From Cyanobium sp. T1B-Tous (GTDB taxonomy: Bacteria; Cyanobacteriota; Cyanobacteriia; PCC-6307; Cyanobiaceae): a DNA stretch of 64,000 nt. The DNA is taken from NCBI RefSeq assembly GCF_024345475.1, contig NZ_JAGQBE010000002.1, positions 1 to 64,000 of the forward strand. The letters are read 5' to 3'. Position 1 is the first letter of the stretch. The number at the start of each line of letters is the position of its first letter. The notes below the pieces were generated by a model, which searched no databases, was not told the DNA's origin, and saw nothing but the letters and a program-made list of their open reading frames with translations. Shown one piece after another: positions 1 to 64,000 of this stretch. A program made the translations under genes and the position numbers.

Positions 1-831
1 GGCCTCGAGATCGAACGCCGGCTCCCAGGCCAGCTCTCGCCGCACCCGGGTGAGGTCGGTGAGGAAGTGGGCCAGGCGCAGGGGAAAGGCCTTGCGGGCC
101 TTTTTGTCGAGCCCGGCGGGATCGAAGCTGCGGATCTCCACGGCGGCCGGGTCCTGGCCAGCGGCCCGGGCCGCGGCGTGCACCAGGCCCCGGAAAGTGA
201 TGCCCTGGCGGCCGGTGCAGTTGTAGATGCGGTTGGCCGCGGCCTCCACCTCGATGCAGCGGGCCATGGCGGCGGCCAGGTCGCTCACATGGCCCAGTTG
301 GGTGATCGTGCTGCCATCGCCCGGCAAGGGCACCGGCCGGCCGTGCACGATCCGGTCGAAGAACCAGCTCTCCACCGGGTTGTAATTGCCCGGGCCCACG
401 ATGTAGGTGGGCCGGAAGCTGGTGAAGGGAATGCCCTGCTGACGCAGCCAGGCCTCGGTTTCCGCCTTGCCGGCGTGGCGGCTGGCGGGATCGGTGGGGC
501 TGTCTTCATCGAGGGGCCACAGCTCGCTGTCGGCGTACACCCCAGCCGAGCTCACATACACAAAGCGATGCCTGGGGGCACCGGTGCGCTCCACCACGGC
601 GCGGGAATCCTCCAGGGTGCGGCCCGAGCTGTCGACGATCACATCAAACGAGCGGCCCAGGAGCGGTGCCAGCCCTTCAGCACTGCTGCGATCGCCCACC
701 AGGTGCTCCACGCCGGCCGGCGCCGGCTTGTTGCCCCGGGTGAACAGGGTGAGGGCATGGCCGGCAGCCTGGAGCCGCTCCACCAGCGGCTTGCCCACGA
801 AGCGGGTGCCGCCCATCACCAGGATGTCCAT
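1..831 (-). CDS. NAD(P)-dependent epimerase/dehydratase, CSP41-like (3' part cut off)
   Basis: The reading frame starts with ATG at 831 and runs leftward off the window, giving 277 codons without a stop. The N-terminus has an atypical short-chain dehydrogenase Rossmann glycine motif (MDILVMGGTRFVGK). Further on are SSAGVY and RHAGKAETE, the latter replacing the usual YxxxK, as in the chloroplast CSP41 RNA-binding proteins and their cyanobacterial relatives. In that group these folds act as sugar-nucleotide epimerase-like or RNA-binding proteins, so substrate and role cannot be fixed from the sequence. It lies 60 bases downstream of the periplasmic binding protein gene on the same strand. The family assignment is solid; the function is inferred. 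Confidence 0.85.
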   Translation of the reverse strand, partial: MDILVMGGTRFVGKPLVERLQAAGHALTLFTRGNKPAPAGVEHLVGDRSSAEGLAPLLGRSFDVIVDSSGRTLEDSRAVVERTGAPRHRFVYVSSAGVYADSELWPLDEDSPTDPASRHAGKAETEAWLRQQGIPFTSFRPTYIVGPGNYNPVESWFFDRIVHGRPVPLPGDGSTITQLGHVSDLAAAMARCIEVEAAANRIYNCTGRQGITFRGLVHAAARAAGQDPAAVEIRSFDPAGLDKKARKAFPLRLAHFLTDLTRVRRELAWEPAFDLEA

Positions 832-891
832 GCTGCTGCCCACCGGGCCACGAAACTGGGCGCCATTCAAGCCCCCGGCCAGCAGCGTCGA

Positions 892-1833
892 TCACTCCAC
901 CACCGTGATCCCCGTGTCGATCCGCTCAATCACCGGGGCTCCAAGCTGCTGTTGCCACAGGGCCAGCACGGCCCAATAGCCCTGGGCCTTCGGCTTGGTG
1001 GCCACGCTGGATTGCACCACCCCGTCGCGGATCAGGGCCACCAGTTCGGGCAGGTCGTCGAGGCCAACGGCCTGCACCCGCCCCTGGGCACCCAAGCTGC
1101 GGATGGCACGCCCAATCCCGATCGGCCCGCTGGCGTCGCTGGCCACCCAGCCCCGCAGCGCGGGGTGGGCCTTCATCGTGGCGAGGGCCTGCCGTTCGGC
1201 GGTGGCGATGGCGTCCTGATCGCTGGGGGTGGCCACCACCTGGATGCCCGGGTAGCGGCGAAACACCTCCTGGTGACAGCGGAACCGGATGGCATGGTTC
1301 GGCGCCGTGGGCACCCCCTGCATGATCGCCACCTCGCCGCGTCCCCCCAGCAGGGTCGCCAGCCGCTCCGAGGCCAGCGTGGCCTGCCTGCAGTAGTCGT
1401 TGCCCACGCTGGTGATGGCCAGATCCACTGGCGCCTCGGAATCAAACACCGCCAACCGGATCCCCGCTGCCCGGGCCTGGTTCAGCAGGGGCCTCAGCCG
1501 GGTGGTGTCGAGCAGATCGATGAAGATCCCATCCGGTTTGGAGGCGATGGCCCGGCGAAGAATCCGCTCCTGCTGTTCGATGGTGGCCTCGGCCGGAGGC
1601 TGGTAGTCGACGCGCACCGGCCGGCCCGTCTCGGCGGTGATCATCCGCCCGGCCTCCAGGGCCCCCTGGCGCACCTCCTCAAACCACGGGTGGCTCACCT
1701 TGGGCACCATCACCAGGTGGAGTGCGGGTTTAGACGGTGCCGCCCCTGCCGGCAGCGCCTGGGCGCCGAGCAAGCAGCTCACCAGCGCTGCCCCTGCACC
1801 TCGGCCGAGCAAGCGGATCGGATTCGTCGTCAT
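892..1833 (-). CDS. periplasmic sugar-type ABC transporter substrate-binding protein
   Basis: A 313-aa protein. The start is set at the ATG at 1833 because it gives a normal signal peptide: Arg near the start, a hydrophobic stretch to about residue 25, then AGAAPSKP. An upstream in-frame start at 1875 would put 14 odd residues before it. The mature part matches the RbsB-like type I binding fold, with VPKVSHPWFEEVRQGALEAG near the N-terminus and a hinge region around VGNDY. Such proteins bind a sugar or similar small ligand in the periplasm for an ABC importer. No permease or ATPase gene lies nearby, so it may serve a distant transporter or a sensor. The ligand is unknown. Confidence 0.85.
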   Translation of the reverse strand: MTTNPIRLLGRGAGAALVSCLLGAQALPAGAAPSKPALHLVMVPKVSHPWFEEVRQGALEAGRMITAETGRPVRVDYQPPAEATIEQQERILRRAIASKPDGIFIDLLDTTRLRPLLNQARAAGIRLAVFDSEAPVDLAITSVGNDYCRQATLASERLATLLGGRGEVAIMQGVPTAPNHAIRFRCHQEVFRRYPGIQVVATPSDQDAIATAERQALATMKAHPALRGWVASDASGPIGIGRAIRSLGAQGRVQAVGLDDLPELVALIRDGVVQSSVATKPKAQGYWAVLALWQQQLGAPVIERIDTGITVVE

Positions 1834-1897
1834 CACAGGCAGCGCAACCTGACCAGCAATCTGGCGACGCTCCAAGGCCCCAACCCAGGCCGAAACG

Positions 1898-2950
1898 ATG
1901 AGTCACACCGAATCCTCGGAGTCCCACAGGGCCCACAATCCGGCTGTTCTTGCCTCTGCCGCGATGCGCCTGGCTACCGCCTGGACCGCCCAGCCCGCGC
2001 TGCTGGGCCAAACCCAGGGCTACCGCCACTTCGCCCTGTTGGGGGAGCGGGGACGGGGCGCCGAGCGGGCGGCGGAACTCCAGGCCGTGCTCGAGCCCGG
2101 CTGGCGCCTGGTGGTGCCCCTGCGGGAGCTGCGCAACCGCCAGCTCTGGCAGCCTGGCTGGCAGTCATTGCCCCCGGCCCCCTCCATGCAGGTGATCCCC
2201 GCCATCGATCTGCTCGACGGTCAGTGCGTGCGGCTGCACCAGGGCGACTACGACCAGGTGACCCGCTTCAGCGACGACCCCGTGGCCCAGGCCCTCAGCT
2301 GGCAGCAGCAGGGTGCCCGGCGGCTGCACCTGGTGGATCTCGACGGCGCCCGCAGCGGCGAGCCGGCCAACGACGCCGCCATCAAGGCGATCACCGCCGC
2401 CCTCACCATCCCCGTGCAGCTGGGCGGGGGGGTGCGTAGCACCGAGCGGGCCGAAGAGCTGCTGGCCTGCGGGCTGGATCGGGTGATCCTCGGCACCGTG
2501 GCCCTGGAGCAGCCCGAGCTGGTGGACACGCTGGCCGCCCGCCATCCCGGCCGGATCGTGGTGGGCATCGACGCCAAGAACGGCAAGGTGGCCACCCGCG
2601 GCTGGATCGAGGAGAGCAGCACCGAAGCCACCGAACTGGCCCGGCGGTTCTCCGCCAGCGGCATCGCCGCGATCATCAGCACCGACATCGCCACCGACGG
2701 AACCCTGGCGGGGCCCAACCTGGAGGCCCTGCGGGCCATGGCCGAGGCCAGCGCCGTGCCGGTGATCGCCTCCGGTGGCATCGGCACCCTGGAGCACCTG
2801 CTCTCCCTGCTGGCCCTGGCCCCCCTGGGGGTGGAGGGGGTGATCGTGGGCCGCGCCCTCTACGACGGCCGGGTGGATCTGGCCGAAGCCCTGCAGGCCA
2901 TCGATGAGGGACGGCTCCAGGATCCGGACGCGGCGTCGATGATGGCCTGA
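1898..2950 (+). CDS. hisA: Trp-rich TIGR02450-like domain fused in frame to HisA isomerase
   Basis: The frame is open for 350 codons. From 2186 (residue 97, MQVIPAIDLLDGQCVRLHQG) it is a complete 254-aa HisA, ProFAR isomerase of histidine synthesis, with catalytic Asp in the AIDLLDG strand, the LGGGVRS loop, and Asp in STDIATDGTL. Residues 23-92 match the small cyanobacterial Trp-rich TIGR02450 family: AWTAQP, GYRHFAL, then VVPLRELRNRQLW and QPGWQ. Normally HisA begins at the ATG at 2186, but no ribosome site precedes that ATG and no stop separates the two parts. The product may be a fusion, or two products may come from one frame. The HisA call is secure; the exact start (1898, 1964 or 2186) is not. 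Confidence 0.85.
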   Translation: MSHTESSESHRAHNPAVLASAAMRLATAWTAQPALLGQTQGYRHFALLGERGRGAERAAELQAVLEPGWRLVVPLRELRNRQLWQPGWQSLPPAPSMQVIPAIDLLDGQCVRLHQGDYDQVTRFSDDPVAQALSWQQQGARRLHLVDLDGARSGEPANDAAIKAITAALTIPVQLGGGVRSTERAEELLACGLDRVILGTVALEQPELVDTLAARHPGRIVVGIDAKNGKVATRGWIEESSTEATELARRFSASGIAAIISTDIATDGTLAGPNLEALRAMAEASAVPVIASGGIGTLEHLLSLLALAPLGVEGVIVGRALYDGRVDLAEALQAIDEGRLQDPDAASMMA

Positions 2951-2969
2951 TCCACCGCCCCGCCCCGCC

Positions 2970-3719
2970 ATGACCGATGCCCTGGGCACGCGGGCCGTGC
3001 TGGCGGTGCTGGTGCCCGCCACCAACACGATGGTGGAACCCGACCTGGCCTCCCTCCAGCCCCCGGGGGTGACCAACCACACCTTCCGCTTTCCGTTCCC
3101 GGAACTGCCGGCCACCCCGGAGCGGTTGCTGGAGCTGATGGAACCGGCCGTCGCCATGGTGCTGGCCTGCGAGCCGGACCACCTGGTGCTCGGCTACTCC
3201 CCCGAATACATGCCGGAGGCGGCCGGCGTGGCCCAGCAGCTCAGGGCCACCCTGGAAGCGGCGAGTGGCCTGGGCGTGACCACCGCCACCGCCGCCGTCA
3301 GTGCGGCGCTGCGGGCCCTGAACTGCCGGCGGCTGGGCATCGTCAACCCCTTTCCCGAGCAGGCGAATGCCGCCGTGCTCAGCCACTTCCAAGCCGAAGG
3401 CTTTGAGGTAGGGGCCATGGAATGCCTGGCCAGTGCCCAAAAGGGCAAGGTGTTTTCAGCGCGAGTCAGCGCCGAACGGATCCGGGAGGCCTTCCGGGCC
3501 GTGAACCACAGCGGCGTGGATGGGCTGCTGCAGGTGGGCACCAACCTGGTGGCCACCTCCCTGGTGGAGGAGCTGGAGCAGGAACTGGGCAAACCCGTGA
3601 TCGCGGTCAACACAGCCACCTATTGGCACGCCCTCCATCACCTGGGCCTCCACACACCGGTGGCGGACTGCGGACGCCTGATGGCGCTGAAGGCCCATCC
3701 GGCCATGCCCACACCGTAA
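2970..3719 (+). CDS. Asp/Glu racemase / maleate isomerase-fold protein lacking catalytic cysteines
   Basis: A 249-aa protein starting 19 bases after hisA. The fold is recognisable from VPATNTMVEPDL at the N-terminus, GIVNPF in the middle and VEELEQELGKPVIAVN followed by TYWHAL near the C-terminus, all typical of arylmalonate decarboxylase and maleate cis-trans isomerase. These enzymes use one or two cysteines. Here the first position reads LGYSPEYM (residues 74-81) and the second reads QVGTN (Gly190 where Cys is expected), so both are absent. It may act on another substrate without thiol chemistry, or only bind a ligand. Position after hisA suggests co-transcription but does not reveal the substrate. 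Confidence 0.75.
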   Translation: MTDALGTRAVLAVLVPATNTMVEPDLASLQPPGVTNHTFRFPFPELPATPERLLELMEPAVAMVLACEPDHLVLGYSPEYMPEAAGVAQQLRATLEAASGLGVTTATAAVSAALRALNCRRLGIVNPFPEQANAAVLSHFQAEGFEVGAMECLASAQKGKVFSARVSAERIREAFRAVNHSGVDGLLQVGTNLVATSLVEELEQELGKPVIAVNTATYWHALHHLGLHTPVADCGRLMALKAHPAMPTP

Positions 3720-3741
3720 GCGGATCGGTTGCGGGTTGGCC

Positions 3742-3747
3742 TATAAC
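3742..3747 (+). promoter_or_regulatory. possible -10 box of the Fur-family gene
   Basis: TATAAC lies 34 bases upstream of the chosen GTG start at 3776 in a 56-base gap. I see no matching -35 box at 16-18 bases, so this is only a suggestion. Confidence 0.25.
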
Positions 3748-3775
3748 AGATTCATCACCACTTGAGGTGTGTCGC

Positions 3776-4243
3776 GTGCTCACCGACGCCCTTTCCACCC
3801 CAGCCAACAACACGCAGCCCGCCCACGAGCAGTCGAGCAACGTGGACGACGTGTACCAGCGCTGCCGGGAGCTGGGCATGCGGCTCAGCCGCCAGCGCCG
3901 CATGGTGCTGGATCTGCTCTGGGCGGAGAAAAGCCACCTGAGCGCCCGCGACATCTTTGAAAAGCTGAACAACCTGGGCCGCAACATCGGCCACACCTCG
4001 GTGTATCAGAACCTCGAGGCCCTCCAATCAGCTGGGGTGATCGAGTGCCTGGATCGGGCCAGCGGCCGCCTCTACGGCTATCGCAGCGATCCGCACAGCC
4101 ACCTCACCTGCGCCGATTCAGGTGCCATCCAGGATCTGGATGTGGAGCTGCCCCGCGACCTGCTCGACCAAATCGAGCGCCACACCGGCTTCGCCATCGA
4201 GAGCTACACCCTGCACCTCACCGGTCGGCGCCGCCCGGGCTGA
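3776..4243 (+). CDS. Fur-family transcriptional regulator, degenerate metal sites
   Basis: A 155-aa protein with the Fur winged-helix DNA-binding domain (RLSRQRRMVLDLLW, then HTSVYQNLEALQSAGVI) and a short dimerisation domain. The start is GTG 3776 because GAGG at 3764-3767 sits 8 bases upstream; GTG 3767 is also in frame. Canonical Fur proteins have a histidine cluster and two CxxC pairs. Here the first pair reads CADS (second Cys lost), DPHSH remains before it, and the C-terminal pair is absent. That pattern suggests a paralogue sensing a different signal (peroxide or another metal) rather than classical iron sensing. It stands alone, between the racemase-like gene and the DUF3685 gene. Confidence 0.85.
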   Translation: MLTDALSTPANNTQPAHEQSSNVDDVYQRCRELGMRLSRQRRMVLDLLWAEKSHLSARDIFEKLNNLGRNIGHTSVYQNLEALQSAGVIECLDRASGRLYGYRSDPHSHLTCADSGAIQDLDVELPRDLLDQIERHTGFAIESYTLHLTGRRRPG

Positions 4244-4314
4244 CCTGCCGTCAGCCCTGCACTGGAGAAACCGGTTTGGGCTCGTTAACGTGATCCCATT
4301 CCTCAGCCAGGCCC

Positions 4315-5925
4315 GTGAGTTCGCAGCTGCTGCTGTTTGCTGAACCACTGCTGCGTGATGGACTCAGCCGCCTGCTCACCGCCCAGGCTGATCGCTACAC
4401 GGTGGCCCAGTCACCCGAGGAACTGAACGGCCTGCCGCAGTTGGTGCTCTGGCAGATGGGCAGCAGGGCGGCCTCGCTGGAAAGCTTGACCCAGGAGCTC
4501 CAGCTGCTCCAGGAGCGCTGGCAGCCCGCGCCGCTGCTGCTGCTCCTGCCCGCCGGCCATGGGCTGGCCCATGGGGCCCTGCTGCAGCTGCCCGCCGCGG
4601 GGGTGCTGGAGGCCCCAACGCCCCAGGAGCTGCTCGAGGCCATGGCCACCCTGCTCGCCGGTGGCCGGGTGCTGGCGGTGTCCTCCGGCTCGGCCGCGGC
4701 GTTGGCCAGCCCCGATCCCAGCCCCACCCTCGGGCTGGGCCAGTGGCTGCTGATCAGTGGACTGCAGCAGATCGACGCCGACAGCCAGGCGATTCAACGC
4801 CTGCTCACCCCGCCACCCACCAACCTGGTGCACCTGCTCGTGCTGCAGGGGCGGCTGCGGGAGCTCTCGGCGGCCCGGCAGCTGCTGCTGCTGCTCTGGG
4901 GGCCCATGAGCCTGGCCTGGGGCCCCGGCCCGCAGGCGGCGGCGGAGGCGGAGTCGGTGCTGGCGATCACCCTGCAGCAGCGCAGCGCCGATGGCATCTG
5001 GAGTGCCCTTCGCCAGCGGTTGGAAGCCGGCGCCGAGGCCGGGCTCACCAACCACAGCGGCCAGCTGCTGGCCCTGGAGGGCCTCAGCCCGGAGCGCCGC
5101 CGCGACCTGCTGCGGGCCCTGCTGAGTCAGGTGGACAGCCTGCGCCAAAGGCTGCTGGCGGAGGAGTGCCCCACCCAGCCCTTGCAGGAGCGCTGGCTCA
5201 CCTGGCAACCGGAACTCCGCCAACAGGCCCTGCGCAGCTTGGTGAACCCCTATGTGCAACTGCCCCGGGAGGGCCAGCTCCAGCCCGTGGCCGAAACCCT
5301 GATCCGCAGCAGCGAGCTGGAGGGAGGCGACCCGGAACTGCCCGATCCCCAGCCGATGCTCGCCGCCCTGGTGCGGGCCCAGCCCCTGCTGGTGGAGGGC
5401 CAGTTGGTGGCCGCCGACGAGCCTCGGGCCGTGCTGCATCTGGAGCTGCTGCTCAGCAACTGGCTGGTGCGCAGCGCCGAACTCGTGAGCGCCGAAGTGC
5501 TCGCCAGCTGCGGCAGCTGGCCGGAACTGCGCCGTTACCTGCTCCAACCCGAGCTGCTGGCCACCCGCAACCTCGAACGGCTGCGCAACCAACTCAACGC
5601 CCAGCAGCGCTGGACCAGCTGGGTGGAGCGGCCAATCAGCCTCTACGAAAGCCGCCGCCGGCTCTACTGCCTGCGCGATGGCGCCATCCGCTGCCACGAC
5701 CTCACCGAGCCCCGGGATCAGGAATTGCGCCAGCTGGGCTGGCTGCAGCAACTGGTGACCCTCAGCCTGGAAACCCGCGATGCCCTGGCCCCCCAGGTGC
5801 AGGCCCTGGTGCGCGGCCTTGGCGATCTGGTGGTGGTGCTGCTCACCCGGGTGCTGGGCCGGGCCATTGGCCTGGTGGGCCGGGGCATCGCCCAGGGCAT
5901 GGGCCGCAGCCTGGGTCGCAGCTGA
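4315..5925 (+). CDS. DUF3685 / Ycf55-like protein
   Basis: A 536-aa protein beginning with GTG at 4315. The first 110 residues look like a degenerate receiver fold (LLLFAEPLLRDGLSRLL, then LVLWQ and LLLLLP) without an obvious phosphoacceptor Asp. The C-terminal half has the pattern of the plastid-encoded Ycf55 family: YVQLPREG, then ELLLSNWLVRSAELVSAEVL and LYESRRRLYCLRDG. The last 40 residues are hydrophobic and glycine-rich and could bind membrane. In red-algal plastids and cyanobacteria the family is widespread but has no established function. Leucine and glutamine content is very high. The family call is fairly secure; any role is unknown. Confidence 0.75.
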   Translation: MSSQLLLFAEPLLRDGLSRLLTAQADRYTVAQSPEELNGLPQLVLWQMGSRAASLESLTQELQLLQERWQPAPLLLLLPAGHGLAHGALLQLPAAGVLEAPTPQELLEAMATLLAGGRVLAVSSGSAAALASPDPSPTLGLGQWLLISGLQQIDADSQAIQRLLTPPPTNLVHLLVLQGRLRELSAARQLLLLLWGPMSLAWGPGPQAAAEAESVLAITLQQRSADGIWSALRQRLEAGAEAGLTNHSGQLLALEGLSPERRRDLLRALLSQVDSLRQRLLAEECPTQPLQERWLTWQPELRQQALRSLVNPYVQLPREGQLQPVAETLIRSSELEGGDPELPDPQPMLAALVRAQPLLVEGQLVAADEPRAVLHLELLLSNWLVRSAELVSAEVLASCGSWPELRRYLLQPELLATRNLERLRNQLNAQQRWTSWVERPISLYESRRRLYCLRDGAIRCHDLTEPRDQELRQLGWLQQLVTLSLETRDALAPQVQALVRGLGDLVVVLLTRVLGRAIGLVGRGIAQGMGRSLGRS

Positions 5926-6003
5926 CGCCCCGTCACAATGGCTCCACTTGGCGGGCAGTTCGGGATGGCACGGAACGGGCGAGGTCGGAACGGGATCGGG
6001 TCA

Positions 6004-6593
6004 ATGCCCACCAGCCTCAGAAGCCTCCTCCAGGGTCTGCTCACCTCCGCCCTGGGGGTGCTGCTGGCGGCGGGTCTCTGGGGCCTGGCCAGCCAACCGG
6101 CCCAGGCCTCGCTCACCAGCAACAGCTACGACGGCAACATCTACGCCCTCTACGCCGGCAACGGCTCCCTGGTGCCGCCGCGCAGCAGCCTGGCCCAGGC
6201 CCTCTCCGACCACCGCACCACCGTGGTGATCTATTACCTCGACGACGATGCCGCCAGCAAACAGTTCTCGGCGGTGGTGTCGGAACTGCAGCGGGTGTGG
6301 CTCAACAACATCGAGCTGATTCCCCTGGTGACCGACCCCCTGCAGAACCGGGGCGATGCCGGACCCTCCGATCCGGCCCACTACTGGCGGGGCCAGGTGC
6401 CCCAGGTGGTGGTGTTCAACACCGAGGGGCGGGTGGTCTTCGATGAACAGGGACTGGTGGATGTGGATGCCATCAACGCCGCCGTGAGCCAGGCCACCGG
6501 CATTCCCCTGCCGGAGGGCGGCACCCGCAGCAGCACCGAGAGCTTCAACGAGCTCAATTCGGAGGTCGTGAGTTCGCAGGGGATCAGCCGCTG

Positions 6594-6594
<1 letters not shown>
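6004..6594 (+). CDS. thioredoxin-like thylakoid photosystem I accumulation factor
   Basis: A 196-aa precursor. ATG 6004 gives a clean signal peptide ([19 protein letters not shown], then PAQASLTSN); longer in-frame starts at 5938 and 5965 add Arg/Gly residues with no function. The mature protein begins [20 protein letters not shown], a hallmark of the cyanobacterial family linked to photosystem I accumulation (Slr1796 type). A thioredoxin fold follows with [20 protein letters not shown], but the CxxC of a redox-active thioredoxin is missing, as is usual in this family. It ends on the ATG of fumC (one-base overlap), so the two are probably co-translated although unrelated in function. Confidence 0.8.
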
Positions 6595-7967
<1,373 letters not shown>

Positions 7968-8034
7968 GCCGCTGAATTGCTGTCACGATGAAGGGAAGGG
8001 CCCCTCCCATCGGGGACCCGCCGCGGATTTCACC

Positions 8035-9794
8035 ATGCCCCAGCAACTGGGCGATAGCGCCTTTGCCGATGCGGGAATCCCGATGGCCTTCGTGGCGCCC
8101 AGCCAGGAACGGGGCGGCCTGGGCACGATCTTGGCGGCGAACGGGGCCATGGCCTTCTTCACCGGCCGCACCAAGGCCGACTTGAGCGGCCTCTCCTTCG
8201 CGGACCTGGTGCACCGCGACGATGTCGCCCTGTTCGAAGACCTGATCGCCCGCCTCTGCCGCGGCGAAATGGAAACCTGCAGCTTCGAGAAGCGCTTCGA
8301 GCACGCCGATGGCCATCGCACCTGGGGTCTGGTCACGGTGGCCCAGGGCCATGAGCTCACAGGCAACCGCCAAGGGGCCCTGGTCGTGCAGGTGCATGAC
8401 ATCTCCGAACGCAAGCATTTCGTCGGCCAGCTCGAATACTTCGCCGACCACGACCCGCTCACCTCGCTCTACAACCAGCGGCGCTTCCGGATCGACGTCG
8501 ACCGCCAGCTCGCCTACGCCCGGCGCCATGGTGGCGGTGGTGCCGTGCTGATGCTCGACCTCGACAACTTCAAGGGCGTCAACGACCAGTACGGACACGC
8601 CGCCGGCGATGCCCTGATCATCGCGGTCGCCGCCGCCCTCACCGGCCACTCGCGCGAAACCGATCTGGTGGCCCGGCTGGGGGGCGATGAATTCGCCGTG
8701 TTGCTGCCGGAATCCAGCCTGAGCGAAGCCCAGGCCCACGCCAACAAATTGCTCCAGGCGATCGGTGCGGTGGTGGTGGAGGGGGCGGGTCAGGGCATCA
8801 CCGTGGCCGCCAGCTGCGGGGTGGCGGGCTTCCAGAGCGACGACGGCCAGTGCGCTGACGACGTGCTGATCAACGCCGACCTGGCGCTGTATCAGGCCAA
8901 GGAATCCGGCCGGGGCTGCGTGAAGGTGTTTGCCACTGACAGCGGTCTGCACGAGAAGGTGACGGCCCGGTTGCTGTGGCCCGAGCGGATCCGCGACGCC
9001 CTCGACCACGACGGCTTCGTGCTGCATGCCAAGCCGGTGATCGACCTGCAGACCGATGCGGTGGCCTTCTACGAGCTGGTGATTCGGCTTAGGGCCCCCG
9101 GCGGCATCCTCATTCCCCCGACGGTGTTCCTGTACACGGCCGAACGCTTCGGCATGGCCATCGACATCGATGAGTGGGTCACCGGCCGGGCCATCACGCT
9201 GCTGGAGGAGATGGACCCCGCCCAACCCATTGCCCTGGGGGTGAACATCAGCGGCGCGTCCCTGCGGGGGGACGGTTCGCCCAGTTTCTCGAGACCCACC
9301 TGGCCGCGGCTAGCTTCCCCCGCGAGCTCCTGATCTTTGAACTCACGGAGTCGGTGGCGATGGCCAACCTGGAACGGGCCCGCCAGTTGGGCCGGGTGCT
9401 GGGCAAACTCGGCTGCCGGCTGGCCCTCGACGACTTCGGGGCGGCCTTTGGCAGCTTCTACTACCTCAAACATCTGCCCGTCGATCTGCTCAAGATTGCC
9501 GGGGAATATGTGCGCGGCCTGGGCACGGAAAACGATCCCGCCGACCGGCTGATCATCGAGGCGGTGGTGAAGCTGGCCAAGGGCCTCGGCACCCTGGTGG
9601 TGGCGGAGTTCGTGGGCGACCGCGAAACCCGTCAGGAACTGCTCGCCATGGGGGTGCGCCTGGGCCAGGGGGCCTTCCTCGGCCCCTCCCGTGACGTGCG
9701 GCAGATCGAAGGCCTCCAGCCCCTTGGCGGCCAGCGGGCCCCGCAGACGGTCACATCCCCTACCGAAACCGGGGGCGCCGGGCTGGTGGGATAG
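8035..9794 (+). pseudogene. PAS-GGDEF-EAL signalling protein, frameshifted in the EAL domain
   Basis: The first frame (8035-9333) encodes a PAS-like sensor (residues 10-130), an intact GGDEF domain with active-site RLGGDEFAVLLP and an upstream RETD inhibitory-site motif, and the start of an EAL domain. The frame is then lost after the six-G run at 9266-9271; the rest (ETHLAAASF, FELTESVAM, LALDDFGAAFG) continues in another frame to 9794. Adding one G restores a continuous protein. The EAL domain also looks worn: EAL reads ELV, and the usual LKIDG reads LKIAG. The diguanylate cyclase half could still be made. The break may be real decay, phase variation or a sequencing error. Confidence 0.8.
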
Positions 9795-9799
9795 GACCC

Positions 9800-10717
9800 A
9801 TGGCCCAACTCACCCCACCCCTGCTGGAGCGCGATGCGCTGGCCAGCCTCAACCAGCTACGCAATGGCCCCGGAGCCGTGCGCCTGGCCAGCCACCTGCT
9901 GTTCACCGTGGCGGGCGGACTGGTGTGGGCCCAGCAGCCCTGGCCCCTGGCCCTGAGGCTTGTGGGGCTGCTGGTGTGCGGCATCGGCCTGGCCACCTCC
10001 TTTGCCCCGCTGCATGAGTGCTGCCATCGCACGGCGTTCCGCAGCCGCCGCAGCAACGACACCGTGGCCTGGATCGCCGGGCTGCTGAGCTTTTACAACG
10101 CCACCTACTACCGGCGGTATCACCAGTGGCACCACCGCTACACCCACCAACCCGGGCTCGATCCCGAACTCGAGGATCCCGTGCCCACCAACGCCTGGGC
10201 CTACCTGCGCGAGGTGAGCGGCTGGAACTGGTGGACCGGCAAGTGGGGCGGCTACGCCAGGTTGCTCTGGGGAGATCTCAGCGCTCTGAGCTACCTGAGC
10301 CCTGAGGCCATTCCCCAGGTGCGCCGCTCCGTGCGGCTGCAGTTCGCCGTGTACGCCGCCCTGGCCCTGGCCTCCCTGGTGAGCGGCACGGGCTTTCTGT
10401 TCTGGTTCTGGCTGTTGCCCCTGGCCGTGGGGCAGCCCGTCCTGCGGGTTCTGCTGCTGGCCGAACACAGCGGCTGCAGCTTCAGCAGCGACGGCACCGA
10501 GAACACCCGCACCACCCTCACCAACCCGGCCGTGCGCTGGCTGATGTGGAACATGCCGTTCCACGCCGAACACCACCTCTACCCCTCCCTCCCCTTCCAC
10601 GCCCTGCCCGCCGCCCACGGCCCCATCGCCCCGCACCTGCGCCACTGCGATCGGGGCTACCTGGCGGTGCACCTGCGGCTGCTGCGCAACCTGCCCGCCC
10701 TCGCCCTGCCGGCATGA
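9800..10717 (+). CDS. membrane fatty acid desaturase family protein
   Basis: A 305-aa integral membrane di-iron protein. The three histidine boxes are present: HECCH (near residue 73), YHQWHH (near 111) and FHAEHH (near 255). Hydrophobic segments flank them (about residues 30-70, 190-225). Enzymes of this superfamily desaturate acyl chains or hydroxylate or ketolate carotenoids; the box spacing fits a fatty-acid desaturase better than CrtR or CrtW, but substrate and position cannot be read. The gene starts 5 bases after the frameshifted GGDEF gene and overlaps the next gene by 4 bases, so it heads a tightly coupled three-gene unit. Confidence 0.85.
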   Translation: MAQLTPPLLERDALASLNQLRNGPGAVRLASHLLFTVAGGLVWAQQPWPLALRLVGLLVCGIGLATSFAPLHECCHRTAFRSRRSNDTVAWIAGLLSFYNATYYRRYHQWHHRYTHQPGLDPELEDPVPTNAWAYLREVSGWNWWTGKWGGYARLLWGDLSALSYLSPEAIPQVRRSVRLQFAVYAALALASLVSGTGFLFWFWLLPLAVGQPVLRVLLLAEHSGCSFSSDGTENTRTTLTNPAVRWLMWNMPFHAEHHLYPSLPFHALPAAHGPIAPHLRHCDRGYLAVHLRLLRNLPALALPA

Positions 10718-11715
10718 GCGCCACCGCCGTCGCCCACCGGGCCCAGCACCCCCTGGGCCACCTTCCCCTGGCCTGCGGCCACACCCTGCCGGAGGCCCAA
10801 CTCACCTATCTCCAGATCGGTGAGCTCAACGCCCAGCGCTCCAACCTGATCCTGGTGCCCACCTCCTATGGCGCCCGGCCCGAGGATCTGGCCTGGCTGG
10901 CCGGCCCGGTGCTGGATCCGGAGCGCTGGTGCATCGTCATCGCCGGCATGTTCGGCAACGGCGCCTCCAGCAGCCCCAGCCACGGGGCCATGGGGCTGGC
11001 GGAGCAGGGCTGGGTGGTGAGCCACCGCGACAACGTGGCCGCCCAACGGCAACTGCTGGCGGAGGTGTTCGGCGTCGAACGGCTCCCCCTGATTTACGGC
11101 TGGTCGATGGGGGCCCAGCAGGCCTACCAGTGGGCCGTCGATCACCCGGAGGCCGTGGAGCGGATCTGCTGCGTCTGCGGCACCGCCCGCACCTCCCCCC
11201 ACAACCGCCTATTCCTGCTCAGCCTGCGCCAGGCCCTCACCGCCGATCGCCACTGGAACGGCAGCGGCTTCAACGCGCCGCCGGAGCAGGGGCTACGCAC
11301 CTACGCCCTGATCTACGCCAGCTGGGCCGCCAGCCAGCCCTTTTTCCGCACCGTCGCCGAACCGGTCGAAGAGCACGTGGAGCGCCAGTGGCTGCCCCAC
11401 TACCAGCGCCACGACCCCCGTGACCTGATCGCCATGCTCGACACCTGGCTGGCCCACGATGTGGCCGCCGGTGGCGACCTGGCCGCAAGCCTGGGCCGCA
11501 TCACCGCCCGCACCGCCGTGGTGGCCGGCAGCCACGACCTCTACTTCCCGCCCGACGACCTGGCCGCCGACGCCGACGCCATCCCCGGCGCGGCGTTGCA
11601 CGTGATCCGCTCGGAGCTCGGCCACCGGGCCGGCAACCCCCACAGCAGCCCTGCCGAGCAGCGGCAGCTGAGCCGCATCGTCGACACCCTCCTCCAGCAG
11701 CCCTCCCATGTCTGA
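10714..11715 (+). CDS. MetX-like alpha/beta-hydrolase (homoserine acetyltransferase family)
   Basis: A 333-aa alpha/beta-hydrolase. The start ATG at 10714 overlaps the desaturase stop as ATGA; an upstream in-frame start would add an Arg/Pro-rich shadow. The nucleophile elbow is GWSMGAQQAYQW (Ser near residue 131), the oxyanion segment is MFGNGASSSPS, the acid is in GSHDLYFPPDD, and the catalytic His is in SELGHRAGNP. MetX enzymes acylate homoserine, but the FGNGxSSSPS subgroup is broad and includes other acyltransferases and hydrolases. It overlaps the glutamine-synthetase-like gene by 8 bases, which argues that the two products work in one pathway. Confidence 0.8.
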   Translation: MSATAVAHRAQHPLGHLPLACGHTLPEAQLTYLQIGELNAQRSNLILVPTSYGARPEDLAWLAGPVLDPERWCIVIAGMFGNGASSSPSHGAMGLAEQGWVVSHRDNVAAQRQLLAEVFGVERLPLIYGWSMGAQQAYQWAVDHPEAVERICCVCGTARTSPHNRLFLLSLRQALTADRHWNGSGFNAPPEQGLRTYALIYASWAASQPFFRTVAEPVEEHVERQWLPHYQRHDPRDLIAMLDTWLAHDVAAGGDLAASLGRITARTAVVAGSHDLYFPPDDLAADADAIPGAALHVIRSELGHRAGNPHSSPAEQRQLSRIVDTLLQQPSHV

Positions 11716-13024
11716 TCTCGCCCAGCGGGTGCAGGAACTGAACCTCCGGTTCTTGCTGATCTCCTTCACCGACCTGTTCGGCATCCAGCGGGCCAAACTC
11801 GTGCCGGCTTCGGCCGTGGCGGGGATGGCCCGGGACGGGGCTGGCTTCGCCGGCTTTGCGGCCTGGCTGGATCTCTCCCCCGCCGATGGCGACGTGATGG
11901 CGATCCCGGCGGCGGCCAGCCTCACCCCCCTGCCCTGGCAGCCGGAGGTGGGCTGGGTGGCGGCCGAGCTCCAGCTCAACGGCCAGCCGATGGCGCAATG
12001 TCCCCGCCGCCTGCTGCGCCGCCAGCTCGAGCGGGCCGCTGAGCGGGGGCTGGAGCTGCGCAGCGGCGTGGAGGCCGAGTTTTTTCTGCTCGATCCCACG
12101 GGTGAGCAGATCGCCGACGGGGCCGACACCCAGGACAAACCCTGCTACGACCAGCTGGCGCTGATGCGTCGCTACCCCCTGATCGCGCCGCTGCTCGACG
12201 CGATGGAACAGCTGGGCTGGGGCCCTTACCAGGCCGACCACGAAGACGCCAACGGTCAGTTCGAGGTCAACTGGACCTACGCCGAGGCGCTCACCACCGC
12301 CGATCGCCATGCCTTTTTCAAGGTGATGGTGAAATCCCTGGCGGAGCAGCAGGGGCTGCGGGCCAGCTTCATGCCCAAACCCTTCGCCGCCCTCACCGGC
12401 AACGGCTGTCACACCCACCTCTCACTGTGGGGTGCTGCCGGCAGTGCCAACGCCGGCCAAAACCTCTTCCACGACCCGGCCGGAGAGTTGGGCCTCTCAG
12501 CGCTGGCCTACCAGTTCCTGGCCGGCCTGCTGGCCCACGCCCCTGCGCTCAGCTGCCTCACCAACCCCACGGTGAACAGCTACCGCCGGCTGGCCGCTCC
12601 CCCCACCAGCTCCGGCGCCACCTGGAGCCCGGGCGGCATCAGCTACAGCGGCAACAACCGCACCCACATGGTGCGCATCCCCGACAGCCAACGCCTGGAG
12701 CTGCGGTTGCCCGATGGCGCCGCCCACCCCTACCTGCTCCAGGCGGCGATCCTGGCGGCGGGGCTCGACGGCATCGAGCGGCAGCTCCACCCCGGCTCCC
12801 GCCACGACAACGACAACTACGCCACTCCCCTGGCGGCCGACGCCTGTGGCCGACTGCCCAACAGCCTCGGCGACGCCCTGGATGCCTTTGCTGCAGACAC
12901 GGCCCTGCGCCGGGCGCTGGGGGAAGACTTCTGCGGCGCCTACGAGCGGCTGCGGAGGCGCCAATGGAGCGAGCACCGCTCCGAGGTGACCCCCTGGGAA
13001 CGGCGCACCGGGCTGGACGGCTAG
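11708..13024 (+). CDS. glnT: type III glutamate-ammonia ligase-like (GlnT)
   Basis: A 438-aa member of the glutamine synthetase superfamily, shorter and more divergent than GlnA. Metal and glutamate site motifs remain: SGVEAEFFLLD (near residue 120), NGQFEVNW, TGNGCHTHLSLW, and the NRTHMVRIP / RLELRLPDGAAHPYL block. GlnA adenylylation features are absent. The family (GlnT type) includes enzymes joining glutamate to amines other than ammonia, such as methylamine or polyamines. Overlap with the MetX-like gene suggests a shared pathway in which an amino compound is gamma-glutamylated and another acylated; that is inference. Confidence 0.85.
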   Translation: MSDLAQRVQELNLRFLLISFTDLFGIQRAKLVPASAVAGMARDGAGFAGFAAWLDLSPADGDVMAIPAAASLTPLPWQPEVGWVAAELQLNGQPMAQCPRRLLRRQLERAAERGLELRSGVEAEFFLLDPTGEQIADGADTQDKPCYDQLALMRRYPLIAPLLDAMEQLGWGPYQADHEDANGQFEVNWTYAEALTTADRHAFFKVMVKSLAEQQGLRASFMPKPFAALTGNGCHTHLSLWGAAGSANAGQNLFHDPAGELGLSALAYQFLAGLLAHAPALSCLTNPTVNSYRRLAAPPTSSGATWSPGGISYSGNNRTHMVRIPDSQRLELRLPDGAAHPYLLQAAILAAGLDGIERQLHPGSRHDNDNYATPLAADACGRLPNSLGDALDAFAADTALRRALGEDFCGAYERLRRRQWSEHRSEVTPWERRTGLDG

Positions 13025-13034
13025 GGACGCGGGC

Positions 13035-14447
13035 TCAGAGCAGATTGGCCGCCAACTCGGCCAGTTCACTCCGCTCACCCCGCAGCAGGGTCACGTGCCC
13101 GGCGAGGGGCTGGCCCTTGAACCGCTCCACCAACCAGGTGAGGCCATTGCTCTCGGCGTCCACGTAGGGGTTGTCGATCTGGTACGGGTCGCCGGTGAGC
13201 ACGATCTTGGTGCCTTCACCCACCCGGGTCACGATCGTTTTCACCTCATGGGGGGTGAGGTTCTGGGCCTCATCCACCACCATGAACTGGCGGGGAATCG
13301 AACGGCCGCGGATGTAGCTGATCGCCTCCACCTCCAGCAGGCCCATGCCCTTGAGGTCGGTCCAGTTGCTGCGCGGACCCCGGTGGCTGCCACCCCGGCC
13401 ACCTGCTCCAGCCCCGCCGCCACCCCGGGGGGCACCGCGCCCCTCGTCCTCGCCGCTGCCGCCCAGCAGGAAGTCGAGGTTGTCGATGATCGGCTGCATC
13501 CAGGGGCCCATCTTCTCCTCGAGATCCCCGGGCAAAAAGCCGATCTCCTTGCCCAGGGAGATCACCGGCCGGGTCACCAGCAGGCGCTCATAGAGGCGTT
13601 CGTCGGCCACCTGGTGCAGGCCCGCCGCCAGGGCCAGGAGGGTTTTGCCAGTGCCGGCCTTGCCCACCAGGGTGATCAGCTGGACCTCCGGATCCAGCAG
13701 CAGATCCAGGGCAAAGGTCTGCTCCCGGTTGCGGGGCTGGATCCGACCGAGCTTGGCCTTGGGGGCCCGCTGCAGGGGCTGCAGGGTGGCGGTGGCCGCG
13801 TTGAAGCGGGCCAGCAGGGTGTGGGCTGGCTGGGCCAGATCGATCAGGGTGACCCCTTCATTGGCCTGAAGGGGACTCTCCACCGCCAAGCCCTCCACGG
13901 CGAGGCCCGGAGGCAGCTTCACCCGGTCCATCTGCTCGGCACTCACCCAGAGCTCACACAGGCCGGGATAGAGGTCGCCGATGTCGACCCGATCGCTGGT
14001 GTAGTCCTGGGCGTTCAGGCCGACGGCATCGGCCTTGATGCGCAGGTTGGTGTCCTTGGTGACCAGGATCACCGGCGGCTGGCTGCCCATCACCGCCTGC
14101 AGGCGCTGCTCCTCCAGGGCCACCGCCAGGATGTTGTTGTCGCCGTTGCCGGCCTTGAGCTCGGGCGGCAGCTGGCTGAGGGTCTCCGCCCGGCAGAACA
14201 CCACCTTGAGGGTGCCCCCCTGCTCCCCGTTGGGCACCCCATCGGCCAAGTTGCCCTGGGCCCGCAGCGCATCCAACAGCCGCGACACCTGGCGGGCATT
14301 GCGGCCCTTCTCGGCGGGGTCGCGCTTGAAGCGGTCGATCTCCTCGACCACCTCAATCGGAATCAGGATGTTGTTGTCTTCAAACCGGGTCAGGGCCGCC
14401 GGATCGTGCAGCAGCACGTTCGTGTCGAGCACGAAGGTCTTGCGCAT
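13035..14447 (-). CDS. PIN domain plus PhoH-like ATPase
   Basis: A 470-aa protein. Residues 1-140 are a PIN nuclease domain (MRKTFVLDTNVLLHDP, with acidic residues in EVVEEIDRFKRD and LVTKDTNLR). Residues 230-470 are a PhoH ATPase with Walker A GKAGTGKT and Walker B FMVVDEAQN. The start is ATG 14447; GTG 14456 is also in frame. Between the Walker motifs is a low-complexity glycine/arginine insert (near residue 345) likely to be a flexible loop. PIN-PhoH proteins act as RNA helicase/nucleases. It is alone on the minus strand, convergent with glnT and divergent from the next gene. Confidence 0.92.
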   Translation of the reverse strand: MRKTFVLDTNVLLHDPAALTRFEDNNILIPIEVVEEIDRFKRDPAEKGRNARQVSRLLDALRAQGNLADGVPNGEQGGTLKVVFCRAETLSQLPPELKAGNGDNNILAVALEEQRLQAVMGSQPPVILVTKDTNLRIKADAVGLNAQDYTSDRVDIGDLYPGLCELWVSAEQMDRVKLPPGLAVEGLAVESPLQANEGVTLIDLAQPAHTLLARFNAATATLQPLQRAPKAKLGRIQPRNREQTFALDLLLDPEVQLITLVGKAGTGKTLLALAAGLHQVADERLYERLLVTRPVISLGKEIGFLPGDLEEKMGPWMQPIIDNLDFLLGGSGEDEGRGAPRGGGGAGAGGRGGSHRGPRSNWTDLKGMGLLEVEAISYIRGRSIPRQFMVVDEAQNLTPHEVKTIVTRVGEGTKIVLTGDPYQIDNPYVDAESNGLTWLVERFKGQPLAGHVTLLRGERSELAELAANLL

Positions 14448-14526
14448 GCTCGGCACCGAAATCGCGACCGTTTGAAGCTAAGGCCGCAGGCCCCATTACG
14501 CTCCGGCGATTCTTGCCCGGTCGCAA

Positions 14527-15753
14527 TTGGCTTCGACGCAACTGGCTCCGACGCAGCTGGCCTCCTCCCTGGTCGCCCTGCTCCTGCTGAAGGTGGTGCT
14601 GGTGCTGGCGCTGCTGCTGGGCCTCACCCTGCTGTGGCTGGAACTGCGCCACCGGCTGCGGCCCGCGTCACCGCTGCAGCTGCGGGCCGATGGCTTCCAG
14701 GTGGAGCCAACCCCCGCGGGTCTGGAGGTGACCGGCACGGTCACGATCAGCAATCCCCATCGCCGCATGGAGGTGATGGTGCCGGAGATCCAGCTCAAGC
14801 CCACCCTGCTGGGCCGGGGCGACCTGGCCGGCGTCACGGTGAGCGCTCGGATCGAGGCCCTGCACCCCGATGAGGAGTCCCGCCCCGATGGCTACTGGGC
14901 CGCCTACATCGTCAAAGGCCGCAAGAGCACCCGTGCCCGCGTCCACATCAGCCTGGCCGGCGCCCCGGGCCAACCCCTCAACCAGCTGCTCGACACCTTG
15001 TGGCTGGAGATCCTCTGGATCAACTACGGCCCCTTCGGCCGGTTGGAGCGCCGCGATGGCGTGCTGATTCCCCTGCAGAAGCCCAGCCCCCAGAGCGCCG
15101 CCAGCGCCAACTGGCGTGAGGGCGACCGCTGCCGGGTGCTGCCGGTGGGCACCCACCTGCTGGGGGTGCTGGACGAGCCCGAAGCCGTGCTGCGCCGTTA
15201 CGCCGGCGAGCTGGTCCAACCCGGTGATGTGCTCACCATCGGCGAGACCCCCCTGGCGGTGATGCAGGGCCGTTACCACCATCCCGCCACCGTGCAGCCC
15301 AGTGGTCTGGCCCGGCTGCTCTGCCGGGTGTTCCACCCCACCAGCTCCCTGGCCACCGCCTGCGGCCTGCAGAGCCTGATCGACGTTGTGGGACCGGCGC
15401 GGGTGCTGGGGGCCTGGCTGGTGGGCCTGGCGCTCAAGCTGGTGGGCAGCAAGGGCTGGTTCTACCGGCTGGCTGGGGATCAGGCCCGCCTGATCGACGA
15501 CATCACCGGCACCACCCCGCCCTACGACCAGACGATTGTGTTGGGCCCGGACCAGCCCGCCGCCTTCTGTGCCGCCATGGCCCGCTCCCTCGGGGTGGCC
15601 GTCGCCGTCGTCGATGTCAACGACCTGGGCCGGGTCAAGGTGCTGGCCTCCAGCCCCGGCTGTGATGAGGCGCTCCTGGAGCGGGCCCTGCGCCCCAACC
15701 CCGCCGGCAACGCCAACGAGCGCACCCCCCTGGTGTTGGTGCGGCCAGCCTGA
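14527..15753 (+). CDS. F420-0:gamma-glutamyl ligase-like membrane protein
   Basis: A 408-aa protein starting at TTG 14527; no ATG or GTG lies at the expected N-terminus. Residues 12-42 form one membrane helix (LVALLLLKVVLVLALLLG). The C-terminal half carries the conserved cyanobacterial pattern FHPTSSLATACGLQSLIDVVG, then DQARLIDDITGTTPPYDQ and TIVLGPDQP, which databases label as coenzyme F420 gamma-glutamyl ligase-like. Most cyanobacteria are not known to use F420 in this way, so the true reaction is unclear. It is divergent from phoH across a 79-base gap containing the only room for both promoters. Confidence 0.7.
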   Translation: MASTQLAPTQLASSLVALLLLKVVLVLALLLGLTLLWLELRHRLRPASPLQLRADGFQVEPTPAGLEVTGTVTISNPHRRMEVMVPEIQLKPTLLGRGDLAGVTVSARIEALHPDEESRPDGYWAAYIVKGRKSTRARVHISLAGAPGQPLNQLLDTLWLEILWINYGPFGRLERRDGVLIPLQKPSPQSAASANWREGDRCRVLPVGTHLLGVLDEPEAVLRRYAGELVQPGDVLTIGETPLAVMQGRYHHPATVQPSGLARLLCRVFHPTSSLATACGLQSLIDVVGPARVLGAWLVGLALKLVGSKGWFYRLAGDQARLIDDITGTTPPYDQTIVLGPDQPAAFCAAMARSLGVAVAVVDVNDLGRVKVLASSPGCDEALLERALRPNPAGNANERTPLVLVRPA

Positions 15754-15811
15754 GCCCGGCCCCGGCGGCGCCGATAGAGTTGGTTGACCCCGGCAGCCCT
15801 CGCCACGCCCC

Positions 15812-16903
15812 ATGCCCGGGATCCCGCCGCCGCCCAGCTCCAGTCCCAGCCCCCCGTCGGGGACGGCCCGGCCCGATCCTGAGAGCTGGCGGCTCCAACC
15901 CCTGGCCGGTTGGCACCTGCCCCTGCTGAGCGACCCCGCCTTCCTGCCCCTGCAGGCGGTGATGCAACGGGCCGTGTTGCTTGGGCTGCCGGAGCGGCTG
16001 ATGCAGGCCCTGCTGGCACGGCCCTCCCTGGCCCCCCAGGTGCTGGTGGCCCTGAGCGGCCAGACCCCGCTGGGCCTGATCGTGTGCCGCCGGTTGAACC
16101 GCAGCGGCACCTGCTGGCAGATGCAGCATCTGCGCCTGGCCCCCGGCGCCGCCCGCCAGGAACTGGCCGCCACCCTGTTGCGGGCCGCGATCCAGCGAGC
16201 CCGGGGCGCTGCCAGCTGGATTGCTGCCGCCTCCACCCTCGACGACACCCGCCTGGCCATGCTGCGCGAGCAGGGTTTCCAACCCCTGCGCACCGACCGG
16301 CTCTGGTGCTGGTGCCCCGAGCCGGCCGCCAGCGGCGCCGTTGCCCCGGCCCTGCCCCCCGACCTGCAGCTCACCCCCCTCAACCGGCGCAGCGCGCCCC
16401 TGCTCTGGCATCTCGAACAGGCGGCCTGTCCAGCCCAGTTGCGGCAACTGCTCGATCGGCGCGTCGAAGACCTGCTGGACCAAAGCCATGGCCGCGGCTG
16501 GATGCTGGTGGATTCCAGCCGGGAGCAGGCCGTGGCAGCCGTGCGCTGGATCGGCGAGCACGCCGGCGGGGGCCATGACGTGGAACTGAGCATCCACCCC
16601 GGTTGGGAGCACCTGGTGGGAGCGGCCAGCGAGCTGCTGCTGCGCCAGGCCTACGCCGCCCTCGGATCGAAGGAACCCCTCTGGCTGCGCTGTGACCTGC
16701 GCGATGGGGCCCAGCAACGCTGGCTGGCCAGCCTGGGAGCCGAGGAACGGGGGGAACGGGTGTTGATGGCCCGCAGTGTCTGGCGCCGCCAAGGGCTGCA
16801 GGCCCCGGTGCGCGCCGCCCGGCGCCTCGAAGCCATGCTCGATCAATGGCAGCCCCGTCGCCGCCCCTTGCCCACGCCCACACCCCTGGCCCCCACCCCG
16901 TGA
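15812..16903 (+). CDS. GNAT-like acetyltransferase-fold protein, cyanobacterial
   Basis: A 363-aa protein with a Pro/Ser-rich N-terminus. It has two acetyltransferase-like halves. The first has LVALSGQTPLGLIVCRRLNR and MQHLRLAPGAARQELAATL (residues 70-130), with the beta4-alpha3 layout of acetyl-CoA binding. The second repeats the layout with GWMLVDSSREQAVAAVRW and VELSIHPGWEHLVGAASEL (residues 230-290). Neither has a clean RxxGxG/A motif, so activity is uncertain. Its last codons overlap the ruvX start as GTGA. Conserved linkage to ruvX, DUF3727, yqeG and proB fits a housekeeping role, not identified here. Confidence 0.65.
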   Translation: MPGIPPPPSSSPSPPSGTARPDPESWRLQPLAGWHLPLLSDPAFLPLQAVMQRAVLLGLPERLMQALLARPSLAPQVLVALSGQTPLGLIVCRRLNRSGTCWQMQHLRLAPGAARQELAATLLRAAIQRARGAASWIAAASTLDDTRLAMLREQGFQPLRTDRLWCWCPEPAASGAVAPALPPDLQLTPLNRRSAPLLWHLEQAACPAQLRQLLDRRVEDLLDQSHGRGWMLVDSSREQAVAAVRWIGEHAGGGHDVELSIHPGWEHLVGAASELLLRQAYAALGSKEPLWLRCDLRDGAQQRWLASLGAEERGERVLMARSVWRRQGLQAPVRAARRLEAMLDQWQPRRRPLPTPTPLAPTP

Positions 16904-17373
16904 CGGCCCCCCGGCCCCGCTCGATGCTGGCCCTCGACGTGGGGCGCCGCCGCATCGGCCTGGCGGGCTGTGACCCCCTGGGCCTCACGGTCACCCCCCT
17001 GCCGGCCCTGGCCCGGGGGGCCTTCGCAGCCGATCTGGTGCACCTGGGCACCGTGGTGCAGCAGCGCCGGATCGAGGCCCTGGTGGTGGGCCTGCCCCTC
17101 GATCAGGCCGGAGCACCCACCGCCCAGGCCGTGCACTGCCGGCGCTATGGCGAACGGCTGGCCCAGCAGCTGGCCCTGCCCCTGGCCTGGGTGAATGAAC
17201 ACTCCAGCAGCTGGGCTGCCGCGGAACGCCACGGCCTCCACGGCGACCGCAGCGGCGCCCTCGACAGCGCCGCGGCGGCCCTGCTGCTGGAGCAATGGCT
17301 GCAGGAAGGACCGGAACCGGTGGCGCCAGCGACCATGGCTGGCGGCCAGACGGCCGACGCTGCACCATCCTGA
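16900..17373 (+). CDS. ruvX: RuvX/YqgF pre-16S rRNA nuclease, Holliday junction resolvase-like
   Basis: A 157-aa RNase H-fold protein. GTG 16900 overlaps the stop of the preceding gene and gives the expected length. Catalytic residues appear in MLALDVGRRRIGLA (Asp), VNEHSSSWAA (Glu) and ALDSAAAALLLEQWL (Asp), with VVGLPLDQAG in between. The family matures the 5' end of 16S rRNA in E. coli and was first called a Holliday resolvase. The loop after VVGLPLD lacks the commonest NGS sequence and reads QAGAPT. It is followed after 19 bases by the DUF3727 gene, an arrangement common in cyanobacteria. Confidence 0.9.
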   Translation: MTAPRPRSMLALDVGRRRIGLAGCDPLGLTVTPLPALARGAFAADLVHLGTVVQQRRIEALVVGLPLDQAGAPTAQAVHCRRYGERLAQQLALPLAWVNEHSSSWAAAERHGLHGDRSGALDSAAAALLLEQWLQEGPEPVAPATMAGGQTADAAPS

Positions 17374-17392
17374 GGAGAACCAATCCCAGCGC

Positions 17393-17953
17393 ATGAGCCC
17401 CGAACCCCCGTCCCCCACTCCCTCGGAGATCCCCGCCGACGTGCCCACCGTGCTGGTGCACGACAGCCGCGGCCGCCAGCTGCTCTGCTTCCTCGAGCAG
17501 CTGATCCCTCTGGATGGCCACGACTACGTGCTGCTGACCCCGGTGGATACCCCGGTCTGCCTGTTCCGCCTCGACGACGACGAAGACCCGGAACTGATCG
17601 ACACCATCGATGCCACCGAGCCGATCCTGTCGGTGGCTGATGTGGTGCTGCAGGAGCACGACCTCACCCTGGTGCGCTCGGCCGTCACCCTCACCGTCAG
17701 CGGTGAACTGGACGAACCGGAGCCCGATGAACTCGAGGACGATGACGACGACGATGACGACTCCGAGACCTACGAGCTGCTGGTGAGCTTCCTCGTGGAC
17801 GAGCGGGAGTACGGGCTCTACATCCCCCTCGATCCCTTCTTTGTGGTGGCCCGCATGAACGGCGACGGCGCGGTGCTGGTGGAAGGCGAGGAGTTCGAAC
17901 GGGTGCAACCCCGGATCGAGGCCGAGCTGGAGGAGCGGGAGGGCGACGACTGA
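17393..17953 (+). CDS. DUF3727 domain protein
   Basis: A 186-aa acidic cytoplasmic protein found throughout cyanobacteria and in plastids of plants. ATG 17393 is used because the upstream part of the open frame is a ruvX shadow. The core has VLVHDSRGRQLLCFLEQL and LDGHDYVLLTPVDTPVC, then a run of eight Asp residues (about residues 113-120), then TYELLVSFLVDEREYGLYIP and PFFVVARMNGDGAVLVEGEE. This two-lobe pattern resembles DUF1292-type proteins seen beside yqgF in Firmicutes. It ends on the ATG of yqeG with a one-base overlap. Role unknown; context with ruvX and yqeG suggests ribosome or RNA maintenance. Confidence 0.8.
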   Translation: MSPEPPSPTPSEIPADVPTVLVHDSRGRQLLCFLEQLIPLDGHDYVLLTPVDTPVCLFRLDDDEDPELIDTIDATEPILSVADVVLQEHDLTLVRSAVTLTVSGELDEPEPDELEDDDDDDDDSETYELLVSFLVDEREYGLYIPLDPFFVVARMNGDGAVLVEGEEFERVQPRIEAELEEREGDD

Positions 17954-18462
17954 TGCTGCGCCAGCTGCTGCGCCCCAACTGGCTGCGGGACTGCACCCTG
18001 GCCGAGCTGCCCCTGCAGGAGTTGCTCGACCAGCCGATCCGGGCCCTGGTGCTCGATGTGGACCGCACCCTGTTGCCCCGCCGCCAGGCGGCCCTGCCTG
18101 ACAGCGCCCGGCGCTGGCTGGAGACGGCGCAGCAGCACATGCCGATTCATCTGTTCAGCAACAACCCCTCCCGCCAGCGGATCGGAGCGGTTGCGGCCGA
18201 ACTGAACCTGCCCTACACGATTTCGGCGGGTAAACCCCGCCGCAGCGCCCTGCGCAAGGTGCTGGCCGAACTCAAGCTGCCCCACGAGCAGGTGGCCCTG
18301 ATCGGCGACCGGCTGTTCACCGATGTGATCGCGGGCAACCGACTCGGCCTGTTCACCGTGCTGGTGAAACCGATCGATCCCCTGGGCCGGCCCTGCCAGC
18401 GGGATCGGCTGCAGAAACTGGAGCTGCGCCTGGCCCGCTGGGTCGGCACGACCCTGGGCTGA
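17953..18462 (+). CDS. YqeG-family HAD IIIA phosphatase
   Basis: A 169-aa HAD-superfamily protein. Motif I is VLDVDRTLLP (nucleophile Asp near residue 35 and acid Asp two residues later), motif II FSNNPS, motif III Lys in SAGKPRR, and motif IV GDRLFTDVIAGNRLG. Length fits the YqeG/PGP family of small phosphatases; mitochondrial and plastid relatives include a phosphatidylglycerophosphate phosphatase, so a role in phosphatidylglycerol synthesis is possible and would suit a thylakoid organism. It overlaps the upstream DUF3727 gene and the downstream proB by one base each (TGATG), so all three are translationally coupled. Confidence 0.85.
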   Translation: MLRQLLRPNWLRDCTLAELPLQELLDQPIRALVLDVDRTLLPRRQAALPDSARRWLETAQQHMPIHLFSNNPSRQRIGAVAAELNLPYTISAGKPRRSALRKVLAELKLPHEQVALIGDRLFTDVIAGNRLGLFTVLVKPIDPLGRPCQRDRLQKLELRLARWVGTTLG

Positions 18463-19550
18463 TGGCACGCGAGCAAGGTTCCATGCGCCGGGTGATCAAG
18501 GTGGGCACGAGCCTGCTGCGGGGCAGCAGCGAGCGGCCGACGGCAGCGGTGATCGCCGACCTGGCGGCCAGCCTCAGCCGTCAACAGCGCCGGGGCGATG
18601 CGATTGCACTGGTCACCAGTGGTGCCGTGGGCCTGGGCTGCATCGCGCTGGAGATGGGCCAGCGCCCCAGTGAGGTGGTGGCCCTCCAAGCCGCCGCCGC
18701 CGTGGGCCAGGGCCGGCTGATGGCCCTGTACCAGGACGCCTTTGCCGTGCGGGGCCTGGCCGTGGCCCAGGTGCTGCTCACCCGGGGCGATCTGGCCTCC
18801 CGCCGCCGCTACCAAAACGCCTGCCGCACCCTGGAGCAGTTGCTCGCCTGGGGAGTGGTGCCGGTGGTCAACGAAAACGACACCCTGGCCACCGACGAGT
18901 TGCGCTTCGGCGACAACGACACCCTCTCCGCCCTGGTGGCGGTGGCGATCGGCGCCGACGAGCTGGTGCTGCTCACCGATGTGGATCGGCTCTACTCGGG
19001 TGACCCCCGCACCGATGCCGATGCCCGGCCGATCGAGGAGGTGGGCAGCCTGGCCGAACTCGACAGCCTCCAGAGCGTCGCCACCGGCGGCGGCCAGTGG
19101 GGCACCGGCGGCATGACCACCAAACTCACCGCGGCCCGCATCGCCACCTCCAGCGGCATCCGGGTGCGTCTGGCCGATGGCCGGGACCCGGCGGTGCTGG
19201 AGGCCCTGCTGGCCGGTGAGCGGGTGGGCACCGTGTTCCAGCCCAGCCCCACCCCCCTGCCCGACCGCAAGGGCTGGCTGGCCCATGCCCTGTTGCCCAA
19301 GGGCAGCCTCCATCTCGATGCGGGGGCCGAGCGGGCCCTGATGCGTCAGGGGGCCTCCCTGCTGGCGGTAGGGGTGCGCGCGGTGGAGGGCGACTTCGGC
19401 CGCCGGGAGGCCGTGCGGTTGCTGGCCAGCGACGGCCGGGAGCTGGGGCGGGGGCTCGCCACCCTCAGCAGCCGGGAGCTGCGGGAGTTGATGGGCCAGG
19501 CCGGCGTCGAAGTGGTGCACCGCGACCAGCTGGTGATCACGGGCTCCTAG
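18462..19550 (+). CDS. proB: glutamate 5-kinase
   Basis: A 362-aa enzyme (355 aa if the ATG at 18483 is used) that phosphorylates glutamate in the first step of proline synthesis. The amino-acid kinase domain has [37 protein letters not shown] and [17 protein letters not shown]-terminal PUA domain follows from about residue 275 ([20 protein letters not shown], then [10 protein letters not shown]), the usual place for feedback control by proline in this family. Its start overlaps the yqeG stop. No proA lies in the window. Nothing unusual was seen. Confidence 0.96.
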
Positions 19551-19587
19551 GCCCGGCCTACGATCCCGCCAGGCCGGTGCCCCTGGA

Positions 19588-20640
19588 ATGCGCTTCAGCG
19601 AACTGCTCAGCCATCTCAACGAGGTGACTGAGGCCCACGCCCGCGACCTGGCCCACGATCCAGAGATCAGCGGCGCTGAAGCGCTCGATCGGGCCGGCAA
19701 CGGCCAACTGAGTTTTCTCGAACCCGGCAACGCCCTGGCGGCAGCCCTGGCCGGGAGCGGCGCCAGCGCCGTGCTGATCCCGGCCCGCGGCGACGGGGCC
19801 GAGGCCCTGCAGCAGCAGGCCCGGGAGCGGGGTCTGGCCTGGGTCGCTGTCAACGATCCCCGCCTGGCCTTCGCCGAAGCCCTCGACGCCCTCCATCCCC
19901 GGCGCCGGCCGGAGCCCGGCATCCACCCCAGCGCCGTGGTCGATCCCACCGCCGTGGTGGGGATGGGCAGCCACATCGGGCCCCACGTGGTGATCGGTGC
20001 CAACGCGCAGATCGGCGCCAGCTGCACCCTCCATCCCCAGGTGGTGCTCTACGACGATGTGCAGATCGGCGAGGGCTGTGAACTGCACGCCGGGGCGGTG
20101 CTCCATCCCGGATCACGCCTGGGGCCCGGCTGCGTGGTGCACTCCAACGCCGTGATCGGCAGCGAGGGCTTCGGCTTCGTGCCCACCGCCCAGGGCTGGC
20201 GCAAGATGCCCCAGACGGGCCAGGTGATCCTCGAGGCGGGGGTTGAGGTGGGCTGCAGCAGCACCATCGACCGGCCCTCGGTGGGTGAAACCCGCATCGG
20301 CGCCGGCACCAAAATCGACAACCTGGTGCACATCGGCCACGGCGTCACCACCGGCCAGGGCTGCGCCCTGGCGGCCCAGGTGGGCATCGCCGGCGGCGCC
20401 CGCCTGGGCAACGGCGTGATCCTGGCTGGCCAGGTGGGCCTGGCCAACAAGGCCGTGATGGGGGATCGCTCGATCGCCAGCTCCAAATCGGGCATCCACG
20501 GCGAGGTGGCCGCGGGCGAAGTGGTGAGCGGCTACCCGGCCATCCCCAACCGCCTCTGGCTGCGCTGCTCCGCCGCCTTCAACAAACTGCCGGAGCTGGC
20601 CCGGGCCCTGCGCCAGCTCGAGAAGCAGGCCAAGCCCTAG
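19588..20640 (+). CDS. lpxD: UDP-3-O-acylglucosamine N-acyltransferase
   Basis: A 350-aa left-handed beta-helix acyltransferase of lipid A synthesis. The N-terminal uridine-binding domain (residues 1-105) has [12 protein letters not shown]. The hexapeptide repeats start at [20 protein letters not shown] and include the catalytic histidine region [10 protein letters not shown] and the family motif GSEGFGFVP. Length is standard. It begins 37 bases after proB and is followed by leuB after 25 bases. lpxC and lpxA are not in the window. Presence of LpxD supports a lipopolysaccharide-bearing cyanobacterium. Confidence 0.95.
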
Positions 20641-20665
20641 CCTCGCGCCCAGCACCAGCGCCCCC

Positions 20666-21748
<1,083 letters not shown>

Positions 21749-21850
21749 GCGCCAGGCGCGAGGCGAGCCCAATTCCTTCAGAAGCCCCGTTGAGGCAGAG
21801 GGTGGTCCGGCGACCTGCCAAACTCACGGTCGGTTTCTGGATCCCTGCGC

Positions 21851-22753
21851 ATGTCGAAGCGTCACCCGGTTGTGTCTGTCACCGGCTCCTCCGGCGCTGG
21901 GACCAGCACCGTCAAGCGGGCCTTCGAGCACATCTTCAAGCGCGAAGGCATCGTGCCCGCCGTGGTGGAGGGCGACAGCTACCACCGCTATGAGCGCGGC
22001 CCCATGAAGGAGGCCATGAACGCCGCCCTGGCCAAAGGCGAGAACTTCTCCCACTTCGGCCCCGAGGCCAACCTGTTCGACAAGCTGGCCGAACTGTTCC
22101 AGACCTACGGCGAAACCGGCAGCGGCCAGAAGCGCTACTACCTGCACTCTGTCGAAGAGGCCGCCGAGCACAACGGCCGGCTTGGCACCAACCTCGAACC
22201 CGGCCAGTTCACCCCCTGGGAGACCATCCCCGGCGGCACCGACCTGCTCTTCTACGAGGGTCTGCATGGCGGCGTCCAGGGTGACGGTTACGACGTAGCC
22301 GGCCTGGCCGACCTGCTGGTGGGCGTGGTGCCTGTGGTCAACCTGGAGTGGATCCAGAAAATCGCCCGGGACAACAAGGAGCGTGGCTACTCGGCCGAGG
22401 CCACCGTGGACACGATCCTGCGCCGCATGCCGGATTACATCAACCACATCTGCCCGCAGTTCAGCCGCACCGACATCAACTTCCAACGGGTGTCCACGGT
22501 GGATACCTCCAACCCGTTCATGATCCGGGATATCCCCACCCCGGATGAATCGTTCGTGATCATCCACTTCCGCAAAGGAGCCCGGGAGAAGTGGGGCATC
22601 GACTTTGCCTACCTGCTCGACATGATCCACGACTCCTTCATGTCCAGCCCCACCTCGATCGTGGTGAACGGCGGCAAGATGGGCTTCGCCATGGAGCTGA
22701 TCCTCACCCCGATCATTCACCGCATGATCGAAGAGAAGAAGAAGCTGGCCTGA
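21851..22753 (+). CDS. prk: phosphoribulokinase, short (proteobacterial-like) type
   Basis: A 300-aa enzyme phosphorylating ribulose 5-phosphate in the Calvin cycle. The P-loop is VTGSSGAGTSTVKRAF (residues 9-24). Other class I features are EGDSYHRYERGPMKEA, LLFYEGLHGG, VVPVVNLEWIQKI and PQFSRTDINFQRV. Class II enzymes of other cyanobacteria and plants are about 330 aa with a GxSGCGKST loop and redox-active cysteines near the N-terminus, which are missing here. Redox control of that kind is therefore unlikely. A separate transcript is suggested by the upstream gap and the perfect hairpin just after the stop. Confidence 0.93.
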   Translation: MSKRHPVVSVTGSSGAGTSTVKRAFEHIFKREGIVPAVVEGDSYHRYERGPMKEAMNAALAKGENFSHFGPEANLFDKLAELFQTYGETGSGQKRYYLHSVEEAAEHNGRLGTNLEPGQFTPWETIPGGTDLLFYEGLHGGVQGDGYDVAGLADLLVGVVPVVNLEWIQKIARDNKERGYSAEATVDTILRRMPDYINHICPQFSRTDINFQRVSTVDTSNPFMIRDIPTPDESFVIIHFRKGAREKWGIDFAYLLDMIHDSFMSSPTSIVVNGGKMGFAMELILTPIIHRMIEEKKKLA

Positions 22754-22760
22754 TTGCAGC

Positions 22761-22784
22761 GGCAGCCCCTAGTCTGGGGCTGCC
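22761..22784 (+). terminator. 9-bp perfect hairpin after prk
   Basis: GGCAGCCCC (22761-22769) pairs exactly with GGGGCTGCC (22776-22784) across a six-base loop, starting 8 bases after the prk stop. No T-tract follows, so it may slow or end transcription, or protect the prk mRNA 3' end, rather than be a classical intrinsic terminator. Confidence 0.55.
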
Positions 22785-22794
22785 CAGCGTTCTG

Positions 22795-23163
22795 GTGAGG
22801 CCGATCTCCTTCGCCACACCCACAACGACATCGGAAGCGGCACTTCGTGCCGACAAGGGCTCTCCCTCGTTTTTGATTGCGGGGGCGTCCAGCAAGGCCG
22901 CCCCCTCCCTCCGCCTGGACCGGATCAACAGCAGCCAAGTCATTCAGGCCGCACGACGGGTGTTGTCCCAGTCGCTGGAGCAGGGAACGGCCACGGTTGA
23001 TCCTTCAGGGGTGGTGCTCAGCCGTCTCCACGGTCGCCTTGTCTTTGATCTGCCCGTGCTGCTGCCCGACGAACAGTTCGTGCCGATCGAGTTGATCCGC
23101 GGCCGCCAAAGCCGCTCAGGTCCGGCGCGTCTGCGCCTGCCCCGCAAACCCTCGTCCACCTGA
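22795..23163 (+). CDS. hypothetical protein, 122 aa
   Basis: I do not recognise this protein. GTG 22795 starts right after the prk hairpin. The N-terminal third is polar, with ATPTTTSEAALRADKGSP. The remainder looks globular: LDRINSSQVIQAARRVLSQS, then GVVLSRLHGRLVFDLPVLLP and EQFVPIELIRG, and a basic tail with RSGPARLRLPRK. The amino-acid makeup is natural, unlike the Arg/Pro-rich alternative frames, and it ends 7 bases before the prepilin peptidase gene, which suggests co-transcription with it. No membrane segment or signal peptide is visible. Confidence 0.55.
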   Translation: MRPISFATPTTTSEAALRADKGSPSFLIAGASSKAAPSLRLDRINSSQVIQAARRVLSQSLEQGTATVDPSGVVLSRLHGRLVFDLPVLLPDEQFVPIELIRGRQSRSGPARLRLPRKPSST

Positions 23164-23170
23164 GGCCCGC

Positions 23171-24019
23171 TTGAGCGCCGTCAGCCCGTTCCTGCTCTCC
23201 AGCGCGCCCGGCCTGCCCATCGTGGTCGCCCTGATCGGCGCCTGTGTGGGCAGTTTTCTGAACGTGGTGGCCTGGCGGCTGCCGCGGGAGGAGTCGGTGG
23301 TGCTGCCCCCCAGCCATTGCCCCAAGTGCGGCAGCCGGTTGCGCTGGCATGAAAACGTGCCCCTCCTGGGCTGGCTGCTGCTGCGGGCCCGCTGCAACCA
23401 CTGCGGGGCGCCGATCGCCATCCGCTACCCCCTCGTGGAACTGCTCTGCGCCGGCCTGTGGGTGGCAGCCCTGCTGGCCCAACCCAGTGCCATGGGCCCC
23501 CAACCCCAATCCTGGCTTCTGGTGGCTGCTGGATGGCTGCTGCTGAGCTGGCTGATTCCGTTGGTGCTGATCGACCTCGACCACCTCTGGCTGCCCGAAC
23601 CCCTTTGCCGCATCGGCCTGCTGCTCGGGCTCGCGGTGACGGCAGTGATCGGCTTCCAGCAAAACGCCACCGTGGGCCGGGAACTGCTGTTCCACCATCT
23701 GGTGGCGGCGGGCGTGGCCCTGGTGGGCTTTGAAACGGTGAGCGCCCTGGCCCAGAAGCTGATTGGCAAGCCTGCCCTGGGGCTGGGGGACGCCAAGCTC
23801 GCCGCCCTGCTCGGGGCGTGGCTGGGCCTCACTGGCCTGGGCATCACCGTCTATCTCGCCGTGTTTGGTGGTGCCGTGGTGGGCAGCATCGGCCGGCTCA
23901 CCGGACTGCTGGGCAAGCACCAGCCCTTCCCCTTCGGCCCCTTTCTGGCGGCCGGCGGAGCGGCGGTGTGGCTGCTGGGCAACGACGTCTGGCTGCCGTG
24001 GCTCGGGCTGGCGTGGTGA
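23171..24019 (+). CDS. pilD: type IV prepilin peptidase / N-methyltransferase
   Basis: A 282-aa inner-membrane aspartic protease that cleaves and methylates type IV pilins. It starts at TTG 23171. The N-terminal methyltransferase part has GSFLNVVAWRLPREES and a four-cysteine zinc site: CPKCG followed by RCNHCG. The two catalytic Asp are in LIDLDHLWLPE and GLGDAKLAALLGAWLG (GxGD). About seven hydrophobic segments cover the C-terminal half. It points to functional type IV pili or competence machinery elsewhere in the genome, since no other pil gene is here. Confidence 0.93.
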   Translation: MSAVSPFLLSSAPGLPIVVALIGACVGSFLNVVAWRLPREESVVLPPSHCPKCGSRLRWHENVPLLGWLLLRARCNHCGAPIAIRYPLVELLCAGLWVAALLAQPSAMGPQPQSWLLVAAGWLLLSWLIPLVLIDLDHLWLPEPLCRIGLLLGLAVTAVIGFQQNATVGRELLFHHLVAAGVALVGFETVSALAQKLIGKPALGLGDAKLAALLGAWLGLTGLGITVYLAVFGGAVVGSIGRLTGLLGKHQPFPFGPFLAAGGAAVWLLGNDVWLPWLGLAW

Positions 24020-24069
24020 AACGCCTTAAATGGGGATCAGCCGACGGGCCCTCGCGCCCCTGAGATCGC

Positions 24070-24945
24070 ATGTCGTTGTTCGACTGGTTTGCGGATCGCC
24101 AGAAAAATGCCCCGACCGTGCGGGTCACCCAGGACGTGGAGGAAGGCGATGGGCTGTGGAGCAAATGCCCCGACTGCGGCCTGGTGGTGTACCGCAAAGA
24201 CCTGGTGGCCAACGCCAGTGTCTGCAAGGGATGCGGCCACCACAACCGCATCGACAGCGAGGAGCGCATCGCCCTGATCGCCGATGCCGGCAGCTTCGAA
24301 CCGCTGGACACGGCCCTCTCGCCCACCGACCCCCTGGCCTTCAAGGATCGGCGCAGCTACGCCGATCGGATCCGTGACAGCCAACAGAGCACGGGGCTGC
24401 GGGATGCGGTGGTGACGGGCCTCTGCCGCACCAGCGGCCTCCCCCTGGCCCTGGGCGTGATGGATTTCCGCTTCATGGGCGGCTCGATGGGTTCGGTGGT
24501 GGGCGAGAAGCTCACCCGCCTGATCGAAACGGCCACCGCCCACCGCTACCCGGTGCTGATCGTGTGCGCCTCGGGCGGCGCCCGCATGCAGGAGGGCATG
24601 CTCAGCCTGATGCAGATGGCCAAGATCTCCGGCGCCCTCGAGCGCCATCGCCAGGCCGAACTCCTCTACATGCCCCTGCTCACCTACCCCACCACCGGGG
24701 GAGTGACGGCCAGCTTCGCCATGCTGGGGGATCTGATCCTGGCCGAGCCCAAGGCCCTGATCGGCTTCGCCGGTCGGCGGGTGATTGAACAGACCCTGAG
24801 GGAAAAACTGCCCGAGGGCTTCCAGACCGCCGAATATCTGCGCGACCACGGCTTCGTGGACGCGATCATCGATCGCACCACGCTCAAGGCCACCCTGGCC
24901 AGCCTGCTCAAGATGCATGGCTGCCGCGAAACGGTGTCCGCGTGA
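24070..24945 (+). CDS. accD: acetyl-CoA carboxylase carboxyltransferase subunit beta
   Basis: A 291-aa subunit moving the carboxyl group from biotin to acetyl-CoA in fatty-acid synthesis. The N-terminal zinc ribbon is CPDC (residues 34-37) followed by [10 protein letters not shown]. The crotonase-fold core has [28 protein letters not shown] and [17 protein letters not shown], then [17 protein letters not shown]. Length is standard. It begins 50 bases after pilD, with no visible link in function. Confidence 0.96.
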
Positions 24946-24976
24946 GCAACCTGGCGTGAAACAGCTCCTCTCCACG

Positions 24977-25363
24977 ATGGTGCGCCGGTTCGCAGCCCTG
25001 CTGCTGCTGGTGCTTGTGCTCACCGCCCAAGCCGGGGCAAGCCTGGCCGGCCCGGTGGACTGGCACGAAGTGCCCAGCACCAGCGAAGGCCGTCAGTGGT
25101 GGGATGGGGGCAGCCTGAGGCGCAGCCGCGGCGGCAATGTCTCGGTGTTGAGCCGCTTCCAACCCGCCGTCAGCGAGGACAAGCCCCGCCCGGTGAGTGA
25201 CCTCTACGTGATGGAAATTGCCTGCGGCGAAGATCTGTACCGCGACACCTCGATCAACGGCCTGCCCCAGTTCGGCGCCGAGTGGCAACCAGCCGCCGGC
25301 GACAGCCTGATCAGCAGCATGATCGCCGAGGTGTGCGACGACGCCGCCTCCCAACTGCCATGA
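24977..25363 (+). CDS. secreted or lipid-free periplasmic protein of unknown function
   Basis: A 128-aa protein not recognised. ATG 24977 gives a signal peptide: VRRF, a hydrophobic core of leucines to about residue 18, then AGASLAGPVDW as the cleavage region. GTG 24956 is an alternative start. The mature part is about 100 aa with GRQWWDGGSLRRSRGG, SRFQPAVSEDKP, and two cysteines (IACGED, VCDDA) that could form a disulphide. The last codon overlaps the start of the oxidoreductase gene as ATGA. It is likely exported to the periplasm or thylakoid lumen. Confidence 0.6.
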   Translation: MVRRFAALLLLVLVLTAQAGASLAGPVDWHEVPSTSEGRQWWDGGSLRRSRGGNVSVLSRFQPAVSEDKPRPVSDLYVMEIACGEDLYRDTSINGLPQFGAEWQPAAGDSLISSMIAEVCDDAASQLP

Positions 25364-26487
25364 CCGCTCCTCTCCGGGTCGCCATCGCCGGCTTGGGTTT
25401 CGGCGAATCGGTGCATCTGCCCGCCCTGCGCAGCTGCCCCGGCACTGAGCCCGTAGCGCTCTGGCACCCCCGCGCCGAACGGCTGGAGGCCGCCTGCCGC
25501 CAGGCCGAGCTCCCAGGCCACTGCGATTTCCATGCCCTGCTGGACGATCCCAGCGTGGAAGCGATCGTGATCGCCACCCCCCCGGCCGCCCGCTATGCCC
25601 TGGCCCGCCAAGCCCTGGAGGCCGGCAAGCACCTGCTGCTGGAAAAGCCCGTGGCCCTCTGCGCCGACCAGGTGGAGGACCTGCAGCGCCTTGCCCTGCA
25701 ACGGGGCCTCACCGTGGCGGTGGATTTCGAATACCGGGCCGTCCCCCTGTTCCAGCAGCTGGCGGCGCTGGTGGCCAGTGGCGCCCTCGGGGAGCTGGTG
25801 CTGGTGAAATTCGACTGGCTGATGGGCAGCCGCGCCGACGCCAGTCGCCCCTGGAACTGGTATTCCCAGGCCGCCGAGGGCGGGGGTGTGCTGGGCGCCC
25901 TCGGCACCCATGCCTTTGACACCCTCCACTGGTTGGTGGGGCCCAGCCGTCACCTCCAGGCCCAGCTCAGCACCGCCATCCACCACCGGCCCCTGGCCGA
26001 CGGCAGTGGCCGCCTGGCCAGCGTCGACGCCGAGGACATCGCCCTGGTGCAACTCAAGCTGGAAACGCCCCAGGGGGGCAGCGTGCCCGCCCAGCTCAAT
26101 CTGTCCTCCGTGACGCGGCGTGGCCGGGGCTGCTGGCTCGAGCTCTACGGCCGTGACGGCACCGCCGTGTTGGGCTCGGACAACCAGGCCGACTATGTGC
26201 ACGGCTTCGGCCTCTGGCTCTCCCAGGGCGGCGAGCCGCTGCGACCGGTGGACAGCGATCCCCGCTGGAGCTTCGCCCGCACCTGGGAAGACGGCAGGAT
26301 CGCCCCGGTGGAACGAATCCACGGCTGGTGGAGCGCGGCGGTGCGCGAGGGGCGACCCATGCTGCCGGGCCTGGGCGAAGCGGTGCTCAGCCAGCGCTGC
26401 TGTGACTGGGCCCGACTGGGCCAGGGGGGGGCGGGATTTCCGCCTCCAGCCACACACCAAGATTCGGTAACAACCGCTACCGTTTAG
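25360..26487 (+). CDS. GFO/IDH/MocA-family NAD(P)-dependent oxidoreductase
   Basis: A 375-aa protein. ATG 25360 overlaps the preceding stop; the upstream open frame is a shadow. The Rossmann domain begins RVAIAGLGFGESVHLPAL, and the family signature is LLLEKPVALCADQ (catalytic Lys) with VDFEYR. The C-terminal substrate domain has GGGVLGALGTHAFDTLHWLVG, with the usual catalytic His in GTHAFD. These enzymes oxidise sugars, inositols or reduce biliverdin-like compounds; no clue selects a substrate here. The 3' end contains the palindromic GTA-N8-TAC site described separately. Confidence 0.85.
   Translation: MTAPLRVAIAGLGFGESVHLPALRSCPGTEPVALWHPRAERLEAACRQAELPGHCDFHALLDDPSVEAIVIATPPAARYALARQALEAGKHLLLEKPVALCADQVEDLQRLALQRGLTVAVDFEYRAVPLFQQLAALVASGALGELVLVKFDWLMGSRADASRPWNWYSQAAEGGGVLGALGTHAFDTLHWLVGPSRHLQAQLSTAIHHRPLADGSGRLASVDAEDIALVQLKLETPQGGSVPAQLNLSSVTRRGRGCWLELYGRDGTAVLGSDNQADYVHGFGLWLSQGGEPLRPVDSDPRWSFARTWEDGRIAPVERIHGWWSAAVREGRPMLPGLGEAVLSQRCCDWARLGQGGAGFPPPATHQDSVTTATV
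26467..26480 (+). promoter_or_regulatory. NtcA-box-like palindrome GTA-N8-TAC
   Basis: GTAACAACCGCTAC matches the NtcA consensus exactly and is flanked to give CGGTA/TACCG arms. It lies in the last codons of the oxidoreductase gene, 113 bases upstream of the 37-aa small gene. A standard TAN3T box 20-24 bases downstream is not evident, and a match this short can occur by chance. Confidence 0.3.
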
Positions 26488-26592
26488 CCATCGTTGGCCT
26501 CAGAGCTGCGGCTCTGCAGGTGGAAGTAGGGGTCAGACCCGAAGCAACGCGCCATCCACCCACCCCATCGGGGTTTCCACGGAGGCACTGCC

Positions 26593-26706
26593 ATGACCAT
26601 CACCACAGCCAAACAACTCGTTCGCCAGGCCGAAGAAGCCCGGCGGGCGGCCCGCCAGAACGGCTACGCCGTGCTGGCCCTGCGCAAGCAAAGCCTGATC
26701 GACTGA
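26593..26706 (+). CDS. 37-aa small protein upstream of fba
   Basis: A short open frame, [20 protein letters not shown] then [16 protein letters not shown], with strong support as a gene. GGAGG at 26581-26585 sits 7 bases before the ATG, and a textbook intrinsic terminator follows 32 bases after the stop. The first 22 residues would form an amphipathic helix with alternating Ala/Glu/Arg. The net charge is positive. There is no signal peptide or membrane segment. It is transcribed toward fba but apparently ends before it. I do not recognise the family; roles as a regulatory small protein or as a leader peptide are both possible. Confidence 0.65.
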
Positions 26707-26738
26707 TCGATCCCGGCTTGGGCCCGAGCCCAGAGAAC

Positions 26739-26770
26739 GCCCCGCTGGAACGATTCCAGCGGGGCTTTTT
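26739..26770 (+). terminator. rho-independent terminator between small gene and fba
   Basis: A perfect 12-bp stem, GCCCCGCTGGAA (26739-26750) with TTCCAGCGGGGC (26754-26765), with a three-base loop and TTTTT at 26766-26770. This is the strongest terminator in the window and separates the 37-aa gene from fba. Confidence 0.93.
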
Positions 26771-26836
26771 GGTGGCCCGGGGGCATCCCCTAGACTCCCC
26801 CCCAGTCCCAACGCCCGACCCCCGAGAGGTTTTCCC

Positions 26837-27910
26837 ATGGCGCTCGTTCCGCTTCGCCTCCTGCTCGACCATGCCGCTGAAAACGGCTATGGCATCCCTG
26901 CTTTCAACGTGAACAACCTGGAGCAGGTGCAGTCGATCATGGAGGCGGCTTACGAGACCGACTCTCCGGTGATTCTGCAGGCCTCCCGCGGTGCCCGCCA
27001 GTACGCCGGTGAAAACTTCCTGCGCCACCTGATCCTGGCGGCCGTGGAAACCTATCCCGACATCCCGGTGGTGATGCACCAGGACCACGGCAACAGCCCC
27101 GCCACCTGCTTCGGTGCGGCCGCCAACGGCTTCACCTCGGTGATGATGGACGGCTCCCTGATGGCCGACGCCAAGTCCCCGGCCAGCTACGAGTACAACG
27201 TGGCCGTCACCAAGGAAGTGGTGGACGTGGCCCACGCCATCGGCGTGAGCGTGGAAGGCGAGCTGGGCTGCCTCGGCTCCCTCGAGACCGGCATGGGTGA
27301 AGCCGAGGACGGCCACGGCTTCGAGGGCAAGCTCGACCACAGCCAGCTGCTCACCGATCCCGCTGAAGCCGCCGACTTCGTCGCCAAGACGAAAGTGGAC
27401 GCCCTGGCGATCGCCATCGGCACCAGCCACGGCGCCTACAAGTTCACCCGCAAGCCCACCGGTGAAGTGCTGGCCATCAGCCGCATCGCCGAGATCCACA
27501 AGGCCATCCCCAACACCCACCTGGTGATGCACGGCTCCTCCTCGGTTCCCCAGGAGTGGCTCGACATGATCAACAAGTTCGGCGGTGCCATCCCCGAGAC
27601 CTACGGCGTGCCCGTGGAAGAAATCCAGGAGGGCATCCGCAACGGCGTGCGCAAGGTGAACATCGACACCGACAACCGCCTGGCCTTCACCGCCGCCGTG
27701 CGGGAAGCCGCCTTCAAGGATCCCGCCAACTTCGATCCCCGCCACTTCAACAAGCCTGCCCGCCAGTACATGAAGCAGGTGTGCCTGGATCGTTACCAGC
27801 AGTTCTGGTGTGCCGGCAACGCCAGCAAGATCAAGCAGCGCGACATCAACTACTACGCCGGTCTGTACGCCAAGGGCGAACTCGACCCCAAGACCGCCGT
27901 CGCTGCTTGA
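26837..27910 (+). CDS. fba: fructose-bisphosphate aldolase, class II (Calvin-cycle subtype)
   Basis: A 357-aa zinc-dependent aldolase joining dihydroxyacetone phosphate with glyceraldehyde 3-phosphate or erythrose 4-phosphate in the Calvin cycle and gluconeogenesis. Opening [20 protein letters not shown], zinc and catalytic residues in [29 protein letters not shown] and VMHGSSSV, and phosphate-binding [13 protein letters not shown] are all present. The C-terminal [16 protein letters not shown] is typical of the Calvin-type class IIB group. Codon use looks biased toward C-ending codons, as in highly expressed genes. It has a terminator on each side, so it is likely transcribed alone. Confidence 0.97.
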
Positions 27911-27939
27911 GCACAACAGCTGTCTGACCGACAAGCCAT

Positions 27940-27964
27940 GGGCCCCGCAAGGGGCCCTTTTTTT
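27940..27964 (+). terminator. rho-independent terminator after fba
   Basis: GGGCCCC (27940-27946) pairs with GGGGCCC (27951-27957) around a GCAA tetraloop, followed by seven T (27958-27964), 29 bases after the fba stop. It ends 7 bases before the convergent UPF0182 gene stop. Confidence 0.92.
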
Positions 27965-27970
27965 ATGGGT

Positions 27971-30820
27971 TCAGGGGGTTGTTTCGGCGGGGCTGCTGGG
28001 GGCGCCCGCTTGGGAAAGGCGAGGATCCAGCAGGGCCTCAATGGCCTTATCCAGGGAGGTTTCCATCGCCACCCGGCTGCCATCGCTCACCACCACCCGG
28101 GTGAGGGTGGGCAAACCGCCGTTCCGGGCCTTGAGGTACACCGGCTCCACATAGAGCAGGGCCTCTCCGACGGGCACCACCAGCAGATTGCCCTGGATCA
28201 CCTCCGACCCCGCCCGATCCCAGAGACCGAACTGCTGGCTGATGCGGGGGTTCTGATTGATCAGGGCTTGAATTTGCTCCGGGCCAAAGATCGGCGTCTG
28301 GGTCGGGAAGCGCAGCAACACCAGCTGGCCGTAGTGGGGCGCATCGCTGCGGGCCGCCAACCAGGCGGCCAGGTTCGGTCGCGCCAGGGGGGTGAGCGGT
28401 TGCAGCAGCAGAAATTCGGGGGGGAGGTCTGGAGCCAGCTGGGCGCTGACGTGATACGGCTTCACCGGGATCTGACTGCGCCCATACAGCTCCATGGGCA
28501 CCTGCCACACGTCATCCCCGCTGTAAAAGACCCGTGGATCGGTGACGTGATAGCGGAGCAGCTGGGCGGTCTGAAGCTCGAACTGACGCTGGGGATAGCG
28601 GATGTGGGCCCGCAGGGGGGCCGGCATCGCAGCCAGGGGCTGGAACAGGTCGGGGAAGAGCCGTTGCCAGCCCGCAATGATCGGGTCCGGGGAATCCGAC
28701 ACGTAGAGCACCACCGAGCCGTTGTAGGCATCCACCACCGCCTTCACGGAGTTGCGCAGGTAGCGGATGTTGGGATCGGTGGGAACGGCGGCGCTGTAGG
28801 GGTAGCTCCGGCTGGTGGTGAAACCTTCCACCAGCCAGTACTGGTGCTGGTCACGGGAGAAGGGCCCCTTCCCGTCCAACTGCACCGACACCAGAACGGG
28901 ATCCCCTTCAAAGCGGACAAAGGGAGCCAACGTGCGCAGCCGCTCGCGCACCTCCCGGCGCAGGAGCAGTCGGGTTGCCGGTGTGATGGCGCCCTGCACC
29001 AACAACTTCGGCTCCCCCAGATACAACGCGGCGGCCAACCGGCCCCAGGCCGACCCGATCGGCACACCCGCGCTCCCGTCGTAATGGGTGTAAAGGTTTT
29101 CGTCCCCCTGGGGATAGTCGAACTCCTGCACCCGGGTCGGCGCCAGGGCATAGGGGGAGACCAGTGCTCCGAAATACAGACTGGGCTTACCGATCGGGAT
29201 GCCGGCCCTCACCTCAGAGGTGGAAATGCCCAGCCGGGCATTTCCCTGCACCCGGGTGGAAGCGCCCAAGTCGCTGATGAAGTAGTCGGGCAGGCCATCG
29301 AGGCTGCTGGTGTTCACCGGTGAGACGGTGAACCCGTAGCCATGGGTGAAGACCAGGTGGGTGTTGAGCCAGGTGCGTGCCGCCGGCGGCAGGGAGGCCT
29401 GGTCCAGCTCGCGGGCCGAAATGATCACCAGCTGGTGTCGATCCTTGCCCCGGGCGTCATTGAGGCTGTAGCGATCAACCGCAGCGCCGGAGAAGCGGTA
29501 GTACACCCGTAGCTGCTGCAACTGACGGTTGGTCGAGAGCAGGGGCTGGCTGTCCCAGAGGCGGATATTGCGCAGGGTGGCCTCTCCCGCCTTGACATCG
29601 GCCCGGGTGAGGCGGCGGCGGGGCCTGACATTGCGGCTGACGATGGCATCCAGCTGAAACGCCGCGCGGGTGGCCCGGATCGAACGCGCCAGGTAGGGGG
29701 TTTCCCGTTGGAGTTCCCGCGGCTTCACCAGCAGCAACTGGAGAACAGGCGTGAGCAGGGCCTCAAGCAGCGGCACCAGCAGCAAGGCCAGGGAGACCCC
29801 CGCCAGCAGGGGCCCGCGGATCCCCCGACGGCGCAGGGGCAAGAGCAGGGCTACGGCCGTCAACACAGCCACCACGGCCGCCAGGGTGCGCAGGGGCAGC
29901 ACCAGGTGCACGTCCAACCAGCCGGCGCCCGGCACGCTGCCCGCGGTGCTGAGCAACAGCTGGTGCCGACCGAGCCAGAAGCTGCAGGCCACCAGGAGCA
30001 CCAGCAGGGCCAGAGGCACCCGCAGGTTCAGGAGCTGGGTGGCCGTGAAGCCGTGGAAACGGCCATCACTGAGCTGGGGCGCCCGGGCCAGGATTCCCCA
30101 GAGCCCCGCCGCCAGGTGGCAGATCAACAGGGCCAGCAGCAGGGTCAGCCCGAACGCCAGGGCCGGGAAGCGCACCAGGCCAAAGCTGATGTCAGCCCAG
30201 AGCATGGGCTCCTGGATGCCGCTGTCGGGGGCCAGGAGCGCCAGCGACCACACCCCCCAGGACCGGCCAAGGGCCGTCGCCGTGGCCAGGGACGCCATGC
30301 CCGCCACCAGGCGGGGAGTCACCTGCGGGCGGAGCAACAAGGCCACCAACAGCCCTCCCAGGACCAGCAGCAGCGGCCAGGACAAGTCCTGGAGCATGGT
30401 GAGGCCGTGCAGTCGGCTGGGATCGAAGGGACTGCGCACGAGCCGCTCCGCCAGGCGCAGCAACAGGGCCAGGGGCACCAGCTGGGCCAGGGCCAGCAGC
30501 CCAAGACTCACCGCGTAGCGCCCAGGGGCCAGGCCAAAGCGCAGGTCCTGGGACCCGACCGGCTCCACACGCCAGAAATAACGCAACCACCGCTGCAGTC
30601 CCAGCCCCAGGCCCAACCCCAGCAAGGCGCCCGCCAGCTGCAGCAGCCAGCGCCGCAGCAGCACCCCACCCCAGGAAAACTGCTCAAACCACTGCCATTC
30701 CACCCAGAGACGGGCCACCAACAGGGTGCATCCGGCCAAGAGCACCAGCCCGAGGGTCAGAACAACCAGGAACGGGGCATCCAGGAACGGGGCAGTGGAG
30801 GGCGTCGGGCGCCGCGGCAT
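27971..30820 (-). CDS. UPF0182 family large membrane protein
   Basis: A 949-aa protein. The first 390 residues hold about seven membrane helices (for example PFLVVLTLGLVLLAGCTLL near residue 15 and VPLALLVLLVACSFWLG near 270). The large C-terminal part is extracytoplasmic, with VFTHGYGFTVSPVN, PDYFISDLGAST, PSLYFGALVSPYALAPT, DENLYTHYDGSAGVPIG and NSVKAVVDAYNGSVVLYVSD, which are signatures of UPF0182. The family is widespread in cyanobacteria and actinobacteria with no established function. The gene is convergent with fba and divergent from thrC. Confidence 0.92.
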   Translation of the reverse strand: MPRRPTPSTAPFLDAPFLVVLTLGLVLLAGCTLLVARLWVEWQWFEQFSWGGVLLRRWLLQLAGALLGLGLGLGLQRWLRYFWRVEPVGSQDLRFGLAPGRYAVSLGLLALAQLVPLALLLRLAERLVRSPFDPSRLHGLTMLQDLSWPLLLVLGGLLVALLLRPQVTPRLVAGMASLATATALGRSWGVWSLALLAPDSGIQEPMLWADISFGLVRFPALAFGLTLLLALLICHLAAGLWGILARAPQLSDGRFHGFTATQLLNLRVPLALLVLLVACSFWLGRHQLLLSTAGSVPGAGWLDVHLVLPLRTLAAVVAVLTAVALLLPLRRRGIRGPLLAGVSLALLLVPLLEALLTPVLQLLLVKPRELQRETPYLARSIRATRAAFQLDAIVSRNVRPRRRLTRADVKAGEATLRNIRLWDSQPLLSTNRQLQQLRVYYRFSGAAVDRYSLNDARGKDRHQLVIISARELDQASLPPAARTWLNTHLVFTHGYGFTVSPVNTSSLDGLPDYFISDLGASTRVQGNARLGISTSEVRAGIPIGKPSLYFGALVSPYALAPTRVQEFDYPQGDENLYTHYDGSAGVPIGSAWGRLAAALYLGEPKLLVQGAITPATRLLLRREVRERLRTLAPFVRFEGDPVLVSVQLDGKGPFSRDQHQYWLVEGFTTSRSYPYSAAVPTDPNIRYLRNSVKAVVDAYNGSVVLYVSDSPDPIIAGWQRLFPDLFQPLAAMPAPLRAHIRYPQRQFELQTAQLLRYHVTDPRVFYSGDDVWQVPMELYGRSQIPVKPYHVSAQLAPDLPPEFLLLQPLTPLARPNLAAWLAARSDAPHYGQLVLLRFPTQTPIFGPEQIQALINQNPRISQQFGLWDRAGSEVIQGNLLVVPVGEALLYVEPVYLKARNGGLPTLTRVVVSDGSRVAMETSLDKAIEALLDPRLSQAGAPSSPAETTP

Positions 30821-30993
30821 GGGGAATTGGCCTACCGGCCGAGGCTAGGAAGCCCTGGCGCAACAGCAAGCCCAGCCCCGAAGCAGCCCAGCACCCACCC
30901 ACGCCCAACACCAGCCACAATCTCCTACTTTAAAAGTCGGGATTTAGCGACGGGTTCGGTCGACGCTGTTAGCCTCGCCTCACCTGCCCGGGC
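30821..30993. promoter_or_regulatory. divergent intergenic region UPF0182 / thrC
   Basis: A 173-base gap that must hold promoters for both genes. An AT-rich patch, TACTTTAAAAGTCGG near 30927-30941, interrupts the otherwise GC-rich sequence and is the best candidate for a -10 region. I cannot assign start sites. Confidence 0.35.
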
Positions 30994-32265
30994 GTGTTCG
31001 TGACGGCCACCCTCTCCCGCTCCACCTTCACAGGATTGCGCTGCAAGGAATGCGGCCACCCCTATGAAGCCGGAGCGCGTCACGTCTGCGAAGACGTCTG
31101 TTTCGGCCCCCTCGAAGTCGTGTACGACTACGAGGCGATCAAAAACCGCGTCAGCCGCGCCACCATCGAAGCCGGCCCTGCCTCCATCTGGCGCTATCGG
31201 GAATTTCTGCCGATCGAGGGCGAGCCGATCGACGTGGGCACCGGCTTCACGCCCCTGCTCAAAGCGGGCAATCTGGCGAAGCGTCTGGGGCTCAAAAGCC
31301 TCTACATCAAGAACGACGGCGTCAACATGCCGACGCTCTCGTTCAAAGACCGGGTGGTGAGCGTGGCCCTCACCCGCGCCCGCGAGCTGGGCTTCACCAC
31401 GGTGAGCTGCGCCTCCACCGGCAACCTGGCCAACTCCACCGCTGCTATCGCTGCCCACGCCGGCCTCGATTGCTGCGTGTTCATCCCCAGCGATCTGGAG
31501 CTGGGCAAGGTGCTCGGCACCCTCATCTACAACCCCACCCTGATGGCGGTGAAGGGCAACTACGACCAGGTGAACCGCCTGTGCTCGGAAGTGGCCAACA
31601 CCTTCGGCTGGGGCTTCGTGAACATCAACCTGCGGCCCTACTACTCGGAGGGCTCGAAAACCCTGGGCTATGAGGTGATCGAGCAGCTGGGCTGGCAATT
31701 GCCCGACCACATCGTGGCGCCGCTGGCCTCCGGCTCCCTGTTCACCAAGATCCGCAAGGGCTTCGACGAATTCATCAAGGTGGGGCTGGTCGAGGAGAAG
31801 GCCGTGCGCTTCAGCGGGGCCCAGGCGGAGGGTTGCAATCCCATCGCCACCGCCTTCCGCGAAGGCCGCGACTTCATCACCCCGGTGAAGCCCAACACCA
31901 TTGCCAAGTCGATCGCCATCGGCAACCCCGCGGATGGCCCCTACGCCATCGACATCGCCAACCGCACCGGCGGCACCATCGCCGATGTGACCGACGCCGA
32001 AATCATCGACGGCATCAAGCTCCTGGCTGAAACCGAGGGCGTCTTCACCGAAACCGCCGGCGGCACCACCATTGCGGTGCTCAAGAAGCTGGTGGAACAG
32101 GGGAAGATCAACCCCGACGAAACCACCGTGGCCTACATCACCGGCAACGGGCTCAAAACCACCGAGGCCGTGGCGGATTGCATCGGCGCGCCCTACACGA
32201 TCGAAGCCCAGCTCGATAGCTTCAAAGCCGCCTGGGCCCAAGCCCAAGCAGCCCACCACAACTGA
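30994..32265 (+). CDS. thrC: threonine synthase
   Basis: A 423-aa PLP enzyme converting O-phosphohomoserine to threonine. It starts at GTG 30994 (GTG 31000 is also possible). An N-terminal zinc-ribbon-like segment LRCKECGHPYEAGARHVC precedes the core. The PLP lysine is in TLSFKDRVVSVA, phosphate-binding loops include SCASTGNLANSTAAIA, and APLASGSLFTKI is present. Length matches the long bacterial/plant-like form. A moaD/thiS-type gene follows after 30 bases, a pairing also seen in other bacteria. Confidence 0.95.
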   Translation: MFVTATLSRSTFTGLRCKECGHPYEAGARHVCEDVCFGPLEVVYDYEAIKNRVSRATIEAGPASIWRYREFLPIEGEPIDVGTGFTPLLKAGNLAKRLGLKSLYIKNDGVNMPTLSFKDRVVSVALTRARELGFTTVSCASTGNLANSTAAIAAHAGLDCCVFIPSDLELGKVLGTLIYNPTLMAVKGNYDQVNRLCSEVANTFGWGFVNINLRPYYSEGSKTLGYEVIEQLGWQLPDHIVAPLASGSLFTKIRKGFDEFIKVGLVEEKAVRFSGAQAEGCNPIATAFREGRDFITPVKPNTIAKSIAIGNPADGPYAIDIANRTGGTIADVTDAEIIDGIKLLAETEGVFTETAGGTTIAVLKKLVEQGKINPDETTVAYITGNGLKTTEAVADCIGAPYTIEAQLDSFKAAWAQAQAAHHN

Positions 32266-32295
32266 CCGTCGTCCACTCTCCGCCCACTCCCCACC

Positions 32296-32571
32296 ATGGC
32301 CGTTCAGGTTCTGATCCCCACCCCCCTCCAGAAGTTCACCAACGACGAGGCCAGCGTCGACCTTGAGGCCACCAACGTGGATGGATTGATCGATGCCCTG
32401 GAGGGCCGCTATCCCGGCATCAAAGGTCGCCTCTGCGATGAAGGCGGCAAGCTGCGTCGCTTCCTGAACGTGTACGTCAACAGCGAGGACATCCGTTTCC
32501 TCGACAACCAGGCCACGCCCCTTGGCGATGGCGACGAGGTGTCCATCGTGCCCGCCGTGGCCGGCGGCTGA
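32296..32571 (+). CDS. MoaD/ThiS-family sulfur carrier protein
   Basis: A 91-aa ubiquitin-fold protein ending in AVAGG, the di-glycine tail that is adenylated and thiocarboxylated by an E1-like enzyme. The core has [19 protein letters not shown] and [17 protein letters not shown], then [12 protein letters not shown]. Proteins of this length and pattern (CysO-like) often sit next to thrC and serve cysteine or methionine sulfur transfer rather than molybdopterin synthesis. No cysM-like or E1 gene lies in the window, so the acceptor pathway is inferred. Confidence 0.88.
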
Positions 32572-32618
32572 AGGGAACGGAGCTCAGACCCGCCTTCGCA
32601 AATGGTGCCGAATGCGGC

Positions 32619-32643
32619 AGCCCACCAGCCTCCGCTGTGGGCT
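32619..32643 (+). terminator. 7-bp hairpin between moaD-like and cupin genes
   Basis: AGCCCAC (32619-32625) pairs with GTGGGCT (32637-32643) with an 11-base loop, 47 bases after the moaD-like stop. There is no T-tract, so termination is uncertain. Confidence 0.3.
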
Positions 32644-32679
32644 CAATAGTGTGTAGATCCCGCTTGGAGCCCCACCACC

Positions 32680-33645
32680 ATGACCCAAGCCCCGATGCAG
32701 CCAGACAGCCCTGTGCTGGAGAGCACCTGGCAGGCGAAGTCCCAGGTGTTCGACTACCGCCAGGCCGCCAATCCCGTCCGGCCCGGCCTCACCGAACCGC
32801 TGCGCTACCACCAGTGGGGTGCGGAGCTGCACCAGTCCGGCCCGACGGCCGTCGTGCCCTTGGATCTCAGTGCTGAGCTCGGCTGCAGCGGACCGGCCAC
32901 CAGCCCGGGCTTGGCCGCCCATTTTTTGCGGATCCTGGCGGGCGAGGGGCTGAAGGCTGCCGCCAACGCCACCAGCTCCCTTTTCTATGTACTCCAGGGC
33001 GCCGGTGAGCTGCACTGGGGTGGCCAGCAGCTCGCCTGGAGCGCCGGCGACCTGTTCGTGCTGCCCGCCGGGGAAACTCCCCTGCTGCAGGGCCATCAGG
33101 ACAGCGTTTTGTACTGGGTGCACGACGGCCCCCTGCTCACCCATCTCGGCGTGGAAGCCACCCTGCCCCGCTTCCAGGCAACCCACTATCCCGCCGCCCT
33201 GCTGCAACGGGAACTCGACCAGCTGCTGGCGGATCCAACGGCAGCCCGCAGCAACCGGCTCAGCCTGTTGCTGGCCAACAGCGACCTGCCCCAGAGCCGC
33301 ACGGTGACTCACACCCTCTGGGCCATGCTCGGCGTGGTTCCCCCCGGGGCCGTGCAGCCACCCCACCGGCACCAGTCGGTCGCCCTGGATTTGATCATCG
33401 ACTGCGATCCAGGCTGCTACACCGTGGTGGGCACCGAGCTCAATGCCAGCGGCCAGATCGCCAACCCCCGTCGCATCGACTGGCAATCCGGCGGAGCCTT
33501 CATCACACCGCCGGGCCACTGGCACTCCCATGTGAACACCAGTGATCGGATGGCCCGGCTGATGCCGATTCAGGATTCAGGCCTACACACCTACCTGCGC
33601 AGCCTCGACATCCGTTTTGCTGGAGGACTCCAGGGCGACGCCTGA
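32680..33645 (+). CDS. two-domain cupin protein
   Basis: A 321-aa bicupin. The first cupin (residues 95-150) has SLFYVLQGAGELHWGGQQLA and WSAGDLFVLPAGE but lacks the metal-binding histidines. The second (residues 220-300) keeps VQPPHRHQSVALDLI and ITPPGHWHSHVN, a full metal site. This one-dead, one-live layout resembles gentisate 1,2-dioxygenase-type bicupins, but no aromatic pathway genes surround it, so the reaction is unknown. Its 3' end overlaps the convergent ftsH gene by 63 bases. Confidence 0.75.
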   Translation: MTQAPMQPDSPVLESTWQAKSQVFDYRQAANPVRPGLTEPLRYHQWGAELHQSGPTAVVPLDLSAELGCSGPATSPGLAAHFLRILAGEGLKAAANATSSLFYVLQGAGELHWGGQQLAWSAGDLFVLPAGETPLLQGHQDSVLYWVHDGPLLTHLGVEATLPRFQATHYPAALLQRELDQLLADPTAARSNRLSLLLANSDLPQSRTVTHTLWAMLGVVPPGAVQPPHRHQSVALDLIIDCDPGCYTVVGTELNASGQIANPRRIDWQSGGAFITPPGHWHSHVNTSDRMARLMPIQDSGLHTYLRSLDIRFAGGLQGDA

Positions 33646-35463
33646 GCGGGCCACCACCGCCCGGAAGGCATCGCCCTCTATGGTCTCGTCGCGGACCAGC
33701 AGGTCCACCAGCTCGTCCATCAGACCCCGCCTGGGCTGGAGCAGCCCAACCGCCCGATCGAGGGCGCCGCAGGCCAGCTCCCGCACCAGCGCATCAATCT
33801 GACGCCCGGTGCGATCGGCATAACCCGCCCGGGTGTGAATCAGATCCCGGCCGAGGAACACCTCCGCCCCATCCCCCTCCAGGGCCACCGGCCCCAGGCT
33901 GGAAAAGCCATAGCGGGTGACCATCTCGCGGCAAATGCGGGTGACCAGCTCCAGATCGCCGCTGGCGCCCTGGGTGACCTCACTGGGCCCGAACACCACC
34001 AGTTCCGCCGCCCGACCACCAAGGGCAACCACCAGCCGCGCCTGCAGATAGGCCTTGCTGATCAGGCCCGAATCGAGGATCTCCTCGTCGGGCATCATCC
34101 GGGCAAAGCCCCCCACACCCCCGGCCCTGGGCAACAGGGTGACCTTGTCGAGGGGATCGGCATGGGGCACCAGGGTGGCCAGCAGGGCGTGGCCCACTTC
34201 GTGGTAGGCGATCAGACGCTTTTTGGCACTGTCCTGCAGGGGCGCCGCCGACAGCCCCATGGTGATGCGCTCCAGCGCACCGGCCATGGCCCCATCGTCG
34301 ATGGCGCTCTGGTGGTGCCGGGCCGTGAGAATGGCGGCCTCGTTGAGCAGGTTGGCGAGATCGGCACCGGAGAATCCCGGGGTGCGGCTAGCCCAGGCCG
34401 AGAGGGACACCTCGGCAGCCAGGGGGCGGGTGCGGGCATGGACCGCCAGGATCGCTTCGCGGCCCCGTCGGTCGGGCAGGTCGACGGTGATGCGGCGATC
34501 AAAGCGGCCTGGACGCATCAGGGCCGTGTCGAGCACATCGGGCCGGTTGGTGGCCGCCAGCAGGATCACACCGGAGTTGTCGGCGAAGCCATCCATTTCG
34601 GTGAGCAACTGGTTGAGGGTCTGCTCCCGTTCGTCGTTGCCCCCACCGATGCCCGCACCGCGCTGGCGGCCCACGGCATCGATCTCGTCAATGAAAATGA
34701 TGCAAGGGGCCTTGGCCTTCGCCTTGCGGAACAGGTCGCGCACCCGACTGGCGCCCACCCCCACAAACATCTCGACAAATTCGGAGGCGGCCATCGAGAA
34801 GAACGGCACGCCGGCCTCCCCGGCGATGGCCCGGGCCAGCAGGGTCTTGCCGGTGCCCGGAGGGCCCACCAGGAGCACCCCCTTGGGAATCTTGGCGCCC
34901 ACCGTGGTGAAGCGCTCAGGCTCCTTCAGGAAGGTGACCACCTCCTGAAGCTCCTCCTTGGCCTCCGCAATGCCGGCCACATCTTCGAAGCGCACGGCCA
35001 CGGCGCCCTCTTCCTGCAGCCGCGGCTTGCTGTTGCCGAAGCCCATGGCCCGATTGGCCACCTGGGCAGAGCGGCGGATCAATAGGGCCAGGCCCCCCAC
35101 CAGCAACAGCACCAGCAGGCCATTGGCCACCAGACCAGCCATGGCCCCATCGGCCCGGTCATCCCGGACGGTGAGGGGAACCTTGGCCTGCTCCGCGGTG
35201 CGCAACAACAGCTGGTCGTTGCTGAACACCGGCACCGCCGCCTGGCGACCGTCGTCAAATTGGACACGCACCTCCCGCTGGCGCAGGGAGAGTTCCAGGT
35301 CCTTCACCTTGCCGGCCCGCAGATCGGCCAGCAGCTGGCTGTAGGAGGGGGCCGGTTCCCGAGGGGAGAGAGAACCCAATCGGAAGGGCTGCCGGTCCGT
35401 AGGTGGGCTGCCTGGAGGGAGGCTGCCTGGAGGGAGGGTGTCCGGAGAAAGGCTGTTGCTCAC
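33583..35463 (-). CDS. ftsH: FtsH-type ATP-dependent zinc metalloprotease without first membrane helix
   Basis: A 626-aa AAA protease. Walker A GPPGTGKT, Walker [16 protein letters not shown], the second region of homology ([20 protein letters not shown]) and the zinc site HEVGH are all intact. Only one membrane helix is visible, [20 protein letters not shown] near residue 112. FtsH normally has another at the extreme N-terminus; here residues 1-40 are polar and proline-rich and include a doubled 15-base DNA unit (35406-35435). GTG 35463 is used: a stop lies eight codons upstream with no better start. Several cyanobacterial FtsH isoforms exist; this one may differ in topology. Quality control of membrane proteins is the likely role. 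Confidence 0.93.
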
Positions 35464-35550
35464 AGGGTTCCGGCTTTAGCTGGAGCTTAGCGATTTGACG
35501 AAAGGCCAGGTGGCAGCGGAGGATCTTGGTTTGGCAGTGAGTGAGCGGGG

Positions 35551-35730
35551 ATGGCTGTTCCCAAGAAGAAAACCTCCAAGGGCAAGCGCAACCAGCGCCA
35601 CGCCACCTGGAAGGGTAAGGCTGCCGTGGCGGCCCAGAAGGCACTCTCCATCGGCAAAGCCGTGCTGAGCGGCCGGGCCCAGGGCTTCGTCTACCCCGTC
35701 GCTGAGGACGGCGACGACGACGAGAGCTGA
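35551..35730 (+). CDS. rpmF: 50S ribosomal protein bL32
   Basis: A 59-aa ribosomal protein beginning [20 protein letters not shown], the classic L32 start, then [20 protein letters not shown]. The zinc cysteines of some L32 proteins are absent, as expected in cyanobacteria. The C-terminal tail is strongly acidic (EDGDDDES). It is divergent from ftsH across an 87-base gap that includes TTGACG at 35495-35500, a good -35 match but without a clear -10. Confidence 0.95.
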
Positions 35731-35742
35731 AGCTGAGGGTCC

Positions 35743-36564
35743 TCAGGGACGGATGACCGCCTGCCCCACCCAGCGGCGGCGGCCATCCAGAACGGCCATG
35801 CCGCGGGCGCTTGGGATCAGCGGGTCCTGGTAGAGGTGTGGCGGCAGGGAACAGAGGCTGGAGCGCACCACGGCCTCGAGGTCCTGGGGGGGCAACCAGG
35901 CCCCACCCCTGCGGCGCTGGCGGGCTTCGGCTTGGAAGCGCCAGCGCCTCGGCAAGTTCCAGCTGAGCGGCCGCAGCAGCCAGAGCTGGGCGCAGCTCTC
36001 CCACAAGGGCTGGTAGGCCTCCAGGGCCCGGTCCCAGCGGGGCAACCAGCTGCGTTCCTCCGGGAGCAGGTTTTCCAGCTGCGCATCCGCCAGGCGCTCC
36101 GTTCCAAGGGGCCGGCAGCCCAGCAACCAGCCCTCCAGCAGCAACACGTCAACGTCGAGGCTCACCGCGCCGGCCCGATCTCCCTGCCCGTCCCGCAGGG
36201 TTTTGTCAAAACGGGGCAGGCGCAACGCGGCGCCACCGCGCCAGTCCGCCAGGCAGGCCAGGGCCAGCTCCACGTCATGGCTGCCTGGCGGCACCCGCGA
36301 GACCCCGAACGGATTGCCAGCCAATGCCTGGAGGCGGCGCTCCCAGGGCAGATAGAAGTCGTCGATCGAGGCGACAGCCAGCCGCACCCCCTGGGCGCGG
36401 GCCCGCTCGAGCAGCTGGGCTCCCAGGGTCGACTTGCCGGCTCCCACCGGTCCATTGAGGGCCACCACCTGGCGCCCGCCACCGCTGCCAGCCCCAACCG
36501 CCAGCGCCGTGAGTTCGGCCAGCAGGGGCTGCACGAAGTGGGAATCCAGGCCTGGGTCGATCAC
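35743..36564 (-). CDS. D-glycerate 3-kinase-like P-loop kinase
   Basis: A 273-aa kinase. The P-loop is ALNGPVGAGKSTLGAQLL (about residues 35-52), followed by ASIDDFYLPWERR and GNPFGVSRVPPGSHDVELAL, the characteristic plant/cyanobacterial glycerate kinase pattern. LPRFDKTLRDGQGDR and LLLEGWLLGCRPL follow. The enzyme converts D-glycerate to 3-phosphoglycerate, the last step of the photorespiratory salvage of phosphoglycolate. GTG 36564 overlaps the stop of the Ycf20-like gene (GTGA). It ends 12 bases from rpmF on the opposite strand. Confidence 0.88.
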   Translation of the reverse strand: MIDPGLDSHFVQPLLAELTALAVGAGSGGGRQVVALNGPVGAGKSTLGAQLLERARAQGVRLAVASIDDFYLPWERRLQALAGNPFGVSRVPPGSHDVELALACLADWRGGAALRLPRFDKTLRDGQGDRAGAVSLDVDVLLLEGWLLGCRPLGTERLADAQLENLLPEERSWLPRWDRALEAYQPLWESCAQLWLLRPLSWNLPRRWRFQAEARQRRRGGAWLPPQDLEAVVRSSLCSLPPHLYQDPLIPSARGMAVLDGRRRWVGQAVIRP

Positions 36565-36908
36565 GTGCCGAGCTTGAAGGCTTCAAGCACCACCGCGTAC
36601 ACCATGCCGATCCGCAGGTTGTCGGCGATCACCCATCCCAGGCCGGGCTGGGCGGTCACCAGACGGCCCCGCAGCCGCACGACCAGCTCCACCAGCAGCA
36701 CCATCAGCAGCACCGCCATGGGACGCCCCCCGGGTATGCGCACCACCACGTAGGCCGTGACGTTGCTGCCCGCATAGAAGCCCAGCAGCAGGGCCAGCAC
36801 CACGCTGCTGCGGTAACGCCAGTTGCCCAGGACGTTGCCCAGCACCAGGGCCCCCAGTTGCTCGAGGGCACGGTTGAAGCGGGTGCGCTGAAGGGGCAGG
36901 CGCGTCAC
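36561..36908 (-). CDS. Ycf20-like protein (DUF565)
   Basis: A 115-aa membrane protein. GTG 36908 overlaps the HAD gene stop (GTGA); the open frame upstream of it is a shadow. The pattern LQRTRFNRALEQLGALVLGN, then NWRYRSSVVLALLLGFYAGSN and a C-terminal LRIGMVYAVVLEAFKLG matches the Ycf20/DUF565 family encoded in algal plastids and cyanobacteria. Three hydrophobic segments are visible. A green-algal or plant relative has been tied to non-photochemical quenching, but the bacterial role is unsettled. It lies in a three-gene overlapping unit with an HAD phosphatase and glycerate kinase. Confidence 0.85.
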   Translation of the reverse strand: MTRLPLQRTRFNRALEQLGALVLGNVLGNWRYRSSVVLALLLGFYAGSNVTAYVVVRIPGGRPMAVLLMVLLVELVVRLRGRLVTAQPGLGWVIADNLRIGMVYAVVLEAFKLGT

Positions 36909-37657
36909 GGCGGCAAAGCCTCCAACAGATCTTGCAGATAGGAGAGCGTGATCCGCTGACCCTGGCAAGCGGGGCCCCGCAACACGGCGGCACCCGCACC
37001 CAGCTGACTCACGACCGCCCGGGCGGGCCACCAGCGCTCCGGCGGCTCGGCACTGCCGTAGTGGCTGGGGGTGAGCAGGCAGGCCACACCGGCCCGATCA
37101 GCGGCCTCCAGGCCGTTGCCGGAATCCTCCAGGGCCAGGGCGGTCTCGGCGGGCAGGCCCAACTGCTGAAGGGCGCGCCGGTACGCCTCCGGATCGGGCT
37201 TCTTGCGGGCGACATCATCGCCACACACCCAGAGGCGGAAGCAGCCCGCCAGCCCCGCCAGCAGGTGCTCGGCCAGGGCGGTGACGGCAGGGCGGCCGCT
37301 GGTGGTGACGATGGCCTGAACCACCCCGGCGGCGCTGGCCTCGGCGATCAGTTCTGCCACACCGGGACGCAGCCGCAGCTCGCCGGCCGCCACCAAGGCG
37401 GTGTAGTGGCGCTGCTTGCGGGCCTGCAGCTCCGCCACCAAGCCTGGATCGGCCGGTGCGCCCTGGGCCAGCTCGAGGGCGGCGGTGATCCGTTCCCGGC
37501 CACCGCTGATGGCCAGCAGCGCGCCGTAAGCGTCCTCATCCCAGTGCAGGGGGACGCCGGACTCGGAAAAAGCCCGGTTGAACGCCAGCCGGTGGCCATC
37601 CCGCTCGGTCTCGGCCAGGGTGCCATCCACGTCCCAGAGCAAGGCCTGCAGCGGCAT
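36905..37657 (-). CDS. HAD-IA hydrolase, CbbY-like sugar phosphatase
   Basis: A 250-aa haloacid dehalogenase-family phosphatase. Motif I LLWDVDGTLAETERDGHR, motif II IVTTSGRP, motif III KKPDPEAYRRAL and motif IV LEDSGNGLEAADRAG are all intact, with a helical cap in residues 20-95. The sequence resembles CbbY, which removes xylulose 1,5-bisphosphate, a Rubisco inhibitor. First gene of an overlapping unit with Ycf20-like and glycerate kinase, which supports a role near carbon fixation or photorespiration. Confidence 0.88.
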   Translation of the reverse strand: MPLQALLWDVDGTLAETERDGHRLAFNRAFSESGVPLHWDEDAYGALLAISGGRERITAALELAQGAPADPGLVAELQARKQRHYTALVAAGELRLRPGVAELIAEASAAGVVQAIVTTSGRPAVTALAEHLLAGLAGCFRLWVCGDDVARKKPDPEAYRRALQQLGLPAETALALEDSGNGLEAADRAGVACLLTPSHYGSAEPPERWWPARAVVSQLGAGAAVLRGPACQGQRITLSYLQDLLEALPP

Positions 37658-37745
37658 CGGCTCGTCCTGTGGGGCCCTTGCAGATTAAGGGGATGCACCC
37701 AGCCGGCAGGCCCCGCACAATGGCGGAGCCCCTGGTGTCCCAGCG

Positions 37746-39653
37746 TTGCTGCCTGCCCTCGACCAGCAACGCTGGCATCTGCCCGCCCCGCGCCCGACCA
37801 GCGCCGATGGCGCCCCAGCGGCCATGGTCGGGCTGGAGGCAGCGCTGCCCGAGGAGTTGCTGGCGGTGCTGCAACGGCGCGGCTTTGACACCCCGGCCCG
37901 GATCGAAGCCCTGCTTGATCCGCCAGCCGCCCCCCCGCCCGGCCGCCATTTCCCCGACCTGGCCAAGGCCGTCGCCCGGCTGAAACAGGCCTGCACCCAA
38001 GGGGAACAGGTGGCCATCTGCGGCGACTACGACGCCGACGGCATGACCAGCACGGCGCTGCTGGTGGGAGTGCTGCAGCGCCTGGGGGCCCGACCGATCG
38101 CCGCCATCCCCAGCCGGATGGACGACGGCTACGGGCTCAACGCCGCCATGGTGGAGCGGCTGGCCGAGCAGGGCGTGGCCCTCCTGGTGACGGTGGACAA
38201 CGGCGTGTCCGCGCTGGAGGCCTTGGAGCGGGCGGAGGTGCTCGGCATCGAGGCGATCCTCACCGACCACCACACGATTCCCGATCCCCTGCCCCCCCAT
38301 CTGGCCCTGCTCCATCCGGAGCGCACCCCGCCCCAGTCGCCCTACCGCGGCCTGGCCGGTGTGGGGTTGGCCTACGTGCTGGCGGCAGCCCTGTGCCGCC
38401 AGCTGAAGCGGGCCGATGGCCTGCAGATCGCCCGCGACCTCTTCTGCATCGGCACGATCGCCGACATGGCCCCCCTGGTGGGCGTCAATCGGCGCTGGCT
38501 GATTGACGGGCTGGCGGAGCTGGGCCGCAGCCCCCTGGCCGGCCTTCAGGCCCTGCAGCAGCTGGCCGGACTGGACGAGGCCCCCCTCGACGCCCAGGCG
38601 GTGGGCTTTCAGATCGCCCCCCGCATCAACGCCGTGGGCCGGCTGGGCGATCCCCAGCTAGTGGTGGAACTGCTCACCACTGACGATCCCGACCGAGCCC
38701 TGGCCCTGGCACGGGAGTGCGAAGCCCTCAATCGCCAGCGCCGCGACCTCTGCGGCGCCATCGAAGCGGAGGCCCTGGCCCTGCTGGAGGCCGATGGGCC
38801 CGAGCGAGCCGCCTTCCTGCTCCTGGCCCAGAACCATTGGCATCACGGGGTGATTGGCATCGTGGCCGCCCGCCTGGTGGAGCGTTTTGGCCTGCCCGCC
38901 GCCCTGCTGGCCGGCGAGGGCCGGGGCCGCCTGCGGGCCTCCGTGCGGGCCCCAAAGGGGTTTGCGGTCGACCGGGCCCTGGGCCACTGCGCCGATCTGC
39001 TGGAGCGGTTCGGCGGCCATCCGGCGGCGGGCGGCTTCACCGTGCGGGCCGAGCAGGTGGCCGCCCTGCATGACCAACTCAATGGGCTCGCCCAAGCCTG
39101 GCTGGAGCAGGCCGGCCCCGGCACGCCGGTGGAACCGGAAGCCCTGCTGCCCTTCGCCCGGATCGACCGCGACTTTCACCGCCAACAGCAACGGCTCGAA
39201 CCCTTCGGCATCGGCCATCCCCAACCCGTGTTCTGGAGCCAGGGGTGTGAGGTGGCCTCCCAGAAACTGCTGCGGGGCGGCCATCTGCAGCTGGAGCTGG
39301 TGCAGGGAGGCCATCGGCTGCGGGCCATGGGCTGGCGCTGGCAGGGGGAGGCCAACCTGCCGGCCCTGGTGGATGTGGCCTACCGGCTGCGGCTCGACAA
39401 CTGGCAAGGGCAGGAGCGCCTCCAGCTGGAGCTGGTGGGACTGCGAGCCAGCGCCACCCAAGCCTGTGGCAGCACGGAAGTGCGGCTACAGCGACGCGAT
39501 CGGACCTACTGGTGCCGACGCGAGGGCAGCGGCCTGGTGGTGCGCAATGCGGCGGGAGAGGAACTCAGCTGCGCGGAGGGCGCCAACCATGCCCATCCCT
39601 ACGTGCGCGCCTTGATGCAGGATGCGGCCATTGCGCTGGGGCTCGTGGCCTGA
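37746..39653 (+). CDS. recJ: single-stranded-DNA-specific exonuclease
   Basis: A 635-aa RecJ. TTG 37746 is the only reasonable start. DHH-family motifs are CGDYDADGMTSTALL (residues 90-105), VTVDNGVS and LTDHHTIPD; the DHHA1 half has HHGVIGIVAARL and FGGHPAAGGF. An oligonucleotide-binding-like C-terminal region follows with PFGIGHPQPVF. It acts in recombination and mismatch repair, degrading single strands 5' to 3'. It ends two bases before the CLC transporter gene. Confidence 0.95.
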   Translation: MLPALDQQRWHLPAPRPTSADGAPAAMVGLEAALPEELLAVLQRRGFDTPARIEALLDPPAAPPPGRHFPDLAKAVARLKQACTQGEQVAICGDYDADGMTSTALLVGVLQRLGARPIAAIPSRMDDGYGLNAAMVERLAEQGVALLVTVDNGVSALEALERAEVLGIEAILTDHHTIPDPLPPHLALLHPERTPPQSPYRGLAGVGLAYVLAAALCRQLKRADGLQIARDLFCIGTIADMAPLVGVNRRWLIDGLAELGRSPLAGLQALQQLAGLDEAPLDAQAVGFQIAPRINAVGRLGDPQLVVELLTTDDPDRALALARECEALNRQRRDLCGAIEAEALALLEADGPERAAFLLLAQNHWHHGVIGIVAARLVERFGLPAALLAGEGRGRLRASVRAPKGFAVDRALGHCADLLERFGGHPAAGGFTVRAEQVAALHDQLNGLAQAWLEQAGPGTPVEPEALLPFARIDRDFHRQQQRLEPFGIGHPQPVFWSQGCEVASQKLLRGGHLQLELVQGGHRLRAMGWRWQGEANLPALVDVAYRLRLDNWQGQERLQLELVGLRASATQACGSTEVRLQRRDRTYWCRREGSGLVVRNAAGEELSCAEGANHAHPYVRALMQDAAIALGLVA

Positions 39654-39654
39654 A

Positions 39655-40992
39655 ATGGGATTCCGTTTGGAGCGCACGCGCCTCAAAGCCCTGCTCCAGC
39701 TGCTTTTGGTTGGGCTGCTCGTGGGCCTGGCCTGCTGGCCGCTCAACCTGGTGGACCATGCCCAGGATCTGCTGCTGCACCAGCTGCCGGGCTTCAGCGG
39801 CGACGGCTGGAGCGGCCGTTCTCTAGCCCTGGCCCTGGCTCCGGTGCTGACCACGCCGCTGCTGCTGGTGCTCCAGGCCGGTGGCCTGGCCAGCGGCGCC
39901 GGCTCGGGCATCCCCCAGACGCTCGAAAGCCTGGAGACCCCCGACCAGGCCCCAAGACTGATGGCCCCCGCGGCCACCGGGGCGCGGCTGGCCCTGTGGA
40001 CGGCCGCCAGCCTGGCCCTGATGCCCCTGGGCCGGGAGGGCCCGGTGGTGCAGGTGGGGGCCGCCGTGGCCCATGGCCTGCGCCAACGCTTCCCCCGCCT
40101 GCTGGCCGGCCTCTCCACCCGCAGCCTGATGGCCATCGGTGCCGGAGCCGGCCTGGCCGGCGGCTTCAACAGCCCCTTGATGGGCACGGTGTTCGTGATG
40201 GAGGAGCTCACCGGTCGCTTCCAGACAGCCGTGCTCTGGCCCGCGGTGGTGGTTTGCGCCGCAGCGGCCCTGGTGAGCAACCTCGACGGCATTCCGATCT
40301 TCACCCTCGGTCTGCTGAGGACCGTCCAACCGGAATGGCAGCAACTGCTCTGGGCCCTGCCGCTGGGGGTGGCCGGCGGCCTGCTGGGGGGCCTATTCAG
40401 CCGGATCCTCTGGCAGACAACCGCCCTGCTGCGTCAGCGGGTGCGGCGCCGGCCCCTGGCCTGGGGCCTGGGCCTCGGCCTGGCGCTCGGTCTGATTGCC
40501 GTGGCCAGCGGCGGCTGGAGCGGCGGCGATGGCGAAGCCCTGATGGGTCAGCTGCTCGACGGCCACGGAAGCTTGCCGGTGCCCGGGGCGCCGCTGAGCA
40601 TCCTCGGCTGGCTGCTGGTGCTGGTCGCCCGGATCGTGGCGCCCATCCTGGCCCTGGCCGCTGGAGTGCCAGGGGGATTGATCGACCCGGCCTTCGCGAT
40701 CGGCGCCCTGTTCGGCAGCGGCAGCCTCGAGCTGCTCGGGGGTGATGCCCAGCTCGGCCTCGCCCTTGGCATGGCAGCCAGCCTGGCGGGGGCCACCCAG
40801 CTACCGCTGATGACGGTGCTGTTCGCCCTGCGCATGGCCGGCGATCAGCAGTGGCTGTTCGGCATCCTGCTCAGCGCCGTGGTCGGGGCCTACGCGGGCC
40901 GCCGAATCCAGAGGGAGCCGATCTATCACGCCCTCTGGGAACTGGGCAGGCAAGCCGAACCGGGGAGCGATCAGAGCGCGCCGCGGCGGTAG
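39655..40992 (+). CDS. CLC-family chloride channel or transporter
   Basis: A 445-aa membrane protein with about ten or more hydrophobic helices. ATG 39655 follows recJ directly. Selectivity-filter motifs are present: GSGIPQTLE near residue 82, GREGPVVQ near 125 (gating glutamate), and [14 protein letters not shown] near 340. The gating glutamate is intact. A second, proton-side glutamate cannot be placed by eye, so antiporter and channel modes remain open. No CBS domains follow. The last 22 bases overlap the opposite-strand psb30 gene. Confidence 0.92.
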
Positions 40993-41078
40993 AAGAGCAC
41001 GAAGATCACGGCCGGACCGGCCAGGGTGATCAGTGCCAGGGCGGCGAAATTCGCGATCAGGTGAAAGTCGATACCCAT
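40971..41078 (-). CDS. psb30: photosystem II protein Psb30 (Ycf12)
   Basis: A 35-aa single-helix protein, too short to be noticed easily. It begins [20 protein letters not shown] and ends with [15 protein letters not shown]. This matches the Ycf12/Psb30 plan: a short polar start, one hydrophobic span containing LxGPxVI, and a basic end RxGxL as in algal Ycf12. Psb30 sits at the periphery of photosystem II near cytochrome b559 and stabilises the complex. Its 3' end overlaps the CLC gene by 22 bases on the opposite strand. Confidence 0.85.
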
Positions 41079-41196
41079 GGTGACGGCGACGCGGTGGTGG
41101 CGAGGATGGCGGTGCTGGCGGCGGCTGCTGTGGGGCAGAACACCTGCCGCACCAGGTTAGGCGGCAGGCCAACTCCACCAGGGCCGGGTGTGGGGT

Positions 41197-41215
41197 CTGT
41201 GACGGCTTGTCACAG
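41197..41215 (+). promoter_or_regulatory. perfect 7-bp palindrome upstream of the YkgJ gene
   Basis: CTGTGAC (41197-41203) and GTCACAG (41209-41215) are separated by GGCTT, 29 bases before the YkgJ-type start and 118 bases upstream of psb30 on the other strand. It looks like an operator or a short hairpin. The half-sites recall CRP (TGTGA/TCACA), but the spacing is 7 rather than 6. Confidence 0.4.
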
Positions 41216-41243
41216 CGGGCTGGGGCCAACGGGTTGTGGCTGA

Positions 41244-41639
41244 ATGGAGGCCAGCCGCTTCAAGGGGATGGCCAGGGACGACCAGGCGCAGTGGCGCTGC
41301 ATCAGTGGCTGCGGGGCCTGTTGCCGCCTCGACCCGGCCCTGCGCCAGGAGGCGATTGACGCCCTCAGCGCCGAGCAACAGGAGCGCTATTTGGCCATGG
41401 TGGGGCCCGACGGCTGGTGCATCCACTTCAACACCGGCTCTCGCAGCTGCCGCATCTATGCCGACCGGCCCGATTTTTGCAACGTGGCCAACCTGGTGGC
41501 CCTGTTCGGCACGGAGACCGACCCAGGCGCCGGCGACCGCCTGGCCATTGCCTGCTGCACCCAGCAGATCCGCAGTGAATACGGCGGCCGTGGCAGGGTG
41601 TTGAGGCGCTTCCTGCGCGCCATCCAAACGCGTTCATGA
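41244..41639 (+). CDS. YkgJ-family cysteine cluster protein
   Basis: A 131-aa protein with a zinc- or iron-chelating cysteine cluster: RCISGCGACCRLDP near residue 18, then WCIHFNTGSRSCRIYADRP with DFC, and a later ACCTQQI. These match PF03692-type proteins, whose partners are unknown in most bacteria. ATG 41268 is an alternative start. The stop overlaps the start of the first GDT1-like gene (ATGAG), so the two are translationally coupled, which could tie this metal-binding protein to manganese handling. Confidence 0.85.
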   Translation: MEASRFKGMARDDQAQWRCISGCGACCRLDPALRQEAIDALSAEQQERYLAMVGPDGWCIHFNTGSRSCRIYADRPDFCNVANLVALFGTETDPGAGDRLAIACCTQQIRSEYGGRGRVLRRFLRAIQTRS

Positions 41640-42001
41640 GCAGCGAACCCGAATCCAGCGCCAGTCCCCCCGAGGCTTCCCACGCCGGTAGCTGGGGGGC
41701 TGCCTTTGTCACGACCTTCACCACGGTCTTCCTGGCCGAGCTGGGCGACAAGACCCAGCTGGCCGCCCTGTTGCTGTCGGCCCAGTCGGGGCGACCGGGG
41801 GTGGTGTTCGTTGGAGCCTCCCTGGCCCTGATCAGCTCCAGCCTGGTGGGGGTGTTGCTCGGCCGCTGGCTGGCACGGGTGATGCCGCCGCAGCAACTCG
41901 AGCGCCTGGCCGGAATCCTGATGGTGGCCCTCGGTCTCTGGCTGGGCCGTCAGGCCGTGGTCGGCCTGGTGCCCGCCCCCACCGACCTGCCCCTCACCTG
42001 A
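41636..42001 (+). CDS. GDT1/UPF0016 half-size manganese exporter, first subunit (Hmx1-like)
   Basis: A 121-aa membrane protein with three hydrophobic helices and one family motif, VFLAELGDKTQLAALLL. Full-length GDT1/TMEM165 proteins contain two such halves; here each half is a separate gene, as for the Hmx1/Hmx2 pair described in Anabaena. The acidic motif binds the transported cation, so this half likely works only together with the next gene product. The N-terminal 20 residues are Ser/Pro/Glu-rich. It starts on the preceding YkgJ stop. Confidence 0.88.
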   Translation: MSSEPESSASPPEASHAGSWGAAFVTTFTTVFLAELGDKTQLAALLLSAQSGRPGVVFVGASLALISSSLVGVLLGRWLARVMPPQQLERLAGILMVALGLWLGRQAVVGLVPAPTDLPLT

Positions 42002-42014
42002 CCTGTTCAGCACC

Positions 42015-42335
42015 ATGCCGATTGCCCTGCTGGCCTCCACCTTTGCCACCGTGTTTCTGGCGGAACTGGGCGACAAAACCCAGTTGGCCATCGTGACGAT
42101 CAGTGGCACCTCCACCCGGCCAGGGGCCGTGTTCGCGGGCAGCTCCGTCGCCTTGGTGCTGGCCAGCCTGCTGGGGGCCGCAGCCGGTGGCTCGCTTTCG
42201 GCCGTGATCCCCACCAATGCGCTTCAGCTGGCGGCCTCCGTGGGCTTCCTGGTGATCGGTGTGCGCCTGATCCAGCGCTCCAGCACCAGCGAGGTGCCCG
42301 ACACCGCAGCAGACGAGGGTCCGTCGGCGGATTAG
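42015..42335 (+). CDS. GDT1/UPF0016 half-size manganese exporter, second subunit (Hmx2-like)
   Basis: A 106-aa partner of the preceding gene, 13 bases downstream. It has three hydrophobic helices and the motif VFLAELGDKTQLAIVTI. Sequence around the motif is nearly identical in the two genes, showing a duplication, while the rest has diverged and an acidic tail (PDTAADEGPSAD) is unique here. The pair probably forms a heterodimer exporting Mn2+ to keep cytoplasmic levels safe while photosystem II is supplied. Confidence 0.88.
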   Translation: MPIALLASTFATVFLAELGDKTQLAIVTISGTSTRPGAVFAGSSVALVLASLLGAAAGGSLSAVIPTNALQLAASVGFLVIGVRLIQRSSTSEVPDTAADEGPSAD

Positions 42336-42506
42336 CATCGAAGCTGAAAGGTCCTGGTGGCCGTGGGCATCGCTCCGAGCCCAGTCCGCCATCTTCGGCC
42401 TTGCCTCCCAAGCCCCCAGCCCTGCTAGCGGGCTTTCCCACCGCGCCAACCGCCATGCCCCCAGGGGCTGACCACGGTGGCCCACTGCCCACCAGCCTCC
42501 CCACCG

Positions 42507-44840
42507 ATGAAGTTCACGGTCGCCGACCTGCTCGACCAGCTTCCCGCCGTTGAAGCTCTTCCCCTGCCGAAGCTGGAGAAGGCCCTTGGCCTCACCCAGA
42601 AGGCCGAGAAGCAGCAACTGCAGATCGGCCTCGAGGGCTTGACCAAGCTGGGCCTGCTGGAGGTGAACGAAGCCGGCGTCGCCAGGCGGCAGGATCCGGA
42701 GCTGATTCCGGCGCGCCTGCGCTGCTCCAGCAAGGGCTTTTGCTTTGCCCTGCGCGAAGACGGCGGCGAAGACATCTACATCCGGGACCACCAGCTCAAC
42801 CACGCCTGGAATGGCGACCGGGTGCTCGTGAAGGTGACCCGGGAAGGGGGGCGGCGGCGCTCACCGGAAGGCGGGGTGCAATGCATCCTCGAGCGGCACA
42901 CCACCTCGTTGCTGGCCCAGGTGGAACAGCAGGAGGAGCGACTCATCGCCACTCCCCTGGACGACCGTCTGCTGACGGCGGTGGAACTGCCCCCAGCCGA
43001 TGCCAGCCATCTCCAGGCTGAGCAGGCCTCCGTGGTGGAGGTGCTGGTCGACCGGTACCCCGTGGGCCAGTTCGCCCCCCAGGGCCACGTGGCCCGCAGC
43101 CTGCCGGTGAACGGCGGCGAAACGGCCGACCGCGACCTGCTGCTCACCAAGCACCGCCTCCACGCCCGTCCCCAGCCCCCCCGGGCCACCCTCAAGGCCC
43201 TCGCGGCCAAGGAACGCACCGACCTCACCGCCCAGCCGGTCCTGCTGCTGGAACCCTGGGCAGGCAAGGACGCTCCGGCCCTGCCGGGCCTCGGTCTGGA
43301 GGAGCGCGAGGGGGGCTGGACCCTGTGGGTGCACACCCCGGCCATCAGCGAGCGCTATGGCCCTGGCAGCGCCCTCGACACCTGGCTGCGCCAGCAGGCT
43401 GACGCCTTCTGCGTGGGGAACGAATGGCTTCCCCTGCTGAGCCCCGCCCTCACCAAAGCCGCAGCCTTCAAGGCGGGGGAGGCCCAGGCCGCCCTTTCGG
43501 TCGCCCTGGAACTCAGCCCTGAGGGCCAGCTGGAGCACTACCGCTTCTGCCGCAGCCAGATCAAGCCCGTGGCTGCCGCTGGCCTGGACGCCCTGACCGC
43601 CCTGGCAGAACGCAAACCCAAGAGCCGCACCGTGCCCCCGGCCCTGAAGGGCCTCAAGGATCAGCTGACCCTGTTGGACCAGCTGATCACCGTCACCGGG
43701 TTGCTGCGGGAGCAGCGCCAGGCCGCCGGTTCCCTGGACCTCAACCTGCCCCTGCCGGCCATCCCCAGCCTTGGCGACCTGGCCGTGCCCGGCCCCGATG
43801 CGGCCCTGGAAGGCTGGATGGTCAGCCTGGAGGGCCACCATCCCCTGGCGGTGCTGCGGGAAGCCGTTCTCGTGGCCGAGCGCGCCCTCGGCCAGCACCT
43901 GTCCGCCCTGGCGCTGCCGGCGATCTACGCCACCAATGCCACCGCTGACGCGGCCGATCTCAACGACGTGGCCCGCGCCGCCCTGGCCCTCGACATTCCC
44001 CTTGAACTCAGTGAGGAGGGCAACGCCAGTGCGGCGGAGCTGGCCACAGCCTTCGCCAGCACCGACCGCAGCCGGGCTCTCCAGCAGCAGCTCAAGGCCA
44101 TCCTCAAGCCGATTCTGCTCAGTGACGTCCCCGGCACCCATGCGCTGGCCGGCCTGATGGGGGAAGGGGCCGCCCTGGCCCCCTGGTGCTGCCCAACCCT
44201 CCATTACGCGGATCTCTGGAACCAGCAGATGCTCGTGGTGTTGCTCACCGAGGGGAAGGATCGTCCGAGCGTGCGCCACAAGACCAGCGTCGACCTGGCC
44301 TCCGATGGCTGCCATGGCGCCATCGACTGGCCCTTGCTGGCCCCCAGCCAACTCACCCCCTACCAGGAGGTGCTGGAGCATGGCCTGGTGCAGCGCCTGA
44401 ATGGACGCCGGCGATTCCTGGCCGAACTCCAGGGCGACCTGCTCGCCATGGTGCAGGCGCGCCAGGCCGAACCCCTGGTGGGCCAGGTGCTGCCCGGGGT
44501 GATCAGCGGGGTGCAGAGCTACGGCTTCTTCGTGGAGGTGCCGCCCTCCCAGGTGGAGGGCTTGGTGCACGTCAGCTCCCTCAAGGACGACTGGTACGAA
44601 TACCGCTCGCGCCAGAACCGGCTGGTGGGGCGCAAGAACCGCCGCACCTACATGCTGGGGGACCAGGTGGAGGTAGAGATCCAGAAGGTGGATGCCCTGC
44701 GCCATCAGATCGACCTGGCTGTGATTCTTCCCGAAGGGGAGGAGCCCTCCGAGGCGGACCACTCCCGCGGCGCCGAGCAGCGCGAGGCCGATGAGGAGGC
44801 CGATCCCTTCGCACCAATCGCCGTCCTGAGCGAGGTCTGA
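42507..44840 (+). CDS. RNB-domain (RNase II/R-like) protein with degenerate active site
   Basis: A 777-aa protein. ATG 42507 fits; an earlier GTG at 42477 adds ten unlikely residues. Order: winged-helix and cold-shock-like N-terminal part (RCSSKGFCFALREDGGEDIY, then IRDHQLNHAWNGDRVLVKV), RNB domain from about 240 (GGWTLWVHTPAISERYGPGS, later RHKTSVDLAS), and a C-terminal S1 domain (GVISGVQSYGFFVEV). RNase II/R needs four clustered Asp in DPxxxxDxDDA. Here the place reads EPWAGKDAPALPGLGLEE (about residue 249), keeping one Asp at most. It is likely an RNA-binding protein without exonuclease activity. It is followed by ubiX after 3 bases. Confidence 0.8.
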   Translation: MKFTVADLLDQLPAVEALPLPKLEKALGLTQKAEKQQLQIGLEGLTKLGLLEVNEAGVARRQDPELIPARLRCSSKGFCFALREDGGEDIYIRDHQLNHAWNGDRVLVKVTREGGRRRSPEGGVQCILERHTTSLLAQVEQQEERLIATPLDDRLLTAVELPPADASHLQAEQASVVEVLVDRYPVGQFAPQGHVARSLPVNGGETADRDLLLTKHRLHARPQPPRATLKALAAKERTDLTAQPVLLLEPWAGKDAPALPGLGLEEREGGWTLWVHTPAISERYGPGSALDTWLRQQADAFCVGNEWLPLLSPALTKAAAFKAGEAQAALSVALELSPEGQLEHYRFCRSQIKPVAAAGLDALTALAERKPKSRTVPPALKGLKDQLTLLDQLITVTGLLREQRQAAGSLDLNLPLPAIPSLGDLAVPGPDAALEGWMVSLEGHHPLAVLREAVLVAERALGQHLSALALPAIYATNATADAADLNDVARAALALDIPLELSEEGNASAAELATAFASTDRSRALQQQLKAILKPILLSDVPGTHALAGLMGEGAALAPWCCPTLHYADLWNQQMLVVLLTEGKDRPSVRHKTSVDLASDGCHGAIDWPLLAPSQLTPYQEVLEHGLVQRLNGRRRFLAELQGDLLAMVQARQAEPLVGQVLPGVISGVQSYGFFVEVPPSQVEGLVHVSSLKDDWYEYRSRQNRLVGRKNRRTYMLGDQVEVEIQKVDALRHQIDLAVILPEGEEPSEADHSRGAEQREADEEADPFAPIAVLSEV

Positions 44841-44843
44841 GCC

Positions 44844-45500
44844 ATGGTTGCCGCGGCCGGACCCGCTCCAGTGGTGCTGGCGGTGTCCGGCGCTTCCGCC
44901 CAGCCCCTGGCCCAACGGGCCCTGCAGCTGTTGCTGGAGGCGGACGAAGCGGTGGAGCTCGTGACCTCCCGCGGCGCCATCGGGGTGTGGCAGGCCGAAC
45001 TGGGTTTGCGGGTGCCGTCTGAGCCCGAAGCCCAGGAAGCGTTCTGGCGGGAGCGCACCGGCATCCAGTCGGGCCAGTTGCGCTGCCACCGCTGGAACGA
45101 CCAGGCCGCGGGCATCGCCAGCGGCAGCTTCCGCACCAAGGGCATGGTGATCCTGCCCGCCTCGATGGGCACGGTGGGACGGATCGCCTCCGGGGTCGCG
45201 TTGGATCTGGTGGAGCGCGCCGCCGACGTGCACCTCAAGGAGGGACGCCCCCTGGTGATCTGCCCCCGGGAAACCCCCTGGAACCTGATCCACCTGCGCA
45301 ACCTCACCGCCCTGGCGGAGGCCGGTGCCCGCATCGCCCCACCGGTTCCGGCCTGGTACCACCAACCCCAGACCATCGAGGACATGGTGGATTTCCTGGT
45401 GATCCGGGTCTTTGACGTGCTGGGCTTTGAGCTCGGCAACCTGCGCCGTTGGCAAGGGCCGCCCCACCAGCCAGGATCCCAGGACACCCGGTCTCTCTAG
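44844..45500 (+). CDS. ubiX: flavin prenyltransferase UbiX
   Basis: A 218-aa flavin-binding enzyme that makes prenylated FMN for UbiD-type decarboxylases. Motifs are [48 protein letters not shown] (with the usual phosphate and FMN contacts), [14 protein letters not shown] and [20 protein letters not shown]. The SGASG of most UbiX proteins reads SGASA here. In cyanobacteria it is needed for plastoquinone-type quinone synthesis. It lies directly after the RNB-like gene. Confidence 0.93.
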
Positions 45501-45526
45501 ATCCCCCCTACCCACCAGTCCGTCCG

Positions 45527-46066
45527 TTGGTCCTGCTGCAACGCCTGCTGCTGCTCCCCCTGCTGGCCCCGCTGTTGGTGGTGCTGCTGGTGGGTGCCCT
45601 GAACCCCAGGCCCAGCCTCGCCCTGCGGCTGTTGGTCTGGACCTCTCCTGCCCTGCCGATTGGCGTGTGGATCGCCCTCGCCGCCGGGGGTGGGGCCGGG
45701 CTGAGCGCCGCCGGTGCCGCCCTGGCCCTGGGAACGGCACCAGGGGGCCTGCGCCGCCAGGTGCGCCGATCGGCCCGCGATCCCCGCCAGACCTGGAGCG
45801 AGGACGGCCCGGAACCCTGGGAGGAGGCCGCCGATCGCACGCCTTCACCGCGGCAGAGCACCCCAGCGGCCCAGGGCCCGTCCGCCGGACCGCCCAGGGC
45901 ACCGGGCGATCCGGCCCCCACCGTGGCCGTGCCATTCCGGGTGATCCGCAAGGGCCGGCCGCCGGCGAGCCCCCCCGCCCAGGCCCCTGCCGTCCCCGAA
46001 CCGGTGGTGACCCAGGCGGCCGCCGTGGGCGATGGCTGGGACGGCCCGGCCAACGACGACTGGTGA
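45527..46066 (+). CDS. hypothetical membrane protein, 179 aa
   Basis: Not recognised. TTG 45527 is the only standard start after the ubiX stop in this frame; an earlier in-frame ATG at 45449 lies inside ubiX. Two strong membrane helices fill residues 1-70 (LLLLPLLAPLLVVLLVGALN and GVWIALAAGGGAGLSAAGAA). The remainder is a charged, proline-rich cytoplasmic or lumenal tail with DPRQTWSEDGPEPWEEAADR and a short globular patch VPFRVIRKGRPP, ending DDW. The two-helix hairpin layout resembles LapA-type proteins. Start and existence are less certain than for neighbours. Confidence 0.5.
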   Translation: MVLLQRLLLLPLLAPLLVVLLVGALNPRPSLALRLLVWTSPALPIGVWIALAAGGGAGLSAAGAALALGTAPGGLRRQVRRSARDPRQTWSEDGPEPWEEAADRTPSPRQSTPAAQGPSAGPPRAPGDPAPTVAVPFRVIRKGRPPASPPAQAPAVPEPVVTQAAAVGDGWDGPANDDW

Positions 46067-46133
46067 AACCGGCCCCCTGCTGCAGGTCAGACCTGCGTAA
46101 AGTCGTTTCAGATGCCGCAAGGGGCCTGCACAG

Positions 46134-46556
46134 GTGAGCGAAGCCGCCCAACCCGCCGCGAACGCGGAAGCCAAACCCGCCAAGGCCAAGCCGCCGAGCC
46201 CCGAAGATCAACCCTTCGACAGCTACGTGCCCCAGCTGTTGATGCCAGCCCTGGCTAAGGAAATACAGGGCTACGGCGGTCCCGCTCCCGAGCTCTCCTT
46301 TGAGCAGGGGCCGATGCCGGTCGTCGGGGCGAACTGCTGGATGGTCAAGGGCACCCTGCCCGGGGAGCGGCGCTTCTGGCTCTGCTTCACCGGAGCCGAC
46401 ATCAATGCCACCAAAACCGTGGCCGTGGCTGAAGCGGGCAGCGAACCCAGCCTGCTCGAATCGTTTTTGATCGACGAGAAAAAGATGAGCCTGGCGCTGC
46501 TGGTGTCCCGGCTGGTGCAGCGGCTGAACGGGCAGAAGTGGCTCGGCCCGAACTGA
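46134..46556 (+). CDS. DUF2996 protein
   Basis: A 140-aa cytoplasmic protein starting at GTG 46134. The N-terminus is Ala/Lys/Pro-rich and disordered. The core (LMPALAKEIQGYGG, then LSFEQGPMPVVGANCWMVKG and RRFWLCFTGADINATKTVAV) fits DUF2996, conserved in cyanobacteria and in plant plastids (related to LOW PSII ACCUMULATION-type names), with RLNGQKWLGPN at the end. It precedes acsF by 48 bases. Role not established; a link to photosystem or chlorophyll assembly is inferred from context. Confidence 0.78.
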   Translation: MSEAAQPAANAEAKPAKAKPPSPEDQPFDSYVPQLLMPALAKEIQGYGGPAPELSFEQGPMPVVGANCWMVKGTLPGERRFWLCFTGADINATKTVAVAEAGSEPSLLESFLIDEKKMSLALLVSRLVQRLNGQKWLGPN

Positions 46557-46604
46557 GGGCGAGTCCCTCTACGATGCAGACACTGCCCTAAGCCCCAACG
46601 CTCG

Positions 46605-47708
46605 ATGGTGCCTCCCGCCGCAACCGCCACTCCCGCAGCCCCTTCCCCAGCCGCCACGGGCACCCCGGACGCGCCGGCCACCAAGGATCCCGTCAGGGAC
46701 ACGATCCTCACCCCTCGCTTCTACACCACGGATTTCGACGCCATGGCGGCGATGGATCTGCGGCCGAACGAAGTGGAGCTGGAGGCCATCTGCGAAGAGT
46801 TCCGCAAGGACTACAACCGTCACCACTTCGTCCGCAACGGTGAATTTGAGGGAGCGGCCGACAAGCTCGATCCCGAAACCCGCCAGGTTTTCATCGAATT
46901 CCTCGAGCAGAGCTGCACTTCCGAATTTTCTGGTTTCCTGCTCTACAAGGAGCTGAGCCGCCGCATCAAGCAGAAGAACCCCCTGCTGGCGGAGTGCTTT
47001 GCCCACATGGCCCGCGATGAGGCCCGCCACGCCGGCTTCCTCAACAAGGCCATGGGCGACTTCGGCCTGCAGCTCGACCTGGGCTTCCTCACAGCCAGCA
47101 AGGCCTACACCTTCTTCAAGCCGAAATTCATCTTCTATGCCACCTACCTGAGCGAGAAGATTGGCTACTGGCGTTACATCGCCATTTACCGCCACCTCGA
47201 GAAGCATCCCGAGAGCAAGATCTTCCCGATCTTCAATTTCTTCGAAAACTGGTGCCAGGACGAAAACCGCCATGGCGACTTCTTTGACGCCCTGATGAAG
47301 GCCCAGCCCGACACGGTGCGTGGCCTGAGCGCCCGCCTCTGGTGTCGGTTCTTCCTGCTGGCCGTGTTCGCCACGATGTACGTGCGCGACGTGGCCCGCA
47401 AGGAGTTCTACGAAGCCCTCGGCCTCGATGCCCGCGAATACGACAAGGTCGTGATCGCCAAGACCAACGAAACCTCCGCCCGGGTGTTTCCGGTGGTGCT
47501 GAACGTGGAGCATCCGAAGTTCTACGTTCGCCTGGAGCGTCTGGTGAGCAACAACGCCAAGCTCAGTGAGGCCGACGCCAGTTCAGCCCCCGCTCCCGTG
47601 AAGGTGCTGCGCAAACTGCCCTACTGGATCGCCAACGGGGCCGAGATGGCCAAGCTCTACCTGATGGCCCCAATCCGCAGCGAGCAGTTCCAGCCCTCAG
47701 TCCGCTGA
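46605..47708 (+). CDS. acsF: Mg-protoporphyrin IX monomethyl ester oxidative cyclase (aerobic)
   Basis: A 367-aa di-iron oxygenase that forms the fifth ring of chlorophyll. Iron ligands are in [36 protein letters not shown] and [21 protein letters not shown]. Residues 1-28 are a Pro/Ala-rich extension. [13 protein letters not shown]-like sequence starts the family core ([20 protein letters not shown]). It requires O2; an anaerobic BchE-type enzyme is not in the window. The preceding DUF2996 gene is on the same strand. The aerobic enzyme is strong evidence for an oxygenic phototroph. Confidence 0.97.
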
Positions 47709-47759
47709 TCCCAGCCGCACCGCTCCCCTTCCTCTCGCTACTTCCCCTTGGTTGCCACC

Positions 47760-49184
47760 ATGCCCGCCGTGGGCGCCATCGCCGATGGCTTCGATCACAC
47801 CTGGCGACCACGCCTCGACAGCCTGCTGGCAGCGGGGCGGGGCGCCGGGGCCGACCTGGTTGAGATCTTCCTGGAGCGCACCGACCACATCGGGGTGTTG
47901 GCTGAACAGGACACGATCACCAGTGTCAGCCCCGCCTTTGGCATGGGGGCTGGCATCCGGGTGTTCCTCGGGGAACGGGACGGGTTTGTCAGCACTAACG
48001 ACCTCAGCGACCGCGGCCTGCTCCAGGCCCTTGAGCAGGCCCTGGGCATGCTCGGCCTGACCCGCAGCAGCACCCCCGCCACCGGCTTCGAGGGCCTCGG
48101 AGCCCTGGCTGACTTCGCCGAGGCCAAGGCCCACTGGCTCAACGGCTGTCCCTCCCTGGCTGAAGCCACGCTCAAGCTGCTCGAGGGCACAGCCCGCCTG
48201 GCGAACCACGGGCGGCACCTCCAGGCCCGCCGCGCCAGCTACGCGCGCGACTGGCAGAGCGTGCTGGTGGCTGCCAGCGATGGCACCTTCGCCCAGGACA
48301 TCCGTCTGCACCAGTCTCTGGGCCTGAATGTGCTCGCCGCCGATGGGGATCACCGCGCCGGCCTGGGCCGCCGCTACGGCACCTCGGGCCGCCCCGATGA
48401 CCTGCGCCAGTGGGATGCGGACGCCTCCGCCCAGGATGTCTGCGCCAGCGTGGGCACCATGCTCTACGCCGACTACGTCGAGGCCGGCCAGATGCCCTGC
48501 GTGCTGGCCAACCGCTTCGGCGGTGTGATCTTCCACGAGGCCTGCGGCCACCTGCTGGAAACCACCCAGGTGGAGCGGGGCACCACCCCCTTCGCCGACA
48601 AGGTGGGCGAGCGGATTGCCCATGAAGCCGTCACCGCCATTGATGAGGGCCTCACCGACGGCGCCTTCGGCTCCCTCTCCATGGACGATGAGGGCATGGA
48701 ACCGCAACGCACGGTGTTGATCGAGAACGGCGTGCTCAAACGCTTCCTCAGTGACCGCGCCGGCCAACGGCGCACGGGCCACGAACGCACAGGCAGCGGC
48801 CGGCGCCAGAGCCATGCCTTCGCGGCTGCCAGCCGCATGCGCAACACCTTCATCGCTGCGGGCCCCCACACCCCGGATGCCCTGATCGCCTCGGTGGACA
48901 AGGGCCTGTACTGCAAGTCAATGGGCGGCGGCAGCGTCGGGCCCACCGGCCAGTTCAACTTCGCCGTGGAGGAGGGCTACCTGATCGAGAACGGCCAGCT
49001 CACCAAGCCGGTGAAGGGGGCCACCCTGATCGGCGAAGCCAAGGAGGTGATGCCCCGCATCTCGATGTGTGCCAACGATCTGGAGCTGGCCGCGGGCTTC
49101 TGCGGCTCCGTGAGTGGCAGCATTTTTGTCACCGTCGGCCAGCCCCACATCAAAGTGGATTCGATCACCGTGGGGGGCCGTTGA
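47760..49184 (+). CDS. tldD: TldD metalloprotease subunit
   Basis: A 474-aa subunit of the TldD/TldE heterodimeric zinc peptidase. ATG 47760 is chosen over TTG 47748. The catalytic segment is [15 protein letters not shown] (HExxxH) near residue 263; other signatures are [38 protein letters not shown] and [16 protein letters not shown]. In E. coli the pair degrades CcdA and matures microcin B17. No RiPP precursor is visible nearby. The partner tldE follows after two bases. Confidence 0.95.
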
Positions 49185-49186
49185 CC

Positions 49187-50608
49187 ATGGCCAGCCTCCC
49201 CACCCCAGACGAGCACACCCCTAACCAACACCCCACCAAGCAGACGCCGGCGACGCTCAACCCCGAGGCCCTGGGCGACCGCCTGCAGCAGCTGGCCCGC
49301 AGCTCCGGCATCCAGCGCTGGGACCTGGGGGCCTCCTGCAGCACCGACACCTCCGTGCAGGTGGATCGCGGGGAAGCCAAACAGATGAAAGGGGCCCAGC
49401 GCAGTGCCATCACGGTGCGGGTGTGGAACGGCGATGGCCTGGTGGGCATCACCAGCACCTCGGATCTCTCCGATGGGGGGCTGGCACGGGCCCTGGCCGG
49501 GGCCCGGGATGCCAGCGCCTTCGGCAATGCCGAGGAGACCCCGGCCTTCTCCCCCCTGGCCACCGCGCCCCTGGCCAGCCTCGAGCAACCGCTGCACGAA
49601 CCCCAGCCGATCCTCACCCTGCTGGACACCCTCAAGCAGGCAGAACGGGACCTGCTAGCTCGCCATGCCGCCATCGGCACCGTGCCTTACAACGGCCTGG
49701 CCCAGCGCAGCAGCGAGCGGCTCTACCTCAACAGCGACGGAGCCTGCCGCCACCAGGTGCTCACGACGGCGAGCCTCTATCTCTATGCCCGCGCCGAGGA
49801 AACCGGTCGCAAACCCCGCAGTGCCGGAGCCGTGCGGCTGGGTTACGGCACCGCTGACCTCGACATCGCCGGCTGCATCGAGGAAGCGGCCGAGCGCACC
49901 ATTGCCCACCTGGATTACGCCCCGATCGAAACCGGGCATTACACCTGCGTGTTCAGCCCGGAGGCCTTCCTCGATCTGATCGGCGCCTTCAGCAGCCTGT
50001 TCAACGCCCGGGCCGTGCTCGATGGCGTCAGCCTCAGCCAGCGTGATTCGCTGGGATCCAGCCTGGCCGTGCCGTTCCTGAGCATCCGCGACAACGGTCT
50101 GCACCCCGGCAACGTGGGGGCATCGGCCTTCGACGGCGAGGGAACCCCCACCGCTCCCCTGGATCTGGTGGCGGGAGGTGTGCTCAGGAATTTTCTGCAC
50201 TCGGAGGCCACGGCCCGCGCCTTCGGGGTAGCCCCCACCGGCCATGCCGGCCTGGGCGCCAAGGTGTCCGTCGGTGCCGACTGGTTTGAGATCGGGGCCA
50301 CGCCGGGCAGCGACGGCGGCCAACAGGGGCTGAACCGCTTCAGCCACGCAGGGCCGGTGGTGGTGATCGATTCCCTGTCCGCCCTGCACGCCGGGGTGAA
50401 GGCCAGCCAGGGATCCTTCTCCCTGCCCTTCGACGGCTGGCTGGTGCACAACGGCGTCAGCCGCTCGATCGAGGCGGCCACCGTGGCCGGCGACATCCGC
50501 GCGGTGCTTCAGGCGATTGTGGGCTTTGAAGGCGACGCCAAGATCACCCCGGATGGGCTCTGCCCCTACGTGTGGGTCGAGGGCCTCTCGATCACCGGCG
50601 AGGCCTAA
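49187..50608 (+). CDS. tldE: TldE/PmbA subunit
   Basis: A 473-aa partner of TldD. The start ATG 49187 is two bases after the tldD stop. It has the same fold as TldD without the HExxxH motif: DRGEAKQMKGAQRSAITVRV, TSTSDLSDGGLARALAG, HTGLGAKVSVGADW-like segment (GHAGLGAKVSVGADWF) and GSFSLPFDGWLVHNG near the C-terminus. The N-terminal 25 residues are polar and Thr/Pro-rich. Close spacing implies coupled translation and a 1:1 complex. Confidence 0.94.
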   Translation: MASLPTPDEHTPNQHPTKQTPATLNPEALGDRLQQLARSSGIQRWDLGASCSTDTSVQVDRGEAKQMKGAQRSAITVRVWNGDGLVGITSTSDLSDGGLARALAGARDASAFGNAEETPAFSPLATAPLASLEQPLHEPQPILTLLDTLKQAERDLLARHAAIGTVPYNGLAQRSSERLYLNSDGACRHQVLTTASLYLYARAEETGRKPRSAGAVRLGYGTADLDIAGCIEEAAERTIAHLDYAPIETGHYTCVFSPEAFLDLIGAFSSLFNARAVLDGVSLSQRDSLGSSLAVPFLSIRDNGLHPGNVGASAFDGEGTPTAPLDLVAGGVLRNFLHSEATARAFGVAPTGHAGLGAKVSVGADWFEIGATPGSDGGQQGLNRFSHAGPVVVIDSLSALHAGVKASQGSFSLPFDGWLVHNGVSRSIEAATVAGDIRAVLQAIVGFEGDAKITPDGLCPYVWVEGLSITGEA

Positions 50609-50632
50609 CCCCCCAGCCCGGAGGCAGCCCCT

Positions 50633-51652
50633 GTGAAGATCCTGTTCTGGGGAACGCCGGCCTACGCCGTGCCCAGCCTGGAGGCCCTGGTGGCCGCCAG
50701 CCACACCCTGGTGGGCGTGGTGACCCAGCCCGATCGGCGCCGCGGCCGGGGCAAGGAGCTGCAGCCCAGCCCCGTGAAGGCCAGGGCCCTCGAACTGGGG
50801 ATCCCGGTGTTCACCCCGGAGCGGATCCGGCGCGAGCCTGCCTGCCAGGAGCAGCTCGGTGCCCTGGGTGCCGACGCCTATGTGGTGGTGGCCTTTGGCC
50901 AGATTCTTCCCCCGGAGGTGCTGCAGCAGCCCCCCCTGGGCTGCTGGAACGCCCACGGCTCCCTGCTGCCGCGTTGGCGGGGGGCGGGGCCGATCCAGTG
51001 GAGCCTGCTGGAGGGCGATGCCGAAACCGGCGTGGGGATCATGGCCATGGAGGCAGGGCTCGACACCGGACCGGTGCTGCTGGAGCGCTCGATTGGCATC
51101 GGACTGCTGGAGAACGCCCACCAGCTCGGCCAGCGCCTGGCCAGCCTCAGCGCCGACCTGCTGGTGGAGGCCCTCCCGACGATCGCCGCCGCAGGACCGG
51201 GCCCGGAAGCCGAGCGCCTCAGCCGCCTGCAGGTGCGGGCCCAGGGAGAGGTGGGCCTGAACTACGCCCGCATGCTCACCAAAGAGGACGCCGTGATCGA
51301 CTGGGGCGCCTCTGCTCTGGTGATCCACCGGCGGGTGATGGGGCTGTACCCCGGGGCCCACACCAGCTGGCGGGGCAAACGGTTGAAACTGCTGGCCACC
51401 GAACCCCTCGTCGCCCGGCTGGCGGATGGGCTGAGCGCGGAAGCCCGGGCCCTGCTGGGAGGCCCCACCGCTGACGCCCCCCCGGGCAGCGTGCTGGCGA
51501 TCGTGCCCGGGGTTGGCGTGGTGCTGGCCAGCGGCGGATGCCCCCTGCTGCTGCGCCAAGCCCAGCTGGAGGGCAAGGCAGCGGCCCAGGGGCAGAGCCT
51601 GATCCAGCAGCTTGAGGCCCGGCCCGGCGACCGCCTGGGTGACGGGGCGTAA
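50633..51652 (+). CDS. fmt: methionyl-tRNA formyltransferase
   Basis: A 339-aa enzyme formylating initiator Met-tRNA. It starts at GTG 50633 with GGAGG about 9 bases upstream. Residues MKILFWGTPAYAVPSLEAL, VTQPDRRRGRGKE (with the positively charged loop), NAHGSLLPRWRGAGPIQWSL (catalytic Asn and His) and EAGLDTGPVLL (Asp) are intact. The C-terminal OB-like domain begins near residue 210. It is on the same strand as tldDE but has its own ribosome site. Confidence 0.96.
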   Translation: MKILFWGTPAYAVPSLEALVAASHTLVGVVTQPDRRRGRGKELQPSPVKARALELGIPVFTPERIRREPACQEQLGALGADAYVVVAFGQILPPEVLQQPPLGCWNAHGSLLPRWRGAGPIQWSLLEGDAETGVGIMAMEAGLDTGPVLLERSIGIGLLENAHQLGQRLASLSADLLVEALPTIAAAGPGPEAERLSRLQVRAQGEVGLNYARMLTKEDAVIDWGASALVIHRRVMGLYPGAHTSWRGKRLKLLATEPLVARLADGLSAEARALLGGPTADAPPGSVLAIVPGVGVVLASGGCPLLLRQAQLEGKAAAQGQSLIQQLEARPGDRLGDGA

Positions 51653-51743
51653 CAACCGGCTTACGTTCTGTGTTGTTAGGACTCACTCACTTTTGCGCTC
51701 CCCGGACTCTGGCTAGAGAGGAGGGAGAGTTTGCACCGGATCC

Positions 51744-51965
51744 ATGGGGAACGAGCTGTCCTACGTCGGCGAAACCGGAAACGGCTGCCTGATCTACCGG
51801 GAAACCTCGGGCCGCTATGTGGTCAGCCACGAGCAACAGCCCCTGCAGCGCCGCCGGGTGGCGACCCTGGCCAGCGCCTATGCCACCTGTCACGGACTGG
51901 AAATGGGGCAGGCCCTCGATCGGGCACGCCAGCCGATGGTGGTGAGCGCCTCGCCGGCGAGCTGA
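51744..51965 (+). CDS. hypothetical protein, 73 aa
   Basis: Not recognised. The product begins MGNELSYVGETGNGCLIYRE and continues with SGRYVVSHEQQ, then RVATLASAYATCHGLEMGQA. It looks like a small compact beta-plus-helix protein, with one cysteine in each half and no signal peptide. A purine-rich stretch, GAGAGGAGGGAGAG near 51715-51729, lies upstream but rather far (about 15-20 bases) for a ribosome site. Composition is natural, and competing frames are Arg/Pro-rich. It is convergent with the next small gene, 4 bases apart. Confidence 0.55.
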   Translation: MGNELSYVGETGNGCLIYRETSGRYVVSHEQQPLQRRRVATLASAYATCHGLEMGQALDRARQPMVVSASPAS

Positions 51966-51969
51966 GCGC

Positions 51970-52173
51970 TCAGGCCCCAGCCGGGCTCTCGGGAGGAAGG
52001 GAGGCCTTGCGGTGCAGGGCGTGCAGACCTTCGAGCTGGTTGTGGACCGAGACCAGCTGATCACGGATGTGCTGGCTGTTGTCAATGCGCCCCAGGGCCA
52101 GGAGCATCGACTCGATCTGTCCCTTGCAGTCGATCAGCACGCGGCACTCCGGAGATCCGGGCTCGTAGGGCAT
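51970..52173 (-). CDS. hypothetical protein, 67 aa
   Basis: Not recognised. The sequence MPYEPGSPECRVLIDCKGQI followed by ESMLLALGRIDNSQHIRDQL and VSVHNQLEGLHALH suggests a mostly helical small cytoplasmic protein, possibly forming a helical hairpin or coiled coil between residues 18 and 55. Two cysteines (residues 10 and 16) are six residues apart. The C-terminus is Pro/Ser-rich. It lies between the 73-aa gene (convergent) and the rhlE stop, with 106 bases between. Confidence 0.55.
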   Translation of the reverse strand: MPYEPGSPECRVLIDCKGQIESMLLALGRIDNSQHIRDQLVSVHNQLEGLHALHRKASLPPESPAGA

Positions 52174-52279
52174 GGCGGTAGCTCCAACCCATCCATTCGA
52201 GCCGACAGCCGCCGCCGCCAGTGTGTCGACGGCTGCTGTTTAGAGCAGCCTGAGGAGCAGACCTCGCTCGAACCCTGGC

Positions 52280-53686
52280 TCAGCGGCCGGAGCCGCCGGG
52301 GCGGCGGGGGCGGCGCCCCTCGACTCCCCCACGCCGGGCACCCCCACCGTTGCCCCCACCGCTACGGCCCCCGCGGCCGCGGCCGCCACTGAGATCCAGG
52401 GGCGGAGCCGAGAGCACCTTGGGCTCGAAGCCCGGCACCTCCTGACGGGGCAGACGGGTGCCGATCATCCGCTCAATGGCCCGCAGCAGTTCACTCTCTT
52501 CAGCTGCTACCAGGGAAATGGCGTGGCCGTTGTGGCCAGCGCGGCCGGTGCGGCCGATCCGGTGCACGTAATCCTCCGCCTGGTTGGGCAGGTCGAGGTT
52601 GATCACGTGGGGCAGCTGGTGAATGTCGATGCCCCGGGCAGCCAGATCCGTGGCCACCAGCACCCGCAGGGAGCCGGCCTTGAAATCGGCCAGCGCCCGG
52701 GTGCGCGCACCCTGGCTCTTGTTGCCGTGGATGGCTGCCGCCGACATGCCCTCGCGGGTGAGGCGCTCGGCCATGCGGTTGGCGCCGTGCTTGGTGCGGG
52801 AAAACACCAGCACCTGCTGCCAGTCGTTGCTGCGGATCAGATGGCTGAGCAGATCCCCCTTGCGGTCCATGTCGCAGGGGTGCAGCAGGTGCTCCACCGT
52901 GGGCGCCGTGCGGTTTTCCGGTGTGGCCTGGAGCTGCACGGGGTTGTGCAGCAGCCCGGTGGCCAACCGGCGAATGTCCCCGGAGAAGGTGGCCGAGAAC
53001 AGCAGGTTCTGGCGCTTGGGCGGCAGCAGGGCGAGGATTTTCTGGATGTCCCGGATGAAGCCCATGTCGAGCATCCGATCCGCCTCATCCAGCACCAGGA
53101 TCTCGACCCGATCCAGCCGCAGGGCCTTCTGCTGGTAGAGATCCATCAGGCGGCCCGGGGTGGCCACCAGCACGTCGGTGCCCCTTTGCAGGCGGCTGAT
53201 CTGGGGGTTGACCTTCACCCCACCGAACACCACGTCGCTGCGCAGGTCGAGATAGCGGCCGTAGGCCCGCACGCTCTCACCCACCTGGGCCGCCAGCTCC
53301 CGGGTGGGGGTGAGCACCAAGGCCCGCACCACACCCGCGCGGGCATGGGGGCCATGGCGCAGCTTCTCCAGCATCGGCAGGGTGAAGCCCGCCGTTTTGC
53401 CGGTGCCCGTCTGGGCAGCCGCCATCACGTCATGGCCGGCCAACACGGCCGGGATGCACTGGCCCTGGATCGGCGAAGGCTTGGTGTAACCCTTCTCGGC
53501 CACCGCCTTCAGGATCGGCTCACCGAGTCCGAGCGAGGAGAAGTCGACCACAGCAACGCTGGGCACCGGATCGGCGGCCACCGCCTGGGGACTGGCAACG
53601 GCCGATGCGGTGCCGGATCGGGGAGCGGACTGACGGATCGCTGGCGCTGCGAGATCCTCCACCCTAGGGGGCCCCGCGCGATCCAC
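52280..53686 (-). CDS. DEAD-box RNA helicase, RhlE-like
   Basis: A 468-aa RNA helicase. All motifs are present: Q motif [73 protein letters not shown] and [11 protein letters not shown]. The C-terminal 50 residues are RG/GG-rich ([20 protein letters not shown]), an RNA-binding tail. The first 45 residues are low complexity, so translation may start later, near the [14 protein letters not shown] segment. It begins two bases after the unknown gene upstream. Cyanobacterial helicases of this kind are often cold- or redox-induced. Confidence 0.93.
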
Positions 53687-53688
53687 CG

Positions 53689-54369
53689 TCAGGGTCCGTA
53701 GAGCTGCCAGGCCCGCTCACAGCAGAGCCGCAGATCCCGATCCGACAGCGCCAGGGCCTCGGGCCAGGAGGTCTGCAACCAGGGCCGCAGCCGGGCTGGA
53801 TCCAAGGCGCCGGTGTGGGGATCGCGCCAGTCGCGGAAAAAGCTGTCCTGGGCCGCCAGCACCCGAAACTTGAAAAACTCCAGCAAGCGAGCCCGGAGCC
53901 TGGCGCCATCGACGGTCCAGAGGCGATCGGGATCCACCCCAAGGGAGATCCAGGCGCCGGGCTCCAGGTCGGGCAGAACAGGGGCCAGCACCTCCACCAC
54001 CGGGGCCGGCTGGTCGTGGTGCAGCTTGGTGTCCGGATCCGGCTGATAGATCCATCCCGCCAGGGGGGCGGAGTCCCCCTGGCGCACCAGCACCCGCCAG
54101 AAGCGGAAGGTCTCCGGCGGATGGCGGTCGGTCCACTCCAGCCGTTCAAAGCAGTGGTCGGGGCGCTCGCTGCGCAACTCCAGGGGGGCCAGTGAGAGAT
54201 TGAGGGTGCCGGCGAAGCAGTCCGACAGATCGAGACCCCTTTGGGCAAACCAGGGGCTCTGCAGGCTGATGGTGCCGGCCGGGTAGGGGGAGCTGGGATC
54301 ACGGCCAGAGGCCACGCCGTGGCCCTGCACCCGCTGCCCCTGAATCCAGCGGATCGGCGCCTCAGCCAT
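53689..54369 (-). CDS. conserved protein of unknown function, possible DUF120-like fold
   Basis: A 226-aa protein; ATG 54369 overlaps the DUF6464 stop by 8 bases. Residues 8-62 read [20 protein letters not shown], then [12 protein letters not shown] and [15 protein letters not shown]. The G-x-G-x-A start and the GTLNL motif recall the archaeal CTP-dependent riboflavin kinase (DUF120) cradle-loop fold, but the match is short. The middle has [20 protein letters not shown], and the C-terminus has [18 protein letters not shown]. No known partner clarifies the role. It is the third gene of a four-gene minus-strand run. Confidence 0.6.
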
Positions 54370-54727
54370 GGGGCTGGGATCCGGCGGCCGCAAAGTGGCT
54401 GCAGCGGTCGCAGGGACCATCCGGCAGCACCGCGCAGCGCAGCAGTGGACTGCGGGCGTTGAAGCGGCAGCTGGGATCGCCGATCACCCACTGGTTCTGC
54501 CACCAGCGGGCATCGGCCGGTTGGCGCTGGGCCTTCACCTGCAACGCCACGCTGGCGAGTTCATAGCGGCCGTTGCGCAGCTGGTAGCGGTGACGGCGCT
54601 GCAACACCAGATAGCTGCCGCCACCAGCCTCAAGCCAACGGCCGGGATGGGGCACCTCGCCGGACTCGTCCAGCTCGAGCACCTCCAGCAGGCGGTCACT
54701 GCCGATCTGGCGCAACTCGACCCTCAC
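54362..54727 (-). CDS. DUF6464 family protein
   Basis: A 121-aa cytoplasmic protein. GTG 54727 overlaps the TerC stop as GTGA; the longer frame upstream is a TerC shadow. The core LLEVLELDESGEVPHPGRWL, then YLVLQRRHRYQLRNGRYELA and WVIGDPSCRFNARSPLLRCA followed by PDGPCDRCSHF matches the cyanobacterial DUF6464 pattern. Four cysteines near the C-terminus (CRF, RCAV, CDRC) could bind metal. Translational coupling to the putative manganese exporter TerC is notable. Confidence 0.75.
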   Translation of the reverse strand: MRVELRQIGSDRLLEVLELDESGEVPHPGRWLEAGGGSYLVLQRRHRYQLRNGRYELASVALQVKAQRQPADARWWQNQWVIGDPSCRFNARSPLLRCAVLPDGPCDRCSHFAAAGSQPHG

Positions 54728-55485
54728 GGCTCGGCGGGTGGCTCCAGCTGGGGCGATCGCACGGAGAAGCCCCAGACGAACAGGGCCGCCACCAGCACCA
54801 GCAGCAGCCATTCCGGGGGCACCACCTGGGGCAGGCCGAGCCGGAGCAGCAGGCGGATGCCCACCAGCCCCACCGCCAGATAGCCAGCGGTCTCGAGGTG
54901 CTGATACACCTCCAGCCAACGGATGAACAGTTCAGCGGTGAGCCGAAGGGCAATCACCCCGATCACCCCGCCGGCCATCACCAGCAACAGGCGATCACTC
55001 ACCGCCACCGCCGCCGCGACGCTGTCGAGGGAAAAGGCCAGGTCGGTGAGGGCCAGGGTGACCACGATCGAGCCCAGGCCGGCATGGTGGAGGGAACCGT
55101 GCTCGCCCGATCCGGCGCCAGCCGCTCCAGCCGCGGCGGCCGGGTCCGCGTCGCCGCCGGACCACACCAGCACCAAATGGCGGCCGCAGAGCCAGAGCAG
55201 ATAGCCCGCCGCCGCCAGCTGCAAGGGCCAGAAGTTCAGCACCCACTGGGCCGCCACGATCAGCCCGAGCCGAAACACCAGGGCCAGGGCCAATCCGAGG
55301 TTGAGGGCCTGACGCTGGCGGGCCGGATCCTCCAGGCCGCGGGCAATGGCGGCCAGGGCAATGGCGTTGTCGGCGGAGAGCACGGCCTCCAGGGCCACCA
55401 GCAGGGGCAGCAGCAGCAGCACCTCCCGCCACTGGTCGGCCTGCTGGAGCAGCGGTGTGAGGGACTGAATCGACTCCGCTTCCAC
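54724..55485 (-). CDS. TerC-family membrane protein (putative metal exporter)
   Basis: A 253-aa protein with about seven membrane helices. The two TerC signatures are EAVLSADNAIALAAIARGL (residues 33-51) and TDLAFSLDSVAAAVAVS (near 150), each with the conserved Asp. A glycine/alanine-rich loop (residues 112-135) separates the halves. TerC-family proteins such as MeeF export manganese or support metalation of secreted proteins; some plastid relatives act in thylakoid biogenesis. First gene of a minus-strand run of four. Confidence 0.9.
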   Translation of the reverse strand: MEAESIQSLTPLLQQADQWREVLLLLPLLVALEAVLSADNAIALAAIARGLEDPARQRQALNLGLALALVFRLGLIVAAQWVLNFWPLQLAAAGYLLWLCGRHLVLVWSGGDADPAAAAGAAGAGSGEHGSLHHAGLGSIVVTLALTDLAFSLDSVAAAVAVSDRLLLVMAGGVIGVIALRLTAELFIRWLEVYQHLETAGYLAVGLVGIRLLLRLGLPQVVPPEWLLLVLVAALFVWGFSVRSPQLEPPAEP

Positions 55486-55559
55486 GGGCTGCAGCGGGTC
55501 AGGATGGAACCCAGTCTAGAAAGTCAGCTTCAACAGGCCGGGACCTTGGGGAACAGCAC

Positions 55560-56411
55560 GTGGGCGTGACAGGGGAAAGCTCCAACCGAAGCTCGGAACT
55601 CGAGCTGGAGGTTGAGCTCGTGCATGCCGAGGGCGGCAGCCGGGTGGTGCTGGTGCGGGCCCGTCGCGGCGGGCGGGTTCTGGAAGCCGCCCTGGGGGAG
55701 GGCGCCACCGCCGAGGAGGCGGAAGACCGGGCCCGTCAGCGGCTGCTGAGCCGCCTGCCAGATCCGCCGCTCAAGGAAGCCCAAGCAGCCGGGAGCCCCG
55801 AGCCAGCCATCACCACTGCACCAAGTCCCAGTCCACCGACCATCGCGCCACCGACCAACGCTCCGCAGACCAACGCTCCGCAGACCATCGCTCCACCGAT
55901 CTCCAGGCCCACTCCGGGCAGCGTCGCCCCGCCCAGCCCCCAACTGCCGAGCCTCCCCCCAGACGCGGCGGAGCCCCCCGCCGATCCCGAAGACTGGAGC
56001 AGCGAACTGGCCCGGCTCGACCTGCAGCTGCAGCGACTGGGCTGGGACCGGGCCCAGGAGGGCACGTACCTGGAACGGGTGTTCGGGCACCCCAGCCGCA
56101 ACCGGCTCACCAGCTACGGCGATCTGCTGGCCTACCTGCAGGCGCTGGAGGGGCTGGCGGCGGGCCAGGATCCCGCCACTGCGCCGGCCCCCCTGCGGCG
56201 CCGGGAACTGCTGCGTCAATGCGACCAGCTGCTGGAGCAACTGCAGTGGGATCCCGGCCAGGGGCGCAGCTTCCTCGAGCAGCACTTCAGCCTCGCCAGC
56301 CGCCAGCAACTCAGCGATGCCCAGCTGCTCGAATTCAACATGCTGCTGGAGAGCGAGTGGCTGACCAGGGCCGAAGCGGGGAGCGGCTCAGAGGGAGCTC
56401 GCCTCCACTGA
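55560..56411 (+). CDS. protein with duplicated C-terminal domain and repeat-bearing linker
   Basis: A 283-aa protein not recognised. It starts at GTG 55560 (GTG 55566 possible). Residues 1-62 form a small domain (VELVHAEGGSRVVLVRARRG, then RARQRLLSRLPDP). Residues 75-140 are a Pro/Thr/Ala linker made partly by 15-base DNA repeats. The C-terminus holds two related units: about 144-197 (LDLQLQRLGWDRAQEGTYLE, then RLTSYGDLLAYLQALE) and about 212-268 (CDQLLEQLQWDPGQGRSFLE, then QLSDAQLLEFNMLLES). Such paired helical units suggest a ligand- or nucleic-acid-binding repeat. Its last 24 bases overlap the convergent GGDEF-EAL gene. Confidence 0.65.
   Translation: MGVTGESSNRSSELELEVELVHAEGGSRVVLVRARRGGRVLEAALGEGATAEEAEDRARQRLLSRLPDPPLKEAQAAGSPEPAITTAPSPSPPTIAPPTNAPQTNAPQTIAPPISRPTPGSVAPPSPQLPSLPPDAAEPPADPEDWSSELARLDLQLQRLGWDRAQEGTYLERVFGHPSRNRLTSYGDLLAYLQALEGLAAGQDPATAPAPLRRRELLRQCDQLLEQLQWDPGQGRSFLEQHFSLASRQQLSDAQLLEFNMLLESEWLTRAEAGSGSEGARLH
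55839..55898 (+). repeat. four 15-bp tandem units in a coding linker
   Basis: Units start at 55839, 55854, 55869 and 55884. The middle two are identical (ACCAACGCTCCGCAG); the outer two differ at a few bases. They encode TIAPP/TNAPQ pentapeptides, keep the reading frame, and could vary in number between strains. Confidence 0.85.
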
Positions 56412-58151
56412 CGCAGGGATCGGCGCGGGACGACCGAAGAGAAATCCCTGGGCCTTGCAACAGCCCATCGCCAGTAGGGCCTGGGCCTGGGCTTCCTGCT
56501 CCACGCCTTCGGCAATCACGTCCAGGCCCAGATCCCGGGAGAGGCGGATCATCGAAGCCACCACCAGGGCGCGGCGGGGATCGCTGAGCAGTCCCATGAC
56601 GAAACTGCGATCGATCTTGATGGCATCAATCGGCAACTGGGCCAACCAGGACATGCTCGAGTAGCCCGTGCCGAAATCATCGAGATACACGCGGCAGCCC
56701 ACCGCCCTCAGGGACTGCAATTCCCGCATCGCTTCCTGGGGGCGATCAATCAGCACCGATTCCGTGACCTCGATCGCCAGGGCTGAGAGATCAATCCCGG
56801 CCCGCTCAGCCAGGGCGATCACCCGAGCTGCAAGGCCGGCCCGGCAGATCTGCAGGGGGCTGACATTGATGGAGATCACCTGATCGGTGGTCGGATGCCC
56901 CAACAAGCGCAGCACCTCGAGGCAGCGCCGCAACACCAGATCCCCCAGGGGATCAATCAGACCGACGCTTTCAGCGACGGGGATGAAATCGATGGGTGAA
57001 ATCCAACCCCCTTCAAAATCCCGAACCCGGGCCAGGGCTTCGTAACCCACGGATTCTCGGGTTTCCAGGTTGACAATGGGCTGAAAATCCACCCGCAACA
57101 GGTCACTGTCAATCGCATCCTGCAACTGGCGTTTGATCAGGATTCCCCGCTTCACCTGTTCATCGATGACGTGGTCAAAGATGGTGATCGAGCGCTCGGG
57201 ATTGCCCTTCGCCGCATACATGGCCAGGTCAGCGCGGCGCAGCAGCTCGTCGACCGTGACTTCGGCATCATCCGTGGACGCAATCCCGATGCTCATGCTC
57301 GGCGTGATCAGATAGTCCTGAATCCGCCAGGGAGCCGAAAGAGCCGTCTGCAGACGTTCCGCCACCTGCACGGCCGCCATCGGCGTCGGGATGTCGGGAC
57401 TCAGCACGACAAACTCATCGCCGCCAAGACGGGCCAGCACATCCTCTGGCCGCAGGGTGGCCTGGAGGCGCTTGCCCACCTCAATCAACAATTCATCGCC
57501 CACCTGGTGGCCATAGAGGTCATTGACCTCCTTGAACCGGTTCAGATCACAGAACAGCAGGGTGACGCTGCCGGGCTTGCGCCGCAGCTGGCGCAGGGCC
57601 GCCGCCATCCGGGCCCGCAGGCCCCGGCGGTTCGGCAATCCCGTCACCGGGCACTTCATCACCTTGGCGGCCAGGGCCAGCTGCTTCGACTGCAGATCGA
57701 GATACATCTGGTTGCTTTTCAACCATTTCTCCTCGATCTGCTGACTCTTCTGCTGCAGCTCATCAAAGGAGATCCGGGCGCTCACATCCCGGAACGAAAA
57801 CATCAGGGGATTGGGCACCTCGGTAACCACGGGACGCCATTCGATCTCCAGGGCATGCACCGGATCCTCACTGAGAATGGCCGTCACAAAACCTGTTTTC
57901 AGCAGCCCTCCTCGGGTCTGCTCAATGGTGAGAATCGGCTCCTGAACAATGTTGAGCGGAAGCAGCCGATGGAGATCTACACCCAGGATTTCCAGGCGTG
58001 TCTTCCCCACCAGCGCATCGAAGGCGGCATTGGACCACAACACCTGACCGATGGCATCAACCAGAACCAGTGCCTCACTGATCTGACCCAGGGCCGAATC
58101 CAGTCGGCCGAGGGTGCGGCGCAGCTCCTGGATCAGCGTGTCATCAGGCAT
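56388..58151 (-). CDS. PAS-GGDEF-EAL cyclic-di-GMP enzyme
   Basis: A 587-aa signalling protein. ATG 58151 overlaps the previous PAS gene by 8 bases. Residues 15-130 are a PAS domain (ALVLVDAIGQVLWSNAAFDA), followed by a coiled helix. GGDEF (about 165-325) has ARLGGDEFVVLSP and the RPED inhibitory-site motif. EAL (about 335-580) has YEALARVRD, SINVSPLQI, IEVTESVLI, YLDDFGTGYSS, IKIDRSF, IAEGVE and QGFLFG. All catalytic residues of both halves are present, so it may make or degrade c-di-GMP depending on the PAS signal. The phosphodiesterase side looks fully competent. Confidence 0.93.
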   Translation of the reverse strand: MPDDTLIQELRRTLGRLDSALGQISEALVLVDAIGQVLWSNAAFDALVGKTRLEILGVDLHRLLPLNIVQEPILTIEQTRGGLLKTGFVTAILSEDPVHALEIEWRPVVTEVPNPLMFSFRDVSARISFDELQQKSQQIEEKWLKSNQMYLDLQSKQLALAAKVMKCPVTGLPNRRGLRARMAAALRQLRRKPGSVTLLFCDLNRFKEVNDLYGHQVGDELLIEVGKRLQATLRPEDVLARLGGDEFVVLSPDIPTPMAAVQVAERLQTALSAPWRIQDYLITPSMSIGIASTDDAEVTVDELLRRADLAMYAAKGNPERSITIFDHVIDEQVKRGILIKRQLQDAIDSDLLRVDFQPIVNLETRESVGYEALARVRDFEGGWISPIDFIPVAESVGLIDPLGDLVLRRCLEVLRLLGHPTTDQVISINVSPLQICRAGLAARVIALAERAGIDLSALAIEVTESVLIDRPQEAMRELQSLRAVGCRVYLDDFGTGYSSMSWLAQLPIDAIKIDRSFVMGLLSDPRRALVVASMIRLSRDLGLDVIAEGVEQEAQAQALLAMGCCKAQGFLFGRPAPIPASVEASSL

Positions 58152-58653
58152 CGGTTTCGACACAGCCCGGCAGGGGCGTGAGGGTGGCGCCAAACACCCA
58201 GCCGGCCTCCCGCTTCTCGCCCAGGATGAAATGCTCCGACACCACTTCAGTGCCGTCGGCACAGACGGTCTTGAGCCGCAGGGGATGGGCCAAAATCGTG
58301 GATTGCTCCGTGGCCTGGAACCGCGAAAATCCCAACTGGTGGGACATCTGAAACGCCCCGGGAAGAATCAAGCTCAGCGACTGACCGCGCAGTTGATCCT
58401 CCGTCCAGCCGTAGGTGGCTTGAAAGGCCGCGTTGATCGACACAACCTCACCAAGGGCATTGGCCAACACGAAGGGGCGATCGCCGTTCTGCAGGGCCTC
58501 GATCGTGGGCTTCTCCTGGCTGGCAGGCTCGGCGCCGAGAACCGCCTCAGCATCTGCGTTCTCAGGAGCGACGTTCTCAGGAGCAGGGTCGGAAGGCAGA
58601 TAGGGGGTCTGAGGCTGAACAGGATCCACCCAGGTCACCAGGATTTGGTTCAA
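58144..58653 (-). CDS. stand-alone PAS domain protein
   Basis: A 169-aa protein starting at TTG 58653 or GTG 58638. Residues 1-48 are acidic and low complexity (with two near-repeats NVAPENADAE and PAPENVAPEN overlapping). Residues 50-165 are a PAS fold: RPFVLANALGEVVSINAAFQ, ATYGWTEDQLRGQSLSLILP, and EAGWVFGATLTPLPG at the end. There is no output domain. Coupling by 8-base overlap to the PAS-GGDEF-EAL gene suggests it is a sensor subunit feeding that enzyme. Confidence 0.8.
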   Translation of the reverse strand: MNQILVTWVDPVQPQTPYLPSDPAPENVAPENADAEAVLGAEPASQEKPTIEALQNGDRPFVLANALGEVVSINAAFQATYGWTEDQLRGQSLSLILPGAFQMSHQLGFSRFQATEQSTILAHPLRLKTVCADGTEVVSEHFILGEKREAGWVFGATLTPLPGCVETDA

Positions 58654-58690
58654 TCCTAATCACGCGTTTCGAACAGATCTGCGCCGCGAT

Positions 58691-59509
58691 TCAGCAATGG
58701 CGGCGCACGAGCTGGGCCCCCAGCCCGAGACGCTCCTGATTGGCATAGGCCTCCCGCTCCAACTGCCGAACGCGCTCGGATGCCGTGCGGTAGATCGGTT
58801 CCTCCAGCACGCCGGCGAGGTGGCCCGGCACCTGGGTGGGGAGTCCCAGGGGCCGGGGATTGGATCGCAGCCCCCGGTTGCGGCAGCTCTGGGCCACATG
58901 GATGGCCTCATGGTTCAGCACCCGAGCGAACTCCAGGCTCCCCTTGCCCACCACCCTCGGCTGGATGCGCAGGGTGCGGGCTGACGGATCCCACTCCCCC
59001 GCGGCCCCGCTCTTCCGCGGCTGGGTCAGTTCCAGGCGCACCCCAGCTGCAGCAAGCACCGTCAGCAATTCCCCGATCGCCAGGCGCTCCGCCCCGAAGC
59101 TGGGAGGGTTGGCGATCAGCGCCCGCAGCTCGGCCACCGACAGCTTGGGCTCCCCGGCACGGCGGCGGTAGTGGTAGCGGGTGGCGCCATTGGGCAGGGT
59201 CTCCGCCCGGGGCAACCACTGCCGGTCGGCGATCGCCAAGTGCTGCAGCAGGGTCGCCTCGGCCGCTGGCGACAGACCTGCCGCTGGCGAGAGCCCGGCC
59301 GCTGGGGGCGCGGAACGGGCCAGCACTGAAGAGGCCCCCCCAGGCGGCCTCAGCGGCCAGGCGGCCAATCCGGCCCCCAGCAGCAGCAGGCCCGCCGCCA
59401 CCAGCACCAGGCGCTGTTGAGACGGGCGGCGGGTTCGGGCCAGAAGCTGCAGGCAACCACCACCAGTCTGGGGCCGGTTGCGAAGATCGGAGCCAGCTGC
59501 CCTCCGCAC
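58691..59509 (-). CDS. membrane-anchored protein with HEXXH metallopeptidase-like motif
   Basis: A 272-aa protein if GTG 59509 is used; GTG 59407 would give 238 aa. A membrane helix (LVLVAAGLLLLGAGLAAW) follows RTRRPSQQR, giving an N-terminal anchor or uncleaved signal. The extracytoplasmic part has GEPKLSVAELRALIANPPSF, then LEFARVLNHEAIHVAQSCRN near residue 200, containing HEAIH (HEXXH), and EREAYANQERLG about 40 residues later as a possible third zinc ligand. This resembles a minimal zincin, but no family name is certain. It is divergent from mfd, with starts almost touching. Confidence 0.65.
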   Translation of the reverse strand: MRRAAGSDLRNRPQTGGGCLQLLARTRRPSQQRLVLVAAGLLLLGAGLAAWPLRPPGGASSVLARSAPPAAGLSPAAGLSPAAEATLLQHLAIADRQWLPRAETLPNGATRYHYRRRAGEPKLSVAELRALIANPPSFGAERLAIGELLTVLAAAGVRLELTQPRKSGAAGEWDPSARTLRIQPRVVGKGSLEFARVLNHEAIHVAQSCRNRGLRSNPRPLGLPTQVPGHLAGVLEEPIYRTASERVRQLEREAYANQERLGLGAQLVRRHC

Positions 59510-59514
59510 CGCCC

Positions 59515-62500
59515 ATGCCCCTCTCCGCCCTGGTGCGCCAACTGCAGCAGGTGCCGCTGACGGCGGAGGTGCGGGCGCGCCTGGAGCGCCCCGAACGGCT
59601 CCGCCTTTCCGGAGCGGGACGGGCCGCGCGGGCCCTGGTGAGCAGCGCCCTGGCGGGCAGCAGCCAGGCGCCACTGCTGGTGCTCGTGCCGACCCTGGAG
59701 GAGGCCGGGCGCTGGGCGGCCCTGTTGGAGCTAATGGGCTGGAACAGCTGTCAGCTGTACCCCACCAGCGAAGGCAGCCCCTACGAGCCCTTTGATCCCA
59801 CCAGTGAGATCACCTGGGGGCAACTGCAGGTGCTGGGCGAGCTGCTGGATCTGCCAGCCCAAACCGGCCCCCGCCGGCTGGCGATCGTGGCCACCGAGCG
59901 GGCCCTGCAGCCCCACCTGCCGCCGCCCGCCGCCCTTCAGGCCCAGTGCCTGAGCCTGCGCAAGGGCGAGTGCGTCGATCTTGAAGAGCTGGGAACCACC
60001 CTCACCCGGCTCGGCTACGAGCGGGTGCCCACGATCGAACAGGAGGGCAGCTGGAGCCGCCGCGGCGACATCGTCGACGTGTTTCCGGTGAGTGCTGAGC
60101 TGCCCGTGCGGCTTGAGTTTTTTGGTGAGGAGCTGGAGAAGTTGCGGGAGTTCGATCCCGCCTCCCAGCGCTCCCTCGACGCCATCGAGGTGGTGCGCCT
60201 CACCCCCAGCGGCTACGGCCCCCTGGTGGCCGATGCCCTGCGCGACTCGATGCCCGATGGACTGGAGCAGCTGCTGAGCCCAGAAGCCCTCGAGCTGCTG
60301 CTCGAAGGGGGCACCCCGGAGGGCATGCGACGGCTGATGGGCCTGGCCTGGCAGCACCCCGCCTCACTGTTGGATTACCTGCCCCCCAACACCCTGATCG
60401 CCATCGATGGGCGGCGCCACTGCCTTTCCCACGGCCAGCAGTGGTTTGACCATGCCGGCGACCACTACGCCGACGTGGTGCAGGACCTGGGCCTGGATGC
60501 CAGCACCGCCCCTGAGCTGCTGCCCCCCCGGCTGCACCGCCCCCCGGCTGAGGCGCTGGAGCAGGCAACGGCCTTCACCGGCTTCGACCTGGAGGAACTG
60601 CACGAAACCGACAACCACCCCAACAGCTTCGATCTGGCCTCCCGCTCCGTGCCGGCCTACCCCAACGCCTTCGGCAAGTTGGCGGGCCTGGTAAAGGGCT
60701 TTGTGGCCGAAAAGGCCACGGTGTGGCTCCTCTCGGCCCAGCCCTCGCGGGCGGTGGCCCTGCTGGAGGAGCACGACTGCATCACCCGCTTCGTGCCCAA
60801 CCCCAACGACATCCCGGCCATCGACCGGCTGGTGGAGCAGGCCACGCCGGTGGCCTTGAAAACCAAGGGCACCGCCGAGCTCGAAGGGCTGCAGTTGCCG
60901 GCCTGGAAGCTGGTGCTGATCACCGACCGGGAATTCTTCGGCCAGCACGCCCTGGCCGCCACGGGCTACGTGCGCCGTCGCCGCAAGGCCGCCAGCCGCA
61001 CGGTGGATCCGGGCAAGATGCAGCCGGGCGACTTCGTGGTGCACCGCAACCACGGCATCGGCAAGTTCCTCAAGCTCGAGAAGCTGGCCATCAGCGGCGA
61101 GTCCCGCGACTACCTGGTGGTGCAGTACGCCGACGGCCTGCTGCGGGTGGCCGCCGACCAGCTGGGCAGCCTGGGCCGCTACCGCGCCAGCACCGACACC
61201 CCGCCCGACCTCAACCGCATGGGTGGCACCGCCTGGGCGAAGGCCAAGGAGCGGGCCAAGAAGGCCGTGCGCAAGGTGGCGGTGGACCTGGTGAAGCTCT
61301 ACGCCGAGCGCCACCAGGCACCGGGCTTCGCCTTCCCCGCCGATGGACCCTGGCAGAACGAACTCGAAGACTCCTTCCCCTACGAACCCACCCCCGACCA
61401 GGTGAAGGCGATCAGCGATGTGAAGCGCGATATGGAGCAGCCCCAACCCATGGACCGGCTGGTGTGCGGCGATGTGGGCTTCGGCAAAACCGAAGTGGCC
61501 ATCCGCGCCATCTTCAAGGCCGTGACCGCCGGCAAACAGGTGGCGATGCTGGCCCCCACCACCGTGCTGGCCCAGCAGCACTGGCGCTCGCTCACCGAAC
61601 GCTTCGCCCCCTATCCCCTCAAGGTGAGCCTGCTCAACCGCTTCCGCACCGCCGGCGAGCGCAAGGTGATCCAGGAAGGCCTGGCCGCCGGCACCGTGGA
61701 TGTGGTGGTGGGCACCCACCAACTGCTGGGCAAGAGCACCACCTTCAAGCAACTGGGGCTGCTGGTGGTGGATGAGGAACAGCGCTTCGGCGTGAACCAG
61801 AAGGAAAAGATCAAGGCCCTGCGCAAGGACGTGGACGTGCTGACGCTGAGCGCCACGCCGATTCCCCGCACCCTTTACATGAGCCTCTCGGGCGTGCGGG
61901 AGATGAGCCTGATCACCACGCCACCGCCCCTGCGCCGGCCGATCAAAACCCACCTCGCCGCCCTTGATGAGGAGGCGGTGCGCAGCTCCATCCGCCAGGA
62001 ACTCGACCGCGGCGGCCAGATCTTCTATGTGGTGCCCCGGGTGGAGGGCATCGAGGATGTGGCCGCCCAGCTGCGGGCCATGATCCCGGGCCTGCGGCTG
62101 CTGGTGGCCCACGGCCAGATGGCCGAGGGCGAGCTCGAAAGCGCCATGGTGGCCTTCAACGCCGGCGAGGCCGACCTGATGCTCTGCACCACGATCGTGG
62201 AGAGCGGCCTCGACATCCCGCGGGTGAACACGATCCTGATCGAGGACGCCCACAAGTTTGGTCTGGCCCAGCTCTATCAACTGCGGGGCCGGGTGGGCCG
62301 CAGCGGCATCCAGGCCCACGCCTGGCTCTTCTATCCCGGCGATGCCTCCCTGAGCGAGGCGGCGCGCCAGCGGCTGCGGGCCATCCAGGAATTCGCCCAG
62401 CTCGGCTCCGGCTACCAGCTGGCCATGCGCGACATGGAGATCCGCGGCGTGGGCAACCTGCTGGGGGTGGAGCAGAGCGGCCAGATGGAAACCATCGGCT

Positions 62501-63102
62501 TCGACCTCTACATGGAGATGCTGCAGGAATCCCTCGCCGAGATCCAGGGGCAAGACATCCCAGCCGTGGACGACACCCAGATCGACCTGCCGATCACCGC
62601 CTTCATCCCCGGCGACTGGATCACCGAGAACGACGAGAAGATGGCCGCCTACCGCGCCGCAGCCGACTGCAGCAGCAAGGAGACCTTGGTGGAGCTGGCG
62701 GCCGGCTGGGTGGATCGCTACGGCGCCATCCCCGCACCGGTGCAATCGCTGCTGCAGTTGATGGAGTTGAAGTTGGTGGCCAAGCGCTGCGGCTTCTCGC
62801 GCATCAAGCCGGAACCGCCCAACATCGCCCTGGACACCCCGATGGAGGAGCCGGCCTTCCGGCTGCTGCGCCAGGGCCTGCCCCAGCACCTGCATGGGCG
62901 GCTCGTGTACCAGGCGGGATCGGGGAGCACCGCCAAGGTGCTGGCCCGGGGCCTGGGGGTGCTGCCGGCCGACAAACAGTTGGAGGAACTGATGGGCTGG
63001 CTGAACCAGATGGCCGAGCAGCTCCCCGGGGCCGATGGCCTCACCGCGGCCCAGCGGGCCGAACAGCTGAAGGCCACCAACGCGGCGGTGCTGGCGGTGT
63101 AA
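59515..63102 (+). CDS. mfd: transcription-repair coupling factor
   Basis: A 1195-aa translocase that removes stalled RNA polymerase and recruits UvrA. The N-terminal UvrB-like part has LVLVPTLEEAGRWAALLELM and YPTSEGSPYEPFDPTSE. The RNA-polymerase interaction domain starts at KMQPGDFVVHRNHGIGKFLK (near residue 500). Helicase motifs are RLVCGDVGFGKTEVAIRA, LAPTTVLAQQH, VVDEEQRFGVNQKEK, LSATPIPRTLYMSLSGVREM, IVESGLDIPRVNT and QLRGRVGRSG. The C-terminal TRCF domain follows. Length is standard. An open frame extending far upstream is not needed. Confidence 0.97.
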   Translation: MPLSALVRQLQQVPLTAEVRARLERPERLRLSGAGRAARALVSSALAGSSQAPLLVLVPTLEEAGRWAALLELMGWNSCQLYPTSEGSPYEPFDPTSEITWGQLQVLGELLDLPAQTGPRRLAIVATERALQPHLPPPAALQAQCLSLRKGECVDLEELGTTLTRLGYERVPTIEQEGSWSRRGDIVDVFPVSAELPVRLEFFGEELEKLREFDPASQRSLDAIEVVRLTPSGYGPLVADALRDSMPDGLEQLLSPEALELLLEGGTPEGMRRLMGLAWQHPASLLDYLPPNTLIAIDGRRHCLSHGQQWFDHAGDHYADVVQDLGLDASTAPELLPPRLHRPPAEALEQATAFTGFDLEELHETDNHPNSFDLASRSVPAYPNAFGKLAGLVKGFVAEKATVWLLSAQPSRAVALLEEHDCITRFVPNPNDIPAIDRLVEQATPVALKTKGTAELEGLQLPAWKLVLITDREFFGQHALAATGYVRRRRKAASRTVDPGKMQPGDFVVHRNHGIGKFLKLEKLAISGESRDYLVVQYADGLLRVAADQLGSLGRYRASTDTPPDLNRMGGTAWAKAKERAKKAVRKVAVDLVKLYAERHQAPGFAFPADGPWQNELEDSFPYEPTPDQVKAISDVKRDMEQPQPMDRLVCGDVGFGKTEVAIRAIFKAVTAGKQVAMLAPTTVLAQQHWRSLTERFAPYPLKVSLLNRFRTAGERKVIQEGLAAGTVDVVVGTHQLLGKSTTFKQLGLLVVDEEQRFGVNQKEKIKALRKDVDVLTLSATPIPRTLYMSLSGVREMSLITTPPPLRRPIKTHLAALDEEAVRSSIRQELDRGGQIFYVVPRVEGIEDVAAQLRAMIPGLRLLVAHGQMAEGELESAMVAFNAGEADLMLCTTIVESGLDIPRVNTILIEDAHKFGLAQLYQLRGRVGRSGIQAHAWLFYPGDASLSEAARQRLRAIQEFAQLGSGYQLAMRDMEIRGVGNLLGVEQSGQMETIGFDLYMEMLQESLAEIQGQDIPAVDDTQIDLPITAFIPGDWITENDEKMAAYRAAADCSSKETLVELAAGWVDRYGAIPAPVQSLLQLMELKLVAKRCGFSRIKPEPPNIALDTPMEEPAFRLLRQGLPQHLHGRLVYQAGSGSTAKVLARGLGVLPADKQLEELMGWLNQMAEQLPGADGLTAAQRAEQLKATNAAVLAV

Positions 63103-63135
63103 AAGCCCCAACAGAACCCACCGGCCCGCAAAAGT

Positions 63136-63165
63136 CCGTTACAATCACGAGAACTTGTGTAACGG
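63136..63165 (+). promoter_or_regulatory. palindrome overlapping a putative -10 box
   Basis: CCGTTACA (63136-63143) and TGTAACGG (63158-63165) form perfect 8-base inverted arms with a 14-base spacer. A TACAAT -10-like box lies at 63140-63145, inside the left arm, just upstream of the 61-aa gene. GTTACAAT also fits one half of the RpaB HLR1 motif, but the second half is inverted rather than direct. Confidence 0.5.
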
Positions 63166-63171
63166 GACCAG

Positions 63172-63357
63172 ATGGGCGAGGTGATCGAGGCAGGATCGAG
63201 CTTCGCCGGTGGCCTGGGTGGGGGCTTCAGCCTCGTGTCTGGTGTGGTGAGCCTGCTGGCCCTTGGCCTCTACGCCATCCTCCAGGGAGACACCGGCAAC
63301 AACAACGACGACGACGACTCCAGCCCCGGTGGCGGCCTGATGCAGCCGGTGGCCTGA
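63172..63357 (+). CDS. 61-aa single-helix protein with acidic tail
   Basis: Not recognised. MGEVIEAGSSFAGGLGGGFS leads into one membrane helix (LVSGVVSLLALGLYAILQG), and the tail is GNNNDDDDSSPGGGLMQPVA. A glycine-rich start, one helix and a poly-Asp stretch recall small thylakoid subunits, but no photosystem or HLIP motif is present. A promoter-like palindrome directly upstream supports it being a separately transcribed gene. It sits 69 bases after mfd and is convergent with the DUF6737 gene, 12 bases away. Confidence 0.6.
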   Translation: MGEVIEAGSSFAGGLGGGFSLVSGVVSLLALGLYAILQGDTGNNNDDDDSSPGGGLMQPVA

Positions 63358-63369
63358 GGAGCGCCCCCT

Positions 63370-63585
63370 TCAGACCTCACTCTGATCGTGCTGGTAGGCC
63401 CGCGGCACCAGCACCAAGAACAGCCACCACCACACCACAACGCCGGCTGCGAGTGGTGCGGTGATCCACCAGCGCTGCAGCAACAGCCAACTCCCGGTGG
63501 GCACCATCAGCCCCGTGAGCACGATGCTCCAGGGCTGACACCACCAGGGCTTCAGGGCCCAGATTGATTCCGCTGGTGCAGCCAC
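63370..63585 (-). CDS. DUF6737-like small membrane protein
   Basis: A 71-aa protein; GTG 63585 is chosen since it starts 7 bases after the upstream protease stop and avoids overlapping it. The core SIWALKPWWCQPWSIVLTGL is the hallmark of this small cyanobacterial family, followed by two membrane helices (IVLTGLMVPTGSWLLL and APLAAGVVVWWWLFLVLVP). It is unusually rich in tryptophan. Function is unknown. It likely shares a transcript with the carboxyl-terminal protease gene. Confidence 0.78.
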   Translation of the reverse strand: MAAPAESIWALKPWWCQPWSIVLTGLMVPTGSWLLLQRWWITAPLAAGVVVWWWLFLVLVPRAYQHDQSEV

Positions 63586-63592
63586 AGGGACC

Positions 63593-64000
63593 TCAGGGAG
63601 CGGCGACCGCGGGCTTGGCCAGGGCAGCCGGCAGGTTGGCGCTGGCTGGGTTGTAGGCCTTGTCCACCCCATTGGCGGTGCGCAGCCGCTTCACCAGGGT
63701 GGACTCCGCCACCCGGTACTGGCTGTCCTTCTTGGTGCCGAGATCTTCGAGCTTGAGACGCTGGGCCTCCAGCTCGGTCATCTTCGCCGCCACGTCCGGG
63801 TCGATGCCGTGCTTGTGGATGTCCCGGCCGCTGGGGGTGAGGTACTTGGCGATGGTCACGGTCATGCCGGAGCCATCGGAGAGGCCGCGCACCGACTGCA
63901 CCAGGCCCTTGCCAAAGGTTTTCTGGCCCACCAACACCGCCCGATGGTTGTCCTGCAGGGCACCGGAGAGGATTTCACTGGCGCTGGCCGAGCCTTCATT
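63593..64000 (-). CDS. carboxyl-terminal processing protease (5' part cut off)
   Basis: The last 135 residues of an S41 peptidase, continuing off the right edge. The catalytic Ser region is [15 protein letters not shown] and the catalytic Lys region is [15 protein letters not shown]. The sequence [20 protein letters not shown] with HGIDPD is conserved in CtpA/B/C. In cyanobacteria CtpA matures the D1 protein of photosystem II; which paralogue this is cannot be decided without the N-terminal part. The tail is Ala/Lys/Pro-rich. Confidence 0.93.

Follow-up and report, generated by a model that had tools for sequence, protein, structure and literature searches.

An in-frame fusion of a DUF2389 (TIGR02450-like) tryptophan-rich domain to HisA in Cyanobium sp. 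T1B-Tous and in freshwater relatives of Cyanobium

The window analyzed here, a stretch of 64,000 nucleotides of the Cyanobium sp. T1B-Tous genome, contains on the plus strand an open frame of 350 codons without an internal stop (positions 1898 to 2950). A preliminary description had read this frame as a fusion of a TIGR02450-like tryptophan-rich domain to HisA, with the HisA ATG at position 2186. Both statements are borne out, as the two parts lie in one stop-free frame, both score above the cutoffs of their families, and the HisA part begins with its own ATG at 2186. The frame start at 1898, in contrast, was less well supported than the ATG at 1964. The nearest relative, Cyanobium sp. FACHB-13342 (locus L132), has TTG where the window has ATG 1898, and the two sequences differ by an 11-nucleotide indel between 1898 and 1964, whereas ATG 1964 is present in both; the start at 1898 was therefore rejected. 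The fusion gene is thus best read as positions 1964 to 2950 (328 codons plus the stop), with the HisA methionine as residue 75. The in-frame upstream extension (1898 to 1963), broken by the indel in the sister genome, is probably noncoding, and judging from this comparison its 22 codons are probably untranslated. Among the named fused loci, 29 of 31 have an ATG or GTG 4 to 8 codons (mostly 6) upstream of a [YWF][TS][AC] motif, the remaining two having no motif and hence not being scored as having the start. No obvious ribosome site was seen by eye at 1964 or at 1898, and the missing ribosome site before HisA therefore says little. Over residues 1 to 328, the fusion gave a full-length profile match to six rows of the genus.

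The N-terminal part of the protein (positions 1973 to 2164) was assigned to the TIGR02450/DUF2389 family by profile matches. Residues 26 to 89 of the 350-codon frame matched TIGR02450 with 46.0 bits (curated cutoff, 36.85), and residues 28 to 89 matched PF09493 (DUF2389) with 50.3 bits (curated cutoff, 25), in agreement with the family named in the preliminary description. The conserved positions of the family (WT, G-x-RHF, and W-x-x-GW) are present in the window as WT, GYRHF, and WQPGW. Two tryptophans, that of the RWVEL segment and the one just upstream of the next conserved block, are missing from the window copy and likewise from the free-standing DUF2389 copies of genus group g8. Elsewhere DUF2389 is a free-standing protein of ~70 to 110 amino acids, as in marine genera, Planktothrix, and Trichodesmium, whereas here it shares the open frame of HisA without a stop and forms an N-terminal domain. 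The N-terminal part is consequently a domain of the TIGR02450/DUF2389 family and not a typical member of it. A PDB sequence search with the domain returned nothing below an E value of 0.9. The AlphaFold2 model built with alignment A5 (mean pLDDT, 86.7) places a small beta domain ahead of a TIM barrel, with strands at residues 6 to 9, 22 to 29, 36 to 41, 48 to 52, and 62 to 64 and block pLDDT values of 77 to 93; the single-sequence model was poor (pLDDT, 46.8) and was left unused.

A linker of 7 codons (positions 2165 to 2185) leads from the W-x-x-G-W motif to the HisA methionine, and positions 2186 to 2950 encode a complete HisA (ProFAR isomerase) TIM barrel. Residues 99 to 330 of the 350-codon frame matched the HisA profile TIGR00007 with 259.7 bits (cutoff, 228.95) over positions 1 to 230 of the 231-position model, and the match to the bifunctional HisA-TrpF profile TIGR01919 was below its curated cutoff (184.3 versus 306.45 bits). 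D82 and D203 of the 328-residue protein (residues 8 and 129 when numbering starts at the HisA methionine), which we take to be the two catalytic aspartates of HisA, are invariant in 31 rows. In a Foldseek search of the whole chain against the PDB, TIM barrels dominated the matches, which were to HisA and PriA folds (best match, 4tx9; E value, 8.1e-26). The protein thus has the full-length barrel of the HisA family (TIGR00007 and PF00977) and differs from it in ~74 additional N-terminal residues. It fits the ProFAR isomerase family and is predicted to have isomerase activity.

In a search of the genus, the domain was found in 12 of 16 genomes, and all 13 loci with the domain run in frame into HisA (one, L007, is cut within HisA). 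In the order, at least 45 of 399 genomes carry an in-frame fusion. This number comprises the 41 full-length in-frame matches to a profile of the whole fusion among the matches listed, three genomes in which the two parts were found by reading to be adjacent in one frame (G084, G122, and G157), and one whose fusion is truncated by the end of its contig (G009). The fusion is held by 8 of 44 genus groups (g1, g8, g9, g14, g16, g17, g25, and g34). When named genomes were scanned with the domain alone, 57 loci were obtained, of which 31 are fused (including those of Cyanobium usitatum, Vulcanococcus limneticus LL, and Synechococcus sp. 8F6) and 26 are separate, the latter being 8 free-standing copies in the Cyanobium clade, L171, and 17 loci of deep-branching cyanobacteria. 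L171 and L176, the second of which is among the 17, were scored as separate owing to frameshifts inside the domain. No match to the domain was found in plasmids, phages, or viral contigs.

The linkers of the fused loci that were read vary in sequence and range from ~4 to more than 20 codons, and none contains a stop codon. This settles a point raised in the preliminary description, in which loss of a stop with read-through was offered as the alternative to a fusion. The window does come from a fragmented bin with signs of a second species, which could favor an artefact or a recent stop loss in this one genome. However, no stop interrupts this junction in at least 45 of the 399 genomes of the order, including the single-contig assemblies G004, G015, and G090, so that a local read-through is rejected and such an origin can be considered practically untenable. 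The fused frame is conserved in independent genomes and is under coding constraint, as expected of a bona fide fusion. The fusion in freshwater relatives of Cyanobium is almost certainly real and conserved.

The domain is under purifying selection, with dN/dS values below 1 in all 23 disjoint pairs of fused genes (highest value, 0.78). It evolves faster than HisA (pooled pN/pS, 0.425 versus 0.231). Fused genomes have a single DUF2389 match, which is the fused one, except for two: G000, the assembly of the window, has a second copy on contig C5 that is also fused, and G279 has a second fused copy cut by a contig end. Both are likely mixed bins. The second neighborhood in G000 (locus L002 on C5, the window being on C35) has the same epimerase-like gene, DUF2389-HisA, and Fur-like gene in a diverged form and is close to C. 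usitatum-type sequences; this assembly probably mixes two species. Within the window's class, the photosynthetic class of the phylum, 108 of 114 sampled genomes have DUF2389; outside this class, the phylum sample gave 5 of 130. Family group f31, of another class of the phylum, includes five genomes with DUF2389, and the domain is not strictly limited to the photosynthetic class. Two DUF2389 copies were observed in genomes of small-genome marine lineages (G018, G034, G052, and the g2 genomes). Many relatives have no detectable DUF2389 match and yet have HisA, so that the enzyme can evidently do without the domain.

The HisA ATG is retained in all 46 fused genes, and many other HisA columns are as invariant as this methionine. 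The 50 nucleotides around it are less structured than a median of 98% of gene-body windows, similar to the starts of unfused hisA genes. Compared with synonymous variants, the ATG region of 25 thinned fused genes was more open in 0.78 of draws versus 0.52 at control sites (p = 4.6e-5), and the values were 0.75 and 0.50, respectively, for all 46 fused genes; this openness is partly due to the amino acids MQIIPAID. Lowered GC3 is typical of a start. Relative to the gene body, the GC3 of the first ten HisA codons was shifted by +0.045 in fused genes and by -0.055 in unfused genes, which speaks against initiation at the HisA ATG of fused genes. The thinned set used for openness and GC3 excludes genes with a body GC3 below 0.75, which kept 27 of 30 unfused representatives and all 25 fused ones. 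No Shine-Dalgarno sequence for an internal HisA start was seen by eye.

The long fusion product is very probably made. Since the HisA ATG is kept and the mRNA around it is open, it may serve as a second translation start, giving two products, a fusion of ~35 kDa and HisA alone of ~27 kDa (masses estimated from length); we regard the chances for and against this as evenly balanced. The conserved ATG and its open context would also suit overlapping units in one frame, in which HisA is made almost solely from its own ATG, the domain acts as a leader, and read-through is tolerated without purpose. The high variability of the linkers and the retention of HisA in unfused relatives after apparent domain loss point the same way. 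However, if the domain were useful only by itself, a stop at the junction would be cost-free and expected, and none occurs in the fused loci read; the purifying selection on the domain also argues against a mere leader, and we consider this arrangement somewhat unlikely.

The history of the fusion was approached through trees of both parts. A pattern for the HisA frame missed 3 of 101 loci (L225, L226, and L229), which were left out of all counts, and two g25 genes (G278 and G150) that it labeled unfused were fused on reading, leaving 46 fused and 52 unfused genes. In the HisA tree of these 98 genes the fused label is scattered, with 10 changes, at least 5 of which are forced by well-supported branches, and within group g8 the domain is variously fused, split off, relocated, or absent. 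Such a pattern could arise by repeated independent fusion or by horizontal spread rather than from one ancestral fusion followed by losses. Against this, the slot is identical each time, the domain lying directly upstream of hisA, and in the domain tree "fused" needs just 3 changes, although this tree has 63 columns and is poorly resolved. The domain tree does not include L035, which a search pattern missed, and has too few columns to place the free-standing g8 copies relative to the fusion.

Signs of loss were also found upstream of unfused hisA genes. The exact sequence TGGCAGCCTGG, which resembles the final part of the domain, occurs 36 nucleotides upstream of hisA in G356 (g13), and with one mismatch it precedes hisA, out of phase, in the sister genomes G253 and G375 (g34), which probably share one event. 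At no more than one mismatch it was thus found in 3 of 52 unfused genes versus 0.18 expected from shuffles, with the qualification that this 11-mer was picked post hoc, after the sequences had been seen. The in-phase pattern R.?[LI]WQP, also chosen after looking, occurs in 2 of the 52 unfused genes (G058 and G356), a number reached in none of 2,000 shuffle rounds. When the regions preceding unfused hisA were searched for remnants with a profile, the matches were at noise level beyond the top one, which was G356, in phase. In the g8 genome G329, the domain occupies the same slot adjoining a divergent epimerase-like gene, with an opposite-strand gene inserted before hisA; this gene, at about positions 5045 to 5818 of locus L124, has a signal-peptide-like start and splits DUF2389 from hisA. 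Other g8 genomes have a free-standing domain, located after an FAA hydrolase gene in those that were read. Because of the remnants in two unfused genus groups and the one split locus, which indicate loss, the fusion was probably ancestral in this clade and then decayed repeatedly, and repeated fusion or spread appears unlikely.

Taken as a whole, the observations are best explained by a genuine old gene fusion in which DUF2389 has become the N-terminal part of HisA, and we favor this explanation with good confidence. A near-universal small cyanobacterial protein, DUF2389, would have come to lie immediately upstream of hisA in the Cyanobium-like lineage of the picocyanobacteria and would since have been carried as the N-terminal domain of HisA, the HisA part staying the only HisA of the genome. 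HisA would then act as a carrier, and the long product would do the job of the small DUF2389 protein while attached to the enzyme, given that most fused genomes have no DUF2389 copy besides the fused one.

The preliminary description had seen in a fusion an unusual clue to the role of the small family. The fusion itself stands, but as a guide to function it is weak, given that HisA exists in genomes without a DUF2389 match. We found nothing other than the fusion that links DUF2389 to histidine synthesis, and a direct functional link between the two is doubtful. Still more improbable is a dual-start gene giving HisA alone and HisA with a DUF2389 sensor or tether, which would link the condition of the photosynthetic cell with histidine (and purine/AICAR) flux; if it were true, the lineages that lost the domain would have uncoupled histidine flux from the photosynthetic state. 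The fusion nevertheless gives a first handle on the family, as it occurs in cultured strains, involves an enzyme whose reaction is known, and can be tagged, partly deleted, and assayed. The clade also provides a natural experiment, in that it contains relatives with the fused, split, or relocated form as well as relatives lacking the domain.

We found no open-access full-text paper that names TIGR02450, DUF2389, or PF09493 or that describes the fusion. Known fusions of histidine genes are hisIE, hisNB, hisHF, hisIED, and the hisA/hisF elongation, and DUF2389-HisA is not among these five in the part of the source consulted (PMC1963479). The known cases resemble the window gene in that a his gene product and an added domain form one chain, but they are fusions or elongations among histidine genes (PMC1963479), whereas the partner of HisA in the window fusion is a protein of unknown function.

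In marine relatives, free-standing DUF2389 genes adjoin a methyltransferase or calcineurin-like phosphoesterase gene. Other neighbors are presumably pcb in one genome and scpB, chlL, and lexA in others. Among the loci read, there was no constant neighbor and none was recognized as a his gene acting at this step of the pathway, and neighbor gene calling by the longest frame is noisy in GC-rich loci; no functional inference was therefore drawn from the neighborhood. Some proteobacterial DUF2389 members may lie near photolyase genes. In G018, one DUF2389 copy (locus L122) precedes an HTH-like gene and a putative pcb gene, which we take to encode the chlorophyll-binding protein.

Downstream of the fusion, the window has a 249-amino-acid ORF on the plus strand (positions 2970 to 3719), located between the fusion and the Fur-like gene. 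It presumably resembles an Asp/Glu racemase or a maleate isomerase, and the C5 copy lacks it, the Fur-like gene there directly following the fusion. In two loci of filamentous cyanobacteria (L181, positions 5206 to 5841, and L175, positions 5222 to 5836), the gene for an uncharacterized protein of ~205 to 211 amino acids lies directly downstream of DUF2389, and the two proteins are alike by eye.

Follow-up and report, generated by a model that had tools for sequence, protein, structure and literature searches.

Results

The zam locus

The window, by which we mean the whole 64,000-nucleotide stretch of the Cyanobium sp. T1B-Tous contig that was analysed, carries on its plus strand the gene zam (42507..44840, with its stop codon at 44840), which encodes a pseudo-RNase R of 777 aa. 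The ATG at 42507 is the start common to relatives; a GTG at 42477 is an alternative in-frame start upstream of it. Pfam matches and an AlphaFold2 model together give the architecture CSD1, CSD2, RNB, S1. The cold-shock/OB domain CSD1 lies at 42702..42899 (+; residues 66-131, with an OB_RNB Pfam match over 70-125), and Pfam places CSD2 at residues 88-131. The RNB domain occupies 43215..44249 (+; residues 237-581; Pfam 6e-36, 125 bits) and is predicted to keep its fold, with the active site lost. The S1 RNA-binding domain follows at 44469..44726 (+; residues 655-740; Pfam match 657-739). A preliminary description of this DNA had reported that the flanking RNB blocks and the S1 domain were kept and that ubiX lay beside the gene, and we find the same: a ubiX-like flavoprotein gene of the flavin prenyltransferase family (44844..45500, +) is directly downstream. 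That description did not mention what matters most here, the two cold-shock domains and a cysteine pair. The codons for Cys73 (42723..42725, +) and Cys79 (42741..42743, +), numbered as in the Zam protein of Synechococcus PCC 7002 (PMC9145284), form the first and second members of a redox pair within RCSSKGFCF.

A scan for promoters and terminators around zam gave nothing exceeding chance. An antisense frame of 1116 codons (42861-46211, -) runs across zam, ubiX and the gene that follows; it has no Pfam match and is probably a side effect of GC-rich third codon positions.

Identity as Zam

On sequence grounds we identify the product as Zam, a cyanobacteria-specific pseudo-RNase R. Thomas et al. 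described Zam in 2022 as a clade of the RNase II/R family that occurs throughout the cyanobacteria, has a degenerate active site and, in many genomes, carries the annotation of an exonuclease (PMC9145284). In their work, C73 and C79 of CSD1 were redox-active and required for function in PCC 7002, cysteine mutants phenocopied the zam deletion, and deletion brought acetazolamide resistance and a pigment phenotype in both PCC 6803 and PCC 7002 (PMC9145284). Purified PCC 7002 Zam showed no nuclease activity; nor did it bind the Rnb substrates tested, but the protein aggregated (PMC9145284).

In our tree the Zam sequences fall into a single clade (SH-aLRT 99) and the Rnb sequences into another (100), with Zam joining E. 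coli RNase R. The best NCBIfam model for the window protein is likewise RNase R, at a score far below the TIGR02063 equivalog cut-off (180 vs 598 bits). C73 and C79 are invariant in the alignment and stand at the published numbers in the window protein, and the cysteine pair was found as the motif RCxxxxxCF in 244 of 245 Zam orthologues. The single Zam of the 245 that lacks the second CSD1 cysteine (L248; G522 contig 1, 2050200-2053000) reads RCSSKGFGF. We found no Zam outside the oxygenic cyanobacteria class in the phylum sample, where four RNB-bearing genomes carry Rnb-like proteins.

Loss of the RNB active site

The RNase II active site consists of four Asp plus Arg500, with Asp209 essential (PMC3293843). 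Aligned to RNase II, the former Asp cluster of the window protein falls at 43245..43310 (+; codons 247-268 of the frame from the ATG at 42507). These residues read LLEPWAGKDAPALPGLGLEERE, and D255 is the only Asp among them, just as the preliminary description had it. The alignment pairs RNase II D201, D207, D209 and D210 with E249, P257, L259 and P260. The loss extends past the Asp cluster noticed in that description, since the equivalents of Y253, the tyrosine clamp on the last base, and R500, the catalytic arginine, are also replaced, by C302 and L565; the block that was TSPIRRYxDL now reads CCPTLHYADL (44184..44213, +), with Leu565 as the Arg500 equivalent. All six catalytic or clamp residues have thus been exchanged, and from its sequence the protein would be expected to lack nuclease activity. 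That it is Zam with a destroyed active site is, on the same basis, close to certain.

We rejected two other readings of the loss. A shifted alignment that would restore the four Asp, which had been named as a check, did not recover them: pattern searches found [DE]xDD[AGS] in none of the 245 Zam orthologues, and DxDDA likewise in none. Neither is the loss specific to one strain; all 35 picocyanobacterial orthologues examined are missing the DD pair as well as the arginines of RRYxDL.

It had also been proposed to look for another, intact RNase R in the genome. A second RNB gene with an intact site is present (666 aa, reading TIDDADTCDIDDGL), but it is of the RNase II type rather than RNase R, grouping in the tree with cyanobacterial Rnb. 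The pattern D, D/E, D, D, Y, R is kept in 23/23 cyanobacterial Rnb paralogues aligned. The genome also encodes PNPase and RNase E; the RNase E/G matches begin right at the ends of two contigs of assembly G000 (C37, base 3; C99, base 4), so rne is probably broken by the assembly. The number of RNase II-family members in Synechocystis PCC 6803 is given as one (PMC3293843) or as two, sll1290 and sll1910 (review, PMC10989914). Some cyanobacteria have a third RNB protein that is neither Rnb nor Zam (L119, L120, L122, L118 and L091), with sites of the VDRDDGIW- or DLDDA type.

Conservation, selection and fold

zam is present in all 150 genomes of the order, and its frame is open in nearly all of them, a few matches overrunning a stop at one end. 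Within the genus, CSD1 and S1 show pairwise dN/dS values of 0.00-0.03 and the RNB domain shows 0.07-0.19; the whole protein is under purifying selection, strongest on CSD1 and S1. Mean pairwise identity among picocyanobacteria follows the same division, at about 89% for CSD1, about 86% for S1 and 59-62% for some parts of RNB. Given these dN/dS values and this conservation, zam is a maintained protein and not a pseudogene.

The AlphaFold2 model (mean pLDDT 88, pTM 0.84) predicts that the RNase R fold is retained despite the lost site. Among the structure matches listed, which are RNB-family full-length and S1-domain matches only, the best are RNase R structures at Z about 34. E. coli RNase R (5xgu_A) matches at Z 33.3, with an rmsd of 3.1 over 603 residues, and yeast Ssd1 (7am1) at Z 29.

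Graded erosion among Zam proteins

We surveyed erosion of the site in 245 Zam sequences, a set biased towards Nostocaceae. The DD pair is kept in 65 of the 245. The least eroded proteins, 39 in number, keep the D201, D209 and D210 equivalents, the D207 equivalent being the sole loss from the acidic cluster; its position is non-acidic in every one (A in 29, V in 9, T in 1). Arg500 is kept in 39/39 of these three-Asp proteins and Tyr253 in 31/39, and the Asp spacing equals that of E. coli in 11/39. Most Nostoc-type Zam read E..EN at the active site, and nothing of the site is left in picocyanobacteria, the window included. Scores against the RNase R model fall in step with erosion: the least-eroded lineage reaches 582 bits, Nostoc 464 and the window protein 180. 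A fully intact Zam, which might serve as a missing link, was sought in 390 genomes drawn from across the class and in the 245 sequences, and none was found. This graded loss of the Zam active site (three Asp, E..EN, nothing) is an addition by the present analysis, as is the reach of the zam-ubiX linkage described below.

When the active-site columns are left out of the tree, whose deepest forks are poorly resolved, the active-site states need 7 changes, compared with 34 when labels are shuffled. Tentatively, given those forks, and with somewhat less than even confidence, we suggest an ancestor that had lost only one metal ligand, the D207 equivalent, kept three Asp, Tyr and Arg, and already acted through a redox-switched cold-shock domain; it would have given rise both to near-complete, perhaps weakly active lineages and to the fully erased picocyanobacteria. 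If so, the regulatory role is older than the loss of catalysis, as has been proposed for fungal Dis3L2/Ssd1. The graded series offers natural material for timing the loss of catalysis and for asking whether regulation came first.

Gene neighbourhood and Anabaena Alr1240

In most of the lineages examined, ranging from picocyanobacteria to Nostocales, ubiX is directly 3' of zam; the two genes stay together within the examined stretches in many, not all, other lineages. Two GDT1-type transporter genes precede zam in picocyanobacteria. In Nostocaceae, zam opens a run of genes on one strand, with ubiX and a small hydrophobic gene behind it, while the gene after rnb is on the opposite strand. A probable run of zam, ubiX and a gene for a small hydrophobic protein was noted both in Nostocaceae (L126, 3788-7621) and in the window (42507-46066); the third proteins of the Nostocaceae and picocyanobacterial runs match weakly (E 6e-4).

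Anabaena Alr1240 has been reported to degrade unstructured (single-stranded) RNA and to stimulate RNase E (review, PMC10989914), and Alr1240 has been identified as Zam (PMC9145284). alr1240, alr1241 and alr1242 form one transcription unit (PMC10287535). This unit matches the zam-ubiX-small gene run, unlike the surroundings of rnb, and so agrees indirectly with the identification; Alr1240 is probably Zam. A conflict in the literature is thereby exposed: Alr1240 is reported to be an active RNase II, yet Nostoc-type Zam lacks the essential Asp and purified PCC 7002 Zam showed no activity. If Alr1240 is Zam, either Nostoc-type Zam has residual activity despite E..EN or the assay needs repeating, and some Zam proteins may not be dead. 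The reported activity does not rescue the window protein, because that protein has lost far more.

Discussion

The preliminary description had suggested an exonuclease that is dead but has been retained for RNA binding or regulation. Sequence, orthologues, selection and the Zam literature (PMC9145284) all argue for this, and since the window protein is Zam, the idea is a published one; the finding is real but already known, having appeared in 2022 (PMC9145284).

Most likely, Zam senses redox state, binds RNA and regulates RNA turnover, possibly by way of RNase E. The C73-C79 pair would sit in the RNA-facing L12 loop of CSD1, where a disulfide would form or break as photosynthesis alters the redox state. 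This change would switch either the binding of RNA or the stimulation of RNase E, thereby adjusting the turnover of photosynthesis transcripts, with the RNB domain now serving as a scaffold. The redox switch is taken from the published PCC 7002 work and the RNase E step from the published Anabaena work; by analogy with these systems, RNA or RNase E may be the partner of Zam and redox state may control the contact. We lean towards this full mechanism, a redox-switched pseudo-RNase R acting on RNA turnover, with moderate confidence. It would link photosynthetic redox state with RNA metabolism in cyanobacteria, the most abundant marine ones included.

A possible objection is that zam is a decaying pseudogene, or that its active-site region reflects a sequencing or frameshift artefact. 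The RNB domain does score only 125 bits against Pfam, but relatives with 77-96% identity keep an open frame, selection holds on both RNB (dN/dS 0.07-0.19) and S1 (0.00-0.03), and identical residues are lost in 35/35 picocyanobacteria; the dN/dS values and the presence of the gene in 150/150 genomes of the order refute the objection, and we give it practically no weight. A residual exonuclease activity, weak or unconventional and relying on other acidic residues, at least where erosion has gone less far than in the lineage of the window, would fit the RNA degradation reported for Alr1240 (PMC10989914) and the near-complete sites of the 39 three-Asp proteins, with Arg500 in all, Tyr253 in 31 and E. 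coli spacing in 11. Even there, however, the D207 position is non-acidic throughout; in RNase II, Asp209 is the one residue that is essential (PMC3293843), and Nostoc-type proteins have Glu-Asn at that place; purified PCC 7002 Zam was reported inactive (PMC9145284); and none of the six residues is left in the window protein. We regard such activity as improbable.

Zam might instead be purely RNA-binding, acting on its own mRNA targets without RNase E in the manner of yeast Ssd1, a non-enzymatic member of the RNase II family whose conserved outer surface binds mRNA (PMC8934651). A Zam working in this way would hold RNA on its outside, with the inner channel blocked. The pattern in Zam is alike, with conserved cold-shock domains and an eroded RNB domain, and the Z of 29 for 7am1 is in keeping with it. 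Against this stand the reported failure of Zam to bind the Rnb substrates tested, with the caveat of aggregation (PMC9145284), and the RNase E interaction reported for the probable Anabaena orthologue (PMC10989914). This alternative is rather unlikely in our judgement, although it deserves more weight than a surviving exonuclease, and the redox-sensing regulator remains our preferred reading.

Comparison with known systems

The closest known system is Zam itself (Synechocystis sll1910; Synechococcus PCC 7002 A1543), which has the same CSD1-CSD2-RNB-S1 order, a degenerate RNB site, C73/C79 in RCSSKGFCF, a cyanobacteria-wide distribution and, as in the window genome, a second, intact Rnb alongside (PMC9145284). 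The window protein is among the most eroded of its kind, whereas Arg500 and Tyr253 survive in many other Zam proteins and three Asp in some. RNase R (E. coli Rnr, 5xgu; 30S-bound RNase R, 8cdu) resembles it in predicted fold and in domain order and provides the best NCBIfam and PDB matches among those listed; unlike RNase R, the window protein lacks the catalytic Asp, Arg and Tyr and reaches 180 bits where the family cut-off is 598. Cyanobacterial Rnb/RNase II (Synechocystis sll1290, and L001, the second RNB gene of the window genome) shares the RNB superfamily but forms a separate clade with the site intact in 23/23. The pseudonucleases yeast Ssd1 and fungal Dis3L2 have likewise lost the acidic cluster while conserving the cold-shock domains (PMC8934651, PMC8097288); they are eukaryotic and Dis3L2-derived, carry CSD1 and S1 insertions and arose independently of Zam, and Ssd1 is not known to have a cysteine redox pair. 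By analogy, Ssd1 may nonetheless be the best model for the way in which Zam works.
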